This document shows, in pieces, positions 1 through 64,000 of a DNA stretch of 64,000 nt. Source of the stretch: Loktanella sp. 3ANDIMAR09. Lineage in GTDB: Bacteria > Pseudomonadota > Alphaproteobacteria > Rhodobacterales > Rhodobacteraceae. The stretch's first letter is position 1; the number at the start of each line of letters is the position of its first letter. Location of the stretch: the NCBI RefSeq assembly GCF_001420005.1, contig NZ_LJAK01000002.1, forward strand, positions 62,001 to 126,000, given 5' to 3'. A program made the position numbers and the translations under genes. The notes under the pieces are model-generated. The model worked only from the letters and a program-made list of their open reading frames with translations. It made no database searches and was not told the DNA's origin.

Positions 1-1
1 C

Positions 2-817
2 ATCACCATCTGCGAGGGCTACGGCCTGACAGAGGCCACTTGCCTTGTGTCGATCAACCCGCCTGCCGGCGAGAAAAAGGTCGGGTCCATCGGGATTCCC
101 TTCCCGCATACCAAGATCAAGATCATGTCCGTCGAAACCCACGAGGAATGCGCCACCGACGAGATCGGCGAAATCTGCGTGTCCAACCCGGGCGTGTTCA
201 GCGGCCACACCTACACCGAGGCGGACAAGAACAAGAACCTGTTCTACGCCGGTGAGACCGATCAGAACGAATACCTGCGGACGGGCGATCTGGGCCGCGT
301 CGATGCCGATGGCTATGTCTGGATCACGGGCCGGGCCAAGGATTTGATTATCCGTGGTGGCCACAACATCGATCCGGCCGAAATCGAAGAGGCGCTTGCC
401 GGTCATGACGCCGTGGCATTTTGCGGGGCCATCGGCCAGCCTGACAGCCACGCAGGCGAAATTCCCTGTGCCTACGTCGAACTGGTCGCGGGCGCATCGG
501 TCACCGAGTCCGAATTGCTGGACTATGCCAAATCAAAAATCCACGAACGTGCGGCCTATCCCAAGCACCTCGAGATTCTGGATGAACTGCCCAAGACCGC
601 AGTCGGCAAGATCTTCAAGCCGGACCTGCGCAAGCGGGCGATCACACGCGTGTTCGACGCAGCCCTGACCGACAAGGGCATCGCCGCACATGTGGAATCG
701 GTGACCGAGGACAAGAAGCTGGGACTGGTCGCGCATATCGCGACGAAATCCGCGTCCAAAGACGATATCGCGAAGGTGCTATCGGAATACACGGTCGCTT
801 GGGATATGGCAGAGTAA
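2..817 (+). CDS. acyl-CoA synthetase (AMP-binding), C-terminal part
   Basis: The reading frame is open from the left edge, so the N-terminus lies outside the window. About 271 residues remain. The first residues contain YGLTEAT, the adenylate-forming-enzyme motif that contacts AMP. Further on are the hinge region ITGRAKDLIIRGGHNI and the C-terminal PKTAVGKIFKPDLRKRA, whose Lys in GKI is the usual catalytic lysine of the thioester-forming conformation. The family activates a carboxylic acid to an acyl-AMP and transfers it to CoA. The chain length and substrate cannot be read from this part. About 50 residues follow the catalytic lysine, a longer tail than in many family members. Confidence 0.9.
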   Translation: MTICEGYGLTEATCLVSINPPAGEKKVGSIGIPFPHTKIKIMSVETHEECATDEIGEICVSNPGVFSGHTYTEADKNKNLFYAGETDQNEYLRTGDLGRVDADGYVWITGRAKDLIIRGGHNIDPAEIEEALAGHDAVAFCGAIGQPDSHAGEIPCAYVELVAGASVTESELLDYAKSKIHERAAYPKHLEILDELPKTAVGKIFKPDLRKRAITRVFDAALTDKGIAAHVESVTEDKKLGLVAHIATKSASKDDIAKVLSEYTVAWDMAE

Positions 818-868
818 TGTCAGGGGGCGGCGCCCAGCCGCCCCGATTCCCAACCGCAGGTCAGGCCC

Positions 869-1480
869 ATGTCCCGTTCTCGTTCCATCACCAGGTATTT
901 TCGTCGCGCGCTGTTGGGCGCCGGCATTGCCGTTGCCGGTCTGGCCTTAGCTGCCTGTAGCCCCGAGGATGTGGCCGCGCTGAACGCGCAGGTCGCCACC
1001 ACCCCAGAGGTCGCCCCTACGCCGCGCACGGGTGGCACACGTCAGGCGCAGTCATCCGGCGGGCTGACATCGCTGCTGTGCGGGGCCGGGTTGTGTACCG
1101 ATCGCAGACCGAAACCGCAGGGCAACCGCACCTATGTGATCGAAGGCGACGGCGGCGGGCAAATCATCAGCGCCGAGGCTGACCGCGAGATGCTGCGCCA
1201 ATGGGGTGGCCCGGTCGAAATCCGTTGGTACTGCAATTCGTCCTGCGTGATCTTTACCACGCTGCCCAATGCCTGCCTGGGACCGCATCTGAAAATCGGG
1301 TTTCACAGTGCCGATGTGAACCGCGGGTTTGTCGGCAACGAACAGATCGCCAAATATCTGCGCGGCGGGATCAAGGAACGTTTCCTGCGCGAATGGCAAT
1401 ATGTGCCCAATGACGATCTTTATACGATCCGGGCGCGGGACTATGCCCGGCTGGATCCGCAGGTGCGCATCTGCGACTAG
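869..1480 (+). CDS. predicted lipoprotein, ClpP-like periplasmic protein
   Basis: 203 aa. The N-terminus has arginines, a hydrophobic stretch and a lipobox LAAC with Cys30, so it is probably lipidated and exported. The C-terminal half contains EIRWYCNSSCVIF, then LPNAC and IGFHSA. This resembles COG3904-type periplasmic proteins with a ClpP-like fold, where a small residue cluster (S-x-C or S-A-C) sits near the active site. I infer the fold from this motif only. It follows the acyl-CoA synthetase by 51 bp. Its TAG stop shares the four bases CTAG with the stop of the opposite-strand regulator gene. Function unknown. Confidence 0.7.
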   Translation: MSRSRSITRYFRRALLGAGIAVAGLALAACSPEDVAALNAQVATTPEVAPTPRTGGTRQAQSSGGLTSLLCGAGLCTDRRPKPQGNRTYVIEGDGGGQIISAEADREMLRQWGGPVEIRWYCNSSCVIFTTLPNACLGPHLKIGFHSADVNRGFVGNEQIAKYLRGGIKERFLREWQYVPNDDLYTIRARDYARLDPQVRICD

Positions 1481-2037
1481 AACGTCGGCGGTGTGCAGGC
1501 GCTGATCACGACGCAATCCGCGTCTGACAGGTTGCGGAACCGGTGGGGCAGGCGGCTGTCGAACAGATAACCATCGCCTGTGCGCAGGATTTGCGTCTCG
1601 CCGTCGACCGTCACCTCGATTTCGCCACGCACGACGATGCCTGCTTCTTCTCCGGTATGTTGCAGGGCCTCGGGCCCGGTATCGGCACCGGGGGGATAGG
1701 TTTCGTGCAGGATTTGCAGGGCATGTTCCGCGGCCCGACCCAACTGGCGCAGGGACACATGGGGGCCGGGGGTGTCGTCCTGCGGCGCGATTTCGGTGAA
1801 CTGGTCGGCGGTATAGAAATGACGCGGCGGGCTGTCGTCCTCGAGCGGGGCGAAAAAGTCGCCCATCGACACCGGAAAGGCATCAAGAAGCGATTTCAGC
1901 GATGCCACCGACGGGGAGGTGCGATTCTTTTCGATCAACGAAATCGTCCCGTTCGTCAGCCCGGCCCGTGCGGCAAGTTCGCGTTGCGACAGGCCGTGTT
2001 TCTCGCGCAACTGGCGCAGCCTCTCACCGATGTCCAT
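1477..2037 (-). CDS. XRE-family regulator with cupin domain, PuuR-like
   Basis: 186 aa from the ATG at 2037, which is preceded by AGAAGG about 10 bases upstream; a longer reading from 2079 lacks such a site. Residues 4-60 form a helix-turn-helix (RLRQLREKHGLSQRELA, then TSPSVASLKSLLDAF). Residues about 110-178 form a cupin_2 domain with GEEAGIVVRGEIEV and LPHRFRNLS, ending in CTPPTF. Domain order, length and these segments resemble Escherichia coli PuuR, the repressor of the gamma-glutamylputrescine pathway. It is divergent from the aminotransferase operon and probably controls it; the 156-bp intergenic region holds a 20-bp-spaced direct repeat that could be its operator. Confidence 0.87.
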   Translation of the reverse strand: MDIGERLRQLREKHGLSQRELAARAGLTNGTISLIEKNRTSPSVASLKSLLDAFPVSMGDFFAPLEDDSPPRHFYTADQFTEIAPQDDTPGPHVSLRQLGRAAEHALQILHETYPPGADTGPEALQHTGEEAGIVVRGEIEVTVDGETQILRTGDGYLFDSRLPHRFRNLSDADCVVISACTPPTF

Positions 2038-2122
2038 TGATGCGAAATCCTTCTGTTTCCGACATCTCAATGCCTGCAAACGACCCCTGAAAACAAGGGT
2101 GTTCGTGCGCGGGGAATATCCG

Positions 2123-2160
2123 TTGACAAGTATATTAAACGGGTGTCAGTCATATTCAAC
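2123..2160 (+). promoter_or_regulatory. possible promoter and operator of the amine operon
   Basis: In the divergent intergenic region a TTGACA-like box (2123-2128) is followed by two near-identical 9-mers, ATATTAAAC (2132-2140) and ATATTCAAC (2152-2160). They start exactly 20 bp apart, about two helical turns, so both would lie on the same DNA face. TGACA (2124-2128) and TGTCA (2144-2148) also form a spaced inverted pair. No convincing -10 box at a standard distance is seen. Binding by the adjacent PuuR-like regulator is inferred from position. Confidence 0.4.
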
Positions 2161-2193
2161 ACAGCCTCCTCCAGCCCGCGAAAGGACCGTCGC

Positions 2194-3594
2194 ATGGCAC
2201 AGAAAAAGACGACGACGAAAGCACCCAAGAAGTCCGCCGTGAAACAGACGGAACCCCGCACCGATCTGAAGGTCGTGCGTGACATGCCGTTCGAGGCGCA
2301 TTCCAACGCCGAGCTGCTGAAACGGCGCGAGGCAGCGGTGCCGCGCGGTGTCGCCTCTGCTGCACCAGTCTTTGCCAGCTACGCCGAAAACGCCGAAGTC
2401 TGGGACGTCGAGGGCAACCGTTATATCGATTTCGTCGGCGGCATTGCCGTGCTGAACACGGGCCACCGCCACCCGCGCGTGGTTGCAGCCGCCAAGGCCC
2501 AAGAGGATCTGTACACCCACACCTCGTTCCAGGTGATGCCCTATGCGCCCTATGTGGAACTGGCCGAGCGTCTGAACGCTCTGGCCCCGGGTGATCACGC
2601 GAAAAAGACGCTGTTGGTCACCACGGGTGCCGAGGCCGTCGAGAACGCGGTGAAAATCGCGCGTGCGGCCACAGGGCGTCCGGGTGTCATCGCATTCACC
2701 GGTGGCTATCATGGACGCACGTTGCTGACGCTGGGCATGACCGGCAAGATCAGCCCCTACAAAAAGGACGTGGGTCCATTCCCGTCCGATATTTACCGCG
2801 CGCCGTTCCCCAGCGCACGTGACGGGATCACCGTGCAGGACGCGCTGACCGGCCTGCGCAACCTGATGCTGACCGATGCGCAGCCGGAACGGATTGCCTG
2901 TATCATCATCGAACCCGTGCTGGGCGAAGGTGGCTACGTGCCGGTGCCGTCCGACATGATGCAGGCGCTGCGGGCCCTGTGCGACCAGCATGGCATCATG
3001 CTGATTGCGGATGAAATTCAGGCAGGCTTTGGCCGTACCGGCAAATGGTTCGCCATCGAACATTCCGGTGTCGTGCCCGATCTGATCACAGTGGCGAAAT
3101 CGCTGGCCGGTGGCTATCCGATTTCAGGCGTCATCGGCCGGGCCGAGGTGATGGATGCGATGATCCCCGGCGGTCTGGGGGGCACCTATGGCGGCAACCC
3201 GGTCGCATGTGCGGCGGCGCTGGCCGCCATCGACGTGATCGAAGAAGAAGGCCTGCTGGATCGTTCCACCGTGATGGGCGAACATTTCAAAACCCGTTTC
3301 GCCGAAATCGGCGCACGGTCTGCTCCCTACCGGATGTGGGACATCCGTGGGCTGGGCGGGATGGTCGCCGTTGAATTCGTCACCGATTTCGCCACGGCAA
3401 CCCCAGATGCGGACTTGACGAAACGCGTTGTCGCCCATGCGCTGAAACGTGGTCTGGTGCTGCTGTCCTGCGGTCTGCATGGCAACGCGCTGCGCATCAT
3501 GACCCCGCTGACGGCATCCGATGCGATCATCGAAGAGGGTCTGGCGATCTTTGAAGAGGCGCTTCAGGCGGCGGTTGCCGAACAGCACGCCTGA
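2194..3594 (+). CDS. class III aminotransferase (GabT/PuuE-like)
   Basis: 466 aa from the ATG at 2194, preceded by AAAGGA at good distance; an in-frame ATG at 2143 would overlap the putative operator. The PLP-enzyme features are clear: [15 protein letters not shown] (phosphate-binding region), [23 protein letters not shown] (cofactor Asp) and [11 protein letters not shown] with Lys302 as Schiff-base lysine, then GGTYGGNP. These match 4-aminobutyrate and related omega-aminotransferases, which move an amino group from an amine or omega-amino acid to 2-oxoglutarate or pyruvate. The first about 25 residues are an unusual lysine/threonine-rich extension. It is first in the operon behind the PuuR-like regulator, which suggests a terminal amine or aminobutyrate substrate. 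Confidence 0.9.
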
Positions 3595-3622
3595 CCAAAG
3601 GCGCCATTTGACACGACGGACA

Positions 3623-3647
3623 GGGGCGGATCGGCGTGATCCGCCCC
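3623..3647 (+). terminator. strong hairpin after the aminotransferase gene
   Basis: A perfect 10-bp stem GGGGCGGATC / GATCCGCCCC with a 5-nt loop lies 29 bp after the aminotransferase stop. Only TT follows, so it may be an attenuator or mRNA-stabilising hairpin, not a full intrinsic terminator. Confidence 0.55.
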
Positions 3648-3734
3648 CTTGTGATTGGCTATCCGGTTTAAGTTTCCGCGTTGTCCCTGTATGGCGGGGG
3701 ATGAACGCATTCCGCGTCTCCAAAGAGAATAGAC

Positions 3735-4709
3735 ATGACACCTTTCGCAATCGCGGGCGTGCAAATGTACGTCCAAGCCCTGCAACCGAACGTCGAAGGC
3801 ATGATCCAGCGCCTCGATGTGCTGATGGCGCGCTTTCCCTGGACCCAGATGGTCCTGTTTTCCGAACTCTCGCCTTTTGGTCCGTTGGACAAATTCGCCC
3901 AGCCGCTGGAAAACGACACGATCAAACGGTTCTGCGAGGCCGCGCGCAAGCATCGGGTCTGGCTGATCCCAGGTTCGATGTTCATCCGTCACGAGGACGG
4001 CCGTATCCTGAACACGTCATTCGTCATCGACCCCGATGGCAATGTGATCCGCCAATACGCCAAGATGTTTCCGTTCCGCCCCTACGAGGCGGGCATTTCG
4101 GCAGGCACCGAATTCTGCGTGTTCGACGTACCAGAAGTGGGCCGTTTCGGCCTGTCGATCTGCTATGACATGTGGTTTCCGGAAACCACGCGCCAGCTGA
4201 CATCTCAGGGCGTCGAGGTGCTGTTGCACCCTGTGCTGACGGGCACCACCGACCGTGACGCCGAGCTGGCCATCGCCCGTGCGACGGCGGCGCAATTCCA
4301 GTGCTACGTTGTCGACGTGAACGGTCTGGGATCCGGCGGGATCGGCAAATCCTGCTTTGTCGATCCGACGTCGATGGTCCTGCACCAGTCTGGCGGCCAA
4401 GAGGACATGTTCCCCATCGAGGTCGATTTCGACATGGTGCGGCGCCAGCGTGAAACCGGGATGAAGGGTCTTGGTCAGGTTCTCAAATCCTTCCGGGATC
4501 GGGACGTTGATTTTGACGTTTATGACCGTGCATCGGGTCGGGACGAGTTCCTCAAGACCTTGGGACCGCTGGAGATTCCGCATCAAGGTACACGTGCGGG
4601 TCTGCACGTCGATCCGGTCAGCGAGGCCGATGTGCCCCTTGAACTTGATGGTCCGGCGCTAGGTGTTGCAGGCGGGCCGTTGCTGCACCATGGTGTAAAG
4701 GGCCAGTAG
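3735..4709 (+). CDS. carbon-nitrogen hydrolase (nitrilase superfamily amidase)
   Basis: 324 aa. The catalytic triad of the superfamily is visible: Glu44 in LFSELSPFG, Lys110 in QYAKMFPFRPYE and Cys143 in GLSICYDMWFPE. Members hydrolyse amides or N-carbamoyl groups, or less often transfer acyl groups; substrates here cannot be fixed from sequence. In polyamine pathways relatives include N-carbamoylputrescine amidase and agmatine-pathway enzymes, so a role in hydrolysing an acylated amine is plausible in this operon. The ATG at 3735 has AAAGAGA about 8 bases upstream. It lies 140 bp after the aminotransferase and 72 bp before the decarboxylase. Confidence 0.85.
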   Translation: MTPFAIAGVQMYVQALQPNVEGMIQRLDVLMARFPWTQMVLFSELSPFGPLDKFAQPLENDTIKRFCEAARKHRVWLIPGSMFIRHEDGRILNTSFVIDPDGNVIRQYAKMFPFRPYEAGISAGTEFCVFDVPEVGRFGLSICYDMWFPETTRQLTSQGVEVLLHPVLTGTTDRDAELAIARATAAQFQCYVVDVNGLGSGGIGKSCFVDPTSMVLHQSGGQEDMFPIEVDFDMVRRQRETGMKGLGQVLKSFRDRDVDFDVYDRASGRDEFLKTLGPLEIPHQGTRAGLHVDPVSEADVPLELDGPALGVAGGPLLHHGVKGQ

Positions 4710-4718
4710 CGCCTTATG

Positions 4719-4742
4719 CGCTGCCGGTGCGCCGGCAGCGCC
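4719..4742 (+). repeat. perfect palindromic hairpin between operon genes
   Basis: GCGCTGCCGG and its exact complement are separated by 4 bases, just after the amidase stop. There is no T-run. It could be a processing or stability hairpin that sets different expression of the flanking genes. Confidence 0.5.
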
Positions 4743-4781
4743 ATTTCCGGCGTCCCGCCACAAAGAGATGAGGACAGACCG

Positions 4782-7577
4782 ATGAATTCTGTGACAGAGT
4801 ATTATTCCGCCACCCAGCTGCGGTCAGACCGCTGGAGTGCGCTACGGGATGTCACAGCCCAGCTGGCCCGCGAAGCACCGGCCAAGATTTCCCCGACACT
4901 GCGCAGCCGCGCTGACGAATTGTTCGAACAGCTTGCCGAGATCGAGGCCTACTGGGCCTTTCCGGGCATGCAGGATTTCGATCACATGCGCCGCCAGTTC
5001 AGTCACAACAGCTTTGCCGAACTGGCATTCGCGGTGCACCGGGTGGCGCGCGCGCTGACCACCGGTGCCTATCGTCGCCGCCATATTCCACTCGATCAGG
5101 CCGAGGCGGACGACCGCGAGGAACACGACGACGAGGCGCTGCTCAGCCCCGAGATGCGCGCAATGACCAAGCCCTATTTCGAGGTGCTGATCGTCGACGA
5201 GGTGAACGATCAGCAGGAACGCTGGCTGAAATCGAACGTCCATTCGATGCGCCGTCATGAGGATTCGTTCATCTACGAGGCCGTTGTCGTCCCCTCGGTC
5301 GAGGACGCGCTGATTGCCGCGCTGTTTAACCACAATATCCAAGCCGTGGTCGTGCGGCCCGGCGTCACGCTGCGGTCGCGTCAGGATCATCCGATCCTTG
5401 GCCGGTTTCTACAGGGTATTGCCAATATCGACCATCTGGACGGTCTGGAACCCGTGGATTTCGGTCCTGCACTTTGCCGCCTGCTGGACGACATCCGCCC
5501 GGAACTGGACGCCTATCTGGTCACCGAACGGTCGGTCGAGGCCGTGGCAGGCACCGATCTGGGCAATTGTCGCCGGGTTTTCTATAACCAAGAGGACTTT
5601 GTCGAACTGCACCTGAACATTCTGCGCGGTGTGCAGGCACGTTATCGGACGCCCTTTTTCACGGCGTTGACCGAATATTCCAAACAGCCGACAGGCGTGT
5701 TTCACGCCATGCCGATCAGCCGGGGCAAATCGATCACCCGGTCGCATTGGATTCAGGACATGGGTGCTTTTTACGGGCCCAACATCTTTCTGGCCGAAAC
5801 CTCTGCCACGTCGGGCGGGCTGGACAGCCTGCTGGAACCCAACGGCACGATCAAGGAGGCGCAGGAACTGGCCGCGCGTGCCTTTGGATCGAAACAGACG
5901 TTTTTTGCCACCAACGGCACCTCGACCTGCAACAAGATCGTCGTTCAGGCGCTGATCAAGCCCGACGATATCGTGCTGGTGGACCGCGATTGCCACAAAT
6001 CGCACCACTACGGTCTGGTGCTGGCGGGGGCGCAGGTCTGCTACCTGGATAGCTATCCGCTGAATGAATATTCGATGTACGGTGCCGTGCCGCTGCGCGA
6101 GATCAAGAAACAGCTGCTGGAACTCAAGGCTGCGGGCAAGCTGGACCGCGTGCGGATGCTCTTGCTGACCAACTGCACCTTCGACGGCATCGTCTACAAC
6201 GTCGAACGCGTGATGGAAGAATGTCTGGCGATCAAGCCGGACCTGATTTTCCTGTGGGACGAGGCGTGGTTTGCCTTTGCCCGGTTCAATCCGACCTACC
6301 GCAAACGGACGGGCATGCGCGCCGCGAACAAGATGCGCGCAAGGTTCAAGACCGACGCTCACGCGCAGGCCTATGCGGCACAGCAGGAACTGCTGGTGGA
6401 TGCCACCGACGAGGATCTGCTGAACACGCGGCTGGTCGCGTCTCCGCAGGCCCGCGTGCGGGTCTATACGACGCAATCGACGCACAAGACGCTGACATCC
6501 CTGCGGCAGGGGTCGATGATCCACGTCAATGACAGCGATTTCAAAGGCGAAGTCGAGCAGGCCTTTCATGAGGCCTACATGACCCATACCTCGACCTCGC
6601 CCAACTACCAGATCATCGCGTCCCTTGATGTGGGCCGACGTCAGGTCGAACTGGAAGGTTTCGAATTCGTCCAGCGTCAGCTGGAGGCCGCGATGGCGAT
6701 GCGCCGCGCGATTTCCACGCATCCGCTGTTGATGAAATACTTCAAGGTGCTGACCGTCGCGGACATGATCCCCGAGGATTACCGCGAAAGCGGGACAGAG
6801 ATGTATTATGACCCCGACCGGGGGTGGGTCGATATTCTGGATGCCTGGCAGAACGATGAATTCGTGCTGGATGCCACCCGCGTGACGCTGGCCGTCGGCG
6901 GCACCGGCTGGGACGGGGACACGTTCAAGACCAAGATCCTGATGGACAAATACGGCATCCAGATCAACAAGACGTCGCGCAATTCCGTGCTGTTCATGAC
7001 GAATATCGGCACGACCCGCAGTTCGGTCGCTTATCTGATCGAAGTGCTGGTCGAGATCGCCAAATCACTGGACGATCTGCTGGACGATGCATCCAAGATG
7101 GAAAAACTGGGGTTCGAGCGCCGTGTCGCCAATCTGACGCTGAACTATCCGCCGCTGCCTGATTTCAGCCGGTTCCACGATGCCTTCCGGGACGATCTGG
7201 ACTCGCCCGAAGGTGACATTCGTTCGGCCTATTATCTGGCCTATGACGAACAGTCCTGTGATTACATGGACCTGGATGGCACGCTGTATAACGCGCTGGA
7301 GGACGGACAAGAGGTCGTATCCGCCAGTTTCATCATTCCCTATCCACCCGGTTTCCCGATCCTGGTGCCCGGGCAGGTCATCAGCCGCGAAATTCTGGCG
7401 TTCATGCGGGCGCTGGATGTGAACGAAATTCATGGCTACCGCGCTGATCTGGGACTACGGGTTTTCACCCCCGAGGCGCTGGCCGAGGTTGCAGGCAAAC
7501 GCAACCGACCCCTGCGCAAAGCCGTGGCCAAGCCAAAAACCAAGCCGAAATCCGACACGAAAACCGCTGCCGAATAA
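4782..7577 (+). CDS. Orn/Lys/Arg-type decarboxylase (fold type I PLP), long form
   Basis: 931 aa from the ATG at 4782, which has AGGA 9 bases upstream. An in-frame ATG at 4716 would translate through the palindrome and is less likely. Typical segments of the bacterial basic-amino-acid decarboxylases are present: SLLEPNGTIKEAQELAA, FFATNGTSTCNKI, VDRDCHKSHHYGLVLAG, LWDEAWFAFARF, and STHKTLTSLRQGS with Lys569 as PLP lysine. The reaction removes CO2 from ornithine, lysine or arginine to give a diamine or agmatine; which substrate is used cannot be read by eye. At 931 aa it is longer than the usual 710-760 aa. The last about 20 residues are Lys/Pro-rich. It is 15 bp upstream of the ATP-grasp gene. 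Confidence 0.88.
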   Translation: MNSVTEYYSATQLRSDRWSALRDVTAQLAREAPAKISPTLRSRADELFEQLAEIEAYWAFPGMQDFDHMRRQFSHNSFAELAFAVHRVARALTTGAYRRRHIPLDQAEADDREEHDDEALLSPEMRAMTKPYFEVLIVDEVNDQQERWLKSNVHSMRRHEDSFIYEAVVVPSVEDALIAALFNHNIQAVVVRPGVTLRSRQDHPILGRFLQGIANIDHLDGLEPVDFGPALCRLLDDIRPELDAYLVTERSVEAVAGTDLGNCRRVFYNQEDFVELHLNILRGVQARYRTPFFTALTEYSKQPTGVFHAMPISRGKSITRSHWIQDMGAFYGPNIFLAETSATSGGLDSLLEPNGTIKEAQELAARAFGSKQTFFATNGTSTCNKIVVQALIKPDDIVLVDRDCHKSHHYGLVLAGAQVCYLDSYPLNEYSMYGAVPLREIKKQLLELKAAGKLDRVRMLLLTNCTFDGIVYNVERVMEECLAIKPDLIFLWDEAWFAFARFNPTYRKRTGMRAANKMRARFKTDAHAQAYAAQQELLVDATDEDLLNTRLVASPQARVRVYTTQSTHKTLTSLRQGSMIHVNDSDFKGEVEQAFHEAYMTHTSTSPNYQIIASLDVGRRQVELEGFEFVQRQLEAAMAMRRAISTHPLLMKYFKVLTVADMIPEDYRESGTEMYYDPDRGWVDILDAWQNDEFVLDATRVTLAVGGTGWDGDTFKTKILMDKYGIQINKTSRNSVLFMTNIGTTRSSVAYLIEVLVEIAKSLDDLLDDASKMEKLGFERRVANLTLNYPPLPDFSRFHDAFRDDLDSPEGDIRSAYYLAYDEQSCDYMDLDGTLYNALEDGQEVVSASFIIPYPPGFPILVPGQVISREILAFMRALDVNEIHGYRADLGLRVFTPEALAEVAGKRNRPLRKAVAKPKTKPKSDTKTAAE

Positions 7578-7592
7578 GCAAAGGAAGACCAG

Positions 7593-9053
7593 ATGCCCAA
7601 AGCCGTACTTCAGAATATCTCGGATATCCGGCGGTTCTTTCACCGAAACGAAGAACCTGTCTACTTTGTCTCGGCGACCAACTTCAATCTGTTGGGCCTG
7701 GACGAATGGGTCAAGAATTTCAAATATATCACCTATATCGACTGCTACGAGGGCAAGCATCCCAACGTGTTCTGCCCGTCCGAGCAGCCGCACGCCGAAT
7801 TCCAGTCCATCGAGGACATCAACAACTACCTGCTGCAACACAAGGAAGTCATTGATTTCGTCAAACGGCGCGGCGGCAAACCCAAGTTCGTGTTCCTGAT
7901 GTTCGACGCGGAAACCGAACGTCTGGTTAAGGAACTGGGCGGCGAGGTCTGGTTCCCCAAGGCCAAGCTGCGTCAGTCGATGGACAACAAGATCGAAACC
8001 GTCCGCATCGGCAACAAGGCCGGTGTTCCGTCGGTGCCGAACACGCTGGCCGAGGTGAAATCCTACGAGGACCTGCGCGCGACATGCGAAAAGGCGGGGC
8101 TGGGCCATGATCTGGTGCTGCAATCCGCCTTTGGCGACAGTGGGCACACGACGTTTTTCATCAAGACCGAAGAAGATTTCCGGCGCCACGAGCACGAGAT
8201 CGTGGGCGAGGGCGAAATCAAGATCATGAAACGGATCGACTGCCGGGGGTCCGCGATCGAGGCCTGTGCCACGTCGCAAGGGACGATCGTCGGCCCCTTG
8301 ATGACCGAACTGGTGGGTTTCAAGGATCTGACACCCTATCGCGGTGGCTGGTGCGGCAATGAAATTCTGGCCACGGCCTTCCCGCCCAAGGTCCGTGCCA
8401 AGGCGCGTGATCTGACGTTCAAATTCGGTGAGCAGCTCCGCAAGGAGGGCTATCGCGGTTATTTCGAGCTGGATTTCCTGATCGACAAGAAAACCGGCGA
8501 TCTGTGGTTGGGCGAGTTGAACCCGCGTATCACTGGCGCGTCGTCGATGACCAATCACGCGGCCTTCGCCCATGCGGATGCGCCGCTGTTCCTGTTTCAC
8601 TTGCTGGAATTCAGCCGCAAGAAATTCAATCTGGACGTGGATGAATTGAACGCGCGCTGGTCGGACCCCGACATGATCGACGGCTGGAGCCAGATGGTCA
8701 TCAAGCACACCGAGGACAGTGTCGATATCTGCGAAACCGTGCCGGAAACCGGGATCTACAAGATGACCGAGGACGGGCGCGTGATCTTTGACCGGTTTGA
8801 CTATCACCGTCGCGCGGTTGAATCGGAAAACGAATGCTTCTTTTTGCGCATTCTTCAGCCCGGTGATTACCGCTACGAGGGTGTCGATATCGGTATTCTG
8901 GTGACGCGCGGCCGGTCGATGACGAAAAACTTCATGCTGAACGAACGCGCGAAAAAGTGGATTCACGGCATCAAGAAAGAGGTGACTGGCAAGCCATTGC
9001 CTGTCGCAGCAGCCGGACCTGCGATGGCCGATCCCGTGTTCAAGATCATGTAA
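7593..9053 (+). CDS. ATP-grasp domain ligase (biotin-carboxylase-like)
   Basis: 486 aa. AAAGGAAG precedes the ATG at 7593. The first about 120 residues look like a pre-ATP-grasp domain. The ATP-grasp core includes LVLQSAFGDSGHTTF (nucleotide-binding loop), EIKIMKRIDCRG, and GYFELDFLIDKKTGDLWLGELNPRITGAS, whose Asp, Glu and Asn fit the metal-binding residues. No biotinyl or carboxyltransferase domain is attached. Proteins of this kind often join a carboxylate to an amine through an acyl phosphate. It lies between the decarboxylase and a C45 hydrolase, so it may conjugate the amine produced by the decarboxylase. That role is inference. Confidence 0.8.
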   Translation: MPKAVLQNISDIRRFFHRNEEPVYFVSATNFNLLGLDEWVKNFKYITYIDCYEGKHPNVFCPSEQPHAEFQSIEDINNYLLQHKEVIDFVKRRGGKPKFVFLMFDAETERLVKELGGEVWFPKAKLRQSMDNKIETVRIGNKAGVPSVPNTLAEVKSYEDLRATCEKAGLGHDLVLQSAFGDSGHTTFFIKTEEDFRRHEHEIVGEGEIKIMKRIDCRGSAIEACATSQGTIVGPLMTELVGFKDLTPYRGGWCGNEILATAFPPKVRAKARDLTFKFGEQLRKEGYRGYFELDFLIDKKTGDLWLGELNPRITGASSMTNHAAFAHADAPLFLFHLLEFSRKKFNLDVDELNARWSDPDMIDGWSQMVIKHTEDSVDICETVPETGIYKMTEDGRVIFDRFDYHRRAVESENECFFLRILQPGDYRYEGVDIGILVTRGRSMTKNFMLNERAKKWIHGIKKEVTGKPLPVAAAGPAMADPVFKIM

Positions 9054-9055
9054 TC

Positions 9056-10027
9056 ATGCTGTGGCGCGCACTTTCAGAGGAACAGCCCGGTCCGAAATGG
9101 GCCGGGCTGTTCGCCGAATACTGGCCAGCCTATCGCGATTGGTGGATGCGCGAGGGTGAACACGCGCGTGCCACCTATGCCGAATGCCGCAGGGCCTTGG
9201 TCAAACATATGCCCGAACTGGTCGATCTGTACGATCACTTGTGCGAACTGGCGGGCGGCGGTGACAAAGCGGCGCGGTTTTTGTCGTTCTGGAATCCGCC
9301 TGCCTATCTGTCGGGATGCAGTCAGGCGATCTGGCAGGGACCGGAACCCGTCATGGTGCGCAACTATGATTATGACAGCCGGTCGTTCGACAGCCTGATC
9401 CTGCGCACCAACTGGGGCGGTCGCACCGTGATGGGGGTCTCTGACGGGTTGTGGGGGCTGGTGGACGGCGTGAATGACGCAGGTCTTGCGATCTCATTGA
9501 CCTTTGGCGGACGCAACGTGGTGGGCAAGGGGTTCGGCGTTCCGCTGATCCTGCGCTATGTCCTGCAAACCTGCACCACGACCGAGCAGGCCGGCGCGGT
9601 GCTGGTGCGTATCCCCACGCACATGAGCTATAACGTCACCGTGCTGGACGAAAACCGTCAGTTCCTGACCGCGATGATGGGGCCAGGCCGCAAGACGCTG
9701 ATCACGCATAACGCCGTTGCGACCAACCATCAGGAAAGCGTGGAATGGGCCAGCCACGCGCGTTTCACAGCGACGGTCGAACGCGAAAGGTTCCTGCTGC
9801 AACGCCTGACCCTGCACCGCGAACCGCAGGAGACGTTCATCGACGCCTTTTTGAAACCACCGCTGTACTCAACCGCCTTTTCCAAAGGGTTCGGCACGCT
9901 TTATACAGCCGTCTATCGGCCCCGGTTGCGCCAGATGGAAGTCCGCTGGCCCGGCACGGTCTGGCCGATGTCGATGCATGATTTTGTCGAGGGCGGCCGC
10001 CGCGTGGCGATCCCCGGCGCTGCCTGA
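9056..10027 (+). CDS. C45-type Ntn-hydrolase (acyltransferase/amidohydrolase)
   Basis: 323 aa from the ATG at 9056, two bases after the ATP-grasp stop, so translation is likely coupled. An in-frame upstream reading from 8957 would lie inside the preceding gene. The protein matches the acyl-CoA:6-aminopenicillanate acyltransferase / carcinine hydrolase (peptidase C45) family. LSGCSQAIW carries Cys88, the likely nucleophile exposed by self-cleavage after Gly87. It is followed by VRNYDYD, GLVDGVNDAGLAISLTFGG and a late VATNHQE. About 87 residues precede the predicted cleavage site. Family members cleave or form amide bonds on small amines and beta-lactams. Here it could release an amide-protected intermediate. 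Confidence 0.8.
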   Translation: MLWRALSEEQPGPKWAGLFAEYWPAYRDWWMREGEHARATYAECRRALVKHMPELVDLYDHLCELAGGGDKAARFLSFWNPPAYLSGCSQAIWQGPEPVMVRNYDYDSRSFDSLILRTNWGGRTVMGVSDGLWGLVDGVNDAGLAISLTFGGRNVVGKGFGVPLILRYVLQTCTTTEQAGAVLVRIPTHMSYNVTVLDENRQFLTAMMGPGRKTLITHNAVATNHQESVEWASHARFTATVERERFLLQRLTLHREPQETFIDAFLKPPLYSTAFSKGFGTLYTAVYRPRLRQMEVRWPGTVWPMSMHDFVEGGRRVAIPGAA

Positions 10028-10038
10028 GGGGCGATAGG

Positions 10039-11079
10039 ATGGACGCTTTCGATCACGGTTTTCTGTCCGGCCTGTTCGGTGACATGGAAATTGCCGGCCA
10101 TTGGGGCGCTGATGCGCAGCTTGCGCATATGCTGGCCTTCGAGGCGGCGTTCAGTCGTGCAATGGGGGCCGCAGGTCGGTTCGATCCCGCCTTGGCAGAA
10201 TCCGCGGCGGCCCATATCGCAGGCGTCCGCATTGATCCGTCCCAGTTGCGTGACGGCATGGCCAGCGACGGTGTGCCGGTGCCTGCGCTGGTGCGCTTGC
10301 TCAAATCCGGGGCAGGGGATGCTGCATCCGCGATACATGCGGGCGCGACATCGCAGGACGTGATGGATACGGCCCTTGCGCTGACATTGCAGGTCACCAC
10401 CGATGCGCTGGACGGACGGCTGGCGCAGCTGATCGACGCGCTGGCGCAATTGTCGGACGCGCAGGGTCAGGCGGCCCTGATGGGGCGGACACGGATGCAG
10501 GCCGCACTGCCTGTGACGGTCGCTGACCGGATCCGGTCGTGGCGGTTGCCATTGATCGACCATCGTGCACGGCTGGACCTGGCCCGCGCGCAGACCGAGG
10601 TGCTGTCGTTGGCGGGACCGGTCGGGGTCACGGATTTCAACGATGTCGCTGCCGCACTGGCGCAGGCATTGGGTTTGACGGCGCAGCAGACGATCCACAG
10701 CGACCGCAGCGGCGTGGTCAGCTACGCGGGTACGCTGGCGCTGATCTCCGGCACATTGGGCAAGCTGGGACAGGATGCGGCACTGATGGCCCAGCAGGGG
10801 CTGGGCGAATTGACGCTGCGCGGTGGTGGTGCGTCATCCGCGATGCCGCACAAGCAGAATCCCGTGCTGGCCGAGCTGTTGGTGACACTTGCGCGGTTCA
10901 ACGCGGGGCAGGCCGGGCTGATGCAACAGGCCATGATGCATGAACAGGAACGGTCCGGGGCGGCCTGGGCGCTGGAATGGATGGTATTGCCGCAGATGGC
11001 GCAGGCCACGGGCCGGGCGCTGACCGCAGCACAAGAGCTTGTGTCGATGATCGACAGGATCGGCGCACCGCAAACCTGA
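10039..11079 (+). CDS. PcaB-like lyase (fumarase/aspartase superfamily)
   Basis: 346 aa. The superfamily signature GGGASSAMPHKQNPV is present, with AGATSQDVMDTA upstream. Closest by pattern to 3-carboxy-cis,cis-muconate cycloisomerase (beta-ketoadipate pathway), but shorter than the about 450-aa classical enzyme and apparently without its C-terminal domain. No other pca genes are visible. It begins 12 bp after the C45 gene, with GGGGCGATAGG ahead of the ATG, so it may be part of the amine operon and act on another substrate. Superfamily relatives (argininosuccinate, adenylosuccinate lyases) break C-N bonds. Product name is therefore tentative. Confidence 0.7.
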   Translation: MDAFDHGFLSGLFGDMEIAGHWGADAQLAHMLAFEAAFSRAMGAAGRFDPALAESAAAHIAGVRIDPSQLRDGMASDGVPVPALVRLLKSGAGDAASAIHAGATSQDVMDTALALTLQVTTDALDGRLAQLIDALAQLSDAQGQAALMGRTRMQAALPVTVADRIRSWRLPLIDHRARLDLARAQTEVLSLAGPVGVTDFNDVAAALAQALGLTAQQTIHSDRSGVVSYAGTLALISGTLGKLGQDAALMAQQGLGELTLRGGGASSAMPHKQNPVLAELLVTLARFNAGQAGLMQQAMMHEQERSGAAWALEWMVLPQMAQATGRALTAAQELVSMIDRIGAPQT

Positions 11080-11161
11080 CAAATTTGTATAGAGGATGAC
11101 AGGCGCCTGACACCCTGCGGTGGCATCTCCAGTCTCAGCAACCAACTGAGGATGGAGCACC

Positions 11162-12250
11162 ATGAAAACCCTGATGTCACGCACAGTCACCGCAACGCTG
11201 GCCGGGACCACGGCCCTTGCCCTGATGCCGGCGACCGCCTTTGCCGTGCCCGCCGGCGGCTATGGCGATCTGGTCGAACGCCTGAACCCCGCCGTCGTCT
11301 TTATCGAGGTGTCGGGCAGTGCCCGTGGCCCGTCGATCGAGGACAGCCTGCCGCCCGGTTTCCCGCGCGAGGAACTGGAACGCCGTTTCGGCCCCATGTT
11401 CCCGGATCAGGGACGTCCCGTTCAGGGTCTGGGGTCCGGCTTCATCCTGTCCGAGGACGGGATGATCGTGACCAACAATCACGTCGTCGAAGATGCCGAT
11501 ACCGTGACGGTGAAACTGGCCGATGGCACGGAATACGAAGCGACGGTGCTGGGCACCGACCCGCTGACGGACCTTGCCGTGCTGGATATCGAGGCAGAGA
11601 ATCTGGCGACCGTTTCCTGGGGCGTCAGCGCTGAGGTGCGCCCCGGTGACGAGGCGCTGGCCATCGGCAACCCCTTTGGACTGGGTGGCACCGTCACATC
11701 AGGTATCGTGTCGGCTGTGTCGCGCGATATCCGGTCCGGCCCCTACGATGATTTCATCCAGACCGACGCGGCGATCAACCGTGGCAATTCCGGCGGGCCC
11801 TTGTTCAACGCAGACGGCGAGGTGATCGGCGTCAACACGATGATCTTCAGCCCCGGTGGCGGCAGTGTCGGAATCGGCTTTGCGGTGCCGTCGGATCTGG
11901 CACAGCGTGTCGTGGCCGATCTGGCCGATGACGGCACCATCGCACGCGGCTGGCTGGGGGTGCAGATCAGCCCGATGAGCGACGAGATCGCCAATGTGCT
12001 GGGCTATGACGACCCGATCGGCGCAGTGGTCGAGGTCGTCTCTGACGACAGTCCCGCCGCCTCGGCCGGTCTGCTGGAAGGCGACATCATCATCCGGTTT
12101 GCCGACAGCGAAATTGGCGACGTCGGTGATCTGACCCGCGCGGTGGCGGATATTGCACCCGACACGCAGGTGCAGGCCGTCGTATTGCGGCGCGGCAGCG
12201 AACAGACGATCGATGTGACCGTCGGCAACCTGGCCGACCGGAACATCTGA
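11162..12250 (+). CDS. HtrA/DegP-type periplasmic serine protease, one PDZ
   Basis: 362 aa. A signal peptide (hydrophobic segment ending ATAFA, cleavage near residue 29) sends it to the periplasm. The S1C catalytic triad is His107 (TNNHVVED), Asp137 (LTDLAVLD) and Ser210 (NRGNSGGP). Residues about 260-355 form a single PDZ domain (RGWLGVQISPM, SPAASAGLLEGDIIIRF). One PDZ makes it DegS-like in length, but the cleavable signal suggests a soluble protein, not a membrane-anchored one. It is monocistronic, with a strong terminator downstream, and sits just upstream of a two-component system, as envelope-stress proteases often do. Confidence 0.9.
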   Translation: MKTLMSRTVTATLAGTTALALMPATAFAVPAGGYGDLVERLNPAVVFIEVSGSARGPSIEDSLPPGFPREELERRFGPMFPDQGRPVQGLGSGFILSEDGMIVTNNHVVEDADTVTVKLADGTEYEATVLGTDPLTDLAVLDIEAENLATVSWGVSAEVRPGDEALAIGNPFGLGGTVTSGIVSAVSRDIRSGPYDDFIQTDAAINRGNSGGPLFNADGEVIGVNTMIFSPGGGSVGIGFAVPSDLAQRVVADLADDGTIARGWLGVQISPMSDEIANVLGYDDPIGAVVEVVSDDSPAASAGLLEGDIIIRFADSEIGDVGDLTRAVADIAPDTQVQAVVLRRGSEQTIDVTVGNLADRNI

Positions 12251-12324
12251 TCGCAGCCACGGCGCGGCCTGCTGCCCCAGGTCGCGCCTCGGACCCCCGG
12301 CCGGATGCACTGTGTGCGGGGGTG

Positions 12325-12372
12325 AAAAGGGTCCCGGTATCGCGCCCTTGCTGGCATGACCGGGGCCCTTTT
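12325..12372 (+). terminator. intrinsic terminator of the HtrA-type gene
   Basis: A 14-bp stem AAAAGGGTCCCGGT / ACCGGGGCCCTTTT (one G-U pair) with a 20-nt loop ends in TTTT. It lies 75 bp after the protease stop and ends 44 bp before the response-regulator start. Confidence 0.75.
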
Positions 12373-12415
12373 GCTTGGAATTCGTGTCAGGACACCCATG
12401 TTGCGAGGTGAATGC

Positions 12416-13105
12416 ATGCAGACAGGGTCCGCCATGAAAATCCTGGTCGTCGAGGACGACCCGACCACGGGTCAATATATCGCGCGCGGTCTGCGTGAAG
12501 AGGGCCACACCGTGGACCATGTGGCCGACGGGCGGGCCGGGCTGGTGCAGGCCACGGGTGCCGATCATGACGTGTTGATCGTGGACTGGATGCTGCCCGA
12601 AATCGACGGGCTGACGCTGGTGCAAACCCTGCGCGGCGCAGGCAACCGCACGCCGGTTCTGTTTCTGACCGCGATGGGTAGTGTCGATGACCGTATCGCG
12701 GGCCTGAACGCCGGAGCTGACGATTATCTGGTCAAACCCTTTGCCTTTGGCGAATTGTCAGCGCGCATCAACGCGCTGGCCCGCAGGCCACGCACGCTGG
12801 CACAAGAGACCGTGCTGATGGCCGGTGACCTGACGATGGACCTGGTGTCGCGCGAGGTCAGGCGGGCAGGTCAGAAAATCGAATTGCTGCCGCGCGAGTT
12901 TGCCATTCTGGAACATCTGCTGCGGCGCAAGGGGCGGGTCCAGACCCGGACCATGCTGCTGGAATCCGTCTGGGGGATCAGTTTCGATCCGCAGACCAAC
13001 GTGGTGGAAACCCATATCAGCCGCCTGCGGGCCAAGGTGGACAAACCCTTTGACACCGAACTGATCAAGACGGTGCGCGGTTCGGGCTACCGGATCGAGG
13101 CATGA
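12416..13105 (+). CDS. OmpR/PhoB-family response regulator
   Basis: 229 aa from the ATG at 12416, chosen because GAGGTG lies 7 bases upstream; the ATG at 12434 (MKILVVEDD) is the alternative. The receiver domain has the acidic pair in VVEDD and phospho-acceptor Asp57 in LIVDWMLPEIDG, with KPF as switch lysine. The C-terminal winged helix contains LLPREFAILEHLLRRKGR and VETHISRLRAKV, and ends in TVRGSGYRIEA. Its stop overlaps the sensor kinase start in ATGA, so the pair is translationally coupled. Target genes unknown; the neighbouring protease suggests envelope signals. Confidence 0.92.
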   Translation: MQTGSAMKILVVEDDPTTGQYIARGLREEGHTVDHVADGRAGLVQATGADHDVLIVDWMLPEIDGLTLVQTLRGAGNRTPVLFLTAMGSVDDRIAGLNAGADDYLVKPFAFGELSARINALARRPRTLAQETVLMAGDLTMDLVSREVRRAGQKIELLPREFAILEHLLRRKGRVQTRTMLLESVWGISFDPQTNVVETHISRLRAKVDKPFDTELIKTVRGSGYRIEA

Positions 13106-14460
13106 TAGGACGTCCGCGTTTGATCAATGCAAGCCCGGTACGGCTTGCCCTTGGGCTTGTCGCGCTGTTTGCGGTGGTCAGCGTCGTGTCGCTGGCGGCC
13201 AGCTATACGGCAACCAGCCGGGCGCTGGACATGCAGATGCGTCAGCAGTTGCGCCAGGATTTGGCCGGGTTTCGTGCGGCACCATCCTCTACGGCGCTGG
13301 CGGCACTTGTCGCGGCCGAGGCGCGCGCCACGGACCCCAACCGTGTCGTGCTGTCCTATGTGACTGCCGACGGGCGGCACTACGGCAATGGACGTCTGGC
13401 CCGCGACGAAGAAGGCTATGTGCTGACCACGCTCGAAAATCCGGAAACCCCGATTCAAGGCGAATATCTGGCGCTGACCACCCGCGAATATCGCGGTCTG
13501 CTGACGGTTGCGCGAAGCCGCGCGGAAATCGACCAGCTTTGGTCGGTTTACCGGACCATCGGGCTTTTGTCCTTGTTGCCGACGCTGATGATCGCCCTGG
13601 GGGCAGGGCTGGTCATGGCGCGTCGGTCCGCCCGCCAGGTGTCGGCCGTGCGGCGCACGCTGGGTGCACTGACATCGGGGGATCTGTCCGCGCGGGTGCG
13701 CCCGACGGAAACATGGTCCGATGATTTGCGGCGGATCGGCGATGGTATCGACCGCATGGCCGCAGCGCAGGAAACCGCGCGCGAGGCATTGCGTCAGGTG
13801 TCTTCTGACGTGGCGCACGACCTCAAGACGCCGATCCAGCGGATTTCGGTGCGGCTGGACGAGTTGGGCCGCACGGATCTCAATCCGGAGGCACAGACCC
13901 TGGTGGATCAGGCGCAGGCGGATGTGGCCAGCGTGGTGTCGGTTTTTCAGGCACTTTTGCAGATTGCACAGATCGAGGGGGGCAGCCCCAAGGCGCGGTT
14001 CGGACCGCTGGACCTCGTGCCACTGGTCGAGACATTTGCCGAACTGTATGAACCTGCGGCGCAGCAGACGGACCGCAGTCTGAACACGCAGGTGGCCTGT
14101 GATACGGCACCCGTCGTAGGGGACCGCGATCTGATCGGTCAGATTTTGGCCAACCTGATTGAAAACGCGCTACGCCATACGCCGCGCGGCAGTCAGATAA
14201 CGCTTGGCCTGCGTATAGATGGCGCGCGCGTCATGCTGGAGGTCAGCGATAACGGGCCGGGTATTCCCGCAACGGAACGGGACAAGGTGTTGCGCAGATT
14301 GTATCGCCTGGACCGCAGCCGCACGACACCGGGCAGCGGGTTGGGCCTGAGCCTCGTGTCCGTGATCGCGGAACTGCATGATGCGTCGCTCACGCTGGAC
14401 GATAACGTGCCGGGCCTGCGGGTGTCAGTGGCGTTTCAGCTGGCCAGCGGCAGGCCGTGA
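13102..14460 (+). CDS. sensor histidine kinase
   Basis: 452 aa. Two membrane segments (about residues 12-35 and 150-172) enclose a periplasmic sensor region of about 115 residues. A HAMP region follows (RRTLGALTSGDLSARV), then the phospho-acceptor His239 in SSDVAHDLKTPIQRI. The ATP-binding domain shows the N box (NLIENALRHTPRGS), G1 (VSDNGPGIP) and G2 (TPGSGLGLSLV). It phosphorylates the upstream regulator. Its last 25 bases overlap the 3' end of the opposite-strand hydrolase-like gene. Confidence 0.92.
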   Translation: MIGRPRLINASPVRLALGLVALFAVVSVVSLAASYTATSRALDMQMRQQLRQDLAGFRAAPSSTALAALVAAEARATDPNRVVLSYVTADGRHYGNGRLARDEEGYVLTTLENPETPIQGEYLALTTREYRGLLTVARSRAEIDQLWSVYRTIGLLSLLPTLMIALGAGLVMARRSARQVSAVRRTLGALTSGDLSARVRPTETWSDDLRRIGDGIDRMAAAQETAREALRQVSSDVAHDLKTPIQRISVRLDELGRTDLNPEAQTLVDQAQADVASVVSVFQALLQIAQIEGGSPKARFGPLDLVPLVETFAELYEPAAQQTDRSLNTQVACDTAPVVGDRDLIGQILANLIENALRHTPRGSQITLGLRIDGARVMLEVSDNGPGIPATERDKVLRRLYRLDRSRTTPGSGLGLSLVSVIAELHDASLTLDDNVPGLRVSVAFQLASGRP

Positions 14461-15365
14461 TCAACCCGCAACCCCAGTTTTTCGGCGCGGGCCAGCATCG
14501 GGGGTAGAATCGTCATTTGCGGATCAGGGTCATTTGCGCAGCTATCGAGAATTTCTTGGAGCGCTGCCTTGTCACCCATGCGGACCAAAAGGCTGAACAG
14601 ATTGTTAATCGTTGATTTTGCTGGCCGCGCGGCAAGGGCGCGTTCGTATTCCTGACGTGCAAAATCGGGATGCGTAAATGACAGCGCCTTGGCCCGTTCG
14701 CGGTGGAACGATGGATCACCACTGCGTTTTAACGCCAACGGCGGGATCTTGTCGTCGACGACGAGGCTGGTGATCAGTTTTTTCAATAGGCGCATGTTCG
14801 ACAGCGCCACCAACACCGTATGGCCCGTAAATGGCAGAGCGACCTCTCGGATGTCGCGGTAGGTTGGACGCACGGTCTGGTTCAGAAACTGAACATCCCG
14901 TTTTTGCACGGGGTCATAGATCACGACGGGCGCGTGCTTTGATCGTCTGCTGTGCTTGAGGTGTTTGTGGTGGACCGGCACATCCGCGTAGGCGGGCAGG
15001 CCCAGGCCCTTCCAGGCGGGCAACATCGGTGCGGCGGCGATGATCCGCGCGTCGATTTGCCCACCGTAGTACAACGCCGCGTAGCCACCCAGACTGGCCC
15101 CGTAGCAGATGATATCGCGTCCGGCGGTGCACAGCGGGGCCACGGCGGTCCTGAACACCGCCGCATGAAGCCCTTGAAACTGGCTGTGTCTGCGCTGTGC
15201 GACGAACACATGGTCCCAGCCATTTTTCATTGCGAAATCGCTCCCGAAACCGGTATCGGAAATGTCCGATGGCTGCCCGCCAAAGGTGATCATCAGTTTT
15301 TCGGTCGGTGCCGGTGCCGGATGATAGGTGATCCGGTAATCAGGATGGTTCGCTAGTCTGATCAT
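14436..15365 (-). CDS. alpha/beta-hydrolase-like protein of unknown function
   Basis: 309 aa. A nucleophile-elbow sequence GASLGGYAALYYG and the preceding IICYG strand fit an alpha/beta-hydrolase core in residues about 1-200. TGHTVLV could carry the catalytic His. The C-terminal about 110 residues (FARQEYERALAARP, NNLFSLLVRMGDKAAL) look like one or two helical TPR-type repeats. I do not recognise a named family. No signal peptide is seen. It is convergent with the sensor kinase, overlapping its end by 25 bases. Similar bipartite proteins in Roseobacters are sometimes near surface-polysaccharide genes, but none are present here. Confidence 0.65.
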   Translation of the reverse strand: MIRLANHPDYRITYHPAPAPTEKLMITFGGQPSDISDTGFGSDFAMKNGWDHVFVAQRRHSQFQGLHAAVFRTAVAPLCTAGRDIICYGASLGGYAALYYGGQIDARIIAAAPMLPAWKGLGLPAYADVPVHHKHLKHSRRSKHAPVVIYDPVQKRDVQFLNQTVRPTYRDIREVALPFTGHTVLVALSNMRLLKKLITSLVVDDKIPPLALKRSGDPSFHRERAKALSFTHPDFARQEYERALAARPAKSTINNLFSLLVRMGDKAALQEILDSCANDPDPQMTILPPMLARAEKLGLRVDHGLPLAS

Positions 15366-15715
15366 GGCACTCTCTCTGACGCGGTTTCGGCTGTCCGGGG
15401 TTCCGGACGGCCTGAGAGGTCACATGAAAAAGGGGCAGAACTGGCCCCATATCAAAGCAATTTTGTTCGACTGTTTCCGGCGGTGAAACGGACCACCGCC
15501 AGTTACCGGATTGTTTCGTGTTTCTGCTGCGGGTGATGGCAGGATCGCGGCATGCTGTCGCCGCCACGTCCGTGAACCACGTCTGGCACTGAATGGCCGA
15601 ACACGGAAACCGCAGGGCCAGCGTGGCATGACGCGATATCTGTCATGCCATCAAACCTGCATCCCGGGCGGCCCGAAAACGCGAACAATCATGGCATTAA
15701 ATTTGTGGTGGTAAG
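15366..15715. other. gene-free stretch between hydrolase-like gene and tRNA-Tyr
   Basis: 350 bp with no convincing protein gene. It holds a perfect GTCCGG/CCGGAC hairpin (15393-15408) just upstream of the hydrolase-like gene, and a minus-strand terminator at 15427-15448. The about 270 bp between that terminator and the tRNA could be a trailer of the tRNA transcript or a small RNA; nothing decides between them. Confidence 0.4.
15427..15448 (-). terminator. minus-strand intrinsic terminator downstream of tRNA-Tyr
   Basis: Read on the minus strand, GGGGC and GCCCC pair around a 7-nt loop and are followed directly by TTTTT. No minus-strand gene ends nearby except tRNA-Tyr, 270 bp away. Confidence 0.6.
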
Positions 15716-15799
15716 TGGTGGGCGACCCTGGAATCGAACCAGGCGTGCGTCTCCGCGAGGGAGTTACAGTCCCCTGCCACACCTTGCGGCCTGTCGCCC
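15716..15799 (-). tRNA. tRNA-Tyr (GTA)
   Basis: Read on the minus strand the acceptor stem GGGCGAC pairs with GTCGCCC over 7 bp, followed by discriminator A and an encoded CCA (15716-15718). The anticodon loop carries GTA, and the long variable arm and total of 84 nt including CCA are as expected for a class II tRNA-Tyr. The T-loop GGTTCGATTCC is intact. Confidence 0.95.
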
Positions 15800-15922
15800 A
15801 CTGGCGGCGGGAATAGCCGCAGTGATTTGGGGCGTCAACACGAAAAACGGCGCGGCAGGTGGGCTTGTTCCGCGCGGCGTTAACAGCCAAGTAGGTAGGA
15901 TGAGAAATCGGGGGCATCGACC

Positions 15923-16699
15923 ATGAAAAAACCCAAGTGGGTCATTGCAAAGGAACAGGGCAAACGCGCGGCAGCCGCAGAGACCGTGTGGCTGTTCGGT
16001 TTGCATGCGGTGCGCGATGCCCTGCTGAATCCACGCCGCGAACGGCTGCGGCTGGTGGTGACGCAAAACGCGCTGGCGAAATTGCAGGACGCCGTGACGA
16101 TTGCCGGGATCGAGCCGGAAATCTGTGATCCGCGCAAATTTGCAGCCCCGATTGATGCGGGTTCCGTGCATCAGGGTGCCGCGCTGGAAGTGAAACCTCT
16201 GGATTGGGGGTCGCTTCAGGATATCGCGCTGGGCGCGGGACCGGAACCTGCGCGAATCGTCCTGCTGGACCGTGTGACGGACCCCCATAACGTCGGCGCG
16301 ATCTTGCGGTCGGCCGAGGTGTTCGGTGCGCGTGCCGTGGTGGCCGTCCAGCGGCATTCCGCGCCCGAAACCGGTGCGCTGGCGAAAACGGCATCCGGCG
16401 CGCTTGAGCGCCAACCCTATGTGCGGGTGCGCAATCTGGCCGATGCCATGACGCAGCTGCAGGACATGGGCTATCTCGTGCTGGGCCTTGATGGCGAGGC
16501 CGAAACGGGCATCGAGGCCGCGGTCGAGGGCCTGCGTGATCGCCCCATCGCACTGGTCATGGGGGCCGAAGGTCCCGGGCTGCGCGAAAAGAGCCGGGAA
16601 ACCTGCAACAGTCTCGTGAAACTGGACGCGGCGGGTGATTTCGGATCGCTGAACGTGTCCAATGCGGCGGCTGTGGCCCTCTACGCGGTGCGCGGATGA
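15923..16699 (+). CDS. rlmB: 23S rRNA (guanosine-2251-2'-O)-methyltransferase
   Basis: 258 aa SpoU/TrmH-type methyltransferase. The N-terminal part (WLFGLHAVRDALLNP) is the RNA-binding substrate domain. The C-terminal knotted domain has the family motifs DRVTDPHNVGAILRSAEVFGARAVV, IALVMGAEGPGLR and LNVSNAAAVALYA. RlmB methylates the ribose of G2251 in the peptidyl-transferase loop using S-adenosylmethionine. Another SpoU member with a different RNA target cannot be excluded by eye. It is divergent from tRNA-Tyr, and its stop overlaps the next start in ATGA. Confidence 0.88.
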   Translation: MKKPKWVIAKEQGKRAAAAETVWLFGLHAVRDALLNPRRERLRLVVTQNALAKLQDAVTIAGIEPEICDPRKFAAPIDAGSVHQGAALEVKPLDWGSLQDIALGAGPEPARIVLLDRVTDPHNVGAILRSAEVFGARAVVAVQRHSAPETGALAKTASGALERQPYVRVRNLADAMTQLQDMGYLVLGLDGEAETGIEAAVEGLRDRPIALVMGAEGPGLREKSRETCNSLVKLDAAGDFGSLNVSNAAAVALYAVRG

Positions 16700-17004
16700 C
16701 GGGAATGAAGGTCGCGACCTGCTGCTATTGTGGCACGCGTGCCGCCTTGGTGCTGCGTGGGAACGACCGTCACGAACTGGCCTGTGCGCAATGTGGCGCG
16801 CCGCTGCATGATCTGAAAATGATGCCGGCCAACGCCGGTGGGGTGTCGCGGCGCAGGGCTGCCCCTGCGCATCCGGCCCGGACATTGCGCGTCGAACACC
16901 TGAGCAAACCGACCAAGACAACCAAACGGCCCAAGCGCCGCAAGAGCCTGACGTCCAAGCTGGTGTCCGAACTGTGGGACGTGGTCGAGGATATATTCGA
17001 CTGA
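16696..17004 (+). CDS. small zinc-ribbon-like protein
   Basis: 102 aa. Two CxxC pairs near the N-terminus (CCYCG and CAQCG) would bind one zinc. The second half is rich in Lys and Arg (KRPKRRKSLTSK), ending in an acidic, probably helical tail. The charge pattern suggests nucleic-acid or ribosome contact, but the family is not recognised. Overlap with rlmB in ATGA implies co-translation, so a link to RNA metabolism is possible. Confidence 0.7.
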   Translation: MTGMKVATCCYCGTRAALVLRGNDRHELACAQCGAPLHDLKMMPANAGGVSRRRAAPAHPARTLRVEHLSKPTKTTKRPKRRKSLTSKLVSELWDVVEDIFD

Positions 17005-17087
17005 AACAATGCGTCACCTCTGTGCGAGGGGGCTGGCGATGTGAACCGACCTGCGGCACATTCAGGTGACCCCGGAGAGGAGCCACC

Positions 17088-17534
17088 ATGATTGATCGTC
17101 GTCATTTCCTGCTGTCTTGCGCGGTCCTGCCGCTGATGTCCCGCCCTGCGCTGGCGCAATCGGCCCCGACATTCGCGACCGGTGGAATCGCGATCAACGG
17201 GATGGATCCGCTGGAATATCACCGCCAGAATGCACCTGTCGCCGGCAGCGCCGATCACGCGCTGATGTGGATGGGTGCGACGTGGCATTTCGTGAATGCC
17301 GAAAACCGCGATGCCTTTGAACGCAACCCCAAGGCACATGCCCCGGCCTACGGTGGCTATTGCGCCTATGCCTTGGCACGCGGCTATCTGGCCGACACGG
17401 TGCCTGAGGCGTTTTCGATCGTTGATGGTCGGCTGTATCTGAATGCCTCCCTGCGCGTGCGCAGCCGCTGGGACGAAAATCGCGCCGCCGAAATCGTGGC
17501 CGCTGATGCGAACTGGCCGCAGATCCTTGGATAA
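17088..17534 (+). CDS. exported YHS-domain protein
   Basis: 148 aa with GGAGAGGAG ahead of the ATG. The N-terminus has a twin-arginine-like DRRHFLLS followed by a hydrophobic stretch and ALAQS, a likely signal peptide. The body has a YHS-type domain: GMDPLEYH, TWHFVNAENRDAFERNP, and YGGYCAYALARG. YHS domains are linked to metal handling, often copper. Its end overlaps the start of the next gene by 8 bases. Substrate not known. Confidence 0.8.
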   Translation: MIDRRHFLLSCAVLPLMSRPALAQSAPTFATGGIAINGMDPLEYHRQNAPVAGSADHALMWMGATWHFVNAENRDAFERNPKAHAPAYGGYCAYALARGYLADTVPEAFSIVDGRLYLNASLRVRSRWDENRAAEIVAADANWPQILG

Positions 17535-18000
17535 TCCGACCGACACCGAGATCCGCGCCATCTTTGACCGGGTCAAGACAATTGCGATTGTCGGGCTATC
17601 GGCCAACCCGGTCCGGCCCAGCTATTTCGTGGCCCGCTATCTGCAACTGCGCGGTTACCGGATCATTCCGGTCAATCCCGGTCTGGCGGGCCAGCAGGTG
17701 TTTGGTGAAACCGTCCATGCCAGTCTTGCGGATATCCCGGATGACGTGGACATGGTCGACATCTTTCGCCGGTCGGATGCCGTGCCCGCCCTCGTTGACG
17801 CCGCATTGGCCCGCTGGCCCGCGCTGTCCGTGATCTGGTTGCAACTGGGCGTCCAGCACGATGCGGCAGCGGCCGTTGCGCGTGCGCGGGGCGTCACGGT
17901 CGTGCAGAATCGCTGCCCCAAGATCGAATATCAGCGTCTTTATGGCGAGCTGCGCATGGGCGGTTTCAACACGGGCCGTATTTCGTCACGTCTGACATGA
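17527..18000 (+). CDS. CoA-binding domain protein (YccU-like)
   Basis: 157 aa from a TTG at 17527, the only start just before the conserved region; it overlaps the preceding gene by 8 bases, and longer readings would lie inside that gene. The protein is a stand-alone Rossmann-type CoA-binding domain: TIAIVGLSANPVRPSYFVARYL, YRIIPVNPG, VDIFRRSDAVPALV and VVQNRCPKIEY. E. coli YccU is similar. Its role is unknown in the family. The rare start suggests low expression, coupled to the upstream gene. Confidence 0.8.
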   Translation: MDNPTDTEIRAIFDRVKTIAIVGLSANPVRPSYFVARYLQLRGYRIIPVNPGLAGQQVFGETVHASLADIPDDVDMVDIFRRSDAVPALVDAALARWPALSVIWLQLGVQHDAAAAVARARGVTVVQNRCPKIEYQRLYGELRMGGFNTGRISSRLT

Positions 18001-18005
18001 AAATA

Positions 18006-18031
18006 GGGGCGCGGCCCTGCGGCCACGCCCC
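18006..18031 (-). terminator. terminator of the DUF2147 gene
   Basis: Stem GGGGCG-GGCC / GGCC-CGCCCC with a 4-nt loop lies between two convergent genes. On the minus strand it is followed by TATTTT, so it terminates the DUF2147 gene; on the plus strand there is no T-run. Confidence 0.7.
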
Positions 18032-18054
18032 CCATCTGGTGCGATCAGGCGCGG

Positions 18055-18444
18055 TTACTGCGCGCGGACCCAGTTCTGGCTGGCGCAGATCAGACCACCT
18101 GCCACACAGCCCTGAAGCCGCAACGCATTGCCGTTGACCTGCATCTTGCCGACATAGGTCTTGCCGTTGGACGGGCGATAAACCTGACCGTTGTAGGTGC
18201 CGTCACCGTTCGGTGCCATGCCGATGACGATCTGGCGGCCGATGTTTTCGGATTGGAACGGCGTGCCGTCGGCCTGATAGGTCCGCACGATCGTGCCGCA
18301 GACCGCAGCGCCGCAGGTTTCCATCTGGATATGGGCGAATGCGCCGTCGTCTACCTCGGTTTGCCAGACGCCGACGGCGGCGTCCTGTGCTGATGCTGCC
18401 GTTGCGATCAGGCCAGCTGCAATCGCTGTCAGAATTCGTTTCAT
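18055..18444 (-). CDS. exported DUF2147 protein
   Basis: 129 aa. A clear signal peptide (MKRILTAIAAGLIATAASA) is followed by the compact DUF2147 beta-rich domain: GVWQTEVDDG near the start, CGTIVRTY, and YVGKMQVNGNALRLQGCV near the end. Two cysteine pairs may form disulfides in the periplasm. Family function is not established. Divergent from hisA. Confidence 0.82.
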   Translation of the reverse strand: MKRILTAIAAGLIATAASAQDAAVGVWQTEVDDGAFAHIQMETCGAAVCGTIVRTYQADGTPFQSENIGRQIVIGMAPNGDGTYNGQVYRPSNGKTYVGKMQVNGNALRLQGCVAGGLICASQNWVRAQ

Positions 18445-18575
18445 TTGGGTCTCCTCCCCTCAAGTCATGGCGAACTTTGTGGTCGGGCGGCCCTCGCAAT
18501 CAAGTCTGACGTTGGGTCGGTTGCAATTTCCTGCCGCCCGCGCCAGAACCGCGCCAAACCAGCCGGAGGCCTGCC

Positions 18576-19301
18576 ATGATCCTGTACCCTGCCATCGATC
18601 TCAAGGACGGCAATGCCGTGCGCCTCGTTCACGGTGAAATGGATCAGGCAACTGTATTCAATGACGATCCCGCAGCGCAGGCGCGCAGCTTTGTCGATGC
18701 AGGCTGCGCATGGTTGCATCTGGTCGATCTGAACGGTGCCTTTGCGGGGGAACCGGTGAACGCCGCCCCGGTCGAGGCGATCCTCAAGGCCTGCCAGGTG
18801 CCGACTCAACTGGGGGGCGGTATCCGGGACATGGCCACGATCGAACGCTGGCTGGACCGGGGTCTGACCCGTGTGATTCTGGGAACGGTTGCTGTGGAAA
18901 ACCCCGATCTGGTACGCGAGGCGGCCCGTGCCTTTCCCGGGCAGGTCGCCGTGGGTCTGGACGCGCGCAACGGCCGCGTGGCAACGCGCGGCTGGGCCGA
19001 AGAGACCGATGTCATGGTCACCGACCTTGCAAAATCCTTCGAGGATGCCGGGATTGCCGCGATCATCTACACCGACATCCTGCGTGACGGCGCGATGAAG
19101 GGTCCGAACATCGACGCCACCGCCGATCTGGCGCGTGCCGTGTCGATCCCGGTCATTGCCTCTGGCGGCGTGTCGTCACTGGCGGACCTGACGGCCCTGC
19201 GCGACACCGGCGTCATTGCCGGCGCAATATCGGGTCGTGCGCTCTATGACGGGGCGATTGATCTGGGTGCCGCCTTGGCCGCACTGGCGGCCGATCAGTA
19301 G
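18576..19301 (+). CDS. hisA: ProFAR isomerase of histidine biosynthesis
   Basis: 241 aa TIM barrel, with CGGAGG 7 bases before the ATG. HisA isomerises N'-ProFAR to PRFAR. The two phosphate-binding repeats are visible (QLGGGIRD near residue 80 and ASGGVSSL near residue 195). Asp9 (AIDLKDG) and a second Asp in the [13 protein letters not shown] segment fit the catalytic acids. It ends 7 bases inside the convergent YdeI-like gene. hisF follows on the same strand after that gene. Confidence 0.97.
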
Positions 19302-19864
19302 TTTGGCACCTTCTGCCCCCGGGCGGCGGTCGTGGCGATCAGGGTGATGCGTTTGTCCCGGGTCGCTGCCTGCTTGGCGGATTTCAGATAGCGCAGGATA
19401 TTCCGACGATAGGATGGGGCTGCGTTTGAAAACCACGACGCGCCACCGGCCGTATCAAGTGCTGCCTGCAAATCGTCCGGCACGATCAGCGCGTCCACAT
19501 CCAGATCCGCATACCAGGTACCTGCGCGTTGGGCGGCGGCAACGCAGGCAAGGCCCGCGCTGTGCATCTGTCCTTGTGCTGTCAGTCGCGTGACCCTGTC
19601 GCGGTAGGTCTGTGTCCAGCGTTGCTGCGACCGGGGCGAAATCAGTTGCATGGTGCGCCCGTCGTCGCGCGCCATCCGGCGGCCATCGATCCAGCCATGG
19701 GCCAGCAGCGCATCCAGAACTGCATCACGGCTGACCGTGGGGCCCGCCCCACGTTTCCAAGTGACCAGCCAGACGCTGTCGCTCTGGGCGTGATGCTGAT
19801 GCAGCCAGTCCCACAGCGCGGCATCGTCGTCGATCATGACTTGGGCAAAACGGTCCGGGTCCAT
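19295..19864 (-). CDS. YdeI/OmpD-associated family protein
   Basis: 189 aa from the ATG at 19864 (GAGG about 10 bases ahead); an ATG at 19909 is possible. Conserved pieces are [31 protein letters not shown], the YdeI core, and [28 protein letters not shown], the C-terminal helical region of the family. Bacterial relatives are poorly characterised. It is inserted antisense between hisA and hisF, so the his genes are not one uninterrupted operon here. Confidence 0.8.
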
Positions 19865-19957
19865 GGTCAGCGCCTCAATTCGATTGGTCGTAGTGATCGC
19901 GCCCCTCATGCCTTGTCCGGGGTTCCCCTCGGGCAGGGCGCGCGCTAAGACGCTCAT

Positions 19958-20719
19958 ATGCTGAAAACACGTATCATACCCTGTCTGGACGTCGCAAAGG
20001 GCCGCGTCGTCAAAGGCGTGAATTTCGTCGGTCTGCGCGATGCGGGCGATCCGGTTGACGCGGCGATTGCCTATAACGCGGCCGGTGCAGACGAGCTGTG
20101 TTTCCTCGACATCATGGCGACCGAGGAAAATCGCGGCACCATGTTCGATCTCGCGACCCGCACGGCCGAGGCCTGTTTCATGCCGCTGACGATCGGGGGC
20201 GGCGTGCGGACGCACCACGACGTGCGCAACCTGTTGCTGGCGGGCGCGGACAAGGTCAGCTTCAACTCTGCCGCCGTGGCCAACCCCGACGTGGTGACAG
20301 AGGCCGCCTTGCGGTTCGGCAGCCAGTGCATCGTGGTTGCCATAGATGCCAAGACCGTGGCACCGGGCCGTTGGGAAATCTTTACTCATGGCGGGCGTCG
20401 GGCGACCGGCATCGATGCCGTGGACTTTGCCCGCACCGTCGCCGAAAAGGGTGCCGGTGAAATCCTGTTGACCGCGATGGACAATGACGGTGTGCAGACG
20501 GGCTACAATCTGCCCCTGACCCGGGCCGTGTCCGATGCCGTCGATATCCCCGTGATTGCCAGCGGCGGGGCAGGCACATTGGATCATCTGGTCGAAGGCG
20601 TGACCCAAGGTGGCGCCAGTGCCGTGCTCGCTGCGTCGATCTTTCACTTTGGCACCTACACGATCCAGCAGGCCAAGGATCACATGGCGGCCGCCGGTAT
20701 CCCCATGAGGCTGCAATGA
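19958..20719 (+). CDS. hisF: imidazole glycerol phosphate synthase, cyclase subunit
   Basis: 253 aa TIM barrel. Starts [20 protein letters not shown] with Asp11; the second catalytic Asp is in [14 protein letters not shown]. Phosphate-binding [10 protein letters not shown] and [11 protein letters not shown] are present. HisF uses ammonia from HisH to convert PRFAR into IGP and AICAR. HisH is encoded about 2 kb away on the other strand. Overlaps hisE in ATGA. Confidence 0.97.
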
Positions 20720-21024
20720 CCCTGAACGATCTGTTTGCGACGATCCAATCCCGCAAGAGTGCCGATCCCGACACCAGCTGGACGGCAAAACTGCTGTCCA
20801 AGGGCCCGGCCAAATGCGCCGAGAAATTTGGCGAAGAAGCGATCGAGGCGATCATCGAGGCCGCGCGCGGCGACAGACAGGCCCTCACTTCAGAGGCCGC
20901 CGATGTCCTGTATCATCTGCTCGTCATGCTCGCGGCCAGCGATGTGACACTGGACGCGGTTCTGGCGGAACTGGACAATCGCCAAGGCACATCCGGCATC
21001 GCGGAAAAGGCAGCCCGGCCCTAG
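20716..21024 (+). CDS. hisE: phosphoribosyl-ATP pyrophosphatase
   Basis: 102 aa, stand-alone HisE of the MazG-like fold. [29 protein letters not shown] and [14 protein letters not shown] carry the Glu/Asp metal ligands. It removes pyrophosphate from PR-ATP in step 2 of histidine synthesis. It is coupled to hisF by ATGA. A GC-rich palindromic repeat follows the stop. Confidence 0.96.
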
Positions 21025-21030
21025 CCATCG

Positions 21031-21085
21031 CTGTTTTCCAAATATCCCGGGGGACGGCGTAGCCGGGGGGCAGCGCCCCCGCCCG
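21031..21085 (+). repeat. GC-rich palindromic repeat, copy A
   Basis: Contains AAATATCCCGGGGGA and the palindrome GGGGGCAGCGCCCCC. The same arrangement recurs at 24567-24635 and, inverted, at 44761-44830. This copy lies between convergent hisE and the transglycosylase gene. It is the most diverged of the three. Confidence 0.65.
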
Positions 21086-21089
21086 GGCA

Positions 21090-21587
21090 TCAGCCCTTGC
21101 GCAGCCCTGTCTCGACCAGCATGCCCCGCCGCTTGGCCTCGTAATAATAGCCGCGCGCATACCATTTGACGGCCTCGGCCTCGGACCCGTTCGACAGCAG
21201 CCAGGCCCCGCGCAGATATTTTCCCGCGTATTTCAGGTTCGTCTCTGCATCCAGCAGATCAACCGGTTGGCCGGTGAACCCCATCGTGCCTGCGGTTTGA
21301 GGCAGGATCTGCATAAGCCCGTAGTAGGGACCGTTGCGCGCACCGGGGCGGTGGGTGCTTTCGCGAATGATGACACGGTGCAACAGCGTGCGCGGGATGT
21401 CATAGGTGTCCGCGTAGGTGTTGATCAGCGCCCGCAGTTCCGGTGTCTCGTTCGGATGCAGCGGCAAGGCCTCCGCAACCTCTGTCGTGGCAAAACCAAG
21501 CCCCTCCTGGGATTTGTCAGTCGGACCTGCGCAGGCGCTTACCAAGCCCAGAGCGATTGCCACTACGGCGGTTCTTGTCATCTGCAT
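21090..21587 (-). CDS. lytic transglycosylase lipoprotein (SLT domain)
   Basis: 165 aa from the ATG at 21587. Lipobox LVSAC with Cys19 marks it as a lipoprotein. The SLT domain covers residues about 55-160: Glu76 in IIRESTHRPGARN is the catalytic acid, then YYGLMQILPQTAGTMGF and DAETNLKYAGKYL, and WYARGYY near the end. Such enzymes cut peptidoglycan glycan strands, leaving 1,6-anhydro ends. The protein is a minimal catalytic domain with no extra binding module. Confidence 0.85.
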   Translation of the reverse strand: MQMTRTAVVAIALGLVSACAGPTDKSQEGLGFATTEVAEALPLHPNETPELRALINTYADTYDIPRTLLHRVIIRESTHRPGARNGPYYGLMQILPQTAGTMGFTGQPVDLLDAETNLKYAGKYLRGAWLLSNGSEAEAVKWYARGYYYEAKRRGMLVETGLRKG

Positions 21588-21702
21588 GCGGTGTGTTTTC
21601 CATGTGACCTGTCGGCAATTAGCCGCACGATCGCAATCCCGGCAAGCGTGCTGATCTGCGTCGGCAGATTTCGGCGCAAGGGGCGCGGCCCCGGGCGACC
21701 TG

Positions 21703-22617
21703 TCAGGAAAAGACCGACCAGCCTGTGGCCTGAGCAAACATCTCGGCGGCTTCGGTGCCCAGTTTGGAATTGCCCTGTGCGTTCAGGCCAGGTGACCAGA
21801 CCGCGATACTGGCCTTGCCGGGGGCCACGATCAGAATACCGCCCCCCACGCCGGACTTGCCGGGCAACCCGACGCGGAACGCAAAATCGCCCGATGCGTC
21901 GTAGTGCCCGCACAGCATCATCAGCGCGTTGATCCGTGTCCGACGTGCGGGCGACATCAGGCGTGGCGCACCGGGCGCGCCCGTCAGCATCAGACCGGCA
22001 CGGGCCAGTTGCACGCATGTCATCGACAGGGCGCATTGATGGAAATAGGCCCCAAGAACCTGTTCGACCGGGTTCTGCAACCGCCCGTGGGAGGCCATGA
22101 AATAGGCCAGCGATCGGTTCAGATCGCCTGTCGCCTGTTCGGATTGCGCCACTGCGGCATCGATGTGGATATCTTCATCGCCCGCCGCCGCGCGCACGAA
22201 TTGCACCAGTTCGGCCAGGAAATCCCGTGGCGCATGATGCGCCATAGCAGCGTCGGTGGTGGCGATGGCCCCTGCATTGATGAACGGATTGCGGGGGCGA
22301 CCCGCCTCGTGTTCCAGTTGCAGGATCGAATTGAAGGCCTGACCGGACGGCTCGCGCCCCACGTTGGACCAGAACGCATCCCCCAGGCGCCCCAGTGCCA
22401 TCGACAGGGTGAACACCTTCGAGATGCTCTGGATCGAAAATCGTGTCTCGGCGTCGCCGGTTGTGAACAGACCCCCATCCGCAAAGGCCACGGCCATCCC
22501 GAATTGCGCGGGATCGACGCGGGCCAGCGGCGGGATGTACTGGGCAACCGTGCCGCGATCCCTGGTGGCCTGCATCGCCTCACCGATCCGGTCGAGGATC
22601 GATTGCACGTCCATCAT
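21703..22617 (-). CDS. glsA: glutaminase
   Basis: 304 aa serine-dependent beta-lactamase-fold glutaminase that converts glutamine to glutamate and ammonia. Conserved segments are [31 protein letters not shown] (catalytic Ser and Lys), [10 protein letters not shown] and [11 protein letters not shown]. The ATG at 22617 overlaps the hisH stop in ATGATGG, so it is translated with hisH. A glutaminase coupled to the glutamine amidotransferase of IGP synthase is an unusual pairing. Confidence 0.93.
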
Positions 22618-23252
22618 GGCATCCAGCGCAGGAAATTCGCGATCATCCGCAGACCGGCGGCCTGGCTTTTTTCGGGGTGGAATTGTGCGCCGATGATGTT
22701 GTCACGTCCGACAACCGCCGTCACGTCCCCGCCGTAATCAACATGCGCGAGCAGATGCGCGGGGTCATGCACGCGCATGGCGTAGGAATGCACGAAATAG
22801 GCATGTTCACCCGTGGCGAGCCCGTCCAGCACCGGATGCGCGCTGTCCATGACCAGATCGTTCCAGCCCATATGCGGGATCTTCAACGCGGGATCGGCGG
22901 GCCGGATGCGTGTCACATCGCCCGCAATCCATCCGAATCCCGGCGTCGCCTCGTATTCGTGACCCGTCGTCGCCAGCAACTGCATCCCCACGCAGATACC
23001 CAGAAACGGCACGGCGCGGTTTTCCACCGCATCGACAATCGCCTCGGCAAGAGCGGTCCGGCTGAACAACTGGTCGCGACAATGCGGGAATGCCCCGTCA
23101 CCGGGCAGCACGATACGGTCAGCGCGGGCCACCACGTCCGCGTCACCGCTGACGATCACGTCGCCTGCACCTGTTTCGCGGGCCATGCGTTCAAAGGCCT
23201 TTTGCGCGGAATGCAGATTGCCGCTGTCGTAGTCGATCAGAACGGTGGTCAC
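22614..23252 (-). CDS. hisH: imidazole glycerol phosphate synthase, glutaminase subunit
   Basis: 212 aa class I glutamine amidotransferase. The nucleophile Cys is in [11 protein letters not shown], His and Glu are in [11 protein letters not shown], and the oxyanion strand PGDGAFPHC is present. HisH releases ammonia from glutamine and channels it to HisF. It overlaps hisB upstream and glsA downstream, both in ATGA, forming a hisB-hisH-glsA unit on the minus strand. Confidence 0.96.
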
Positions 23253-23836
23253 AGGCTACCCTTGGTCGACGGAATGGCATCAGCCTTGCGCGGGTCGGTG
23301 TCCAGCGCGTCGCGCAGGGCACGGGCGACCGATTTGAACGCGGCCTCGACGATGTGGTGGGCGTTGAACCCGTGCAGGCGGTCGATGTGCAGCGTGATGC
23401 CGCCATGGGTCGACAGCGCCTGAAAGAATTCGCGCACCAGTTCGGTGTCGAATGTCCCGATCTTGCCAAAGGGCAGATCGAGGTTGCAGATCAGATAGGG
23501 ACGCCCGGACAGATCCAGCGCACAGCGTACCTGCGCGTCATCCATCGCCAGATGGCAATCGCCATAGCGGCGGATCCCTTTCTTGTCGCCCATGGCCTGC
23601 GTCAGGGCCTGGCCGATGGCGATGCCCACGTCCTCGACCGTGTGGTGGTCGTCGATGTGCAGATCGCCCGTCGCCTTGACGTGCAGATCGATCAGCGCGT
23701 GCCGCGCTAGCTGGTCCAGCATGTGGTCAAAGAAACCGACACCGGTGCGGTTGTCGTAGGTGCCCGTCCCGTCAAGTTCGATCATCACCGTGATGTCGGT
23801 CTCATTGGTCTTGCGTGTGATCGTGGCGCTGCGCAT
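23249..23836 (-). CDS. hisB: imidazoleglycerol-phosphate dehydratase
   Basis: 195 aa, the monofunctional HisB. The start at 23836 is supported by AGGAGG 6 bases upstream; a longer reading from 23998 crosses the divergent promoter region. The two symmetric halves carry the metal-binding motifs [16 protein letters not shown] with [14 protein letters not shown] and [15 protein letters not shown]. The enzyme dehydrates IGP to imidazole acetol phosphate using manganese. Confidence 0.97.
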
Positions 23837-23954
23837 TGCGGCCTCCTGTCGTTTGCACACCGTATAGGCGGGGCAGGGGGCAAGTGCCAAGGGGACGGAT
23901 TGCGCGGGCGCGCCGCGTGGTGCAGGTTTGCCCCGCACCACATGAGGAAACCCG

Positions 23955-24194
23955 ATGACCACCTGCGTCTTTGTCCAGATCCGCTGCAAGCCCGGCACGA
24001 CCTATGCGGTCGCCGAACAGATCGCGCTGCGCGAAATCCATTCCGAACTTTATTCCACCAGCGGCGAATACGACCTGCTGATGAAGGCCTATGTGCCCGC
24101 CACATCCGATGTGGGTCATTTCGTCAACGAAAGCGTGGCCGGCATAGCGGGGATCGAACGCACGATGACCACCCTGACATTCAAGGCATTCTGA
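23955..24194 (+). CDS. stand-alone Lrp/AsnC effector-binding (RAM) domain
   Basis: 79 aa that cover only the ligand-binding half of Lrp/AsnC regulators, without a DNA-binding domain ([48 protein letters not shown]). Such stand-alone RAM proteins bind amino acids as oligomers and may modulate full-length Lrp proteins; this window encodes one such regulator at 32518. Divergent from hisB. An intrinsic terminator follows at once. Confidence 0.85.
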
Positions 24195-24206
24195 TCACCG
24201 CACAGC

Positions 24207-24235
24207 AAAAAGCCGCCCCGTGGGGCGGCTTTTTT
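24207..24235 (+). terminator. intrinsic terminator (bidirectional)
   Basis: AAAAAGCCGCCCC pairs with GGGGCGGCTTTTTT. A-run and T-run flank the stem, so it can stop transcription of the RAM-domain gene on plus and of the tRNA-Gly pair on minus. Confidence 0.88.
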
Positions 24236-24243
24236 GGTCCGAC

Positions 24244-24318
24244 TGGAGCGGGCGAGGCGATTCGAACGCCCGACCCTAACCTTGGCAAGGTTATGCTCTA
24301 CCCCTGAGCTACGCCCGC
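24244..24318 (-). tRNA. tRNA-Gly (GCC), copy 1
   Basis: On the minus strand the acceptor GCGGGCG pairs with CGCCCGC, followed by U and an encoded CCA. The anticodon loop TTGCCAA carries GCC, and the T-loop is GTTCGAATC. 75 nt including CCA. Identical to the copy at 24338-24412. Confidence 0.95.
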
Positions 24319-24337
24319 GCGCCAGTTCGGTTCTTGA

Positions 24338-24412
24338 TGGAGCGGGCGAGGCGATTCGAACGCCCGACCCTAACCTTGGCAAGGTTATGCTCTACCCCTG
24401 AGCTACGCCCGC
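24338..24412 (-). tRNA. tRNA-Gly (GCC), copy 2
   Basis: Same sequence as copy 1 over all 75 positions, including the encoded CCA, with a 94-bp period. Being upstream on the minus strand, it is probably co-transcribed with copy 1 and processed; the terminator at 24207-24235 serves both. Confidence 0.95.
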
Positions 24413-24566
24413 ATCATCAAGTGAGGCAGGCTTTACCGTCCCGGCTTTTTGGCTGCAAGTGGATTTTTTGCACAAAGGCGACTTAAGTTTTCAAAAGGTC
24501 CCCATGACGCCGGATGTCGCTGTTTGCGGCAGGCCGCAAAGACGCCCCACCCACCGTCCCGCAGAT

Positions 24567-24635
24567 GCATCATCTTGCCCGAAATACTCCGGGGGAGCGC
24601 CGCAAGGCGCGGGGGCAGCGCCCCCGGCACCCTTT
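24567..24635 (+). repeat. GC-rich palindromic repeat, copy B
   Basis: GCATCATCTTGCCCGAAATACTCCGGGGGAG, described here by parts: ATCATCTTGCC (24569-24579), GAAATACTCCGGGGGAG, GCGCC/GGCGC, and GGGGGCAGCGCCCCC. It starts right after the pyruvate carboxylase stop on the minus strand and may act as its terminator. Closely matches the inverted copy at 44761-44830. Confidence 0.75.
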
Positions 24636-24639
24636 GCTG

Positions 24640-27600
24640 TCAGGCTTCGAATTCGATCAGCAGATCCTTGGCATCGATCTGGGCACCGGCTGTGACATGC
24701 ACTGCCTTGACCACCGCGTCGCGGTCGGCGTGGATGCCGGTCTCCATCTTCATCGCCTCGATGGTCAGCAACAGATCGCCCTGTTTGACCTTTGCGCCAA
24801 CCTGTGCGGCGACGGTGGCCACCACGCCCGGCATCGGCGCGCCAATGTGGTTGGGGTTGCCCAGTTCGGCCTTGGGGTTGCTGACGCGGTCTGCGGCCGC
24901 CAGACGGTTCAGAACGCGGATCGTGCGCGGCTGACCGTTGAGTTCGAAGAACACCTTGACCTCGCCGTCTTCGCCCATGTCCGACACGGCCTGCATCCGC
25001 ACTTCCAGCGTCTTGCCCGGGTCGATTTCGGCGCTGATTTCCTCGCCGGGTTCCATCCCGTAAAAGAACGTCTTGGTCGGCAGCGTGCGGACAGGGCCGT
25101 ACAGATCGTGACGCGCCGCATAGTCGGTAAAGACCTTGGGATACATCAGGTAGCCGTTCAGATCCTCGTCGTCGATAGCGGTGCCCAGCTTGTCGGCCAG
25201 TTCGTTGCGCGTGGCCTCCAGATCGACGGGGGGCAGATGCTTGCCCGGACGGTCGGTGCTGGGTTTTTCGCCCTTGAGGATCTTTTTCTGAATCGCGTCA
25301 GGCCATCCGCCCGGCGGCTGGCCCAGGCTGCCGCGCATCATGTCGATCACCGAGTCGGGGAATGACACATCGACCGATGGATCTTCGACCTGCGCGCGGG
25401 TCAGGTTCTGGCTGACCATCATCAGGGCCATGTCGCCCACCACCTTGGATGACGGCGTGACCTTGACGATATCACCGAACATCCGGTTCACATCCGCATA
25501 GGTCTGGGCGACCTCGTGCCAGCGATCCTCGATCCCGAGGCTGCGGGCCTGTGCCTTGAGGTTGGTGAACTGCCCACCGGGCATTTCGTGCAGATAGACC
25601 TCTGACGCGGGGGCCTGAAGGCCGGATTCAAACGCCAGGTAATGCGCGCGGACCTGTTCCCAGTAGTTCGAGATTTCGCGGATCGCTGCAATGTCGAGGC
25701 CGGTATCGCGGTCGCTGCCGCGCAGCGCCTCGACGATGGACCCCAGGGTCGGCTGGCTGGTATTGCCGGACAAGGCGTCCATGGCGGCATCGACGCAGTC
25801 CACGCCAGCGGCGGCGGCCGCCAGAACGGTCGAAATCGCGGCCCCCGATGTGTCGTGCGTGTGGAAATGGATCGGCAGGCCGACCTCTTCCTTCAGCGCC
25901 TTGAACAGTTGCGCCGCCGCCGGTGCCTTGAGCAGGCCCGCCATATCCTTGAGGCCAAGCACATGCGCACCGGCCTTTTCCATCTCCTTGGCCATGCCGA
26001 CGTAATATTTCAGGTCGTATTTCGCCCGGTCGGGGTCCAGCATGTCCCCGGTGTAGCAGATCGTACCTTCGCAGACCTTGCCGCTGTCGATCACCGCATC
26101 CATCGCGACGCGCATGTTTTCCACCCAGTTGAGGCTGTCGAACACGCGGAACACGTCGACGCCTGATGTGGCGGCCTGTGCGACAAAGCTTTGGACCACG
26201 TTGTCGGGGTAGTTGGTATAGCCCACCCCGTTCGAGGCGCGCAGCAGCATCTGCGTCATGACATTGGGCATCTTTGCGCGGATATCGCGCAGACGCTGCC
26301 ACGGGCATTCCTGCAAGAACCGGTAGGCCACGTCGAATGTCGCACCCCCCCAGCATTCCACGCTGAACAGACCAGCCATCTTGGTGGCATAGGTCGGGGC
26401 GATGGTGACCATGTCGATGGACCGCATCCGGGTTGCCAGCAGCGACTGGTGACCGTCGCGCATGGTGGTGTCGGTGATCAGCAGCTGCGGCTGGTCCTTC
26501 ATCCACTGGGCGACGGCGGCAGCACCGTCGCGATCAAGGATCTGGCGCGTGCCGTCGGGCACATCAGAGGTTGTCTTGACCGGGGCCTTTGGCATTTTCA
26601 CGTCGGCGGCGGGCCGCGGCCGGTTGGCCGTTTCGGGATGCCCGTTCACGGTGATGTCGGCGATATAGGTCAGGATTTTGGTGGCGCGGTCGCGGCGCGC
26701 CTTGAAATCGAACAGTTCCGGCGTCTCGTCGATGAATTTCGTGTGGTATTCGTTGTTCAGGAACGTCGGGTGTTTCAGCAGGTTTTCGACGAAAGCGATG
26801 TTGGTGCTGACGCCACGGATGCGGAATTCGCGCAGTGCGCGGTCCATGCGGGCGATGGCCATTTCAGGCGTCGGCGCGCGGGCCGTCACCTTGGTCAGCA
26901 GGCTGTCGTAGTAGCGCGTGATGACAGCACCGGAATAGGCGGTGCCGCCGTCCAGGCGGATGCCGGGGCCGGTGGCTGAGCGATACATCTGGATGCGGCC
27001 GTAGTCGGGGATGAAATTGTTCTGCGGATCCTCGGTCGTGACCCGGCATTGCAGGGCGTGTCCGTCCAGCTGGACATCGTATTGCGACGCACAGCCGGTC
27101 GCCTCGACGATGCTCTTGCCTTCGGCAATCAGGATCTGGGCGCGTACGATGTCGATGCCTGTCACCTCTTCGGTGACGGTGTGTTCGACCTGCACGCGTG
27201 GGTTCACCTCGATGAAATAGAATTCACCCGAATCCATATCCATCAGGAATTCGACCGTACCCGCGCATTCATAATTCACATGGGCGCACAGCTTCTTGCC
27301 CAGGTTGCAGATGCGTTCGCGCTGCGTGTCGGACAGATAGGGGGCGGGGGCACGTTCAACGACCTTTTGGTTGCGGCGCTGCACGGAACAATCGCGTTCC
27401 CACAGGTGATAGATTTCGCCGTGGCTGTCGCCCAGGATCTGCACCTCGACGTGACGCGCCTTCATGATCATCTTTTCCAGATAACCCTCGCCGTTGCCGA
27501 AGGCAGCCTCGGCCTCGCGGCGGCCTTCGCGGACTTTTTCCTCCAGCTCGGATTCGTTCATGATCGGGCGCATGCCGCGACCACCGCCACCCCAGCTGGC

Positions 27601-28083
27601 CTTGAGCATCAGCGGATAGCCGACCTCTGCTGCCTGCTTCTTGATCAGGGCCATGTCCTCGCCCAGCACGTCGGTGGCTGGGATGACCGGCACGCCGGCC
27701 TCGATGGCGACGCGGCGGGCACTGGCCTTGTCGCCCAATTCGCGCATCGTCTTTGCCTTGGGGCCGATGAACGTGATGCCCGCTGCGGTGCAGGCGTCCA
27801 CGAAATCGGGGTTTTCAGACAACAGGCCATAGCCCGGGTGGATGGCATCGGCGCCGGCCATCTTGGCCACGCGAATGATCTCTTCTATGGACAGGTAGGC
27901 GGCGACCGGGCCCAGACCCTCGCCGATGCGGTAGGCCTCGTCGGCCTTGAACCGGTGCAGCGACAGCTTGTCCTCTTCGGCAAAGACGGCGACCGTCTTT
28001 TTGCCCATCTCGTTGGCCGCCCGCATGACCCGGATCGCGATTTCGCCCCGGTTGGCAATGAGTATTTTCTTGAAGTCGGCCAT
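24640..28083 (-). CDS. pyc: pyruvate carboxylase
   Basis: 1147 aa, the usual single-chain length. The start at 28083 (MADFKKILIANRGEIAIRV) has AAAGGA ahead; an upstream ATG at 28125 lacks one. Order of domains: biotin carboxylase (residues about 1-450, with ATP-grasp SWGGGGRGMR and EVNPRVQVEHTVTEE), carboxyltransferase (about 525-800, TTMRDGHQSLLATRMR and FHTHDTSG), a linker, and biotinyl domain with Lys1112 in EAMKMET. It carboxylates pyruvate to oxaloacetate. The 2-hydroxy-acid oxidase gene lies 69 bp upstream on the same strand. Confidence 0.97.
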   Translation of the reverse strand: MADFKKILIANRGEIAIRVMRAANEMGKKTVAVFAEEDKLSLHRFKADEAYRIGEGLGPVAAYLSIEEIIRVAKMAGADAIHPGYGLLSENPDFVDACTAAGITFIGPKAKTMRELGDKASARRVAIEAGVPVIPATDVLGEDMALIKKQAAEVGYPLMLKASWGGGGRGMRPIMNESELEEKVREGRREAEAAFGNGEGYLEKMIMKARHVEVQILGDSHGEIYHLWERDCSVQRRNQKVVERAPAPYLSDTQRERICNLGKKLCAHVNYECAGTVEFLMDMDSGEFYFIEVNPRVQVEHTVTEEVTGIDIVRAQILIAEGKSIVEATGCASQYDVQLDGHALQCRVTTEDPQNNFIPDYGRIQMYRSATGPGIRLDGGTAYSGAVITRYYDSLLTKVTARAPTPEMAIARMDRALREFRIRGVSTNIAFVENLLKHPTFLNNEYHTKFIDETPELFDFKARRDRATKILTYIADITVNGHPETANRPRPAADVKMPKAPVKTTSDVPDGTRQILDRDGAAAVAQWMKDQPQLLITDTTMRDGHQSLLATRMRSIDMVTIAPTYATKMAGLFSVECWGGATFDVAYRFLQECPWQRLRDIRAKMPNVMTQMLLRASNGVGYTNYPDNVVQSFVAQAATSGVDVFRVFDSLNWVENMRVAMDAVIDSGKVCEGTICYTGDMLDPDRAKYDLKYYVGMAKEMEKAGAHVLGLKDMAGLLKAPAAAQLFKALKEEVGLPIHFHTHDTSGAAISTVLAAAAAGVDCVDAAMDALSGNTSQPTLGSIVEALRGSDRDTGLDIAAIREISNYWEQVRAHYLAFESGLQAPASEVYLHEMPGGQFTNLKAQARSLGIEDRWHEVAQTYADVNRMFGDIVKVTPSSKVVGDMALMMVSQNLTRAQVEDPSVDVSFPDSVIDMMRGSLGQPPGGWPDAIQKKILKGEKPSTDRPGKHLPPVDLEATRNELADKLGTAIDDEDLNGYLMYPKVFTDYAARHDLYGPVRTLPTKTFFYGMEPGEEISAEIDPGKTLEVRMQAVSDMGEDGEVKVFFELNGQPRTIRVLNRLAAADRVSNPKAELGNPNHIGAPMPGVVATVAAQVGAKVKQGDLLLTIEAMKMETGIHADRDAVVKAVHVTAGAQIDAKDLLIEFEA

Positions 28084-28152
28084 GGTGTGATCCTTTCGCA
28101 GTTGCAGCATTGTTAAGCGGTGCAACGGGGATGTCCAGTGTTGGTGTTAGCG

Positions 28153-29286
28153 TTAACGGACGCGCCGTGACGGAAGCTCGGACAGTTTTCGCGTCCCCAG
28201 TTGCCCCATGTTGGCGATGATGTCCTGTTTGAGAATGTCGATGACATGCGCGGCCCCTGCGTCCCCGATCGCGCCAAGACCATAGTGGAATGCGCGGCCC
28301 AGCATCACGAACTCGGCCCCCAGCGCGATCATGCGCAGGATATCCAGACCGCCCTCTACCCCGGAATCGCAGATGATCGGCAGATCGGTGGCCGCACGGA
28401 TTGCGGGCAGCACATCCGCTGTTGCCGGGGCGGCCGCGAACTGCCGCCCTGCGTGATTGCTGACCCAGATCGCATCGACCCCGGCCTCGCTCAGGCGGGG
28501 GACGTCGCCTGCATCCAGCACGCCCTTGACCACCAGTGGCCCGTCCCATTCCGCCCGCAGGGCATGCAGGTAATCCCAGTCGGGCGATGTGCGCAAAAGG
28601 TAACCCGCGTGCGCCGTGGATGGCAGGGCCGTGGTGGTGTCGCTGTAGCTGTCGATCAAACGCATGCGCGGCATGCCCGTCTGGCGGATCCCGTTCAGCC
28701 AGGCCGGACACATCGCCGCCTGCGCCGCCAGCCGGGGCGTCAGGCGCGGCGGGTTCGTCAGACCGCCGCGTGTCTGCCGTTCCCGGCGTGATGCGACGGG
28801 CACATCAACGGTCAGAACCAGCGTGCCGAATCCGGCGTCGCGGGCGCGGCGCAACATGTCGGCGCGGATCTGCGGATCGCGGGGCGGATAGATCTGGAAC
28901 CAGGCATGGGTGCCCAGATGAGGGGCGACATCCTCTGGTGTCTGGGTCGCGACAGTGGACATGCCGTAAGGGATGCCTGCCGTGGCGGCCGTGCGTGCCA
29001 GCAGACGTTCCGCGCCCGGCCAGACCAGCCCGGACATGCCGACCGGCGCGATACCGAATGGCAGCGGATAGGTGGCCCCCATCATGGTGACACTCAGGTC
29101 CGGGGAGAATTCACCGTGCAGGATCGAGGGCTGCAACAGCACCGCGTCCAGTGCCGCGCGGTTGCGCGCCAGCGCGGATTCGTCGCCGGTGGCTGAATCC
29201 AGATATTCCCAGACGAAATGCGGAATCCGGCGGCGCGCGCGGGCGCGCAGATCGGCGATGGCAGGGTAGCGGCTATGCAGGTTCAT
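28153..29286 (-). CDS. FMN-dependent 2-hydroxy-acid oxidase/dehydrogenase (LldD-like)
   Basis: 377 aa from the ATG at 29286. FMN-binding TIM barrel: HFVWEYLDSATGDE at the N-terminus, PFGIAPVGMSGLVWP, AWFQIYPPRD, LTVDVPVASRRERQTRGG, and the catalytic His in WVSNHAGRQF. Most relatives have SNHGGRQL at this site, so the A and F are slight variants. Members oxidise L-lactate, glycolate, mandelate or similar acids. Placed before pyruvate carboxylase, a lactate-to-pyruvate role is attractive but not proven. Confidence 0.87.
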   Translation of the reverse strand: MNLHSRYPAIADLRARARRRIPHFVWEYLDSATGDESALARNRAALDAVLLQPSILHGEFSPDLSVTMMGATYPLPFGIAPVGMSGLVWPGAERLLARTAATAGIPYGMSTVATQTPEDVAPHLGTHAWFQIYPPRDPQIRADMLRRARDAGFGTLVLTVDVPVASRRERQTRGGLTNPPRLTPRLAAQAAMCPAWLNGIRQTGMPRMRLIDSYSDTTTALPSTAHAGYLLRTSPDWDYLHALRAEWDGPLVVKGVLDAGDVPRLSEAGVDAIWVSNHAGRQFAAAPATADVLPAIRAATDLPIICDSGVEGGLDILRMIALGAEFVMLGRAFHYGLGAIGDAGAAHVIDILKQDIIANMGQLGTRKLSELPSRRVR

Positions 29287-29438
29287 GCGGGCCACGCTAG
29301 GGCTTTGCCCCACAGGAGGGAAGTCGTGACGATGCGGATGTCGCTGCGGCATGACTTTTGCAAAAGGGACGCCGTGTTGCGTGAACGAACCGTGAACGAG
29401 GGGTTTCTTTGTTTGGCACGAGGCATTATGAAAGAGGG

Positions 29439-31850
29439 ATGAATGATTTTTCAGAAGATGACGCATTCGAGGCCGCCGTGCCGCTGTCGCAACGGGCGCG
29501 GGCGGGGGGCGTTGCTGCACGCTTTGGCGGGGATGCCGCCTATCTGGACGGGCTGAACCCCGCGCAGCGCGCTGCGGTCGAGGCGCTGGACGGCCCTGTG
29601 TTGATGCTGGCGGGTGCCGGCACCGGCAAGACCCGCGCGCTGACGGCGCGGATCGCGCATCTGCTGCATACGGGCACGGCCAGCCCGCGCGAAATCCTTG
29701 CGGTGACGTTTACCAACAAGGCCGCACGCGAGATGAAAAACCGCGTCGGCCGACTGATGGGCGAAACGGTCGAGGGCATGCCATGGCTTGGCACGTTTCA
29801 CGCGATCTGCGTCAAACAACTGCGCCGTCATGCCGAACTGGTCGGGTTGAAATCGAATTTCACGATTCTGGACACCGACGACCAGCTGCGGTTGTTGAAA
29901 CAGTTGATCGTGGCAGGCGGCATCGACGAAAAACGCTGGCCGCCGCGTATGCTGGCCGGGATTATCGACGGCTGGAAAAACAAGGCCTATGGCCCCGACA
30001 AGGTGCCATTGGCCGAGGCCGCCGCATTCGATCACAAGGGGGTGGAACTCTATGCGGCCTATCAGGCCCGGCTCAAGGATCTGAACGCCTGCGACTTCGG
30101 CGACCTGCTGTTGCACATGGTCACGATCTTTCAGACGCACGAGGATATCCTGCGCCAGTATCAGCGCTGGTTCCGCTACATCCTCGTGGACGAATATCAG
30201 GACACCAACGTGGCCCAGTACCTGTGGCTGCGGCTGCTGGCCTCGGCGCATAAAAACATCTGCTGCGTGGGCGACGACGATCAGTCGATCTATGGCTGGC
30301 GCGGTGCAGAGGTTGGCAACATCCTGCGGTTCGAGACCGATTTTCCGGGTGCCACGGTCGTCAAGCTGGAACAGAACTATCGGTCCACCCCGCATATTCT
30401 GGCCGCCGCATCCGGTGTGATCGCGTCCAACAAGGGCCGTCTGGGCAAGACGCTGTTCACCGACGCCGAAGACGGTGAAAAGGTCCGCCTGATCGGCCAT
30501 TGGGACGGCGAGGAGGAGGCCCGTTGGATCGGCGAGGAAATCGAGGCGCTGCAACGCGGCACGCGCGGGCAGGACCCGGTCGGTCTGGACAATCAGGCGA
30601 TCCTCGTGCGGGCCAGCCACCAGATGCGCGCCTTCGAGGATCGGTTTCTGACCATCGGCCTGCCTTACCGCGTCATCGGGGGTCCGCGCTTCTATGAACG
30701 TTTGGAAATCCGCGACGCCATGGCCTATTTCCGCCTCGCCGTGAGCCAAGAGGACGATCTGGCGTTCGAGCGGATCGTGAACACGCCCAAGCGTGGCTTG
30801 GGCGACAAGGCCGTGCAGACGATCCAGCGGGCCGCGCGCACCAATGGTGTCAGCCTTGTCGAAGGCGCGCGCATCGTGGTGCAGGGAAAGCTGTTGGGTG
30901 GCAAGGGACTGCGCGAACTGGGTGTGTTGGTCGACGGGTTGGACCGCTGGCACGCGCAGGTCAGGCAGGAATCGGACACCCATCAGGAGCTGGCCGAAAT
31001 GATCCTGGACGAATCCGGCTACACTGGCATGTGGCAAAACGACAAGACGCCAGAGGCACCGGGTCGTCTGGAAAACCTCAAGGAACTGGTCAAGGCACTG
31101 GATAACTTTGAGAACCTTCAGGGTTTCCTCGAACATGTCGCGCTGATCATGGACAACGAGACCGAACAGGACGGCGAAAAGGTCAGCATCATGACCCTGC
31201 ACGCCGCCAAGGGTCTGGAATTTCCCGCCGTGTTCCTGCCCGGATGGGAGGACGGATTGTTCCCGTCCCAGCGGTCGATGGACGAAAGCGGGTTGAAGGG
31301 CCTCGAAGAGGAACGCCGCCTTGCCTATGTCGGGATCACGCGGGCCGAGGAGATCTGCACCATTTCCTTTGCCGCCAACCGCCGGGTTTACGGCCAATGG
31401 CAATCGGCGCTGCCGTCGCGGTTCATTGACGAGCTGCCAGAGGACCATGTCGAGGTGCTGACGCCGCCGGGTCTGTATGGTGGCGGATACGGTGCTGCGG
31501 GCATGGCGGCCAATGCGTCGCCCAAACTGCGCGAAGAATCCATGTCGGACCTGCACCAAAAGGCGCATGACGCCAACGTCTACAACTCTCCGGGGTGGCG
31601 GCGTTTGCAGGCGCGGGGCCAGACCCGCGGCGTGTCGCAACCCGCCGAGGCGCGCAACATGACGATCGACATGACGGCTGTCAGCGCGTTCACAACCGGC
31701 GACAGGGTGTTTCATACCAAGTTCGGTTACGGCGAAATCAAGGGGATCGAGGGCGACAAGCTGTCTATCACCTTTGACAAGGCGGGTGACAAACATGTGG
31801 TCGCGAAATTCGTTGTGGCGGCCGACGCCGCGTCCGACGTGCCGTTCTAG
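29439..31850 (+). CDS. UvrD/PcrA-type DNA helicase
   Basis: 803 aa from the ATG at 29439; a TTG at 29409 with GAGGGG ahead is a fair alternative, because the spacing before 29439 is tight. Superfamily 1A motifs are in order: LNPAQRAAVEAL (Q motif), GAGTGKTRAL (Walker A), VDEYQDTN (motif II), GDDDQSIYGWRGA (III), EQNYRST (IV) and MTLHAAKGLEFPAVFLPGWEDG (V). The C-terminal VFHTKFGYGEIKGIEGDKLSITFD is the small Tudor-like domain that binds RNA polymerase in PcrA/UvrD. The role is in repair and clearing stalled complexes. Its stop shares CTAG with the convergent LysE gene. Confidence 0.94.
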   Translation: MNDFSEDDAFEAAVPLSQRARAGGVAARFGGDAAYLDGLNPAQRAAVEALDGPVLMLAGAGTGKTRALTARIAHLLHTGTASPREILAVTFTNKAAREMKNRVGRLMGETVEGMPWLGTFHAICVKQLRRHAELVGLKSNFTILDTDDQLRLLKQLIVAGGIDEKRWPPRMLAGIIDGWKNKAYGPDKVPLAEAAAFDHKGVELYAAYQARLKDLNACDFGDLLLHMVTIFQTHEDILRQYQRWFRYILVDEYQDTNVAQYLWLRLLASAHKNICCVGDDDQSIYGWRGAEVGNILRFETDFPGATVVKLEQNYRSTPHILAAASGVIASNKGRLGKTLFTDAEDGEKVRLIGHWDGEEEARWIGEEIEALQRGTRGQDPVGLDNQAILVRASHQMRAFEDRFLTIGLPYRVIGGPRFYERLEIRDAMAYFRLAVSQEDDLAFERIVNTPKRGLGDKAVQTIQRAARTNGVSLVEGARIVVQGKLLGGKGLRELGVLVDGLDRWHAQVRQESDTHQELAEMILDESGYTGMWQNDKTPEAPGRLENLKELVKALDNFENLQGFLEHVALIMDNETEQDGEKVSIMTLHAAKGLEFPAVFLPGWEDGLFPSQRSMDESGLKGLEEERRLAYVGITRAEEICTISFAANRRVYGQWQSALPSRFIDELPEDHVEVLTPPGLYGGGYGAAGMAANASPKLREESMSDLHQKAHDANVYNSPGWRRLQARGQTRGVSQPAEARNMTIDMTAVSAFTTGDRVFHTKFGYGEIKGIEGDKLSITFDKAGDKHVVAKFVVAADAASDVPF

Positions 31851-32446
31851 TGCCAGATCATCGGGATCAGGGACGCCATCAGCAGAGCGGCCATTGACAC
31901 GTTGAACAGGCGGAGCCGGCGGGCGGTGCCCAGAAACCTGCGGACCTGGACGCCAAGCGCGGCCCAGATGGTGATCGCGGGCAGGTTCGACATCAGGAAA
32001 ACGCCTGCCACGATCAGCGATCCGACCCAGACCGGGCGGTCCTGCGGGGCGAATGCGGTAATCGCGGTGATCGCCATGACCCATGCCTTTGGGTTGACCC
32101 ATTGAAACGCGGCGGCCTGTAGAAAAGTGAATGGCCTGCCCTGGACCTGTGATGCCTCTGGCGGGACGGCCGTCGCGATCTTCCATGACAGCCACGACAT
32201 ATAAAGCACCGCGAGCACGGTCAGGATCATGTTCAGCACCGGGTAGGTCGTAAACACCCGCAACAGAACCAGCCCGATCATCGCCACCATGAACGAATGA
32301 CCCAGGCTGATGCCGCACATATGCGGGACCGTCCGGCGAAATCCGTAGTTTGCGCCGGATGCCATCAGCATCAGGTTGTTGGGGCCCGGCGTGACCGAAC
32401 TGACAAAGGCAAACTGAAAGAGCAGGTAGAGCGTGACATTTTCCAT
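31847..32446 (-). CDS. LysE/RhtB-family amino-acid exporter
   Basis: 199 aa from the ATG at 32446. Hydrophobic with about six membrane segments. The N-terminal signature SSVTPGPNNLMLMASGANYGFRRTVPHMCGISLGH is typical of the LysE superfamily, which exports amino acids or related amines. The divergent Lrp-type gene and the shared palindrome at 32491-32516 suggest substrate-responsive control. It overlaps the helicase stop by four bases. Confidence 0.92.
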   Translation of the reverse strand: MENVTLYLLFQFAFVSSVTPGPNNLMLMASGANYGFRRTVPHMCGISLGHSFMVAMIGLVLLRVFTTYPVLNMILTVLAVLYMSWLSWKIATAVPPEASQVQGRPFTFLQAAAFQWVNPKAWVMAITAITAFAPQDRPVWVGSLIVAGVFLMSNLPAITIWAALGVQVRRFLGTARRLRLFNVSMAALLMASLIPMIWH

Positions 32447-32490
32447 GCCACAATCATACCGCGCATCGGGTTGCATTGGATTGCAAAGAT

Positions 32491-32516
32491 GGTGCCAAAA
32501 TCGCTAATTTTGCACC
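32491..32516. promoter_or_regulatory. palindrome between lysE-like and lrp-like genes
   Basis: GGTGCcAAAA and TTTTGCACC form an inverted repeat around TCGCTAA, 1 base before the Lrp-like ATG and 44 bases before the exporter ATG. AT-rich centre and dyad fit an Lrp/AsnC site. Position suggests autorepression and control of the exporter. Confidence 0.55.
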
Positions 32517-32517
32517 T

Positions 32518-32970
32518 ATGAGCGAAATCGACAGAATGAACGCTGAAATATTGCGTGCCTTGGCCGGGGATGGACGCATCAGCAATCTGGAGCTGGCAGA
32601 CCGCGTCGGCCTGTCACCCTCTGCCTGTCTGCGGCGGGTTCAGGATCTGGAACGCCGTGGCGTGATCCGCGGCTATCGGGCGCGATTGGACCCGGTGCAG
32701 ACCGGGCGCGCCTTTGTGGTCTATGTGGCCGTGGGGCTGTCAGAACACACCAAGGCCGCGCAGCAGGCGTTCGAACGCGCAATGGCGATCGCGCCCGACG
32801 TGGTGGAATGTCACAACGTGGCGGGTGCATTCGAATACATGCTGCGGGTCGAGGTGGCAGATCTGCCCGCCTACAAGGCGTTTCATTCCGATACCCTGGG
32901 CACCGTGCCGCATGTGCGGTCGATCACAAGCTATATGGTGATGGGAAGCCCGAAGGACCTGCGCGCCTGA
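32518..32970 (+). CDS. Lrp/AsnC-family transcriptional regulator
   Basis: 150 aa from the ATG at 32518; a longer reading would cover the palindrome. Residues 4-60 form the winged helix (NAEILRALAGDGRISNLELADRVGLSPSACLRRVQDLE), and residues 70-145 the RAM ligand domain (VVECHNVAGAFEYMLRVEV and VRSITSYMVM). It probably senses an amino acid and controls the divergent LysE-type exporter, an arrangement common in proteobacteria. Confidence 0.93.
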   Translation: MSEIDRMNAEILRALAGDGRISNLELADRVGLSPSACLRRVQDLERRGVIRGYRARLDPVQTGRAFVVYVAVGLSEHTKAAQQAFERAMAIAPDVVECHNVAGAFEYMLRVEVADLPAYKAFHSDTLGTVPHVRSITSYMVMGSPKDLRA

Positions 32971-32992
32971 TTTTTCGACAGACTGACAAATG

Positions 32993-33032
32993 AAAAAGGC
33001 GATGCGCGGGAGGAGGTGCGCATCGCCTTTCC
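32993..33032 (-). terminator. terminator with the CCTCCTCCC motif as its loop
   Basis: A perfect 13-bp stem (32995-33007 with 33018-33030, core GGCGATGCGC) encloses exactly the 10-nt motif as loop. On the minus strand TTTTT follows, so this last hairpin of the array is also the intrinsic terminator of the DUF1127 transcript. The plus side has only TTTCC and may weakly stop the Lrp-like gene. Confidence 0.85.
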
Positions 33033-33470
33033 ATTTGTGAGCGCAAACCTCGGGGAGGAGGTCGGGCTTGCGCCGGCGTCGGGCCCTCCGGGAGGAGGTA
33101 GAGGGTTCCGACGATGCGGACTGCCGCGGGAGGAGGTGCAGCGTCCGTATGCGAATTCAGGGTGCGGTGATGGCCGGGAGGAGGTGACCACCACCGCTGT
33201 CTGCATGGGTCCGACCGCAGGGAGGAGGAGAGCGGCGGACCCAGGTCTTTACCCGAATATCCGGCTGGGAGGAGGTAGCCATTTATCCGGGTCATCCGGG
33301 CCACCGCGGGAGGAGGTGCAGCGCCCGTATTCTGTTGTTCAAAACGGCGACCCCAACACGGGGAGGAGGTCGGTCAGGGCCGCCGCTTTGTGTTTTGCGC
33401 GCCCACCTGAAGGGAGGAGGTGGCGGGCGGCGCTGTCAGGTCGGAACCAGGGAGGAGGTTGGTTCGTTCC
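32993..33470 (-). ncRNA. CcsR/cuckoo-type small-RNA array, 11 hairpins
   Basis: Eleven copies of GGGAGGAGGT on plus (ACCTCCTCCC in the minus-strand RNA; unit 6 ends in A) start at 33008, 33053, 33090, 33128, 33176, 33220, 33267, 33308, 33361, 33412 and 33450, 37-53 bp apart. Most are flanked by inverted repeats that put the motif in a loop: unit 1 GGCGATGCGC, unit 2 GCGCAA, unit 3 CGTCGG, unit 7 ACCCG with AGCC, unit 11 GGTTC. Units 4 and 8 are near copies, with an A-T pair replaced by G-C in the stem (33120/33144 versus 33300/33324), a compensatory change. The array begins 11 bases after the DUF1127 stop. This is the organisation of the stress-induced CcsR1-4 RNAs of Rhodobacter sphaeroides, which follow the DUF1127 gene ccaF1 (RSP_6037) and are processed from its transcript. 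Confidence 0.88.
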
Positions 33471-33480
33471 CGATTGGAAT

Positions 33481-33690
33481 TCAGTTGCCGTAGGCTGCTT
33501 CGGTTGCGATGCTGCGGATCATCGAGCGGGAAATGCCCAGATCGGCCAGTTCGCGGTTGGTCAGCGCGGACAGTTCGTTTACCGTGTTGCGATAGACGCG
33601 GCGCTTTGCAGCGGCGTCGGCGATCTGCTTGCGCAAACCAGCGAAACGCTGGGTCAGGGACGGCGCGACGTTTGTGTTTGTGTAAGCCAT
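33481..33690 (-). CDS. DUF1127 small RNA-binding protein (CcaF1-like)
   Basis: 69 aa from the ATG at 33690. The C-terminal DUF1127 motif is clear: NELSALTNRELADLGISRSMIRSIATEAAYG. The protein is basic in its middle (KQIADAAAKRRVYRN). In R. sphaeroides the equivalent protein CcaF1 binds RNA and helps mature the CcsR RNAs encoded just downstream. The same neighbourhood here suggests the same role. A heat-shock-sigma promoter would be expected upstream (33691-33820), but I cannot assign one with confidence. Confidence 0.88.
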   Translation of the reverse strand: MAYTNTNVAPSLTQRFAGLRKQIADAAAKRRVYRNTVNELSALTNRELADLGISRSMIRSIATEAAYGN

Positions 33691-33922
33691 GTTGTGTCTC
33701 GTCTTTGTTGTGTTCAGCATTGTTTGCCGCTTGTGACCAATATCTAGGATTATGCTGCACCTGCACAATAGCTGTCTCGTCAATGCTGCTATGCAGCAGG
33801 CGCAAGTTACTCTAGGTCTGTTACAAATCCTTTACGCTTGGGTTTTCGGGGCACTTGCACCTTGGGCACGCCGGGACCAGTGTGCGCGCGGTATCGCATG
33901 ATCGCATTGAAGGGGGCACCGC

Positions 33923-35011
33923 ATGGCGCTGGATAAACAGACAATCACATCGGAACTGGGGCGCGTCGGGCTGCCGGACGGCGGTGATCTGGTGTCGCGC
34001 GACATGATCCGTGCCCTGACGGTGGATGGCGGAACGGTCCGTTTCGTGATCGAGGCACCGGACGCTGCAACGGCCGCGCGCATGGAGCCGATCCGGGCTG
34101 CGGCGGTGAACATCGTTCGCGCAATTGACGGTGTTACGGATGTGTCTGCCGTTCTGACCGCGCACAGCGCGCCCAAGGCGGCACCAGCGGGGGCAGGCGA
34201 TGCGCCCCCCAGCCTCAAGGTGGGGCGTCACCCGACGCCGCAGGCCGGTCCCGCGCGTGTGGCAGGGGTCGATCGCATCCTGGCGATCGGGTCCGGCAAG
34301 GGTGGCGTGGGCAAATCGACCGTTTCTTCCAACCTTGCCGTGGCGCTTGCGCGGCAAGGGCGGCGTGTCGGTCTGCTGGACGCCGATATATATGGTCCCA
34401 GCCAGCCGCGCATGATGGGCGTGAACACACGTCCCGGCAGTCCCGACGGCAAACGTATCATTCCGCTGCAGGCCCACGGTGTCACCATGATGTCGATCGG
34501 TCTGATGGTTGACCCGGCCAAGGCAGTTGTCTGGCGTGGGCCGATGCTGATGGGGGCGCTGCAGCAGATGCTGGGGCAGGTGGAATGGGGCGAGCTGGAT
34601 GTCCTGATCATCGACCTGCCGCCCGGCACGGGTGACGTGCAGTTGACGCTGGCACAGAAAACCGAACTGACCGGTGCCGTGATCGTCAGTACACCGCAGG
34701 ATGTGGCGCTTTTGGACGCCCGCAAGGCGATGGACATGTTCCGCACGCTCAAGACGCCGATCCTGGGTCTGGTGGAAAACATGAGCACCTTTCATTGCCC
34801 GCACTGCGGCGAGGAAACCCAGATATTCGGCCACGGCGGTGTTGCCCAAGAGGCCGAGGCGCTGGGGCTGCCGTTCTTGGGGGCTTTGCCCATTGATCTG
34901 CAGACCAGGGTCTCAGGTGATGCGGGTGTGCCTGTCGCGGCAGGCGAGGGGCCTGTTGCAGATGCCTATGCCGCGCTGGCCCGGCGGTTCATCGACGGTG
35001 GCATGGCCTGA
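33923..35011 (+). CDS. Mrp/ApbC-type iron-sulfur cluster carrier ATPase
   Basis: 362 aa. Residues 1-90 form the small MIP18/DUF59-like domain ([18 protein letters not shown]). The deviant Walker [12 protein letters not shown] is at about residue 124. Then [14 protein letters not shown] and [14 protein letters not shown] follow, and late FHCPHCGEE supplies the CxxC that carries the cluster between two subunits. Mrp proteins transfer Fe-S clusters to target enzymes. AAGGGGGC precedes the ATG. Confidence 0.93.
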
Positions 35012-35060
35012 CAGAACACTGCGGCCCAGATTCGCCGATCCATTCTGAATCTCTGTGAAT

Positions 35061-35087
35061 CGCCCCGGACAGCGTCAGGGGCGTTTC
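35061..35087 (+). terminator. possible terminator after mrp
   Basis: CGCCCC and GGGGCG pair around an 11-nt loop and are followed by TTTCC, 50 bp after the mrp stop. The short T-run makes it weak. Confidence 0.4.
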
Positions 35088-35255
35088 CGATTCTCGATTT
35101 TGCGCTGGAAATTTTCTACGATTTTGCCCTCTGTAGGGTCTTGACTGATGCGTGATCGACACGGCTGCGCCCCGACTCGCAGAGACAATGCAAACTTTTT
35201 TCAGCCATTGTGAACTTTATGGAACCGATCAGTTTTTAACTAGATGTAGTGTTTT

Positions 35256-35264
35256 TTATCCACA
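35256..35264 (+). promoter_or_regulatory. DnaA box (perfect TTATCCACA)
   Basis: Exact consensus 9-mer, in an AT-rich stretch (about 35185-35290) within the GANTC cluster. A second, inverted, exact box lies 25 bp further at 35290-35298. Confidence 0.65.
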
Positions 35265-35289
35265 GGTATCGCAAATGTATTTTTCAGCC

Positions 35290-35298
35290 TGTGGATAA
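35290..35298 (-). promoter_or_regulatory. DnaA box (perfect, inverted)
   Basis: TGTGGATAA is the exact complement of TTATCCACA. Together with the box at 35256 it makes a convergent pair about 350-400 bp upstream of mraZ. Confidence 0.65.
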
Positions 35299-35345
35299 CC
35301 TGCCGGTCACAGCCGCGTGAATCGGCGTGAGATTCAGCGTGATTC

Positions 35346-35654
35346 ACAGAATTCCCATTTTAGGCGTTGCCGGATGATGAGTGACATGGCACAACTGGCT
35401 CACGGTAACGACGGGCAGACAAACAAGGGGCGCCAAAGACCCCACCGGCAAAAAGTCAGGTTTCATACAGGCCTCGTTTTTACTGCAAAAAGCGATCCGG
35501 CGCGCGAGCGAGCAGACATCCCCCCAGATGGCGCGCGCAGCTGGTCCCGCCCTTACTCCAAAGGGCACGAGACGGCGGGTTGAGTAGTGGCAGCTAACTC
35601 AATCCGCCGTTTCCACATTCAAGGACGCATTTGGGGCGGGCAGGAAGGATCACG
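35346..35654. other. non-coding leader region before mraZ
   Basis: About 300 bp with no supported gene; short open frames here lack ribosome sites and family motifs. It includes GC-rich inverted pieces such as GGCGCGCGAGCGAGC and the AGGAAGGA ribosome site of mraZ (35642-35649). It probably contains the dcw promoter and a long 5' leader. No riboswitch or typical MraZ operator (TGGG repeats with 5-bp spacing) could be recognised. Confidence 0.4.
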
Positions 35655-36146
35655 GTGGACCTGGGTTTTACAGGCCAGTTTCAGTCGAAAGTGGATGGGA
35701 AGGGACGCATGTCCATCCCGGCCAAATTTCGTCGCGTGATCGAGGCCGGCGACCCCGAATGGTCCCCCGACAAACCCATGCAGGCCAAGATCCTGTTCGG
35801 CAATCACCTGGGCGAGAGCCTGCAGATCATGACCATGACCGAATTCAACGCCAAGATGCGGCGCATTCTGGACATGCCCGACAGCAACCCCAACAAATCC
35901 AAGCTGCGCCGCCTGTTCATGGGCTATTCGGACGAGCTGACCGTCGACAAGGACGGGCGCGTCGTGATGCCGCTGGCGTTTCGCAAGAAGTTGGGCATCG
36001 TCGAGGGTGAGCTGAAATTCATGGGGCAGGGCGATTCATTCCAGATCTGGAAGCTCGAGAACTTTGAAGGCGAGGTTGACGCCCCGCTGGATGACTGGAT
36101 CGAAGAGCAGGGTGCCGATTTCGACCCGATGAGCCTGGTCGAGTAG
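35655..36146 (+). CDS. mraZ: MraZ, division/cell-wall cluster regulator
   Basis: 163 aa from a GTG at 35655 with GGAAGGA 7 bases ahead. Two MraZ (AbrB-like) domains: DGKGRMSIPAKFRRVIE in the first, DKDGRVVMPLAFRKKLGI in the second. MraZ forms rings and binds upstream of its own operon. It is the first gene of the dcw cluster, 9 bases before rsmH. Confidence 0.94.
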   Translation: MDLGFTGQFQSKVDGKGRMSIPAKFRRVIEAGDPEWSPDKPMQAKILFGNHLGESLQIMTMTEFNAKMRRILDMPDSNPNKSKLRRLFMGYSDELTVDKDGRVVMPLAFRKKLGIVEGELKFMGQGDSFQIWKLENFEGEVDAPLDDWIEEQGADFDPMSLVE

Positions 36147-36155
36147 GTCGAACGC

Positions 36156-37127
36156 ATGTCATCTGCCAGCGACGCCCCCCACATTCCGGTTCTGATCAAC
36201 GCGATTATCGACGCCTGTGCGCCGATAGGCGGCACCTGGCTGGACGGCACATTCGGGGCGGGCGGATACACCCGCCGCCTGCTGGATGCCGGCGCTGACC
36301 GGGTCATCGCGGTGGATCGTGATCCACTGGCGTTCGAAATGGCGCAGGACTGGATCGCAGGCTACGGCGACCGCATCACCTGTGTCGCCGGCGAATTTTC
36401 CAAACTCGACACCTATGCGCAGGACCTCGACGGTGTGGTGCTGGATCTGGGCGTGTCGTCGATGCAGCTGGACCTGGCAGAGCGCGGGTTTTCGTTCATG
36501 CGTGACGGCCCGCTGGACATGCGCATGTCGCAATCGGGTCCTTCGGCCGCTGATCTGGTGAACGCGGCCGAGGAATCGGAACTGGCCGACATCATCTATT
36601 TATATGGCGAGGAACGGATGAGCCGCCGCATCGCGCGGTCGATCGTTGCGGCCCGGCCCATCACGACCACGCTGCAACTGGCGAAAATCGTGGAATCCTG
36701 CCTGCCGCGCGCCAAACCGAACCAGTCGCACCCTGCGACGCGAACGTTTCAGGCGCTGCGCATCGCGGTGAATGACGAATACGGTGAATTGGCCGAAGGC
36801 CTGATGGCGGCTGAACGCGCATTGCGGCCCGGTGGCCAGCTGGCCGTCGTGACCTTTCATTCGGTCGAGGACCGGATGGCCAAACGGTTCATCCAGGCGC
36901 GCAGCGGCACAACGGCCAATGCCAACCGCTATGCCCCCGCACTGGAAGAGGTCACACCTGCCTTTACCCAGAAAACCCGCAAGGCGATCGCGGCGGATGC
37001 CGCAGAGGTCGCGGCCAACCCCCGTGCACGCTCTGCCAAATTGCGGGTCGCCACCCGCACCGACGCCCCGGCCGAATCCATCGCCCGCGCCGATCTGGGC
37101 ATGCCGTTGAGGAAATCAGAACGATGA
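36156..37127 (+). CDS. rsmH: 16S rRNA (cytosine-1402-N4)-methyltransferase
   Basis: 323 aa. [13 protein letters not shown] at the start, [16 protein letters not shown] (S-adenosylmethionine site), [26 protein letters not shown] and [17 protein letters not shown] are all RsmH signatures. It methylates C1402 in the ribosomal decoding centre. Overlaps ftsL in ATGA. Confidence 0.97.
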
Positions 37128-37486
37128 TGCGTTTCGTGATGTATATTGCGGCTGCCCTGGCCGTGATGGGGCTTGGGTTCTGGGCCTATCAGGAAAACTA
37201 TCGCACGCAGACAGCGATCAAGGATGTCCGCCGGCTTCAGGCGCAGATCGGCGATGCGCATGAACGTCTGGGCATGTTGCGTGCGGAATGGGCCTATCTG
37301 AACCGCCCGGACCGCCTGAACGATCTGGCAGAGCTGAATTTTGACCGGCTGGGTCTGCTGCCGTTGTCGCCCGACAGCTTTGGTGACGCGCGCTATATCG
37401 TCTATCCGATCCCCGATATCCTGCCGATCACCAACCCCATCGATGTGACCTCGATCGGTCCATCCAGCGAGGAGGACCCGTTGTGA
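37124..37486 (+). CDS. ftsL: cell division protein FtsL
   Basis: 120 aa. One N-terminal membrane helix (residues about 5-22) and a periplasmic coiled-coil stretch ([37 protein letters not shown]), then a short tail. Assigned from topology and position between rsmH and ftsI; FtsL sequences are poorly conserved. It works with FtsQ and FtsB at the septum. Overlaps ftsI in GTGA. Confidence 0.88.
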
Positions 37487-39267
37487 TCCGCACGCCGCTG
37501 CGCCCGCTTGCCCGCGTTCTCAAGGCCCGCGAGACGGGCGAGGACCCGTCTGTCATCGAAAAGGAAAACCTGCGCCTGCGTCACGAGGCGATGGCCGATC
37601 GCAGCCGCGCCCGGGCGGAATCGCGTTTGCTTCTCCTCGGGGCTGCCTTTGCCTTGGCCTTTGGAACCATCGGGGTGCGGATGTCCACGCTGGCCGCCTC
37701 TATGCCAGAGGAACCGCGCGTCGTGGACAGCGGCAATCCGATCATCGGCCAGAGGGCCGACATCGTGGATCGCAACGGCCGTATTCTGGCGACGAACCTC
37801 GCGACACATGCATTGTACGCGCAGCCGCACCAGATGATCGAACCCGAACGCGCGGCCCGCGAGCTGGCTCAGATCTTTCCCGATCTGAACGAAGAACGGC
37901 TGCTGAAGGATTTTACCGGCGCGCGGAAATTCGTCTGGGTCCGCCGCCAGATTTCGCCCGAACAATTGCAGCAGGTGCACGACATCGGATCGCCGGGCCT
38001 GTTGTTTGGTCCGCGCGAAATGCGACTGTATCCCAACGGACCGATTGCGGCGCATGTGCTGGGCGGCGCGTCCTATGGGCGCGAGGGCGTGTCCAGCGCC
38101 GAGGTCATCGGTGTTGCCGGGATCGAACGCCGGTTTGACGACCTGCTGCGTGATCCCGCCAACGAAGGCGCACCACTGGAATTGTCGCTGGATCTGACCG
38201 TGCAGGCCGCTGCCGAAGAGGTTCTGGCGGGGGGTATGGCCCTGCTGAATGCCAAGGGTGCGGCATCCATCATCATGGATATCCATTCCGGAGAGATCAT
38301 TTCGCTGGCCTCTTTGCCGGATTTCGATCCCAACAATCGCCCGCCCGTGCTGACCACGGGCGACCAGTCCGACAGTCCGCTGTTCAATCGTGCGGTGCAG
38401 GGGGTCTATGAACTTGGCTCGACGTTCAAGATTTTTGCCGTGGCACAGGCGATGGAACTGGGGCTGATCAATCCTGCGACGATGATCGACACCACGGGAC
38501 CGCTGACCTTTGGTCGCCAACGGATCCGCGATTTTCACCGCATGGACCCCGCCATGACTGCGACCGACGTGATCGTGGAATCGTCCAACACCGGCACGGC
38601 CCGCATCGCGCTTCAGATCGGCGGCCAGCGGCAAAAGGATTTCCTTGCAGACCTGGGCCTGACCGAACCCACGCTGATCGAATTGTCAGAGGCCCCGTCA
38701 GGGCGTCCCCTGCTGCCACCGCGCTGGGGCGAGGTGAACACGGCCACGATTTCATTCGGTCACGGAATCTCGACCTCGCCGCTGCATCTGGCACAGGCCT
38801 ATGCGATTATCGCCAACGGCGGCACGCGGGTGACACCGACCCTGTTGCGGCGTGATGCGGCGCAGGTCGGTCCGCGCGTCATGCGGCCAGAGGTCGCCCA
38901 AAGATCCGTCGACATGTTGCGACAGGTGGTGACTCGGGGCACCGCATCAATGGGCGAGGTCGCGGGCTATCAGGTCGCGGGCAAGACCGGCACCGCCGAC
39001 AAACCAAAAGCAAACGGCGGCGGCTATTACGACGACAAGACCATCACGACCTTTGCGTCGCTCTTTCCCGCATCTGATCCGCAGTATGTGGTGGTCGTGA
39101 CCTTGGACGAACCCGTCGAAAGTGCGGGCGACGATCCCCGGCGCACGGCCGGTTGGACCGCGGTGCCGGTCGCGGCGGAAATGATACGGCGCGTCGCACC
39201 GCTGATGGGGATCAGACCACAGATTGAACCCACCGTGCAGGCTAGTGTAACACTCTCCTCGAACTGA
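37483..39267 (+). CDS. ftsI: septal peptidoglycan transpeptidase FtsI (PBP3)
   Basis: 594 aa from a GTG that overlaps the ftsL stop. One membrane helix near residues 45-65, a dimerisation domain (GNPIIGQRADIVDRNGRILATNL), and the transpeptidase domain with SxxK (Ser313 in LGSTFK), SxN (ESSNTGT) and KTG (AGKTGTADKP). It cross-links septal peptidoglycan with FtsW as glycosyltransferase. Confidence 0.95.
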   Translation: MIRTPLRPLARVLKARETGEDPSVIEKENLRLRHEAMADRSRARAESRLLLLGAAFALAFGTIGVRMSTLAASMPEEPRVVDSGNPIIGQRADIVDRNGRILATNLATHALYAQPHQMIEPERAARELAQIFPDLNEERLLKDFTGARKFVWVRRQISPEQLQQVHDIGSPGLLFGPREMRLYPNGPIAAHVLGGASYGREGVSSAEVIGVAGIERRFDDLLRDPANEGAPLELSLDLTVQAAAEEVLAGGMALLNAKGAASIIMDIHSGEIISLASLPDFDPNNRPPVLTTGDQSDSPLFNRAVQGVYELGSTFKIFAVAQAMELGLINPATMIDTTGPLTFGRQRIRDFHRMDPAMTATDVIVESSNTGTARIALQIGGQRQKDFLADLGLTEPTLIELSEAPSGRPLLPPRWGEVNTATISFGHGISTSPLHLAQAYAIIANGGTRVTPTLLRRDAAQVGPRVMRPEVAQRSVDMLRQVVTRGTASMGEVAGYQVAGKTGTADKPKANGGGYYDDKTITTFASLFPASDPQYVVVVTLDEPVESAGDDPRRTAGWTAVPVAAEMIRRVAPLMGIRPQIEPTVQASVTLSSN

Positions 39268-39286
39268 CGCCCGCCGGAGAACGACA

Positions 39287-40780
39287 ATGTCCGAGATCAA
39301 GACCCTGCTGGACCTCGGGCTGCACGCGCGAGGTGGTCGGAACCCCCGTATTCTGGGTGTCGAAACCGACAGCCGCGCGGTCAAGCGCGGTTATCTGTTC
39401 GCAGCTCTGCCGGGCACGACGGTCCACGGTGCGGCCTACGTCGAAAAGGCGCTGTCCCAAGGGGCCGCTGCCATCCTGACGGATGCCGCAGGTGCGGCAC
39501 TTGCTGCCGATGCGCTGGCTGCCAGCGATGTGGCGCTGATCGTCGCACAGGACCCGCGTCAGGCGCTGGCGCAGACCGCGTCGCTGTGGTTCGGGGCCCA
39601 CCCCGAGGTCATGGTCGCCGTCACTGGCACGAACGGGAAAACCTCGGTCTCGACCTTTACCCGGCAGATCTGGGAACTGCTGGGCTATGCGGGGATCAAC
39701 CTGGGCACCACGGGGGTCGAGGGCGCATGGACAGCACCCCTGCATCACACCACCCCCGATCCGGTCACGCTGCACCGTGTGCTGGCCGAGGCCGAAGAGG
39801 ACGGCGTGACCCATGCCGCGATGGAAGCATCATCGCATGGACTGGATCAGCGGCGGCTGGACGGCGTCGTGCTGGCGGCTGCCGGTTTCACGAACTTTAC
39901 CCAGGACCACCTGGACTATCATGAAACCTTTGACGCCTATTTCGAGGCCAAGATGGGCCTGTTCACCCGGGTGCTGACGCAGGACGGCGTGGCGGTCATC
40001 AACCTTGACGATCCACGCGGCCAAGAGGTCGCCAGCCTGTGCACCGCCCGCGGGATCGAGGTGATCGGCACGGGCCGCAGCCCCGATGCGCGGTTGCGGA
40101 TCGTGGGCCAGCGTTTCGATGATACCGGCCAGGATCTGCAGCTGATGTGGCAGGATCGTCCGTTCCGGGCGCGTCTGAACCTGATCGGCGGATTTCAGGC
40201 CGACAACGTCGTCGTGGCCTGTGGTCTGGCGATCGCGGCGGGTGCCATTGCCGGGGATGTGTTTGCGACGCTGGACAGGCTGACGACCGTCCGGGGCCGG
40301 ATGCAGCTGGTGGCGACCCGTGAAAACGGCGCGCCGGTCTTTGTCGATTATGCGCATACCCCGGATGCGATCCAGACGGCCCTGCGCGCGATGCGGCCAC
40401 ATGTGATGGGTCGGATCGTCGTGGTCGTGGGGGCCGGTGGTGATCGCGACAAGGGCAAACGCCCGCTGATGGGGCAGGCGGCCGCCGCCAATGCCGATCT
40501 GGTGGTGGTGACCGACGACAACCCCCGGTCCGAAAGGCCCGCCGATATCCGGGCGGCTGTCCTGTCAGGGGCAACCGCAGAAAACAGCGCCGAAGTGATC
40601 GAGGTGGGTGACCGGGCCGAGGCGATCCTGCGCGGGATCGACGCGCTTGGCCCCGGCGATGCGCTGCTGATCGCCGGCAAGGGACATGAGACAGGTCAGG
40701 TCGTGGGCGACACGGTGCTGCCATTCGACGATGCCGAACAGGCCAGTGTCGCGGTCGCCGCACTGGAGGGGCGGATATGA
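39287..40780 (+). CDS. murE: UDP-MurNAc-tripeptide synthetase MurE
   Basis: 497 aa Mur ligase. ATP loop VTGTNGKTSVSTFTRQ, carbamylated-lysine region HAAMEASSHGL, and DDNPRSERP near the C-terminus. The DNPR motif is typical of enzymes that add meso-diaminopimelate to UDP-MurNAc-Ala-Glu. Overlaps murF in ATGA. Confidence 0.96.
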   Translation: MSEIKTLLDLGLHARGGRNPRILGVETDSRAVKRGYLFAALPGTTVHGAAYVEKALSQGAAAILTDAAGAALAADALAASDVALIVAQDPRQALAQTASLWFGAHPEVMVAVTGTNGKTSVSTFTRQIWELLGYAGINLGTTGVEGAWTAPLHHTTPDPVTLHRVLAEAEEDGVTHAAMEASSHGLDQRRLDGVVLAAAGFTNFTQDHLDYHETFDAYFEAKMGLFTRVLTQDGVAVINLDDPRGQEVASLCTARGIEVIGTGRSPDARLRIVGQRFDDTGQDLQLMWQDRPFRARLNLIGGFQADNVVVACGLAIAAGAIAGDVFATLDRLTTVRGRMQLVATRENGAPVFVDYAHTPDAIQTALRAMRPHVMGRIVVVVGAGGDRDKGKRPLMGQAAAANADLVVVTDDNPRSERPADIRAAVLSGATAENSAEVIEVGDRAEAILRGIDALGPGDALLIAGKGHETGQVVGDTVLPFDDAEQASVAVAALEGRI

Positions 40781-42192
40781 CCGTGTTGTGGACCAGTGCC
40801 GATGCGGTAGCGGCCACCGGCGGCACGACGACGGCAGACTGGCAGGCGCAGGGCGTGTCGATCGATACCCGCACGATCCGGCCGGGCGATCTGTTCGTGG
40901 CGCTGACTGCTGCCCGTGACGGTCATGATTTCGTGGCCCAGGCGCTTGAAAAAGGGGCCGCTGCGGCCCTTGTCACCCATCGGCCCGCCGGGGTTGCCGA
41001 TGACGCGCCCTTGTTGATTGTGGATGATGTTCTGGGCGGGCTGGTTGATCTTGCGCGCTTTGCGCGCGCGCGCACGGCTGCGCGGATCGTGGCTGTCACC
41101 GGATCGGTGGGCAAGACGTCGATCAAGGAAATGCTGCGTGCAGCACTTGCCCCGCAGGGGACGACCCATGCCGCAGAGGCGTCCTACAACAACCACTGGG
41201 GTGTGCCGCTGACACTGGCCCGGATGCCTGCCGATTGCACCTATGCGGTGATCGAGATCGGCATGAGCAATCCCGGCGAAATCGCACCGCTGTCGCGGCT
41301 GACGCGGCCGCATGTGGCCCTGGTCACCACGGTTGCCGCAGCCCACCTCGAGGCGTTCGAGAATCTGGCGGGCATCGCCCATGAAAAGGCGTCCATCGTC
41401 GCGGGTCTGGCCACGGGTGGCACCGCAGTTCTGAATGCGGACTTGGACACATCCGACATCTTGCGCGATGTTGCCGCGCAATCCGGCGCTGAAATTATCA
41501 CATTTGGAACCTCGGGCGATTGGCAGGTCGGTGATGTGCGCATCACGGATGCGGCCACGATCATCGCGGCCCGGCATGCCGGAACAGACTATCTGTGCAA
41601 ACTGTCCGTGCCTGGCCGCCATTTCGCCATGAACGCCGTCGCGGTTCTGGCCGTGTCCGATGCACTGGGCGCGGACCCCGCGCAATCGGCCATGAACCTG
41701 GGCCAATGGCTGCCGCCGCAGGGGCGCGGCACGCGCGAACAGGTGATCGTCGACCAAGGCGAAGAAAGTGGCACGATTGACCTGATCGACGATGCCTTTA
41801 ACGCCAATCCCACGTCGATGACGGCAGCGCTGGAAGTTCTGGCCGCCAGCACACCGCGCGATGGCGTGGGCCTGATCCAGACGGGCCGCCGTATCGCGAT
41901 CCTGGGGGACATGCTGGAACTGGGACCGGACGAAATGCAGATGCACGCGGACCTTGCGGCTTGCCCGCATCTGGCTGCGCTGACCACGGTTCACTGTGCG
42001 GGGCCGCGCATGCGCGCCTTGTTCGACGCCCTCCCGGCTGATCAGCGTGGCCAATGGACACCGAATGCCGATGACATGGCGGATGCCGTCATGGGCCTGA
42101 TCGACGCAGGCGATGTCGTGCTGGTCAAGGGGTCCAAGGGATCGCAGGTCTCTCGCGTCGTTGACGCCATCCGAAAACTCGGGCATCGCTGA
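40777..42192 (+). CDS. murF: UDP-MurNAc-pentapeptide synthetase MurF
   Basis: 471 aa Mur ligase: VSIDTRTIRPGDLFVAL, ATP loop VTGSVGKTSIKEML, NNHWGVPLTLARMP, and DDAFNANPTSMTAAL. It adds D-Ala-D-Ala to the UDP-MurNAc-tripeptide. Next gene mraY follows after 27 bp. Confidence 0.96.
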   Translation: MTVLWTSADAVAATGGTTTADWQAQGVSIDTRTIRPGDLFVALTAARDGHDFVAQALEKGAAAALVTHRPAGVADDAPLLIVDDVLGGLVDLARFARARTAARIVAVTGSVGKTSIKEMLRAALAPQGTTHAAEASYNNHWGVPLTLARMPADCTYAVIEIGMSNPGEIAPLSRLTRPHVALVTTVAAAHLEAFENLAGIAHEKASIVAGLATGGTAVLNADLDTSDILRDVAAQSGAEIITFGTSGDWQVGDVRITDAATIIAARHAGTDYLCKLSVPGRHFAMNAVAVLAVSDALGADPAQSAMNLGQWLPPQGRGTREQVIVDQGEESGTIDLIDDAFNANPTSMTAALEVLAASTPRDGVGLIQTGRRIAILGDMLELGPDEMQMHADLAACPHLAALTTVHCAGPRMRALFDALPADQRGQWTPNADDMADAVMGLIDAGDVVLVKGSKGSQVSRVVDAIRKLGHR

Positions 42193-42219
42193 CGCGCGGT
42201 CCAGCAAGGGAACCACATT

Positions 42220-43302
42220 ATGCTTTACTGGCTCACAGCCCTGTCAGACGGCGGCGATTTTTTCAATCTTTTCCGTTACATCACCTTCCGCGCCGGTGGT
42301 GCATTCATGACGGCGCTGGTGTTCGGGTTCATCTTTGGCCTGCCCTTGATCAATGTTCTGCGCCGCACGCAGGGCAAGGGCCAGCCGATCCGCAGTGACG
42401 GCCCCGAGGGGCATTTCGTCAAGGCGGGCACCCCGACCATGGGTGGGCTGCTGATCGTGGGGGCGCTGACGACCTCGACACTTTTGTGGGCGCGCTGGGA
42501 CAACCCCTACATCTGGATGGTGCTGTTCGTGACGCTGGGCTTTGCGGCGATCGGCTTTGCCGATGATTACGCCAAGGTCAGCAAACAGAAAACCGACGGC
42601 GTCCCCGGCAAGGTGCGTCTGGGTCTGGGGTTTGCCATTGCGGCAATTGCGGCCCTCTGGGCATCGTATTTTCACCCCGAGACCCTGCAATTCCAGCTGG
42701 CGGTGCCGGTTTTCAAGGATGTGCTGATCAACCTCAGTTTCTTTTTCGTGCCCTTCGCGATGATCGTGATCGTGGGGGCCGCCAACGCCGTCAACCTGAC
42801 GGACGGGCTGGACGGGCTGGCCATCATGCCTGCGATGATCGCGGCTGGCACCTTTGGCATCATTGCGTATTTTGTTGGACGTGTGGATTTCGCGGATTCG
42901 CTTGGCCTGCATTACGTGGCGGATTCCGGCGAGATCCTGATTTTCTGTGCGGGTCTGATCGGTGGGGGGCTGGGGTTCTTGTGGTATAACGCGCCGCCGG
43001 CTGCCGTGTTCATGGGGGATACCGGGTCGCTGGCCCTGGGCGGTGCGCTGGGTGCAATCGCCGTGGCGACAAAGCACGAAATCGTTCTGGCCATCGTTGG
43101 CGGCCTGTTCGTGGTCGAGGCGCTGTCGGTGATCATCCAGGTGTTGTATTTCAAGCGGACAGGCAAACGCGTGTTCCTGATGGCCCCGATCCACCATCAC
43201 TACGAGAAAAAGGGCTGGGCCGAGCCGCAGATCGTGATCCGGTTCTGGATCATTGCCCTGATCCTCGCGATGATCGGTCTTGCTACACTCAAGGTGCGGT
43301 AG
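42220..43302 (+). CDS. mraY: phospho-MurNAc-pentapeptide transferase MraY
   Basis: 360 aa polytopic membrane protein of about ten helices. Conserved cytoplasmic loops: [32 protein letters not shown] and [11 protein letters not shown], and near the C-terminus [15 protein letters not shown]. It makes lipid I from UDP-MurNAc-pentapeptide and undecaprenyl phosphate. Confidence 0.97.
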
Positions 43303-43327
43303 ACCCGCCCCAGCGAAAGGCATTGTC

Positions 43328-44725
43328 ATGATCCCCGTTCAGGGTTTTGCGGACCAATCCGTTGCGGTTCTTGGCCTGGGGCGATCCGGCCTTGCGGCAG
43401 CACAAGCGCTGCGTGCGGGCGGGGCGCGGGCCATCGTCTGGGACGACAGCCCGCGTGGACGCGAGACAGCAGAGCTGGAGGGTTTCGAGGTCCGCGACCT
43501 GACACGGCCCGGCGCATTTGACGGAATTGCGGCGCTGATCGTCAGCCCCGGCATCGCGCATCTGTATCCGGCCCCCAACCCCGTCATCGCGGCCGCCTGG
43601 GATGCGGGCGTGCCGGTCGACAATGACATCGGCCTGTTTTTCCGGTCCTTTGCTACCGACGATTGGGATGGGTTCGACACGCAGCCACGTGTGATAGCGA
43701 TCACCGGCAGCAACGGCAAATCCACCACCTCGGCGCTGTTGCATCACATTCTGGCTGAAAACGGTAGACCGACGCAGCTGGCGGGCAACATCGGGCGTGG
43801 TGTGCTGGATATCGAACCCGCCCACGACGGAGAGGTGGTCGTGCTGGAGCTGTCGTCCTACCAGACCGAACTTGCGCGGCATCTGACCCCGGATGTGGCT
43901 GTGCTGACCAATATCTCGCCGGATCATCTGGACCGCCATGCAGGTCTGGGCGGCTATTTCGCGGCCAAGCGGCGGCTGTTTTCCGAAGGTGGCCCGGACC
44001 GCGCGGTGATCGGCGTGGACGAGGATGAGGGACGGTATCTGGCCAACCAGCTGGTTGCCGATGTCAGTGATGACCGGCTGATCCGCGTGTCTGTCACGCG
44101 CAAGCTGGCGGATGGCTGGACGGTTTGCGCGAAAAAGGGGTTCCTGACCGAAAACAGGCGCGGCCGCCAGGTGGCGTCCATCGACCTGCGTGCAATCGCC
44201 GGACTGCCGGGGGCGCATAACCACCAGAACGCCTGTTGCGCCTACGCTGCGGCCAGAACGCTGGGCCTTGGGCCGCGCGGGATCGAGGCTGCGATGCGCA
44301 GCTATCCCGGTCTGCCGCACCGGTCGCAGGTCGTGGCCGAACGGGATGGTGTGACCTATGTAAACGACAGCAAGGCCACGAACGTGGATGCCGCGGCTCA
44401 GGCACTTCAGGCCTTTGGCCGAATCCGGTGGATCTGTGGTGGATTGCAAAAGGAAGGCGGTCTGGACGGGCTGCTGCCGCATCTGGGTTCCGTGGCCAAG
44501 GCCTATGTCATCGGCCGCGAGGCAGAGGATTTCGCCCGCCAGCTGACGGGGGTCACGGCGTCGATCTGCACGACGATGGACCGGGCGGTGGCCGAGGCCA
44601 TGGCCGAGGCTGAACCCGGCGATGTGGTCCTGCTGGCACCGGCCTGCGCGTCATTCGATCAATACGACAGCTTTGCCGCGCGTGGCGATCATTTCGCGGA
44701 ACTGGTCACGGACGCATTGCGCTAA
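43328..44725 (+). CDS. murD: UDP-MurNAc-L-Ala-D-Glu ligase MurD
   Basis: 465 aa from the ATG at 43328, with GAAAGG ahead; an in-frame longer reading from 43280 runs into mra[18 protein letters not shown] nucleotide fold, ATP loop [25 protein letters not shown], and [12 protein letters not shown]. It adds D-glutamate. A repeat and an opposite-strand gene then interrupt the cluster. Confidence 0.96.
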
Positions 44726-44760
44726 CAGCCGCGGACCCGTGCCGTGGAGAGCTGCGACCG

Positions 44761-44830
44761 GGTGTTGCAGGGGGCGCTCCCCCCGGCGCTTGCGCGCCTC
44801 CCCCGGAGTATTTCAGGCAAGATGATGCGC
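44761..44830 (-). repeat. GC-rich palindromic repeat, copy C
   Basis: Inverted relative to copy B. Read on minus it has ATCATCTTGCCTGAAATACTCCGGGGGAG by parts: ATCATCTTGCC, TGAAATACTCCGGGGGAG, and GGGGGAGCGCCCCC. It overlaps the last five codons and stop (44813) of the FAD-enzyme gene, so the repeat supplies that protein's end (HHLA and stop). Confidence 0.75.
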
Positions 44831-45997
44831 GGCCTTGGCGATGGCGGTGCCTGCGGCCCATCCCGACGACCAGGCCCACTGAAAATTGTAACCGCCCAGC
44901 CAGCCGGTGACGTCCACGGCCTCGCCAATGGCATAAAGCCCCGCAAGGTCCTTGGCCTCCATCGTGGCAGAGTTCAGCGCATCGGTGTCGATGCCCCCCA
45001 GGGTGACCTCGGCGGTGCGGTAGCCCTCTGACCCGGCGGGGGTCAGTTGCCAGTGGTGCAAACGTTGCGCGATGGCGGCCAGCCTGGCATCAGACAGATC
45101 GGCAAGGTTCGATTTTGGCAAGTCATCGGCCAGATACGCGACAAGGCGGGCGGGCAAATGTTGTGAAAGGACAGTGGTCAGGGCACGGCGACCGGCGGTC
45201 TGCCGCGCGGATTTCAGCAGATCGAACAGCGCGGTTTGCGGCGACAGGTCCAGCGTGATGCTCTCGCCCTCTTGCCAATAGCTTGACGCTTGCAGGATCG
45301 CGGGCCCGGACAGGCCACGGTGGGTGAACAAGGTGGCCTCTTCAAAGGCGGGCCCTTGTCCCTGCGCCCGGCTGTGCAGCGCGACACCGGCGAGCGGTTT
45401 GAAGGTATCGCCGAAGGTCAGTGGCACGAGGCCGGGACGGGGCGTGACCAGTGGCAGTCCGAATTGTGCGGCAATCTGATAGGCCAGTCCGGTCGCCCCC
45501 ATCTTGGGGATGGATTTGCCGCCCGTGGCCAGAACGAGGTTGCGCGCGGTGATCCGCGTCTCGCGCCCCTCGCGCATCAGGCTGACCCGGAATGCGCCGT
45601 CATGGGTGATCTCGCCCACGGTGGTCTGCAACCACAGCTGTGCGCCGGCGCGATCCATCTCGGCGCGCAGCATTGCGATGATCTGTTTTGCGCTGTCGTC
45701 GCAAAACAGCTGCCCCAACGTCTTTTCGTGCCGTGCGATGCCGTGGGCGTTCACCAGATCGATGAAATCCCACTGGGTATAGCGCGACAGCGCCGACTTC
45801 ATGAAATGTGGATTGGCACAGATGAAATTGGCTGGTTCCGCGTAAAGGTTGGTGAAATTGCAGCGCCCGCCACCGGAGATGCGAATTTTCTCGCCCGGTG
45901 CCCGTGCGTGATCGACCACAATCGTCGACGGTCCCGCATGGGCCGCGGCCATCATTCCGGCAGCACCGGCCCCCAATATCAACGTGTTCACCTGCAT
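44813..45997 (-). CDS. HI0933-family FAD-dependent oxidoreductase
   Basis: 394 aa flavoprotein: GAGAAGMMAAAHA at the N-terminus (FAD), GEKIRISGGGRCNFTN, LATGGKSIPKMGATGLAY, and GLYAIGEAVDVTGWLGGYNFQWAWSSG at the C-terminus. It belongs to the family sometimes named aminoacetone oxidase or BaiN-like; the real reaction is not settled. It lies antisense within the dcw cluster, between murD and ftsW. Confidence 0.85.
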   Translation of the reverse strand: MQVNTLILGAGAAGMMAAAHAGPSTIVVDHARAPGEKIRISGGGRCNFTNLYAEPANFICANPHFMKSALSRYTQWDFIDLVNAHGIARHEKTLGQLFCDDSAKQIIAMLRAEMDRAGAQLWLQTTVGEITHDGAFRVSLMREGRETRITARNLVLATGGKSIPKMGATGLAYQIAAQFGLPLVTPRPGLVPLTFGDTFKPLAGVALHSRAQGQGPAFEEATLFTHRGLSGPAILQASSYWQEGESITLDLSPQTALFDLLKSARQTAGRRALTTVLSQHLPARLVAYLADDLPKSNLADLSDARLAAIAQRLHHWQLTPAGSEGYRTAEVTLGGIDTDALNSATMEAKDLAGLYAIGEAVDVTGWLGGYNFQWAWSSGWAAGTAIAKAAHHLA

Positions 45998-46151
45998 GAC
46001 GGCGGGTTCGCCCGAAATGGCGGCGTTTGCAAGAGCCTGCCTGCGCAGGGGCCTGCGTCAATTAGAAGTAGAATCAGCGCCGCAATCGGGTTAACGTTTC
46101 CCTCAGACCCGGAGAAACCGGGCGAAACGAGGCAATTCGGGCGGAATTTGC

Positions 46152-47321
46152 ATGACCGAGATGGTGTATGGCGCGCCACGCGTGGTGACAGGTGATCCTG
46201 TCTTGCCGCGCTGGTGGCGGACGATCGACAAATGGACGATGTGCTGCATCCTGGTGCTGTTCGGCATCGGCATGTTGCTGGGACTGGCGGCCTCACCGCC
46301 GCTGGCTGCGAAAAACGGGCTGCCGCCGTTCTATTATGTCACGCGCCAGGCCTTTTTTGGCGGGATGGCCATTGCCGCGATGTTCGGGTTTTCGTTGATG
46401 TCGCCGGTGATGGTGCGCCGTCTGGGTGTTCTGGGATTCCTCGCGGCCTTTGTCGCGCTGGCCTTGCTGCCGATCCTTGGCACCGATTTCGGCAAGGGGG
46501 CCACGCGCTGGTATTCACTAGGGTTTGCCTCGGTCCAGCCGTCAGAATTTCTAAAGCCAGGGTTCGTGATCATGTCCGCTTGGATGATGGCGGCCGCCAT
46601 GAGCGTGGGCGGCCCGCCGGGACGGCTGTACAGTTTTGCGCTGACGCTGATTATCGTGACCTTTCTCGCCCTCCAGCCTGACTTCGGTCAAGCCTGTCTG
46701 GTGCTGTTCGCCTGGGGCGTGATGTATTTCGTGGCCGGTGCGCCGATGGTCTTGCTGATGGGGCTCGCGGCCTGCGTCGTGGGCGTCGGGTTCTTCGCCT
46801 ACAACAGCTCCGAACACTTTGCCCGCCGTATCAACGGTTTCCTGTCGCCCGATGTCGATCCCACGACCCAGCTGGGCTATGCGACCAACGCCATCCGCGA
46901 GGGCGGGTTTTTCGGTGTCGGCGTGGGCGAGGGTCAGGTGAAATGGTCGCTGCCCGACGCGCATACCGATTTTATCATCGCCGTCGCAGCCGAGGAATAC
47001 GGCCTGATCTGCGTGGTGGTGATCATTGCGCTTTATGCCGTGATCGTCGTGCGCAGCCTGTCGCGCCTGATGCGGGAACGCGATCCGTTCATCCGGCTGG
47101 CGGGGACCGGGCTTGCCTGCGCATTCGGCGTACAGGCCATGATCAACATGGGCGTGGCGGTGCGGCTGCTGCCGGCCAAGGGCATGACCCTGCCGTTCGT
47201 GAGCTATGGTGGATCGTCGCTGATCGCGACCGGGATCGCCGTGGGCATGCTGCTGGCTTTCACCCGCAGCCGTCCGCAGGGCGAAATCGGTGACATCCTG
47301 ATGCGGCGGGCCACACGATGA
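46152..47321 (+). CDS. ftsW: septal peptidoglycan glycosyltransferase FtsW
   Basis: 389 aa SEDS-family membrane protein of about ten helices. Signatures: [40 protein letters not shown], and [21 protein letters not shown]. It polymerises lipid II at the septum with FtsI. The 154 bp ahead of it separate it from the opposite-strand FAD gene, so it must have its own promoter; one GANTC site lies there (46071). Confidence 0.95.
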
Positions 47322-48409
47322 GCAAGCTGTTGATGATCGCGGCCGGTGGCACCGGCGGGCACATGTTTCCCGCACAGGCCCTGGCCGAGGCGATGCTGGC
47401 GCGCGGGTGGCGGGTCAAATTGTCTACCGATGAGCGTGGAGCGCGCTATGCCGGTGGCTTTCCGGACGCGGTTGAGGTGACGACGGTTGCCAGCGCCACC
47501 TTCGCGCGTGGCGGTGTGCTGGCCAAACTGGGTGTGCCGCTGCGCATCGCGGGGGGTGCGCTTCAGGCCATCATGGGCATGCGGCGTGACCGGCCCGATG
47601 TGGTCGTGGGATTCGGCGGGTATCCCGCCATTCCCGCGATGACGGCCGCGACCGTGCTGGGCATCCCGCGCATGATCCATGAACAAAACGGCGTGTTGGG
47701 CCGCGTGAACCAGATGTTTGCCAAACGGGTTGACGCCATTGCCTGCGGCACCTGGCCTACGGAATTGCCCGAAGGGGTTGCGGGCATCCACACGGGCAAT
47801 CCCGTGCGCCAGGCGATCCTTGATCGTGCCGGGGCTGGCTATATTCCGCCGGGTGATTACCCGATGTCGGTGCTGGTGATCGGCGGATCGCAGGGCGCGC
47901 GTATTCTGTCCGACGTCGTGCCTGCGGCGATCGCGGCCTTGCCGGCTGAGGTGAGACGCAACATTCGCGTGCATCAGCAAGCCCGCGCCGAGGACGTCGC
48001 CCGCGTGGACGCATTTTATGCCGAGGCCGGGATCGCGGCTGATGTGCAGACGTTCTTTTACGACATCCCGACACTGATGGCCGAGGCGCAGCTGGTCATC
48101 GCGCGGTCCGGTGCCAGCACGGTGGCAGACCTCAGTGTGATCGGGCGGCCAGCCGTGTTCGTCCCGCTTGCCAGTGCCATACGGGATGAGCAATCGGCCA
48201 ACGCCCGTCAGATGGTCGATGCGGGGGCCGCAATTCTGATGCCAGAGAGCAAGTTCACGCCCGAGGCGTTGGCCGAGCACATGGAAACTGTCCTGTTGCA
48301 CCCAACCGGGGCCGGACAAATGGCGCAGGCGGCCTTGTCCTGCGGGATACCGGACGCTACGGAGCGTCTTTCTGCGCTGGTCTTGGACCTTGCGGGTGAA
48401 CACAGATGA
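47318..48409 (+). CDS. murG: lipid II synthase MurG
   Basis: 363 aa GT28 glycosyltransferase. [53 protein letters not shown] and [11 protein letters not shown] are the MurG motifs. It adds GlcNAc to lipid I. Overlaps ftsW and murC in ATGA. Confidence 0.97.
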
Positions 48410-49824
48410 TGGACGGGAGTTTGCAGCATATGGCACCGACGAAATTGCCACTGGACGTAGGTCCCATTCATTTTGTGGGCATCGGCGGGATCGGCATGTC
48501 CGGCATCGCAGAGGTGCTGATGAAACATGGCTACACCGTGCAGGGGTCCGACCTGAAGGCCACGCCAATCACCAAACGCCTGTCGGACATGGGTGCCCAG
48601 GTGTTCATCGGTCAGGTGGCCGAAAACCTTGCCGATGCGCAGGTCGTGGTGATTTCCTCGGCCATCAAACCGGGCAATGCCGAACTGGACGCGGCGCGCG
48701 CGCGCGGGCTGCCGGTGGTGCGCCGGGCCGAAATGCTGGCCGAGCTGATGCGGCTGAAATCCAACGTGGCTGTCGCGGGCACCCACGGCAAGACGACGAC
48801 GACCACCATGGTCGCGGCGCTGCTGGACGAGGGGGGCATTGACCCCACGGTCGTGAACGGCGGCATCATCCATGCCTATGGGTCCAATGCCCGCATGGGG
48901 CAGGGCGAGTGGATGGTCGTGGAGGCGGATGAGAGTGACGGGACATTCAACCGCCTGCCCGCCACCATCGCCATCGTCACCAACATCGACCCCGAACACA
49001 TGGACCACTGGGGCACGATCGAAAACCTGCGTCAGGGCTTCCTCGACTTCGTGTCCAACATTCCGTTCTACGGCCTTGCCGTCTGCTGCACCGACAACCC
49101 CGAGGTGCAGGCGTTGGTGGGCAAGATCACCGACCGCCGGGTCGTGACCTTCGGGTTCAATGCGCAGGCCGACGTGCGTGCGATCAACCTGACCTATGAG
49201 GGGGGCAAGGCGCATTTCGACATCGCCCTGCAATCCGAGGACGACGTGATCACGGGCTGCGTGCTGCCCATGCCCGGCGATCACAACGTATCCAACGCGC
49301 TGTCCGCCGTTGCCGTCGCGCGGCACCTTGGCATGACCAAGGCGCAGATCCGCGCGGCACTGGCAGGCTTTGGCGGCGTGAACCGCCGGTTCACACTTGT
49401 GGGCGAGGTCGGCGGCATCACGATCATCGACGATTACGGCCATCACCCGGTGGAGATTACGGCCGTGCTCAAGGCCGCGCGTCAGGCGACCAAGGGCCGC
49501 GTGATCGCCGTTCACCAGCCACACCGCTATTCGCGCCTGTCGCATCATTTCGATGAATTCTGCGCCTGTTTCAACGACGCCGATGTCGTGGGAATTTCGG
49601 ACGTCTATGCCGCAGGCGAAGACCCCATCCCCGGCGCATCGCGCGACGATCTGGTCGCAGGGCTGATCCGCCACGGCCACCGCCACGCGCGGGCGGTGTC
49701 GTCCGAAGAAGACCTCGAACGCCTCGTGCGCGAACAAGCCGTGCCGGGCGATATGGTCGTCTGCCTCGGCGCCGGGACGATTTCCGCCTGGGCCTACGCC
49801 CTGAAAGACCGGCTGGCAGGCTAG
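48406..49824 (+). CDS. murC: UDP-MurNAc-L-alanine ligase MurC
   Basis: 472 aa. The start at 48406 overlaps the murG stop; ATG at 48430 is an alternative. [18 protein letters not shown] fold, ATP loop [24 protein letters not shown], and [11 protein letters not shown]. It adds the first alanine of the stem peptide. Confidence 0.96.
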
Positions 49825-49828
49825 GGCA

Positions 49829-51412
49829 GTGGAAGTTGCAGAGGTTCAGGACAAGGAGAGCCTAAAGCGGTATCTGGACGCGCTGCCAGAAGATGTGCGG
49901 CTGATTACGGCGCGCCGTGTTGCGTTCCGCGCGGCAGCAAGGGTGTTACCACTTGGTGCGAAATGCTTCGAAAAACTTCCGCAGAATGGCCACACACAAT
50001 ATCTCGGTCTGTCAATTTTTGGTGCATCGGCAATCGGCGGATCAGCGGCAGTCTGGCCTAGCCGACCATCTACCGCCACCGCTTCTGCTGCCGCGTCTGC
50101 TGCTGCTGCTGCATATGTCGTCGGGACCGATGCAGACTCAGTCCGTGCCGCGGTCGCCTATGCCGCTTTTGCAGCCGCCAGCGCCGCATACACCAGTGTC
50201 CCAGGCGCTGAAGTCGACGCAGCTGGCGGCGGCGCGGCCATGGCGGCTGGCGGAGCTAAAATAGTTGATTTATGGCTGGCTGTCAGAGCCGATCTGACAG
50301 CAGAGGTCGAACTGCCAAAGGCGGACATGACAGGCCTTTGGACGGCATTGCCTCAGCCTGACGATCTGCGCGACGATTGGGCGACGGTAAAGCAGATTTT
50401 GTGCGATGACACATCCGCCGACTGGTCGTTCTGGATCGCGTGGTATGAACGCGTCCTGTCTGGCCGTGATTTTCTGGCGGCAGACATGGCCGACATTTTG
50501 AACAAGCTGGGCCATGATGACTGGAAAAAAGGCCCCGCCCACGTCAATCCGATGTTTGACGCTGTGCTGGGGCGCTATCGCGCAGAGGATTTTGAGGCAG
50601 GCCATGCTTACGGTTTGCGGGCGCTGGTTAACCGCAAAAAGGATCGGCTTGATCTGATTGCGGTCAAAGCCGTCGATCTGTCTGAGATTGTGAAAAAATT
50701 GCGAGGCGCGTTGAGCGACTATAAGCGGCGCAGTAATCGAGGGACTTCGGACAACCAGCTCAACGCGATGTGCTACGATACGCTGGAACCTGAATTGGCT
50801 GATTTTCGAAAGGTCATTAGCAAGTACAAGGAAAACCCACAGGCCCTGCACGATGAAATCATAAGATACGAAAAACACGTCATGCGTGTTTTGCAGGATC
50901 AGGATTTGCCGCCAGCGGCCGAGGTTGCCAGCCTGATCGACGACATGCGTGCCGCACAGTCCGAAATTTGCCTGATGTCGGAAGAGGTGCGCGCAAAGGA
51001 AAAACTGCGCACCGCGATTGCAGTCGAAAAGGCGACTGAAGCCCAGACACTGCAAGCGATCCGCAATTGCCTCGGCATGATGACCGACGGCACAGATGAG
51101 ATGGAGTTATTTGCCGGTTTGGCGGTCAAGGCGCTGGTCGATCCTGATGCAACGGAGACAGAGAAGCAAATGGCGTGGCAGTTCGCCTATCGCATGGGTG
51201 CCAACGCCGCGACGACGATCAAGAGCTACGAGGAAGAGGTTGGGGCGGACAAAACCAACCTTGGAAAGCGTCTTAAGGACGTGTCTGATATGGCAGTGGC
51301 AGGTGATAAGTTCGTCGATGTTCTTCAGGAGGCGGTCGCAGAAAGCGCGCCTTGGGTCGACGGATACTTTAAGTATCTTGGCGAAAATGGATTTCCGGGG
51401 ATGCTTTCATGA
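49829..51412 (+). CDS. orphan 527-aa protein inside the dcw cluster
   Basis: Starts with GTG 4 bases after the murC stop and ends overlapping the DUF2484 start in ATGA, so it sits within the transcription unit. I do not recognise the family. Visible parts: an N-terminal domain (residues 1-75), an alanine-rich segment (82-122), a region with WSFWIAWYERVLSGRD (from Trp199) and GHDDWKKGPAHVN, and a helical, charged C-terminal half with possible coiled coil (KEKLRTAIAVEKATEAQ). The tryptophan segment resembles one I associate with uncharacterised alphaproteobacterial proteins having Ala-rich runs. No signal peptide or membrane segment is evident. Codon use looks less GC-biased than the flanking mur genes (TTA, ATA and CTA appear), suggesting later acquisition. 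Confidence 0.75.
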   Translation: MEVAEVQDKESLKRYLDALPEDVRLITARRVAFRAAARVLPLGAKCFEKLPQNGHTQYLGLSIFGASAIGGSAAVWPSRPSTATASAAASAAAAAYVVGTDADSVRAAVAYAAFAAASAAYTSVPGAEVDAAGGGAAMAAGGAKIVDLWLAVRADLTAEVELPKADMTGLWTALPQPDDLRDDWATVKQILCDDTSADWSFWIAWYERVLSGRDFLAADMADILNKLGHDDWKKGPAHVNPMFDAVLGRYRAEDFEAGHAYGLRALVNRKKDRLDLIAVKAVDLSEIVKKLRGALSDYKRRSNRGTSDNQLNAMCYDTLEPELADFRKVISKYKENPQALHDEIIRYEKHVMRVLQDQDLPPAAEVASLIDDMRAAQSEICLMSEEVRAKEKLRTAIAVEKATEAQTLQAIRNCLGMMTDGTDEMELFAGLAVKALVDPDATETEKQMAWQFAYRMGANAATTIKSYEEEVGADKTNLGKRLKDVSDMAVAGDKFVDVLQEAVAESAPWVDGYFKYLGENGFPGMLS

Positions 51413-51663
51413 CCCCCTCCCTCATCATCGCGGCGCTTTGGGTCATTGCAGCGACCATCACCGCCTTCCTTTCCATGCGATACCAATATGTGCCGGGGGT
51501 GGCCTTGTTGCTGGTGGCACCCGTGCTGATCGTCTGGCTGGCCGTTGATCTGGGGTGGATCGTGGGGCTGGTGGCGACGCTGGCCTTTGTCTCGATGTTT
51601 CGCAATCCGCTGCGTTACCTGATCGCGCGGCTGCGAGGCCACCACCCGGAGGTGCCAAAATGA
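51409..51663 (+). CDS. DUF2484 membrane protein 1
   Basis: 84 aa, two or three membrane helices (SLIIAALWVIAATITAFL; VPGVALLLVAPVLIVWLAV) and a basic end NPLRYLIARLRG. DUF2484 genes next to murB are typical of Rhodobacterales. Overlaps both neighbours in ATGA. A role in envelope growth is suggested only by position. Confidence 0.82.
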   Translation: MTPSLIIAALWVIAATITAFLSMRYQYVPGVALLLVAPVLIVWLAVDLGWIVGLVATLAFVSMFRNPLRYLIARLRGHHPEVPK

Positions 51664-51920
51664 GCCTGCCCATCATCCTTGGCCTGCTGTGGCTGATCGC
51701 CGCCAATGTGGTCGCGATGTTCCCGTCACGTGACAATCACTGGCGCTTTGCCTATGGCATGATCGCCCTTGGCATCCCCCTGCTTGGGTGGGTGACCTGG
51801 GTGAATGGTCCGCTGATCGGGCTGTTGTTCATGGCGGCTGGCTGCTCTGTCCTGCGCTGGCCCATCATCTATCTGGGCCGCTGGTTACGTGCCCGTCGTC
51901 CGCAGGAGCCTGCCGAATGA
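51660..51920 (+). CDS. DUF2484 membrane protein 2
   Basis: 86 aa. Same layout as the preceding protein: [21 protein letters not shown], a middle helix, and [16 protein letters not shown]. The two are diverged tandem paralogues. ATGA overlaps tie it to the first copy and to murB. Confidence 0.82.
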
Positions 51921-52855
51921 TCGACCTTCCATCCGTGCGCGGCACGCTGACACCCGATCGCCCGCTGGACAGCCTGACCTGGCTGCGCGTCGGTGGTCCT
52001 GCCGATGTGCTGTTCCAGCCTGCCGATGCCGATGATCTGGCGGATTTTTTGCGCGCGCTCGACCCGGCGGTGCCCGTGTTCCCGATGGGCGTGGGGTCGA
52101 ACCTGATTGTGCGCGACGGCGGCGTGCGCGGCGTGGTGATCCGGCTGGGGCGTGGGTTCAACGCGATCACGGTGGACGGCAATACGGTGACGGCCGGGGC
52201 TGCTGCCCTTGATGCCCACGTGGCGCGCCGCGCGGCCGAGGCGGGCGTCGATCTGACATTTCTGCGCACCATTCCCGGCAGTATCGGCGGGGCCGTGCGG
52301 ATGAATGCGGGCTGTTACGGGTCCTATGTGGCGGATGTCTTTGTCAGCGCGGATGTCGTGCTGCGCGATGGCACGCGGGCCACCCTGCGGGCCGAGGATC
52401 TGCAATTTCAATACCGGTCCAGCACGTTGGCCGATGGGGCCGTGCTGGTCGGCGCGACGCTGCGCGGCCCCATGGGTGATCCGCAAGAGCTGGAGCAGCG
52501 CATGGCGGACCAGCTGGCAAAACGGGACCAGACCCAACCGACCAGGGACCGCACGGCGGGCAGCACGTTCCGCAATCCGGTGGGCCATTCGTCCACCGGG
52601 CGCGATGACGACACCCACGAACTGAAGGCGTGGAAGGTGATCGAGGACGCCGGCATGCGCGGCGCGACCCTTGGTGGTGCTGTCATGAACTTGATGCATG
52701 CCAACTTTTTGACCAATGCCGGTGGTGCCACTGCCGCAGACCTCGAAGATTTGGGTGAAAAGGTCAGAAAGAGGGTTTACGCCGAATCGGGCGTCACACT
52801 AGAGTGGGAAATCATGCGGGTCGGCGAACGGGCCCCGCATGACACCAAGACATAA
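51917..52855 (+). CDS. murB: UDP-N-acetylenolpyruvoylglucosamine reductase MurB
   Basis: 312 aa from the ATG at 51917. FAD-binding [16 protein letters not shown] and [30 protein letters not shown], and TAGSTFRNP with the catalytic Ser. It makes UDP-MurNAc with NADPH. Confidence 0.97.
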
Positions 52856-52900
52856 TCCCCGAAAAGGGGCGGCCCCGGGCAAGGGCCATTTCATAATGAC

Positions 52901-52916
52901 GGGTCGCAAACGACCC
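52901..52916 (+). other. short hairpin ahead of ddl
   Basis: GGGTCG and CGACCC pair around CAAA, 20 bp before the ddl start; CCCC/GGGG around GAAAA lies at 52857-52869. They may affect read-through between murB and ddl. No T-run follows. Confidence 0.3.
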
Positions 52917-52936
52917 GCGAGCGAGGCGGTAAGGGC

Positions 52937-53851
52937 ATGTCATCAGTGGCACCCTCTAAAGTTGTTGTCCTCATGGGCGGCCCATCGGCAGAGCGAGAGG
53001 TCTCGCTGTCAACGGGCCGCGAATGTGCGGCGGCGCTTGTCGAGGCAGGATTTGACGTAACAGAACTGGATGCAGGCCCCGATCTGGCCGCGCGTCTGGC
53101 AGATATCGCACCCGATGTGGTGTTCAACGCCCTGCATGGTCGCTGGGGCGAGGACGGCTGCGTGCAGGGTCTGCTGGAATGGATGCGCATTCCCTATACC
53201 CACAGCGGTGTGCTGGCCTCGGCGCTGACACTGGACAAGCAACGGACCAAGGCGGCCTATGTGGACGGGGGACTTCCGGTTGTGCCCAGCCTGATTGCGG
53301 CCTCCGCCGATGTGCGCGCCGGTCACGTCATGGCACCGCCCTATGTGGTCAAACCCAATAACGAAGGGTCCAGTGTCGGGATCTATCTGGTGCACGATAT
53401 GGCCGATGCACCGCCGCCGCTGTCGGATGACATGCCTGACCGCGTGATGGTCGAGGCCTTTGCGCCGGGGCGTGAACTGACCGTCACCGTTTTGGGCAAC
53501 CGGTCCCTGACCGTGACCGATATCCTGACGGACGGTTGGTATGACTACGATGCCAAATACAAGGCCGGTGGTTCGCGCCACGTCATCCCCGCCGATCTGC
53601 CGCAGGACATTTTCGATGCCTGCATGGACTATGCGCTCAAGGCACATCTGCTGCTGGGGTGTCGCGGTATCAGCCGCACCGATTTTCGCTGGGATGAAAC
53701 CCGCGATCTGGATGGCTTGATCCTGCTGGAAACCAACACGCAACCCGGTATGACCCCCACATCGCTGGCCCCTGAACAGGCGGCCCATGTCGGAATCGAT
53801 TTCCCGACCCTGTGCCGCACCTTGGTCGAGGATGCGTCATGCGACCGGTGA
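52937..53851 (+). CDS. ddl: D-alanine-D-alanine ligase
   Basis: 304 aa ATP-grasp ligase. VVVLMGGPSAEREVSLSTG, LHGRWGEDGCVQGLLEWMRIPYTHSG, KPNNEGSSVGIY, and LLETNTQPGMTPTSL (family usual NTMPGMT; here Gln replaces Met). It makes the dipeptide used by MurF. Overlaps ftsQ by 13 bases. Confidence 0.95.
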   Translation: MSSVAPSKVVVLMGGPSAEREVSLSTGRECAAALVEAGFDVTELDAGPDLAARLADIAPDVVFNALHGRWGEDGCVQGLLEWMRIPYTHSGVLASALTLDKQRTKAAYVDGGLPVVPSLIAASADVRAGHVMAPPYVVKPNNEGSSVGIYLVHDMADAPPPLSDDMPDRVMVEAFAPGRELTVTVLGNRSLTVTDILTDGWYDYDAKYKAGGSRHVIPADLPQDIFDACMDYALKAHLLLGCRGISRTDFRWDETRDLDGLILLETNTQPGMTPTSLAPEQAAHVGIDFPTLCRTLVEDASCDR

Positions 53852-54720
53852 CCCGACCGATCCGTGATCCCGCTCCGTCGAAATGGGGCTATCGCTGGCA
53901 GCGCTGGATGCTGACGCCCGGTGTGCGCACCGGTTTGCGGTTGGGTGTGCCGGCCCTGATCATCGCGGCCATCGCTGGCGGTTGGTCGATGAACGCGGGC
54001 AACCGGGCACTGCTGGCTGAACGGATCACCGCGGCACAGCAGGCGTTTCAGGAACGTCCGCAATTCATGGTGTCGGGCCTTGCGATCAACGGCACCGACG
54101 AGGAACTGGCCGACGCGGTTGCAAGCCTCGTGGAGACCGAATTTCCGGTGTCATCCTTTGACCTGGATCTGAACAAGCTGCGCGATGATGTCGTCGCACT
54201 TGATGCGGTGGCCGAGGCCCGCGTGCGGGTCGGTGACGCGGGTGCGCTGGAAATCAACGTGACACCGCGTGTGCCGGTCGCGATCTGGCGCACGCCCGAC
54301 GGGCTGCGGATGATCGATGCGGAGGGTGTGTTCGCGGGCGATCTGGCCGCGCGGGTCGACCGGCTGGATTTGCCGCTGATCGGTGGTGACGGTGTGCAGG
54401 GCCATATCGACGAGGCGCTGACCCTGTTCCGGAGTGCGGGTCCCATCGCGGATCGCATGCGCGGGTTGGTGCGGGTCAGCGGTCGGCGCTGGAACATGGT
54501 GCTGGAGGACGGTCAGCAGTTGTTGTTGCCCGCTGACGCACCGGTCGCGGCACTGGACCGGATCATCGCGCTGCACGAGGCGCAGGATCTTCTGGATCGC
54601 GACGTGGCAATCGTCGACATGCGCATGCCGCAGCGACCGACGGTCCGGATGAACCCAGAGGCGGTGGCGGCAACGCGTAACGCCGCGACGACAGGCAGAA
54701 TTCAACAGGTGGGGCAGTGA
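53839..54720 (+). CDS. ftsQ: cell division protein FtsQ
   Basis: 293 aa from the ATG at 53839. A cytoplasmic N-terminus, one membrane helix (LGVPALIIAAIAGGW), then a POTRA domain (FMVSGLAINGTDEELADAV) and the beta domain (RVRVGDAGALEINVTPRVPVAIWR). It links FtsL/FtsB to the divisome. Ends in TGATG with ftsA. Confidence 0.93.
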   Translation: MRPVTRPIRDPAPSKWGYRWQRWMLTPGVRTGLRLGVPALIIAAIAGGWSMNAGNRALLAERITAAQQAFQERPQFMVSGLAINGTDEELADAVASLVETEFPVSSFDLDLNKLRDDVVALDAVAEARVRVGDAGALEINVTPRVPVAIWRTPDGLRMIDAEGVFAGDLAARVDRLDLPLIGGDGVQGHIDEALTLFRSAGPIADRMRGLVRVSGRRWNMVLEDGQQLLLPADAPVAALDRIIALHEAQDLLDRDVAIVDMRMPQRPTVRMNPEAVAATRNAATTGRIQQVGQ

Positions 54721-56054
54721 TGCGGGATTTATACGAAACGCAACGGGCTATGCGGAATGTGCGCAAGGCGGCGATGCAGAGGGGCGTGATCGCCATTCTG
54801 GACGTCGGCACGTCCAAGATCGCATGTCTTGTGCTGCGTTTTGACGGTCCTGACCGCCTGGGCGACAATGACGGCGTGGGGTCCCTGGCGGGACAGTCCC
54901 GTTTCCGGGTGATCGGGGCGGCCACCACGCGGTCGCGCGGTGTGCGTTTTGGTGAAATCGACGCGATGCAGGAAACCGAACGTGCCATCCGCACTGCCGT
55001 GCAGGCCGCGCAGAAAATGGCCGAGGTCCGTGTCGATCACGTGATCGCCTGTTTTGCCGGTGCCCGCCCGCGGTCCTACGGTCTGGATGGCAGTGTCGAG
55101 GTGGCCGACAACATCGTGACCGAAGGCGATATCGGCCGTGTGCTGGCCGCCTGCGATGTTCCCGATTTCGGTGAAGACCGTGACGTGCTGCACGCGCAGC
55201 CTGTGAACTTTGCACTGGATCACCGCAGCGGTCTGGCCGATCCGCGTGGCCAGATGGGATCGACCCTTGCAACCGACCTGCACCTGCTGACGGTGGACGC
55301 CACGGCGATCCGCAACCTGTTTTTCTGCATCAAGCGGTGTGATCTGGAACTGGCCGGGATCGCGTCCTCTGCCTATGTGTCCGGTGTGTCCAGCCTGGTG
55401 GAGGACGAACAGGAACTGGGCGCCGCCTGTATCGACATGGGCGGCGGGTCCACCAGCCTGTCGGTTTTCATGAAAAAACACATGATCTATTCCGACGCGG
55501 TGCGAATGGGGGGCGATCACGTCACCGGCGATATTTCGATGGGTCTGCAAGTGCCGATGCAGACGGCCGAACGGATCAAGACATTTTATGGCGGCGTGGT
55601 CGCCACAGGCATGGACGACCGTGAGATGATCGAGATCGGCGGCGATACCGGGGACTGGGAACGTGACAGGCGCACCGTCAGCCGGGCCGAACTGATCGGC
55701 ATCATGCGGCCGCGGATCGAGGAAATCCTCGAAGAGGTGCGCGCCCGTCTGGATGCGGCGGGGTTCGAATATCTGCCCAGCCAGCAGATCGTCCTGACCG
55801 GCGGTGGCAGCCAGATTCCGGGGCTGGACGGGCTTGCGGCGAAAATCCTGGGGCAGCAGGTGCGTCTGGGGCGTCCGTTGCGCGTTCAGGGTCTGCCACA
55901 GGCGGCGACGGGACCTGCATTTTCGTCGTCGGTCGGCCTTGCGCTGTTTGCGGCCAACCCGCAGGACGAATGGTGGGATTTCGACGTGCCGGCGGAAACC
56001 TATCCCGCACGGTCGCTGAAACGGGCCGTGAAATGGTTTCGCGACAATTGGTGA
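54720..56054 (+). CDS. ftsA: cell division protein FtsA
   Basis: 444 aa from the ATG at 54720; a GTG at 54717 is also in frame. Actin-like ATPase: IAILDVGTSKIACLV (phosphate 1), IDMGGGSTSLSVF (phosphate 2), and VLTGGGSQIPGLDGLA (adenosine). The end RAVKWFRDNW is the amphipathic helix that anchors FtsZ filaments to the membrane. Confidence 0.96.
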   Translation: MRDLYETQRAMRNVRKAAMQRGVIAILDVGTSKIACLVLRFDGPDRLGDNDGVGSLAGQSRFRVIGAATTRSRGVRFGEIDAMQETERAIRTAVQAAQKMAEVRVDHVIACFAGARPRSYGLDGSVEVADNIVTEGDIGRVLAACDVPDFGEDRDVLHAQPVNFALDHRSGLADPRGQMGSTLATDLHLLTVDATAIRNLFFCIKRCDLELAGIASSAYVSGVSSLVEDEQELGAACIDMGGGSTSLSVFMKKHMIYSDAVRMGGDHVTGDISMGLQVPMQTAERIKTFYGGVVATGMDDREMIEIGGDTGDWERDRRTVSRAELIGIMRPRIEEILEEVRARLDAAGFEYLPSQQIVLTGGGSQIPGLDGLAAKILGQQVRLGRPLRVQGLPQAATGPAFSSSVGLALFAANPQDEWWDFDVPAETYPARSLKRAVKWFRDNW

Positions 56055-56105
56055 GAATCAAGATTTGGCGCGACTCGCCATATCGTGAAAAAATTGTGCG
56101 GATTC
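56055..56105. promoter_or_regulatory. GANTC cluster upstream of ftsZ
   Basis: GAATC at 56055, GACTC at 56072 and GATTC at 56101 lie in the 177-bp ftsA-ftsZ spacer, three in 51 bp. In Caulobacter crescentus ftsZ transcription depends on CcrM methylation of such sites. The spacer must hold an ftsZ promoter; TACTATAAAGG near 56162-56172 could be its -10 region. Confidence 0.55.
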
Positions 56106-56231
56106 ATGCCACATTTTGTGGTCCCAGTGTGGTTTTCGGGTGACGTATGCGCGCAGAGCCGCTACTATAAAGGGAATTAGGTGATTTCTGCCCGGTGGGA
56201 CGGGTGCAACATAAAAACAGGCGGACCGAGC

Positions 56232-57860
56232 ATGACATTGAATCTCTCCCTTCCGGGCCACGAGGACCTGAAACCACGCATCACCGTTTTCGGTGTCGGC
56301 GGGGCCGGTGGCAATGCAGTCAACAACATGATTGAAAAAGAGCTCGACGGTGTCGAGTTCGTTGTCGCGAATACGGACGCGCAGGCGCTGCAACAGTCCA
56401 AGTCCGAAGCCAAGATCCAGATGGGCCTCAAGGTCACCGAAGGTCTGGGTGCAGGCGCACGCGCCACCGTGGGTGCGGCCGCCGCCGAAGAGAGCATCGA
56501 GCAGATCGTCGATATGCTGGCCGGTGCCCACATGTGTTTCATCACCGCAGGCATGGGCGGCGGTACGGGCACCGGTGCTGCCCCGATCATCGCACAGGCC
56601 GCGCGTGAACTGGGTGTGCTGACCGTCGGTGTCGTGACCAAGCCGTTCCAGTTCGAAGGCGGACGCCGCATGCGTCAGGCCGAAGAAGGCGTCGAGGCCC
56701 TGCAAAAGGTCGTCGATACCCTGATCATCATTCCCAACCAGAACCTGTTCCGTCTGGCGACAGAAAACACCACCTTTACCGAAGCTTTCGCACTTGCTGA
56801 CGACGTGCTGTACCAGGGCGTCAAGGGTGTCACCGACCTGATGGTCCGTCCGGGCCTGATCAACCTCGACTTTGCCGACGTGCGCGCCGTCATGGACGAG
56901 ATGGGCAAGGCGATGATGGGCACAGGCGAGGCCGAGGGCGAAGATCGCGCCAAGCAGGCTGCGCAAAAGGCCATCGCGAACCCGCTGCTGGACGAAATCA
57001 GCCTTCAGGGTGCGCGTGGTGTGCTGATCAACATCACCGGTGGGTATGACCTGACCCTGTTCGAACTGGACGAGGCCGCGAACGAGATCCGCGAAAAGGT
57101 CGACCCCGAGGCAAATATCATCGTGGGTTCCACGCTTGACACCAGCATGGAAGGCCGGATGCGCGTCTCTGTGGTCGCCACCGGCATCGATGCGGCCGTC
57201 AAGTCGGGTGCAGAACCGCAGCCGCGCCGCAGTGTGTCCGAGCCGGTACGTGAACCTGTCCGCGAACAGCGCCGTGAAGAGCCAGTCGCCCGCGCTGAAC
57301 CGGCCCCCGTCCGCGAAGAGCCGCGTCGCTATGAGCAGCCCGCAGCCCGTGTCGAGGCACCGCGCCGCGAAGAGCGCGCAGAGCGCAGCCTGCTGGACGA
57401 GATGGAGGATCGCCACGCCGCAGAGGCGCGTCGTCCCGCAGCCCCGCAAGCCGCCGATCTTGACGATGATCTGCCGCCGCCAGCCTACCGTCCGCGCGTC
57501 GAACCCGAAATCGACGCATCCGAGCAGTTCACCGCACCGCGCGCCGCCCGTCCGGGTGAGCCGTCGGCAGAGGCGCTTGCGCGTCTGCAGGCCGCCGTGC
57601 AGCGTCAACCCAAAGAAGCGCCGGTGCGTGCCGCCGCCCCCCAGGAAACCGAAGCCGAAAAGCCGCGTTTCGGGATCAATTCGCTGATCAACCGCATGAC
57701 GGGCGACCAGAAGCCGGCGGCCCCCGCAGCACCGCGTCAGCAGCCGCAGGTCAGCGCCCGGCGGGAACAGCCGATGACGCATCAGCGCCCCGAGGCTGAC
57801 ATCGATCCCGATCAGGAGCGGATCGAGATTCCCGCCTTCTTGCGGCGCCAAGCGAACTAA
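56232..57860 (+). CDS. ftsZ: cell division GTPase FtsZ
   Basis: 542 aa from the ATG at 56232. GTPase core residues 1-320, with [12 protein letters not shown], the tubulin signature [10 protein letters not shown] and the T7 loop [12 protein letters not shown] long linker of about 200 residues, rich in Arg, Glu, Pro and Ala, follows. The final [12 protein letters not shown] is the conserved peptide that binds FtsA and other partners. The linker length is typical of Rhodobacterales. Confidence 0.98.
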
Positions 57861-57877
57861 AGACGATTATCGTCACC

Positions 57878-57907
57878 AAAAAGCCGCCCCAAAGTGGGCG
57901 GCTTTTT
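57878..57907 (+). terminator. intrinsic terminator after ftsZ
   Basis: AAAAAGCCGCCC pairs with GGGCGGCTTTTT around a 6-nt loop, 17 bp after the ftsZ stop. This is the main end of the dcw transcript. Confidence 0.9.
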
Positions 57908-58043
57908 CATTTGAAACAGCAGGTTACATTGCCGGACTGACATTGTTTCAGCTTGTTGCAATGTGTGAATTGTCGTTGTGAACCCATTGGTATTATTGCT
58001 GCGTTAACACTTCGTAACAGTGATGTAACCGTTAGGTGCAGCC

Positions 58044-58961
58044 ATGCAGACGACATTGAAAACCGAACTGATCTTTGACGGTGTGGGCCTCCATACCGGC
58101 CGTCCGGCCCGTTTGCGTCTGCGTCCTGCGCCTGCTGGTCACGGTGTCGTCTTTCAGCGGACCGATGTCGCCGGGTCCGGCGTCAAACTTCCTGCAATCT
58201 GGAATCACGTCGAAATCTCGCCGTTGAACACCCGTCTGCGTGTGGGTGATACGATTGTTTCGACGATCGAACACCTGATGGCGGCCTTGTCCGGTTGTGG
58301 CGTGCACAACGTGCTTATCGAAATCGACGGCCCGGAAGTTCCGATCATGGACGGGTCTTCTGCCGAATTTGTGCGCGGCATCCTTGGTGTCGGTGTGTCC
58401 CGTCAGGGCAATCCGCTGCGTGCGATCAAGCTGTTGGACGAGGTGCGCGTGACCCAGGGCGACGCCTGGGCCAGTCTGCGCCCCGCGACCAGTCTGCAAA
58501 TCGATTTCGAGATCGATTTCCCCGATGCGGCGATCGGCCATCAGGCCAAGACGCTGAACATGGCGAACGGCAGCTTTGTCCACACGCTGTGTGACAGCCG
58601 CACGTTCTGTCGGAATTCGGATGTCGAGGACATGCGCAAGCGCGGCCTCGCACTGGGTGGTACGCTGGAAAACGCGGTCGTCGTCGACGGTGCCGATGTG
58701 CTGACACCAGGCGGATTGCGTCATCCCGACGAGGCCGTGCGCCACAAGATGCTGGATGCACTGGGTGATCTCTATACGGCCGGTGCGCCCATCCTGGGGC
58801 GCTACACGGGACACAAGGCAGGTCACAACCTGACCAATGCGTTGCTGCGTGCCTTGTTCGACAACACGGCTGCATGGCGCTGGATGGATTGTACACCGCA
58901 GATTGCGGCACGCCTGCCGGGTCATGGCGTGTCTGCCGCGGATATGGTTGCTGTTGCCTGA
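58044..58961 (+). CDS. lpxC: UDP-3-O-acyl-GlcNAc deacetylase LpxC
   Basis: 305 aa. GVGLHTGRPARLRLRPAP, zinc ligand in STIEHLMAALSGCGV, and HKAGHNLTNALLRALFD. It is the first committed step of lipid A synthesis. It has its own promoter after the ftsZ terminator. Confidence 0.97.
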   Translation: MQTTLKTELIFDGVGLHTGRPARLRLRPAPAGHGVVFQRTDVAGSGVKLPAIWNHVEISPLNTRLRVGDTIVSTIEHLMAALSGCGVHNVLIEIDGPEVPIMDGSSAEFVRGILGVGVSRQGNPLRAIKLLDEVRVTQGDAWASLRPATSLQIDFEIDFPDAAIGHQAKTLNMANGSFVHTLCDSRTFCRNSDVEDMRKRGLALGGTLENAVVVDGADVLTPGGLRHPDEAVRHKMLDALGDLYTAGAPILGRYTGHKAGHNLTNALLRALFDNTAAWRWMDCTPQIAARLPGHGVSAADMVAVA

Positions 58962-59096
58962 CGGCAGGCGGGGCGTGTCTCACATCTTGGCAAACCCTGA
59001 CATAAGCCGTTTTGCATGCCTGTTTTTTCTGTTAGACGTTTGCGCGAACCCGGCCGATAAGGTGCGGGACGTGAAAGACGACGCGGGGGCGTAACG

Positions 59097-59942
59097 ATGT
59101 CGGGCAAATTTATTCGGTCTGGGACGGCAACGCTGGTGCTATCGCTTGGTCTGTTGGTCGGCTGTAGCGAAAGCTTCAACCCGCGCGATTCCGCTGCCAT
59201 GGAAGCACTGTCCGCGCAGCAGATCTACCAGTTGGGCGAGGTCGAGGTCGAAACCGGCGATCCCGGTGAGGCCGCGTTCTTTTTCGGCGAGATCGAGCGT
59301 CTTTACCCCTATTCCGAATGGGCTGAACGTGCGCTGATCATGCAGGCCTTTGCCTATCATCGCGATGCGGATTACCCCAACAGCCGCGCATCCGCGCAGC
59401 GGTTTCTGGATTTCTATCCGGCCCAGCCTGACGCGGCCTATGCGCAATATTTGCTGGCGCTGTCCTATTACGACCAGATCGACGAGATCGGCCGCGACCA
59501 AGGGCTGACGTTCCAGGCGCTTCAGGCCTTGCGGACCGTGATCGAACAATATCCCGACAGCGAATATGCCCGCGCGTCGATCCTGAAATTCGACCTCGCG
59601 TTCGATCACCTTGCGGCCAAGGAAATGGAAATCGGGCGCTACTACCTCAAGCGCAAGAATTATGCGGCTGCCGTGAACCGGTTCCGCGTCGTGGTCGAGG
59701 AATTCCAGACGACGTCGCAAACCCCCGAGGCACTGCACCGCCTGGTGGAATCCTACCTGTCGCTGGGCCTGACGAACGAGGCGCAGACCGCAGGCGCGAT
59801 CCTGGGGGCGAACTATCCTGCAACCTCGTGGTATCAGGACAGCTTTGCCCTGTTGACGGGGCAGGGGCTGGAGGCCCGCGCCCAGGGCGACAGCTGGCTT
59901 GCGTCGATCTATCGTCAGGTCATCCGCGGCGAATGGCTCTAG
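59097..59942 (+). CDS. bamD: outer-membrane assembly lipoprotein BamD
   Basis: 281 aa. Lipobox LLVGC with Cys23. TPR-like repeats: ALSAQQIYQLGEVEVETGDPGEAAFFFGEIERLYPYSEWAERA, then DAAYAQYLLALSYYDQI and NYAAAVNRFRVVVEEFQTTSQTPEALHRLVESYL. BamD is the essential BAM-complex lipoprotein that receives outer-membrane proteins. Confidence 0.95.
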   Translation: MSGKFIRSGTATLVLSLGLLVGCSESFNPRDSAAMEALSAQQIYQLGEVEVETGDPGEAAFFFGEIERLYPYSEWAERALIMQAFAYHRDADYPNSRASAQRFLDFYPAQPDAAYAQYLLALSYYDQIDEIGRDQGLTFQALQALRTVIEQYPDSEYARASILKFDLAFDHLAAKEMEIGRYYLKRKNYAAAVNRFRVVVEEFQTTSQTPEALHRLVESYLSLGLTNEAQTAGAILGANYPATSWYQDSFALLTGQGLEARAQGDSWLASIYRQVIRGEWL

Positions 59943-59960
59943 GGGTGTCAGGCATCTGAC

Positions 59961-61613
59961 ATGCTGCGCACATTAGACATTCGTGACATGCTGATCATCG
60001 ACCAGCTGGAACTGACGTTCCAGCCGGGTCTGAACGTGTTGACCGGTGAAACCGGCGCCGGCAAATCGATCCTGTTGGATTCACTGGGGTTCGTGCTGGG
60101 GTGGCGCGGGCGCGCCGAGCTGGTGCGCCAGGGGGCCGATCAGGGCGAAGTCACGGCCAGTTTCGATCTGCCCCCCGACCACCCCGCCCATACCGTATTG
60201 TCAGAGGCGGGGTTGCCGGGCGGTGACGAACTGATCCTGCGGCGCGTCAATTCCCGCGACGGGCGCAAGACGGCCTGGGTCAATGATCGTCGGGCCAGCG
60301 GCGAGGTGCTGCGCGCCTTGTCCGATACATTGATCGAATTGCACGGCCAGCACGACGATCGCGGGCTGCTGAACCCGCGCGGACACCGTCAGATGCTGGA
60401 CACTTATGCGGGTGTGGATGCCGAACTATCCGCGGTGCGTGCGGCCTGGACGTCCCTGTCCCGCGCCACCAAGGCCCGCGAGGCAGCCACCCTGCGCATC
60501 GCAGAGGTCCGCGCCGAAGAGGAATACCTGCGCCACGCGGTGGGCGAGCTGGACAAGCTGGACCCGCAGGCCGGCGAAGAGGCGACATTGGACGCTGCCC
60601 GCCGCACGATGCAGGCCGCCGAAAAGATCAAGACCGACGTGGCCCGTGCGGGCGAGGCGCTGGGTCTACAGGGGGCCGAGGGCATGATGTCCGACGCGAA
60701 CCGCTGGCTGATCGGCGCCGCCGACCGGGCCGAAGGGCGTCTGGACGAGCCGCTGTCGGCCATAGAACGTGCGCTGGTCGAACTGGATCTGGCGCAGCGC
60801 GGGGTGCAGGACGCGCTGGACGCGCTGACCTTTGATCCCGCCGAATTGGAAGCGACAGAGGAACGTCTGTTCGCGATCCGTGGTCTGGCGCGCAAACATG
60901 ACGTGCTGGCCGATGAACTGGGCCCCTTTGCCGATGATCTGCGGGCGCGGCTGGCCTTGCTGGATGACAGCGAAAAGGATCTGGACGATCTGCTGCGTGC
61001 CGAACGCGCCGCGCAATCGGCCTATGACAGCGCCGCTGATGTCTTGCGTGCGGCACGGGCTGCTGCCGCGGGTCGTTTGGATGCCGCAATGGCGTCAGAG
61101 CTGGCGCCGTTGAAAATGGAACGCGCCGTTTTCCGCACCAACATGACCGATGCGCCTGCCGGACCCGAGGGGCGCGACGCCGTGGCCTTTACCGTGGCGA
61201 CCAATCCCGGCGCACCACCGGGACCGCTGAACAAGATCGCGTCGGGTGGCGAACTCAGCCGGTTCCTGCTGGCGATGAAGGTCTGTCTGGCGCAGGCCGG
61301 GCAGGGCGGTGTGACGATGATTTTCGACGAAATCGACCGCGGGGTGGGCGGCGCGACAGCGGATGCGGTCGGGCGCAGGCTGGCGGCATTGGCTGACGGT
61401 GGTCAGGTTCTGGTCGTCACGCATTCGCCCCAGGTTGCCGCGTTGGGTGGCCATCACTGGCGTGTCGAAAAACGGCAGGACGCGACAGAGACCACTTCGA
61501 CCGTCGTGCCGTTGGGGGCAGACGAACGCGTCACGGAAATCGCGCGGATGTTGTCCGGCGATACGATCACCGATGCGGCCCGCGCGGCTGCGATGGCCCT
61601 GATGGACAGCTGA
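59961..61613 (+). CDS. recN: DNA repair ATPase RecN
   Basis: 550 aa SMC-like protein. TGETGAGKSILLDSLGF (Walker A), LHGQHDDRGLL, central coiled coils (residues about 150-370), SGGELSRFLLAMK (signature) and IFDEIDRGVGGATADAVG (Walker B). It acts early in double-strand break repair. 18 bp after bamD. Confidence 0.96.
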   Translation: MLRTLDIRDMLIIDQLELTFQPGLNVLTGETGAGKSILLDSLGFVLGWRGRAELVRQGADQGEVTASFDLPPDHPAHTVLSEAGLPGGDELILRRVNSRDGRKTAWVNDRRASGEVLRALSDTLIELHGQHDDRGLLNPRGHRQMLDTYAGVDAELSAVRAAWTSLSRATKAREAATLRIAEVRAEEEYLRHAVGELDKLDPQAGEEATLDAARRTMQAAEKIKTDVARAGEALGLQGAEGMMSDANRWLIGAADRAEGRLDEPLSAIERALVELDLAQRGVQDALDALTFDPAELEATEERLFAIRGLARKHDVLADELGPFADDLRARLALLDDSEKDLDDLLRAERAAQSAYDSAADVLRAARAAAAGRLDAAMASELAPLKMERAVFRTNMTDAPAGPEGRDAVAFTVATNPGAPPGPLNKIASGGELSRFLLAMKVCLAQAGQGGVTMIFDEIDRGVGGATADAVGRRLAALADGGQVLVVTHSPQVAALGGHHWRVEKRQDATETTSTVVPLGADERVTEIARMLSGDTITDAARAAAMALMDS

Positions 61614-61629
61614 TCCGGCTGTCTGAATT

Positions 61630-61656
61630 GGCGGGTGCCCCGTTGGACCACCCGCC
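61630..61656 (+). terminator. possible terminator after recN
   Basis: GGCGGGTG and CACCCGCC pair over 8 bp with an 11-nt loop, 16 bp after recN. No T-run follows, so termination is uncertain. The rest of the 217-bp gap to the ClC gene shows nothing I can assign. Confidence 0.4.
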
Positions 61657-61830
61657 GAGACTGCTGAAATTATCCCATCCATAAACTGCACATGTAACGA
61701 CGGTATGTCTTGCGCAGGGGTCAGCCGCGCGAAACAATCGGGGCAAGCGCCCGCTTGCGCGCAAAGGTGGTTGCAATACCGGGCATGCAGACGCTAGCCG
61801 GGACATGCGGCAGCGGCAAAGGTCAGTGCA

Positions 61831-63504
61831 ATGGACGGGGCAGAGGAACAGGATCGCATCGGTTGGCTTGGCCAGATCCGTCGCGCCTGGATGGTGATGC
61901 GGCTGCGCGGGCCGGGACAGATACAGTTCTGGTTCATCGCGCTTGTGCTGGGGATCGCATCCGGCGGTGCCGCCGTGCTGTTTCGCATGGGCATCGATCT
62001 GGTCAGCCGGATTGCCTATGGCACGCCCGATCCCAATCGCCTGCACAGTTTCGTCACCGGCCTGCATTGGTCGCAAGTCCTGATCGTTCCGATCATCGGC
62101 GGCCTGATCGTGGGATTGATCCTGAACCGGTTCGTCCCCGACAACCGCGTGCGATCCGTCGCCGACGTCATCGAAGGGGCGGCACTGCGCGAGGGCCGTG
62201 TCTCCTTCCGCGAAGGTCTTGGATCGGCAGGGGCCAGTCTCTTGACGCTGGGCATGGGCGGATCATCAGGCCGCGAGGGGCCGGTGGTGCATATCGCTGC
62301 AATGATTTCCACGTGGATCTGCGTGCGTATCCGTGCTGACGGTGTGACCGGGCGCGACCTGCTGGGATGCGCTGTCGCCGCCGCCGTGTCGGCCAGTTTC
62401 AACGCGCCCATCGCCGGTGCGCTGTTCGCGCTCGAGGTGGTTTTGCGGCACTTTGCGGTGCATGCCTTTGCGCCCATCGTGATCGCCTCTGTGGCGGGGA
62501 CGGTGGTTAATCGGTTGGCCTTTGGCGATGTGTCGGAATTTGTCATCGACCGGGAAAACGCACTGGGATTCTACATCGAATTGCCCGCGTTCCTGTTGTT
62601 GGGCCTGATGTGTGGTCTGGTGGCCGTCGTGCTGATGCGGTCGATATTTTGGGCGGACAACATCGGCAGCCGTATCCAGTACCGCTACCGTATTCCCGCC
62701 TATCTGCGCCCGGCGGCCGCCGGCGCGCTGCTGGGCCTGATCGCAATCTGGTTTCCGCATATCATCGGCGTGGGATATGAAACGACGGTTGCAGCGCTGA
62801 CGGGCGGGTTCCTGCTGCACGAGGCCTTGGTTTTCGTCGCGATCAAGGTGGCAGCGGTTGCAATCACCATCGGCGGCCGCATGGGGGGCGGGGTGTTTTC
62901 ACCGTCCTTGATGGTGGGGGCGCTGACCGGGCTTGCATTCGGCGTTGTGGCGACAGGCATTTTCCCCAGCGTATCCGGCGAGGGCACCCTATATGCGCTG
63001 GCTGGCATGGGGGCCGTGGCCGCAGCGGTGATGGGCGCGCCGATCTCGACCACGTTAATCGTGTTCGAATTGACCGGCGACTGGCAGACGGGTCTGGCCG
63101 TCATGGTGGCCGTGTCCATGTCGACAGCCCTTGCGTCGCGATTGGTGGAGCATTCGTATTTCCTGCACCAGCTGGAACGCCGTGGCGTGCATCTGGCCGC
63201 GGGGCCGCAGGCATACCTGCTTGGGACATTCGTAGTCGGCAACGTGATGCGTCCCATGTCAGACCCGCGTGCCGCGGCAGAAAAGGCCTGCCGCGACATG
63301 ATCGCTGCGGGGACCTATATCGACGCGCGCGCGACGCTGGAACAGGCCATGCCCATATTTGACCGGGGGGCCTATGCCTTTGTTCCGGTTGTCATCACGC
63401 AAAAGGGCGAAGAACCAACACTGCAAGGTGCGTTGTTTCAGGTCGATGCCTTGCGGGCCTTCAACCGCGCCCTGGCCGACCGCGCCCAGGAAGAACATTC
63501 CTGA
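61831..63504 (+). CDS. ClC-type chloride/proton antiporter
   Basis: 557 aa. Membrane domain with the three selectivity motifs: GMGGSSGREGPVVH (gating Glu present), NAPIAGALFALEVVLRHF (a Glu where the antiporters carry their proton Glu) and GGRMGGGVFSPSLMVGA. Both glutamates favour an exchanger over a channel. The C-terminal about 100 residues (after NVMRPMSDPRAAAEKACRDMI) look like a degenerate CBS pair. It exports or imports chloride against protons, often in acid response. Confidence 0.92.
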   Translation: MDGAEEQDRIGWLGQIRRAWMVMRLRGPGQIQFWFIALVLGIASGGAAVLFRMGIDLVSRIAYGTPDPNRLHSFVTGLHWSQVLIVPIIGGLIVGLILNRFVPDNRVRSVADVIEGAALREGRVSFREGLGSAGASLLTLGMGGSSGREGPVVHIAAMISTWICVRIRADGVTGRDLLGCAVAAAVSASFNAPIAGALFALEVVLRHFAVHAFAPIVIASVAGTVVNRLAFGDVSEFVIDRENALGFYIELPAFLLLGLMCGLVAVVLMRSIFWADNIGSRIQYRYRIPAYLRPAAAGALLGLIAIWFPHIIGVGYETTVAALTGGFLLHEALVFVAIKVAAVAITIGGRMGGGVFSPSLMVGALTGLAFGVVATGIFPSVSGEGTLYALAGMGAVAAAVMGAPISTTLIVFELTGDWQTGLAVMVAVSMSTALASRLVEHSYFLHQLERRGVHLAAGPQAYLLGTFVVGNVMRPMSDPRAAAEKACRDMIAAGTYIDARATLEQAMPIFDRGAYAFVPVVITQKGEEPTLQGALFQVDALRAFNRALADRAQEEHS

Positions 63505-63513
63505 AGATAGGTG

Positions 63514-63855
63514 TCAGACTTCTTCGACCGTCACCACGCTGGTGTCGAATGCCAGGTAGCCCGCGATCTGGGCCACATCATCCTTGGGGGTCTCGTAGGA
63601 CCAGACGACGTTTTCCAGGGTTGCGCTGCGATTGACGATGGAAAAATAACTAGCCGTGCCTTTGAAAGGGCAGGTTGTGCTGTGATCCGTCGCATCAAGG
63701 AACGTCATCGCGATATCTTCGCGCGGAAAATAGACGACGGGGTCATGACCTGCTTCGTGCAGGATCATGGCGTTCGTGCTTTCGCCCAGAACAGCACCCC
63801 CGGCGCGGACGACCCAGCTGGCAGTTGCGGGGGAAATCGTGATGTGATCGGCCAT
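63514..63855 (-). CDS. DUF427 domain protein
   Basis: 113 aa from the ATG at 63855, with GAGGAGG 6 bases ahead. The DUF427 core is clear: VVYFPREDIAMTFLDATDHSTTCPFKGTASYFSI and VVWSYETPKDDVAQIAGYLAFD. The fold is a small beta barrel and the function is not established. Confidence 0.9.
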   Translation of the reverse strand: MADHITISPATASWVVRAGGAVLGESTNAMILHEAGHDPVVYFPREDIAMTFLDATDHSTTCPFKGTASYFSIVNRSATLENVVWSYETPKDDVAQIAGYLAFDTSVVTVEEV

Positions 63856-63898
63856 GGCGACCTCCTCTTTTGGCGAAGTATTTTGGGAAATGCCCTGT

Positions 63899-64000
63899 TC
63901 AGAGCGGTTGGCAAGCCTGTGCAAGCCAGTCACGTGCTGCCCCCTCCACGAGCGGCCCGATCAGTTTCAGTGTATCGGCATGGTATTGGTTGATCCAGTC
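63899..64000 (-). CDS. M24 aminopeptidase (PepP-like), C-terminal end
   Basis: The last 33 codons of a gene that continues beyond the right edge; no start is visible. The translation from the edge begins DWINQYHADTLKLIGP and ends ARDWLAQACQPL before TGA at 63899. This tail pattern (W-x-N-x-YH then D/RxWLxxAxxPL) is that of Xaa-Pro aminopeptidases in Rhodobacterales. It is 43 bp upstream of the DUF427 start on the same strand. Confidence 0.65.
   Translation of the reverse strand, partial: DWINQYHADTLKLIGPLVEGAARDWLAQACQPL

Follow-up and report, generated by a model that had tools for sequence, protein, structure and literature searches.

An eleven-hairpin cuckoo RNA array behind a DUF1127 gene in Loktanella: an unusually long version of a known small-RNA family

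The minus strand of the window, by which we mean the entire 64,000-nucleotide stretch of the Loktanella sp. 3ANDIMAR09 genome analysed here, carries a DUF1127-cuckoo RNA operon of the kind termed CIN1 locus or ccaF1-CcsR in print. With its hairpin array, it represents a known small-RNA family in an unusually long form that is still changing. The explanation that we consider best, and somewhat better than evenly probable, is an LsrB-type-activated precursor with redundant anti-Shine-Dalgarno loops, the number of which changes module by module.

Between positions 33458 and 33008 of the minus strand we found eleven exact copies of CCTCCTCCC, compared with 0.48 expected in the 64-kb window, and at least eleven copies occurred in none of 100 dinucleotide shuffles of the window. 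The first copy follows the stop codon of a DUF1127 gene on the same strand after 22 bases (Table 1), in agreement with the preliminary description, which had placed eleven minus-strand copies behind such a gene. Its reading of the motif stands for the exact 9-mer, but the longer form ACCTCCTCCC is found in ten copies only, the sixth (33228) carrying a T before the 9-mer. Successive motifs are 38, 51, 53, 41, 47, 44, 48, 38, 37 and 45 bases apart (range 37 to 53). Across the 3.67-Mb genome the 9-mer occurs 18 times, and the array accounts for 11 of these occurrences. The genome-wide search showed no second array, the remaining seven copies all being singletons. Elsewhere in the window, two tRNA genes of equal score lie 22 bases apart on the minus strand (24247-24318 and 24341-24412).

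All eleven motifs are located in the loops of local hairpin folds. When the whole array was folded, ten of the eleven were at least 0.86 unpaired, while the ninth (33098) reached 0.51 there and forms the loop of its own local hairpin. The motif had been described as lying mostly in loops, which is what we observed; base pairing of the motif in most units, named at the time as one outcome that would speak against the array, is not the case. The array folded at -229.9 kcal/mol, whereas its shuffles averaged -173.1 (z = -9.1). Hairpin 11 and the T run behind it are likely the terminator of the array, and the end of a convergent Lrp/AsnC gene lies 22 bases past the ar14 match described below. A protein-coding reading of the array was rejected because the motif spacings share no common reading frame and the stems pair across the loop. 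The loop motif presumably resembles the anti-Shine-Dalgarno end of 16S rRNA; this comparison rests on established knowledge, as the 16S tail patterns GGCTGGATCACCTCCTTT and GGATCACCTCCTTTCT had no match in the one and five genomes searched, respectively.

Table 1. Features of the array locus and the candidate regulator gene (G000, window genome).
Feature	Position	Strand	Remarks
VtlR/LsrB-type box TGCATAGCAGCATTG	33781..33795	(-)	at palindrome TGCTGCATAGCAGCA (33798-33784)
Promoter-like TTGTGC-N16-TAGATA	33741..33768	(-)	just downstream of box; candidate only, read from sequence
DUF1127 gene, 69 aa, CcaF1-like	33481..33690	(-)	Pfam PF06568, E 1.8e-14
Hairpins 1-3, 5' three-hairpin block	33341..33473	(-)	motifs 33458, 33420, 33369
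A/U-rich linker, blocks 1/2	33328..33340	(-)	
Hairpins 4-7, first four-hairpin block	33164..33327	(-)	motifs 33316, 33275, 33228, 33184
Linker, blocks 2/3	33148..33163	(-)	not clearly longer than other linkers of window array
Hairpins 8-11, second four-hairpin block	32988..33147	(-)	motifs 33136, 33098, 33061, 33016
LysR protein	G000 contig C5:216920-217774 (L249:1501-2409)		reciprocal best match of rhizobial LsrB/VtlR-like protein

Covariance-model searches, proposed earlier as a check, gave a divided result. The Rfam ar14 model (RF02344) matched at 33116-32992 on the minus strand, corresponding to hairpins 9-11, with 69.4 bits against a gathering score of 58.8, and stayed below threshold at two more stretches, with 37.6 bits (33477-33342, hairpins 1-3) and 35.6 bits. 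The CcsR1 model (RF02791), in contrast, did not reach its threshold of 65.3 bits, its best score being 28.2. The initial assignment as a CcsR array is thus upheld for a cuckoo-type array behind a DUF1127 gene, but not for CcsR itself. Cuckoo RNAs reportedly have two to four adjacent hairpins, according to a family paper of 2015, whereas eleven stand in one row here; cutting into three- and four-hairpin blocks would fit that range. Three and four hairpins are reported in PMC3927594, and three for ar14 RNAs (PMC10746234, PMC7143759). A title-level literature search found no published title on arrays of such length.

We also compared hairpin numbers across relatives, as the preliminary description had suggested. 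The array was present in all nine genomes of the Loktanella group (G000 to G008), which includes Loktanella atrilutea, L. fryxellensis, L. salsilacus, Loktanella sp. DSM 29012, SALINAS62, LH_M9 and Salipiger sp. IMCC34102. The exact motif counts, in the order G000 to G008, were 11, 23, 14, 11, 15, 10, 11, 19 and 14; counting one degenerate hairpin each in G002, G005 and G008, every array of the group has 11, 15, 19 or 23 slots, 131 in total; L. atrilutea is the genome with 23 and L. salsilacus has 15. Yoonia-type relatives mostly have 7 slots, a number that likewise follows 3 + 4k. With relatives at 7, 15, 19 or 23, the array seems to lengthen by four hairpins at a time. Eleven hairpins, taken at first as a novelty, are no record, as relatives have 23 and 26. 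In the family sample, 217 of 295 genomes contained at least one close motif pair, and ten of 295, two of them from the Loktanella group, contained at least ten pairs on a single strand, a count by strand and not by array.

The 107 named stretches sampled (80 with titles) were chosen by a pattern requiring three ACCTCCTCCC, so that they favour Loktanella/Yoonia-type arrays. Of the 78 rows with at least four motifs, 54 were complete, having both the stop codon of the gene and the terminator hairpin; these include one array twice (L096, G005) and one MAG twice (L140, L156). A slot number of 3 + 4k was found by script in 30 of the 54 and, after inspection of the gaps, in 42, across rows whose lengths are phylogenetically non-independent; the remaining twelve have 8, 9, 12, 14 or 20 slots. 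The twelve rows raised to 3 + 4k by long leads or gaps represent eleven loci, one being present twice, and each added slot holds a hairpin, mostly with a near-motif, one in L116 being without a motif. The gaps of L139, L165, L150, L189, L177, L097 and L141 hold mostly plain stems lacking the motif; one decayed motif in the gap of L165 was not added to the slot count. L183, with 11 slots, is outside the complete rows because its terminator failed the rule. Three records titled Membranihabitans, Spirulina and Obscuribacterales (L104, L125 and L131) also contained triple-motif matches. A further stretch, L186, has nine 9-mers at a constant spacing of 21 bases, and no DUF1127 gene was found there; we take it as a probable coding repeat rather than a hairpin array.

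The modular arrangement is visible in the hairpins themselves, the types of which align as an initial set of three at the 5' end and then successive blocks of four; in L. atrilutea, a block of types G-C-A-B occurs three times in a row. Within the window array, hairpins four apart are more similar (0.403) than those at other offsets (0.26-0.32; permutation p = 0.005), while the similarity at offset 2 (0.268) is no higher than background. L158, L176, L124, L105 and L087 show offset-4 likeness too (p 0.0002 to 0.007); L183 is less clear, with p 0.03 and an equally high offset 2. In the pooled arrays, the spacing at block boundaries (behind hairpins 3, 7, 11 etc.) averages 48.0 bases (n 50) compared with 42.7 elsewhere (n 214), and the linkers at these boundaries are longer (9.3 vs 4.0 bases) and richer in A/T (0.67 vs 0.58). 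The window array taken alone has a spacing of 48 after hairpin 7, which is not distinct (51 after hairpin 2), and this indistinct linker counts against our preferred explanation.

These observations do not support a two-hairpin CcsR as the unit of the array, and the earlier expectation of five or more two-hairpin RNAs has to be given up: it is offset 4 and not 2 that recurs, slots in the genus number 11, 15, 19 and 23, and the CcsR1 model fails. That the transcript is cut into two-hairpin small RNAs in the CcsR manner is very unlikely, even though the gene order is like that of ccaF1-CcsR1-4 and a period of two does occur in Oceanicola sp. m2 (L139, 20 slots) and Cypionkella aquatica (L133, 14), for it has against it the odd slot numbers (7, 11, 15, 19, 23), the background-level similarity at offset 2 and the CcsR1 score. 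Two further genomes, with 26 and 14 motifs, show a period of three. The amplified block therefore differs by lineage, the Loktanella type being four. The longest array seen, L076 (G172:C1:333200-337200), has 26 motifs in similar three-hairpin blocks of about 140 bases, with a DUF1127-like frame ahead. Hairpin number in Loktanella most likely changes by tandem duplication of a four-hairpin module, although an existing four-hairpin duplication would give steps of four through crossing-over by itself. As far as the literature was searched, four-step growth and the wide range of copy numbers are new.

The stems and loops of the hairpins follow different courses. We examined 128 hairpins in the nine genomes, which were picked by the exact motif, so that loop identity among them is due to selection and the fair figure is 128 of 131 genus-group slots with the exact loop. 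The base before the motif is A in 122 of the 128, and the closing pair directly flanks a 10-base loop in 114. The arms of a hairpin pair with each other at 4.54 of 5 positions and with the arms of other hairpins of the same array at only 2.27, which bears out the strong stem divergence noted earlier. The 21 seven-slot arrays examined retain the exact loop in 128 of their 147 slots; loop decay with the hairpin kept is found in 6 of 21 arrays at slot 1 and in 12 of 21 at slot 6. Measured against the 10-base-loop geometry, slots 3 and 7 are nearly fully paired and slots 1, 2 and 6 badly so, and because the latter deviate from this geometry, only 833 of 1176 cells are paired. Of 56 pair columns, 41 show a double change. 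A hairpin's own arms pair at 4.51 of 6 positions, and arms exchanged with those of the corresponding slot in another species at 3.80. The loops are thus largely kept while the stems change and re-pair.

This pattern bears on two other readings of the array. A neutral or selfish tandem repeat, whose copy number varies by unequal crossing-over and has no function, would account for the difference in length between close relatives, for the near-identical array blocks in L. atrilutea and G172 and for the decay of some loops, but appears highly improbable given that stems change compensatingly and most loops stay unchanged. Slightly less improbable, yet still quite unlikely, is an uncut structured 3' region that mainly protects or silences the DUF1127 mRNA and has no targets in trans. 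Stable structure throughout, a terminator at the end and slots that remain hairpins even with a decayed loop would all agree with it; the exact loop in 128 of 131 and 128 of 147 slots, on the other hand, would be needless for protection alone. Loop decay in persisting hairpins also argues against a strict role of loop number. A structural role fits these hairpins too, which lowers our confidence in dosage.

Over 69 columns, the DUF1127 protein does not differ from its counterpart in Loktanella sp. DSM 29012. Of the 78 array rows with at least four motifs, 61 yielded an upstream DUF1127-type frame. The RNA CsrB sequesters the protein CsrA by many like loops, and by analogy the array could act as a protein sponge, with the product of the upstream DUF1127 gene as the most likely ligand. 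We regard this as doubtful. The single loop motif, free stems, variable copy number and frequent upstream frame would suit a sponge, as would reports that CcaF1 binds RNA and affects CcsR levels (PMC10253847, PMC8307010). However, the three loops of NfeR1 are reported to pair with mRNAs (PMC7143759), DUF1127 proteins also act by protein-protein contacts, no RNA binding having been found for Salmonella YjiS (PMC12501420), and three-hairpin loci mostly have no adjacent DUF1127 gene.

We then turn to the control region. LsrB is the rhizobial name of VtlR, and a box of this type lies about 105 bases before the DUF1127 start codon. When the VtlR motif given in PMC12595884 is reverse-complemented, the box agrees with it at all but 2 of 15 positions. 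A box within three mismatches is present in 53 of 60 array loci, always in one orientation and 101 to 148 bases from the start, whereas shuffles average 5.2 mismatches; the 60 are the loci with enough upstream sequence, with L. atrilutea counted twice (L085, G001). The seven loci in which the box is beyond three mismatches include four of Aliiroseovarius type. Among three-hairpin loci, mostly rhizobial, no clear shared box was found, with only 4 within three mismatches among the 23 testable loci (26 given, 3 too near an end). The degenerate pattern TGCATRGCNGCRWTG has a single match in the window genome, at the array, and occurs near the array in seven other genus genomes searched; for the Oceanicola genome, its own array-promoter string was found. 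Eleven further matches lie elsewhere in the nine genomes, and the reversed control gave none. The promoter-like element is largely conserved in the genus (8 upstream regions aligned; G005 without a start found).

A candidate for the activator is encoded in the same genome. When searched against four Rhodobacterales genomes, the LysR gene beside trxB in Rhizobium giardinii, which we take to be LsrB by its synteny, gave a single match per genome that stood out (223-242 bits, with the runner-up at 127-131). For the window genome this match is reciprocal best: both searches score 227 bits, ahead of 128 and 154 for the runners-up, and within the DNA-binding part (the first 60 residues) the two proteins agree at 44 positions. 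Judged by sequence, this LysR protein is a likely candidate for an LsrB orthologue outside Rhizobiales. LsrB is reported to activate the ar14 RNA NfeR1 (PMC10746234), and PMC11975290 states that it occurs only in Rhizobiales. The R. sphaeroides operon is described under an RpoHI/RpoHII promoter (PMC10253847), which we count against the LsrB-activated reading. As far as the literature was searched, an LsrB-type box together with a candidate regulator outside Rhizobiales is new.

In the explanation that we prefer, the LsrB/VtlR-like LysR activator would bind the box at 33795-33781 and drive one minus-strand transcript, comprising the DUF1127 mRNA and an eleven-hairpin 3' region that ends in the terminator hairpin. 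If the transcript is cut in the linkers that follow hairpins 3 and 7, one three-hairpin and two four-hairpin RNAs would result; we infer RNase E as the cutting enzyme from the pooled linker pattern and from R. sphaeroides, where CcsR1-4 are reported to be cut by RNase E out of the ccaF1 transcript (PMC10253847). The exposed anti-Shine-Dalgarno loops would pair with G-rich ribosome-binding sites and lower translation, with transport genes as likely targets. As all loops carry one seed, the number of hairpins would set dose or avidity and not the target range. According to PMC7143759, NfeR1 acts redundantly through its three identical loops on the translation starts of mRNAs, most of them for transport, and by analogy the eleven loops would act like them, in more copies.

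We searched for such sites with GGGAGGAG located 3-10 bases before ATG, which occurs 158 times in the nine genomes against 20 for the reversed control, and 9 times against 4 in the window genome, where four transport proteins, namely DctP, DctQ and two Peripla_BP_4 proteins, are among the products of the nine genes. Thirty of the 158 were fetched, and 22 remained after 5 frames below 100 aa and 3 orthologous repeats were dropped; 3 of the 22 were assigned by identity to GGGAGGAG genes of the window genome and not by Pfam. The control set AAGGAGGT, which holds internal, non-start matches, was reduced from 29 frames to 14 (13 below 100 aa, 2 repeats). Transport genes make up 10 of 22 compared with 3 of 14 (Fisher p = 0.13), and solute-binding proteins 7 of 22 compared with 0 of 14 (p = 0.02), an enrichment that is only suggestive in such small sets. 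Counted against the preferred explanation, a complement was found at a start codon for only one of the seven other 9-mer sites of the genome. A DUF2147 gene of the window carries GGGAGGAG as its ribosome site (18442-18458, minus strand), complementary to the hairpin loop over 8 bases, and strings like GGGAGGAGACCCA...ATG, similar to this site, are among the matches of several genus genomes.

Taken more broadly, and tentatively, such arrays might be a copy-number-tuned regulator, in which one anti-Shine-Dalgarno signal is made stronger or weaker over evolution as complete processing modules (of two, three or four hairpins, depending on the lineage) are gained or lost. The arrays would be under an LsrB-type activator that existed before Rhizobiales and Rhodobacterales diverged, and the DUF1127 protein together with its hairpins would be one titratable unit; we hold this possible, at odds well below even. 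The relatives offer a natural dose series of 7, 11, 15, 19 and 23 slots behind one gene, on which the effect of the number of small-RNA binding sites can be tested. Contrary to the recent printed statement, our data suggest LsrB/VtlR control of DUF1127 genes and anti-Shine-Dalgarno RNAs beyond Rhizobiales, which may thus be an older alphaproteobacterial circuit.

Among known systems, CsrB/RsmZ RNAs sequester protein by many hairpins with one loop motif. The array resembles them in combining many such hairpins in one RNA, but has another motif and no link to CsrA. With ar14 and NfeR1 it shares CCUCCUCCC in every hairpin loop, variable stems and a terminator-like last hairpin, and its LsrB-type box would match the reported LsrB control of NfeR1; unlike these three-hairpin RNAs, which mostly have no adjacent DUF1127 gene, it comprises eleven hairpins with four-hairpin modules behind such a gene. 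The R. sphaeroides ccaF1-CcsR1-4 locus, a DUF1127 gene followed by cuckoo hairpins and named CIN1 locus (PMC10253847), likewise combines a terminator with same-strand hairpins whose loops carry the motif of the window array, but is reported there with four small RNAs and an RpoHI/RpoHII promoter, whereas the window array has a period of four, a LysR-type box and a failing CcsR1 model. Finally, the arrangement is like the VtlR/LsrB regulons of Rhizobiales, in which one LysR activator is reported over small DUF1127 genes and small RNAs (PMC12595884, PMC7486931, PMC10746234); unlike these regulons, described as confined to Rhizobiales (PMC11975290), the box and the reciprocal homologue are found here in Rhodobacterales.
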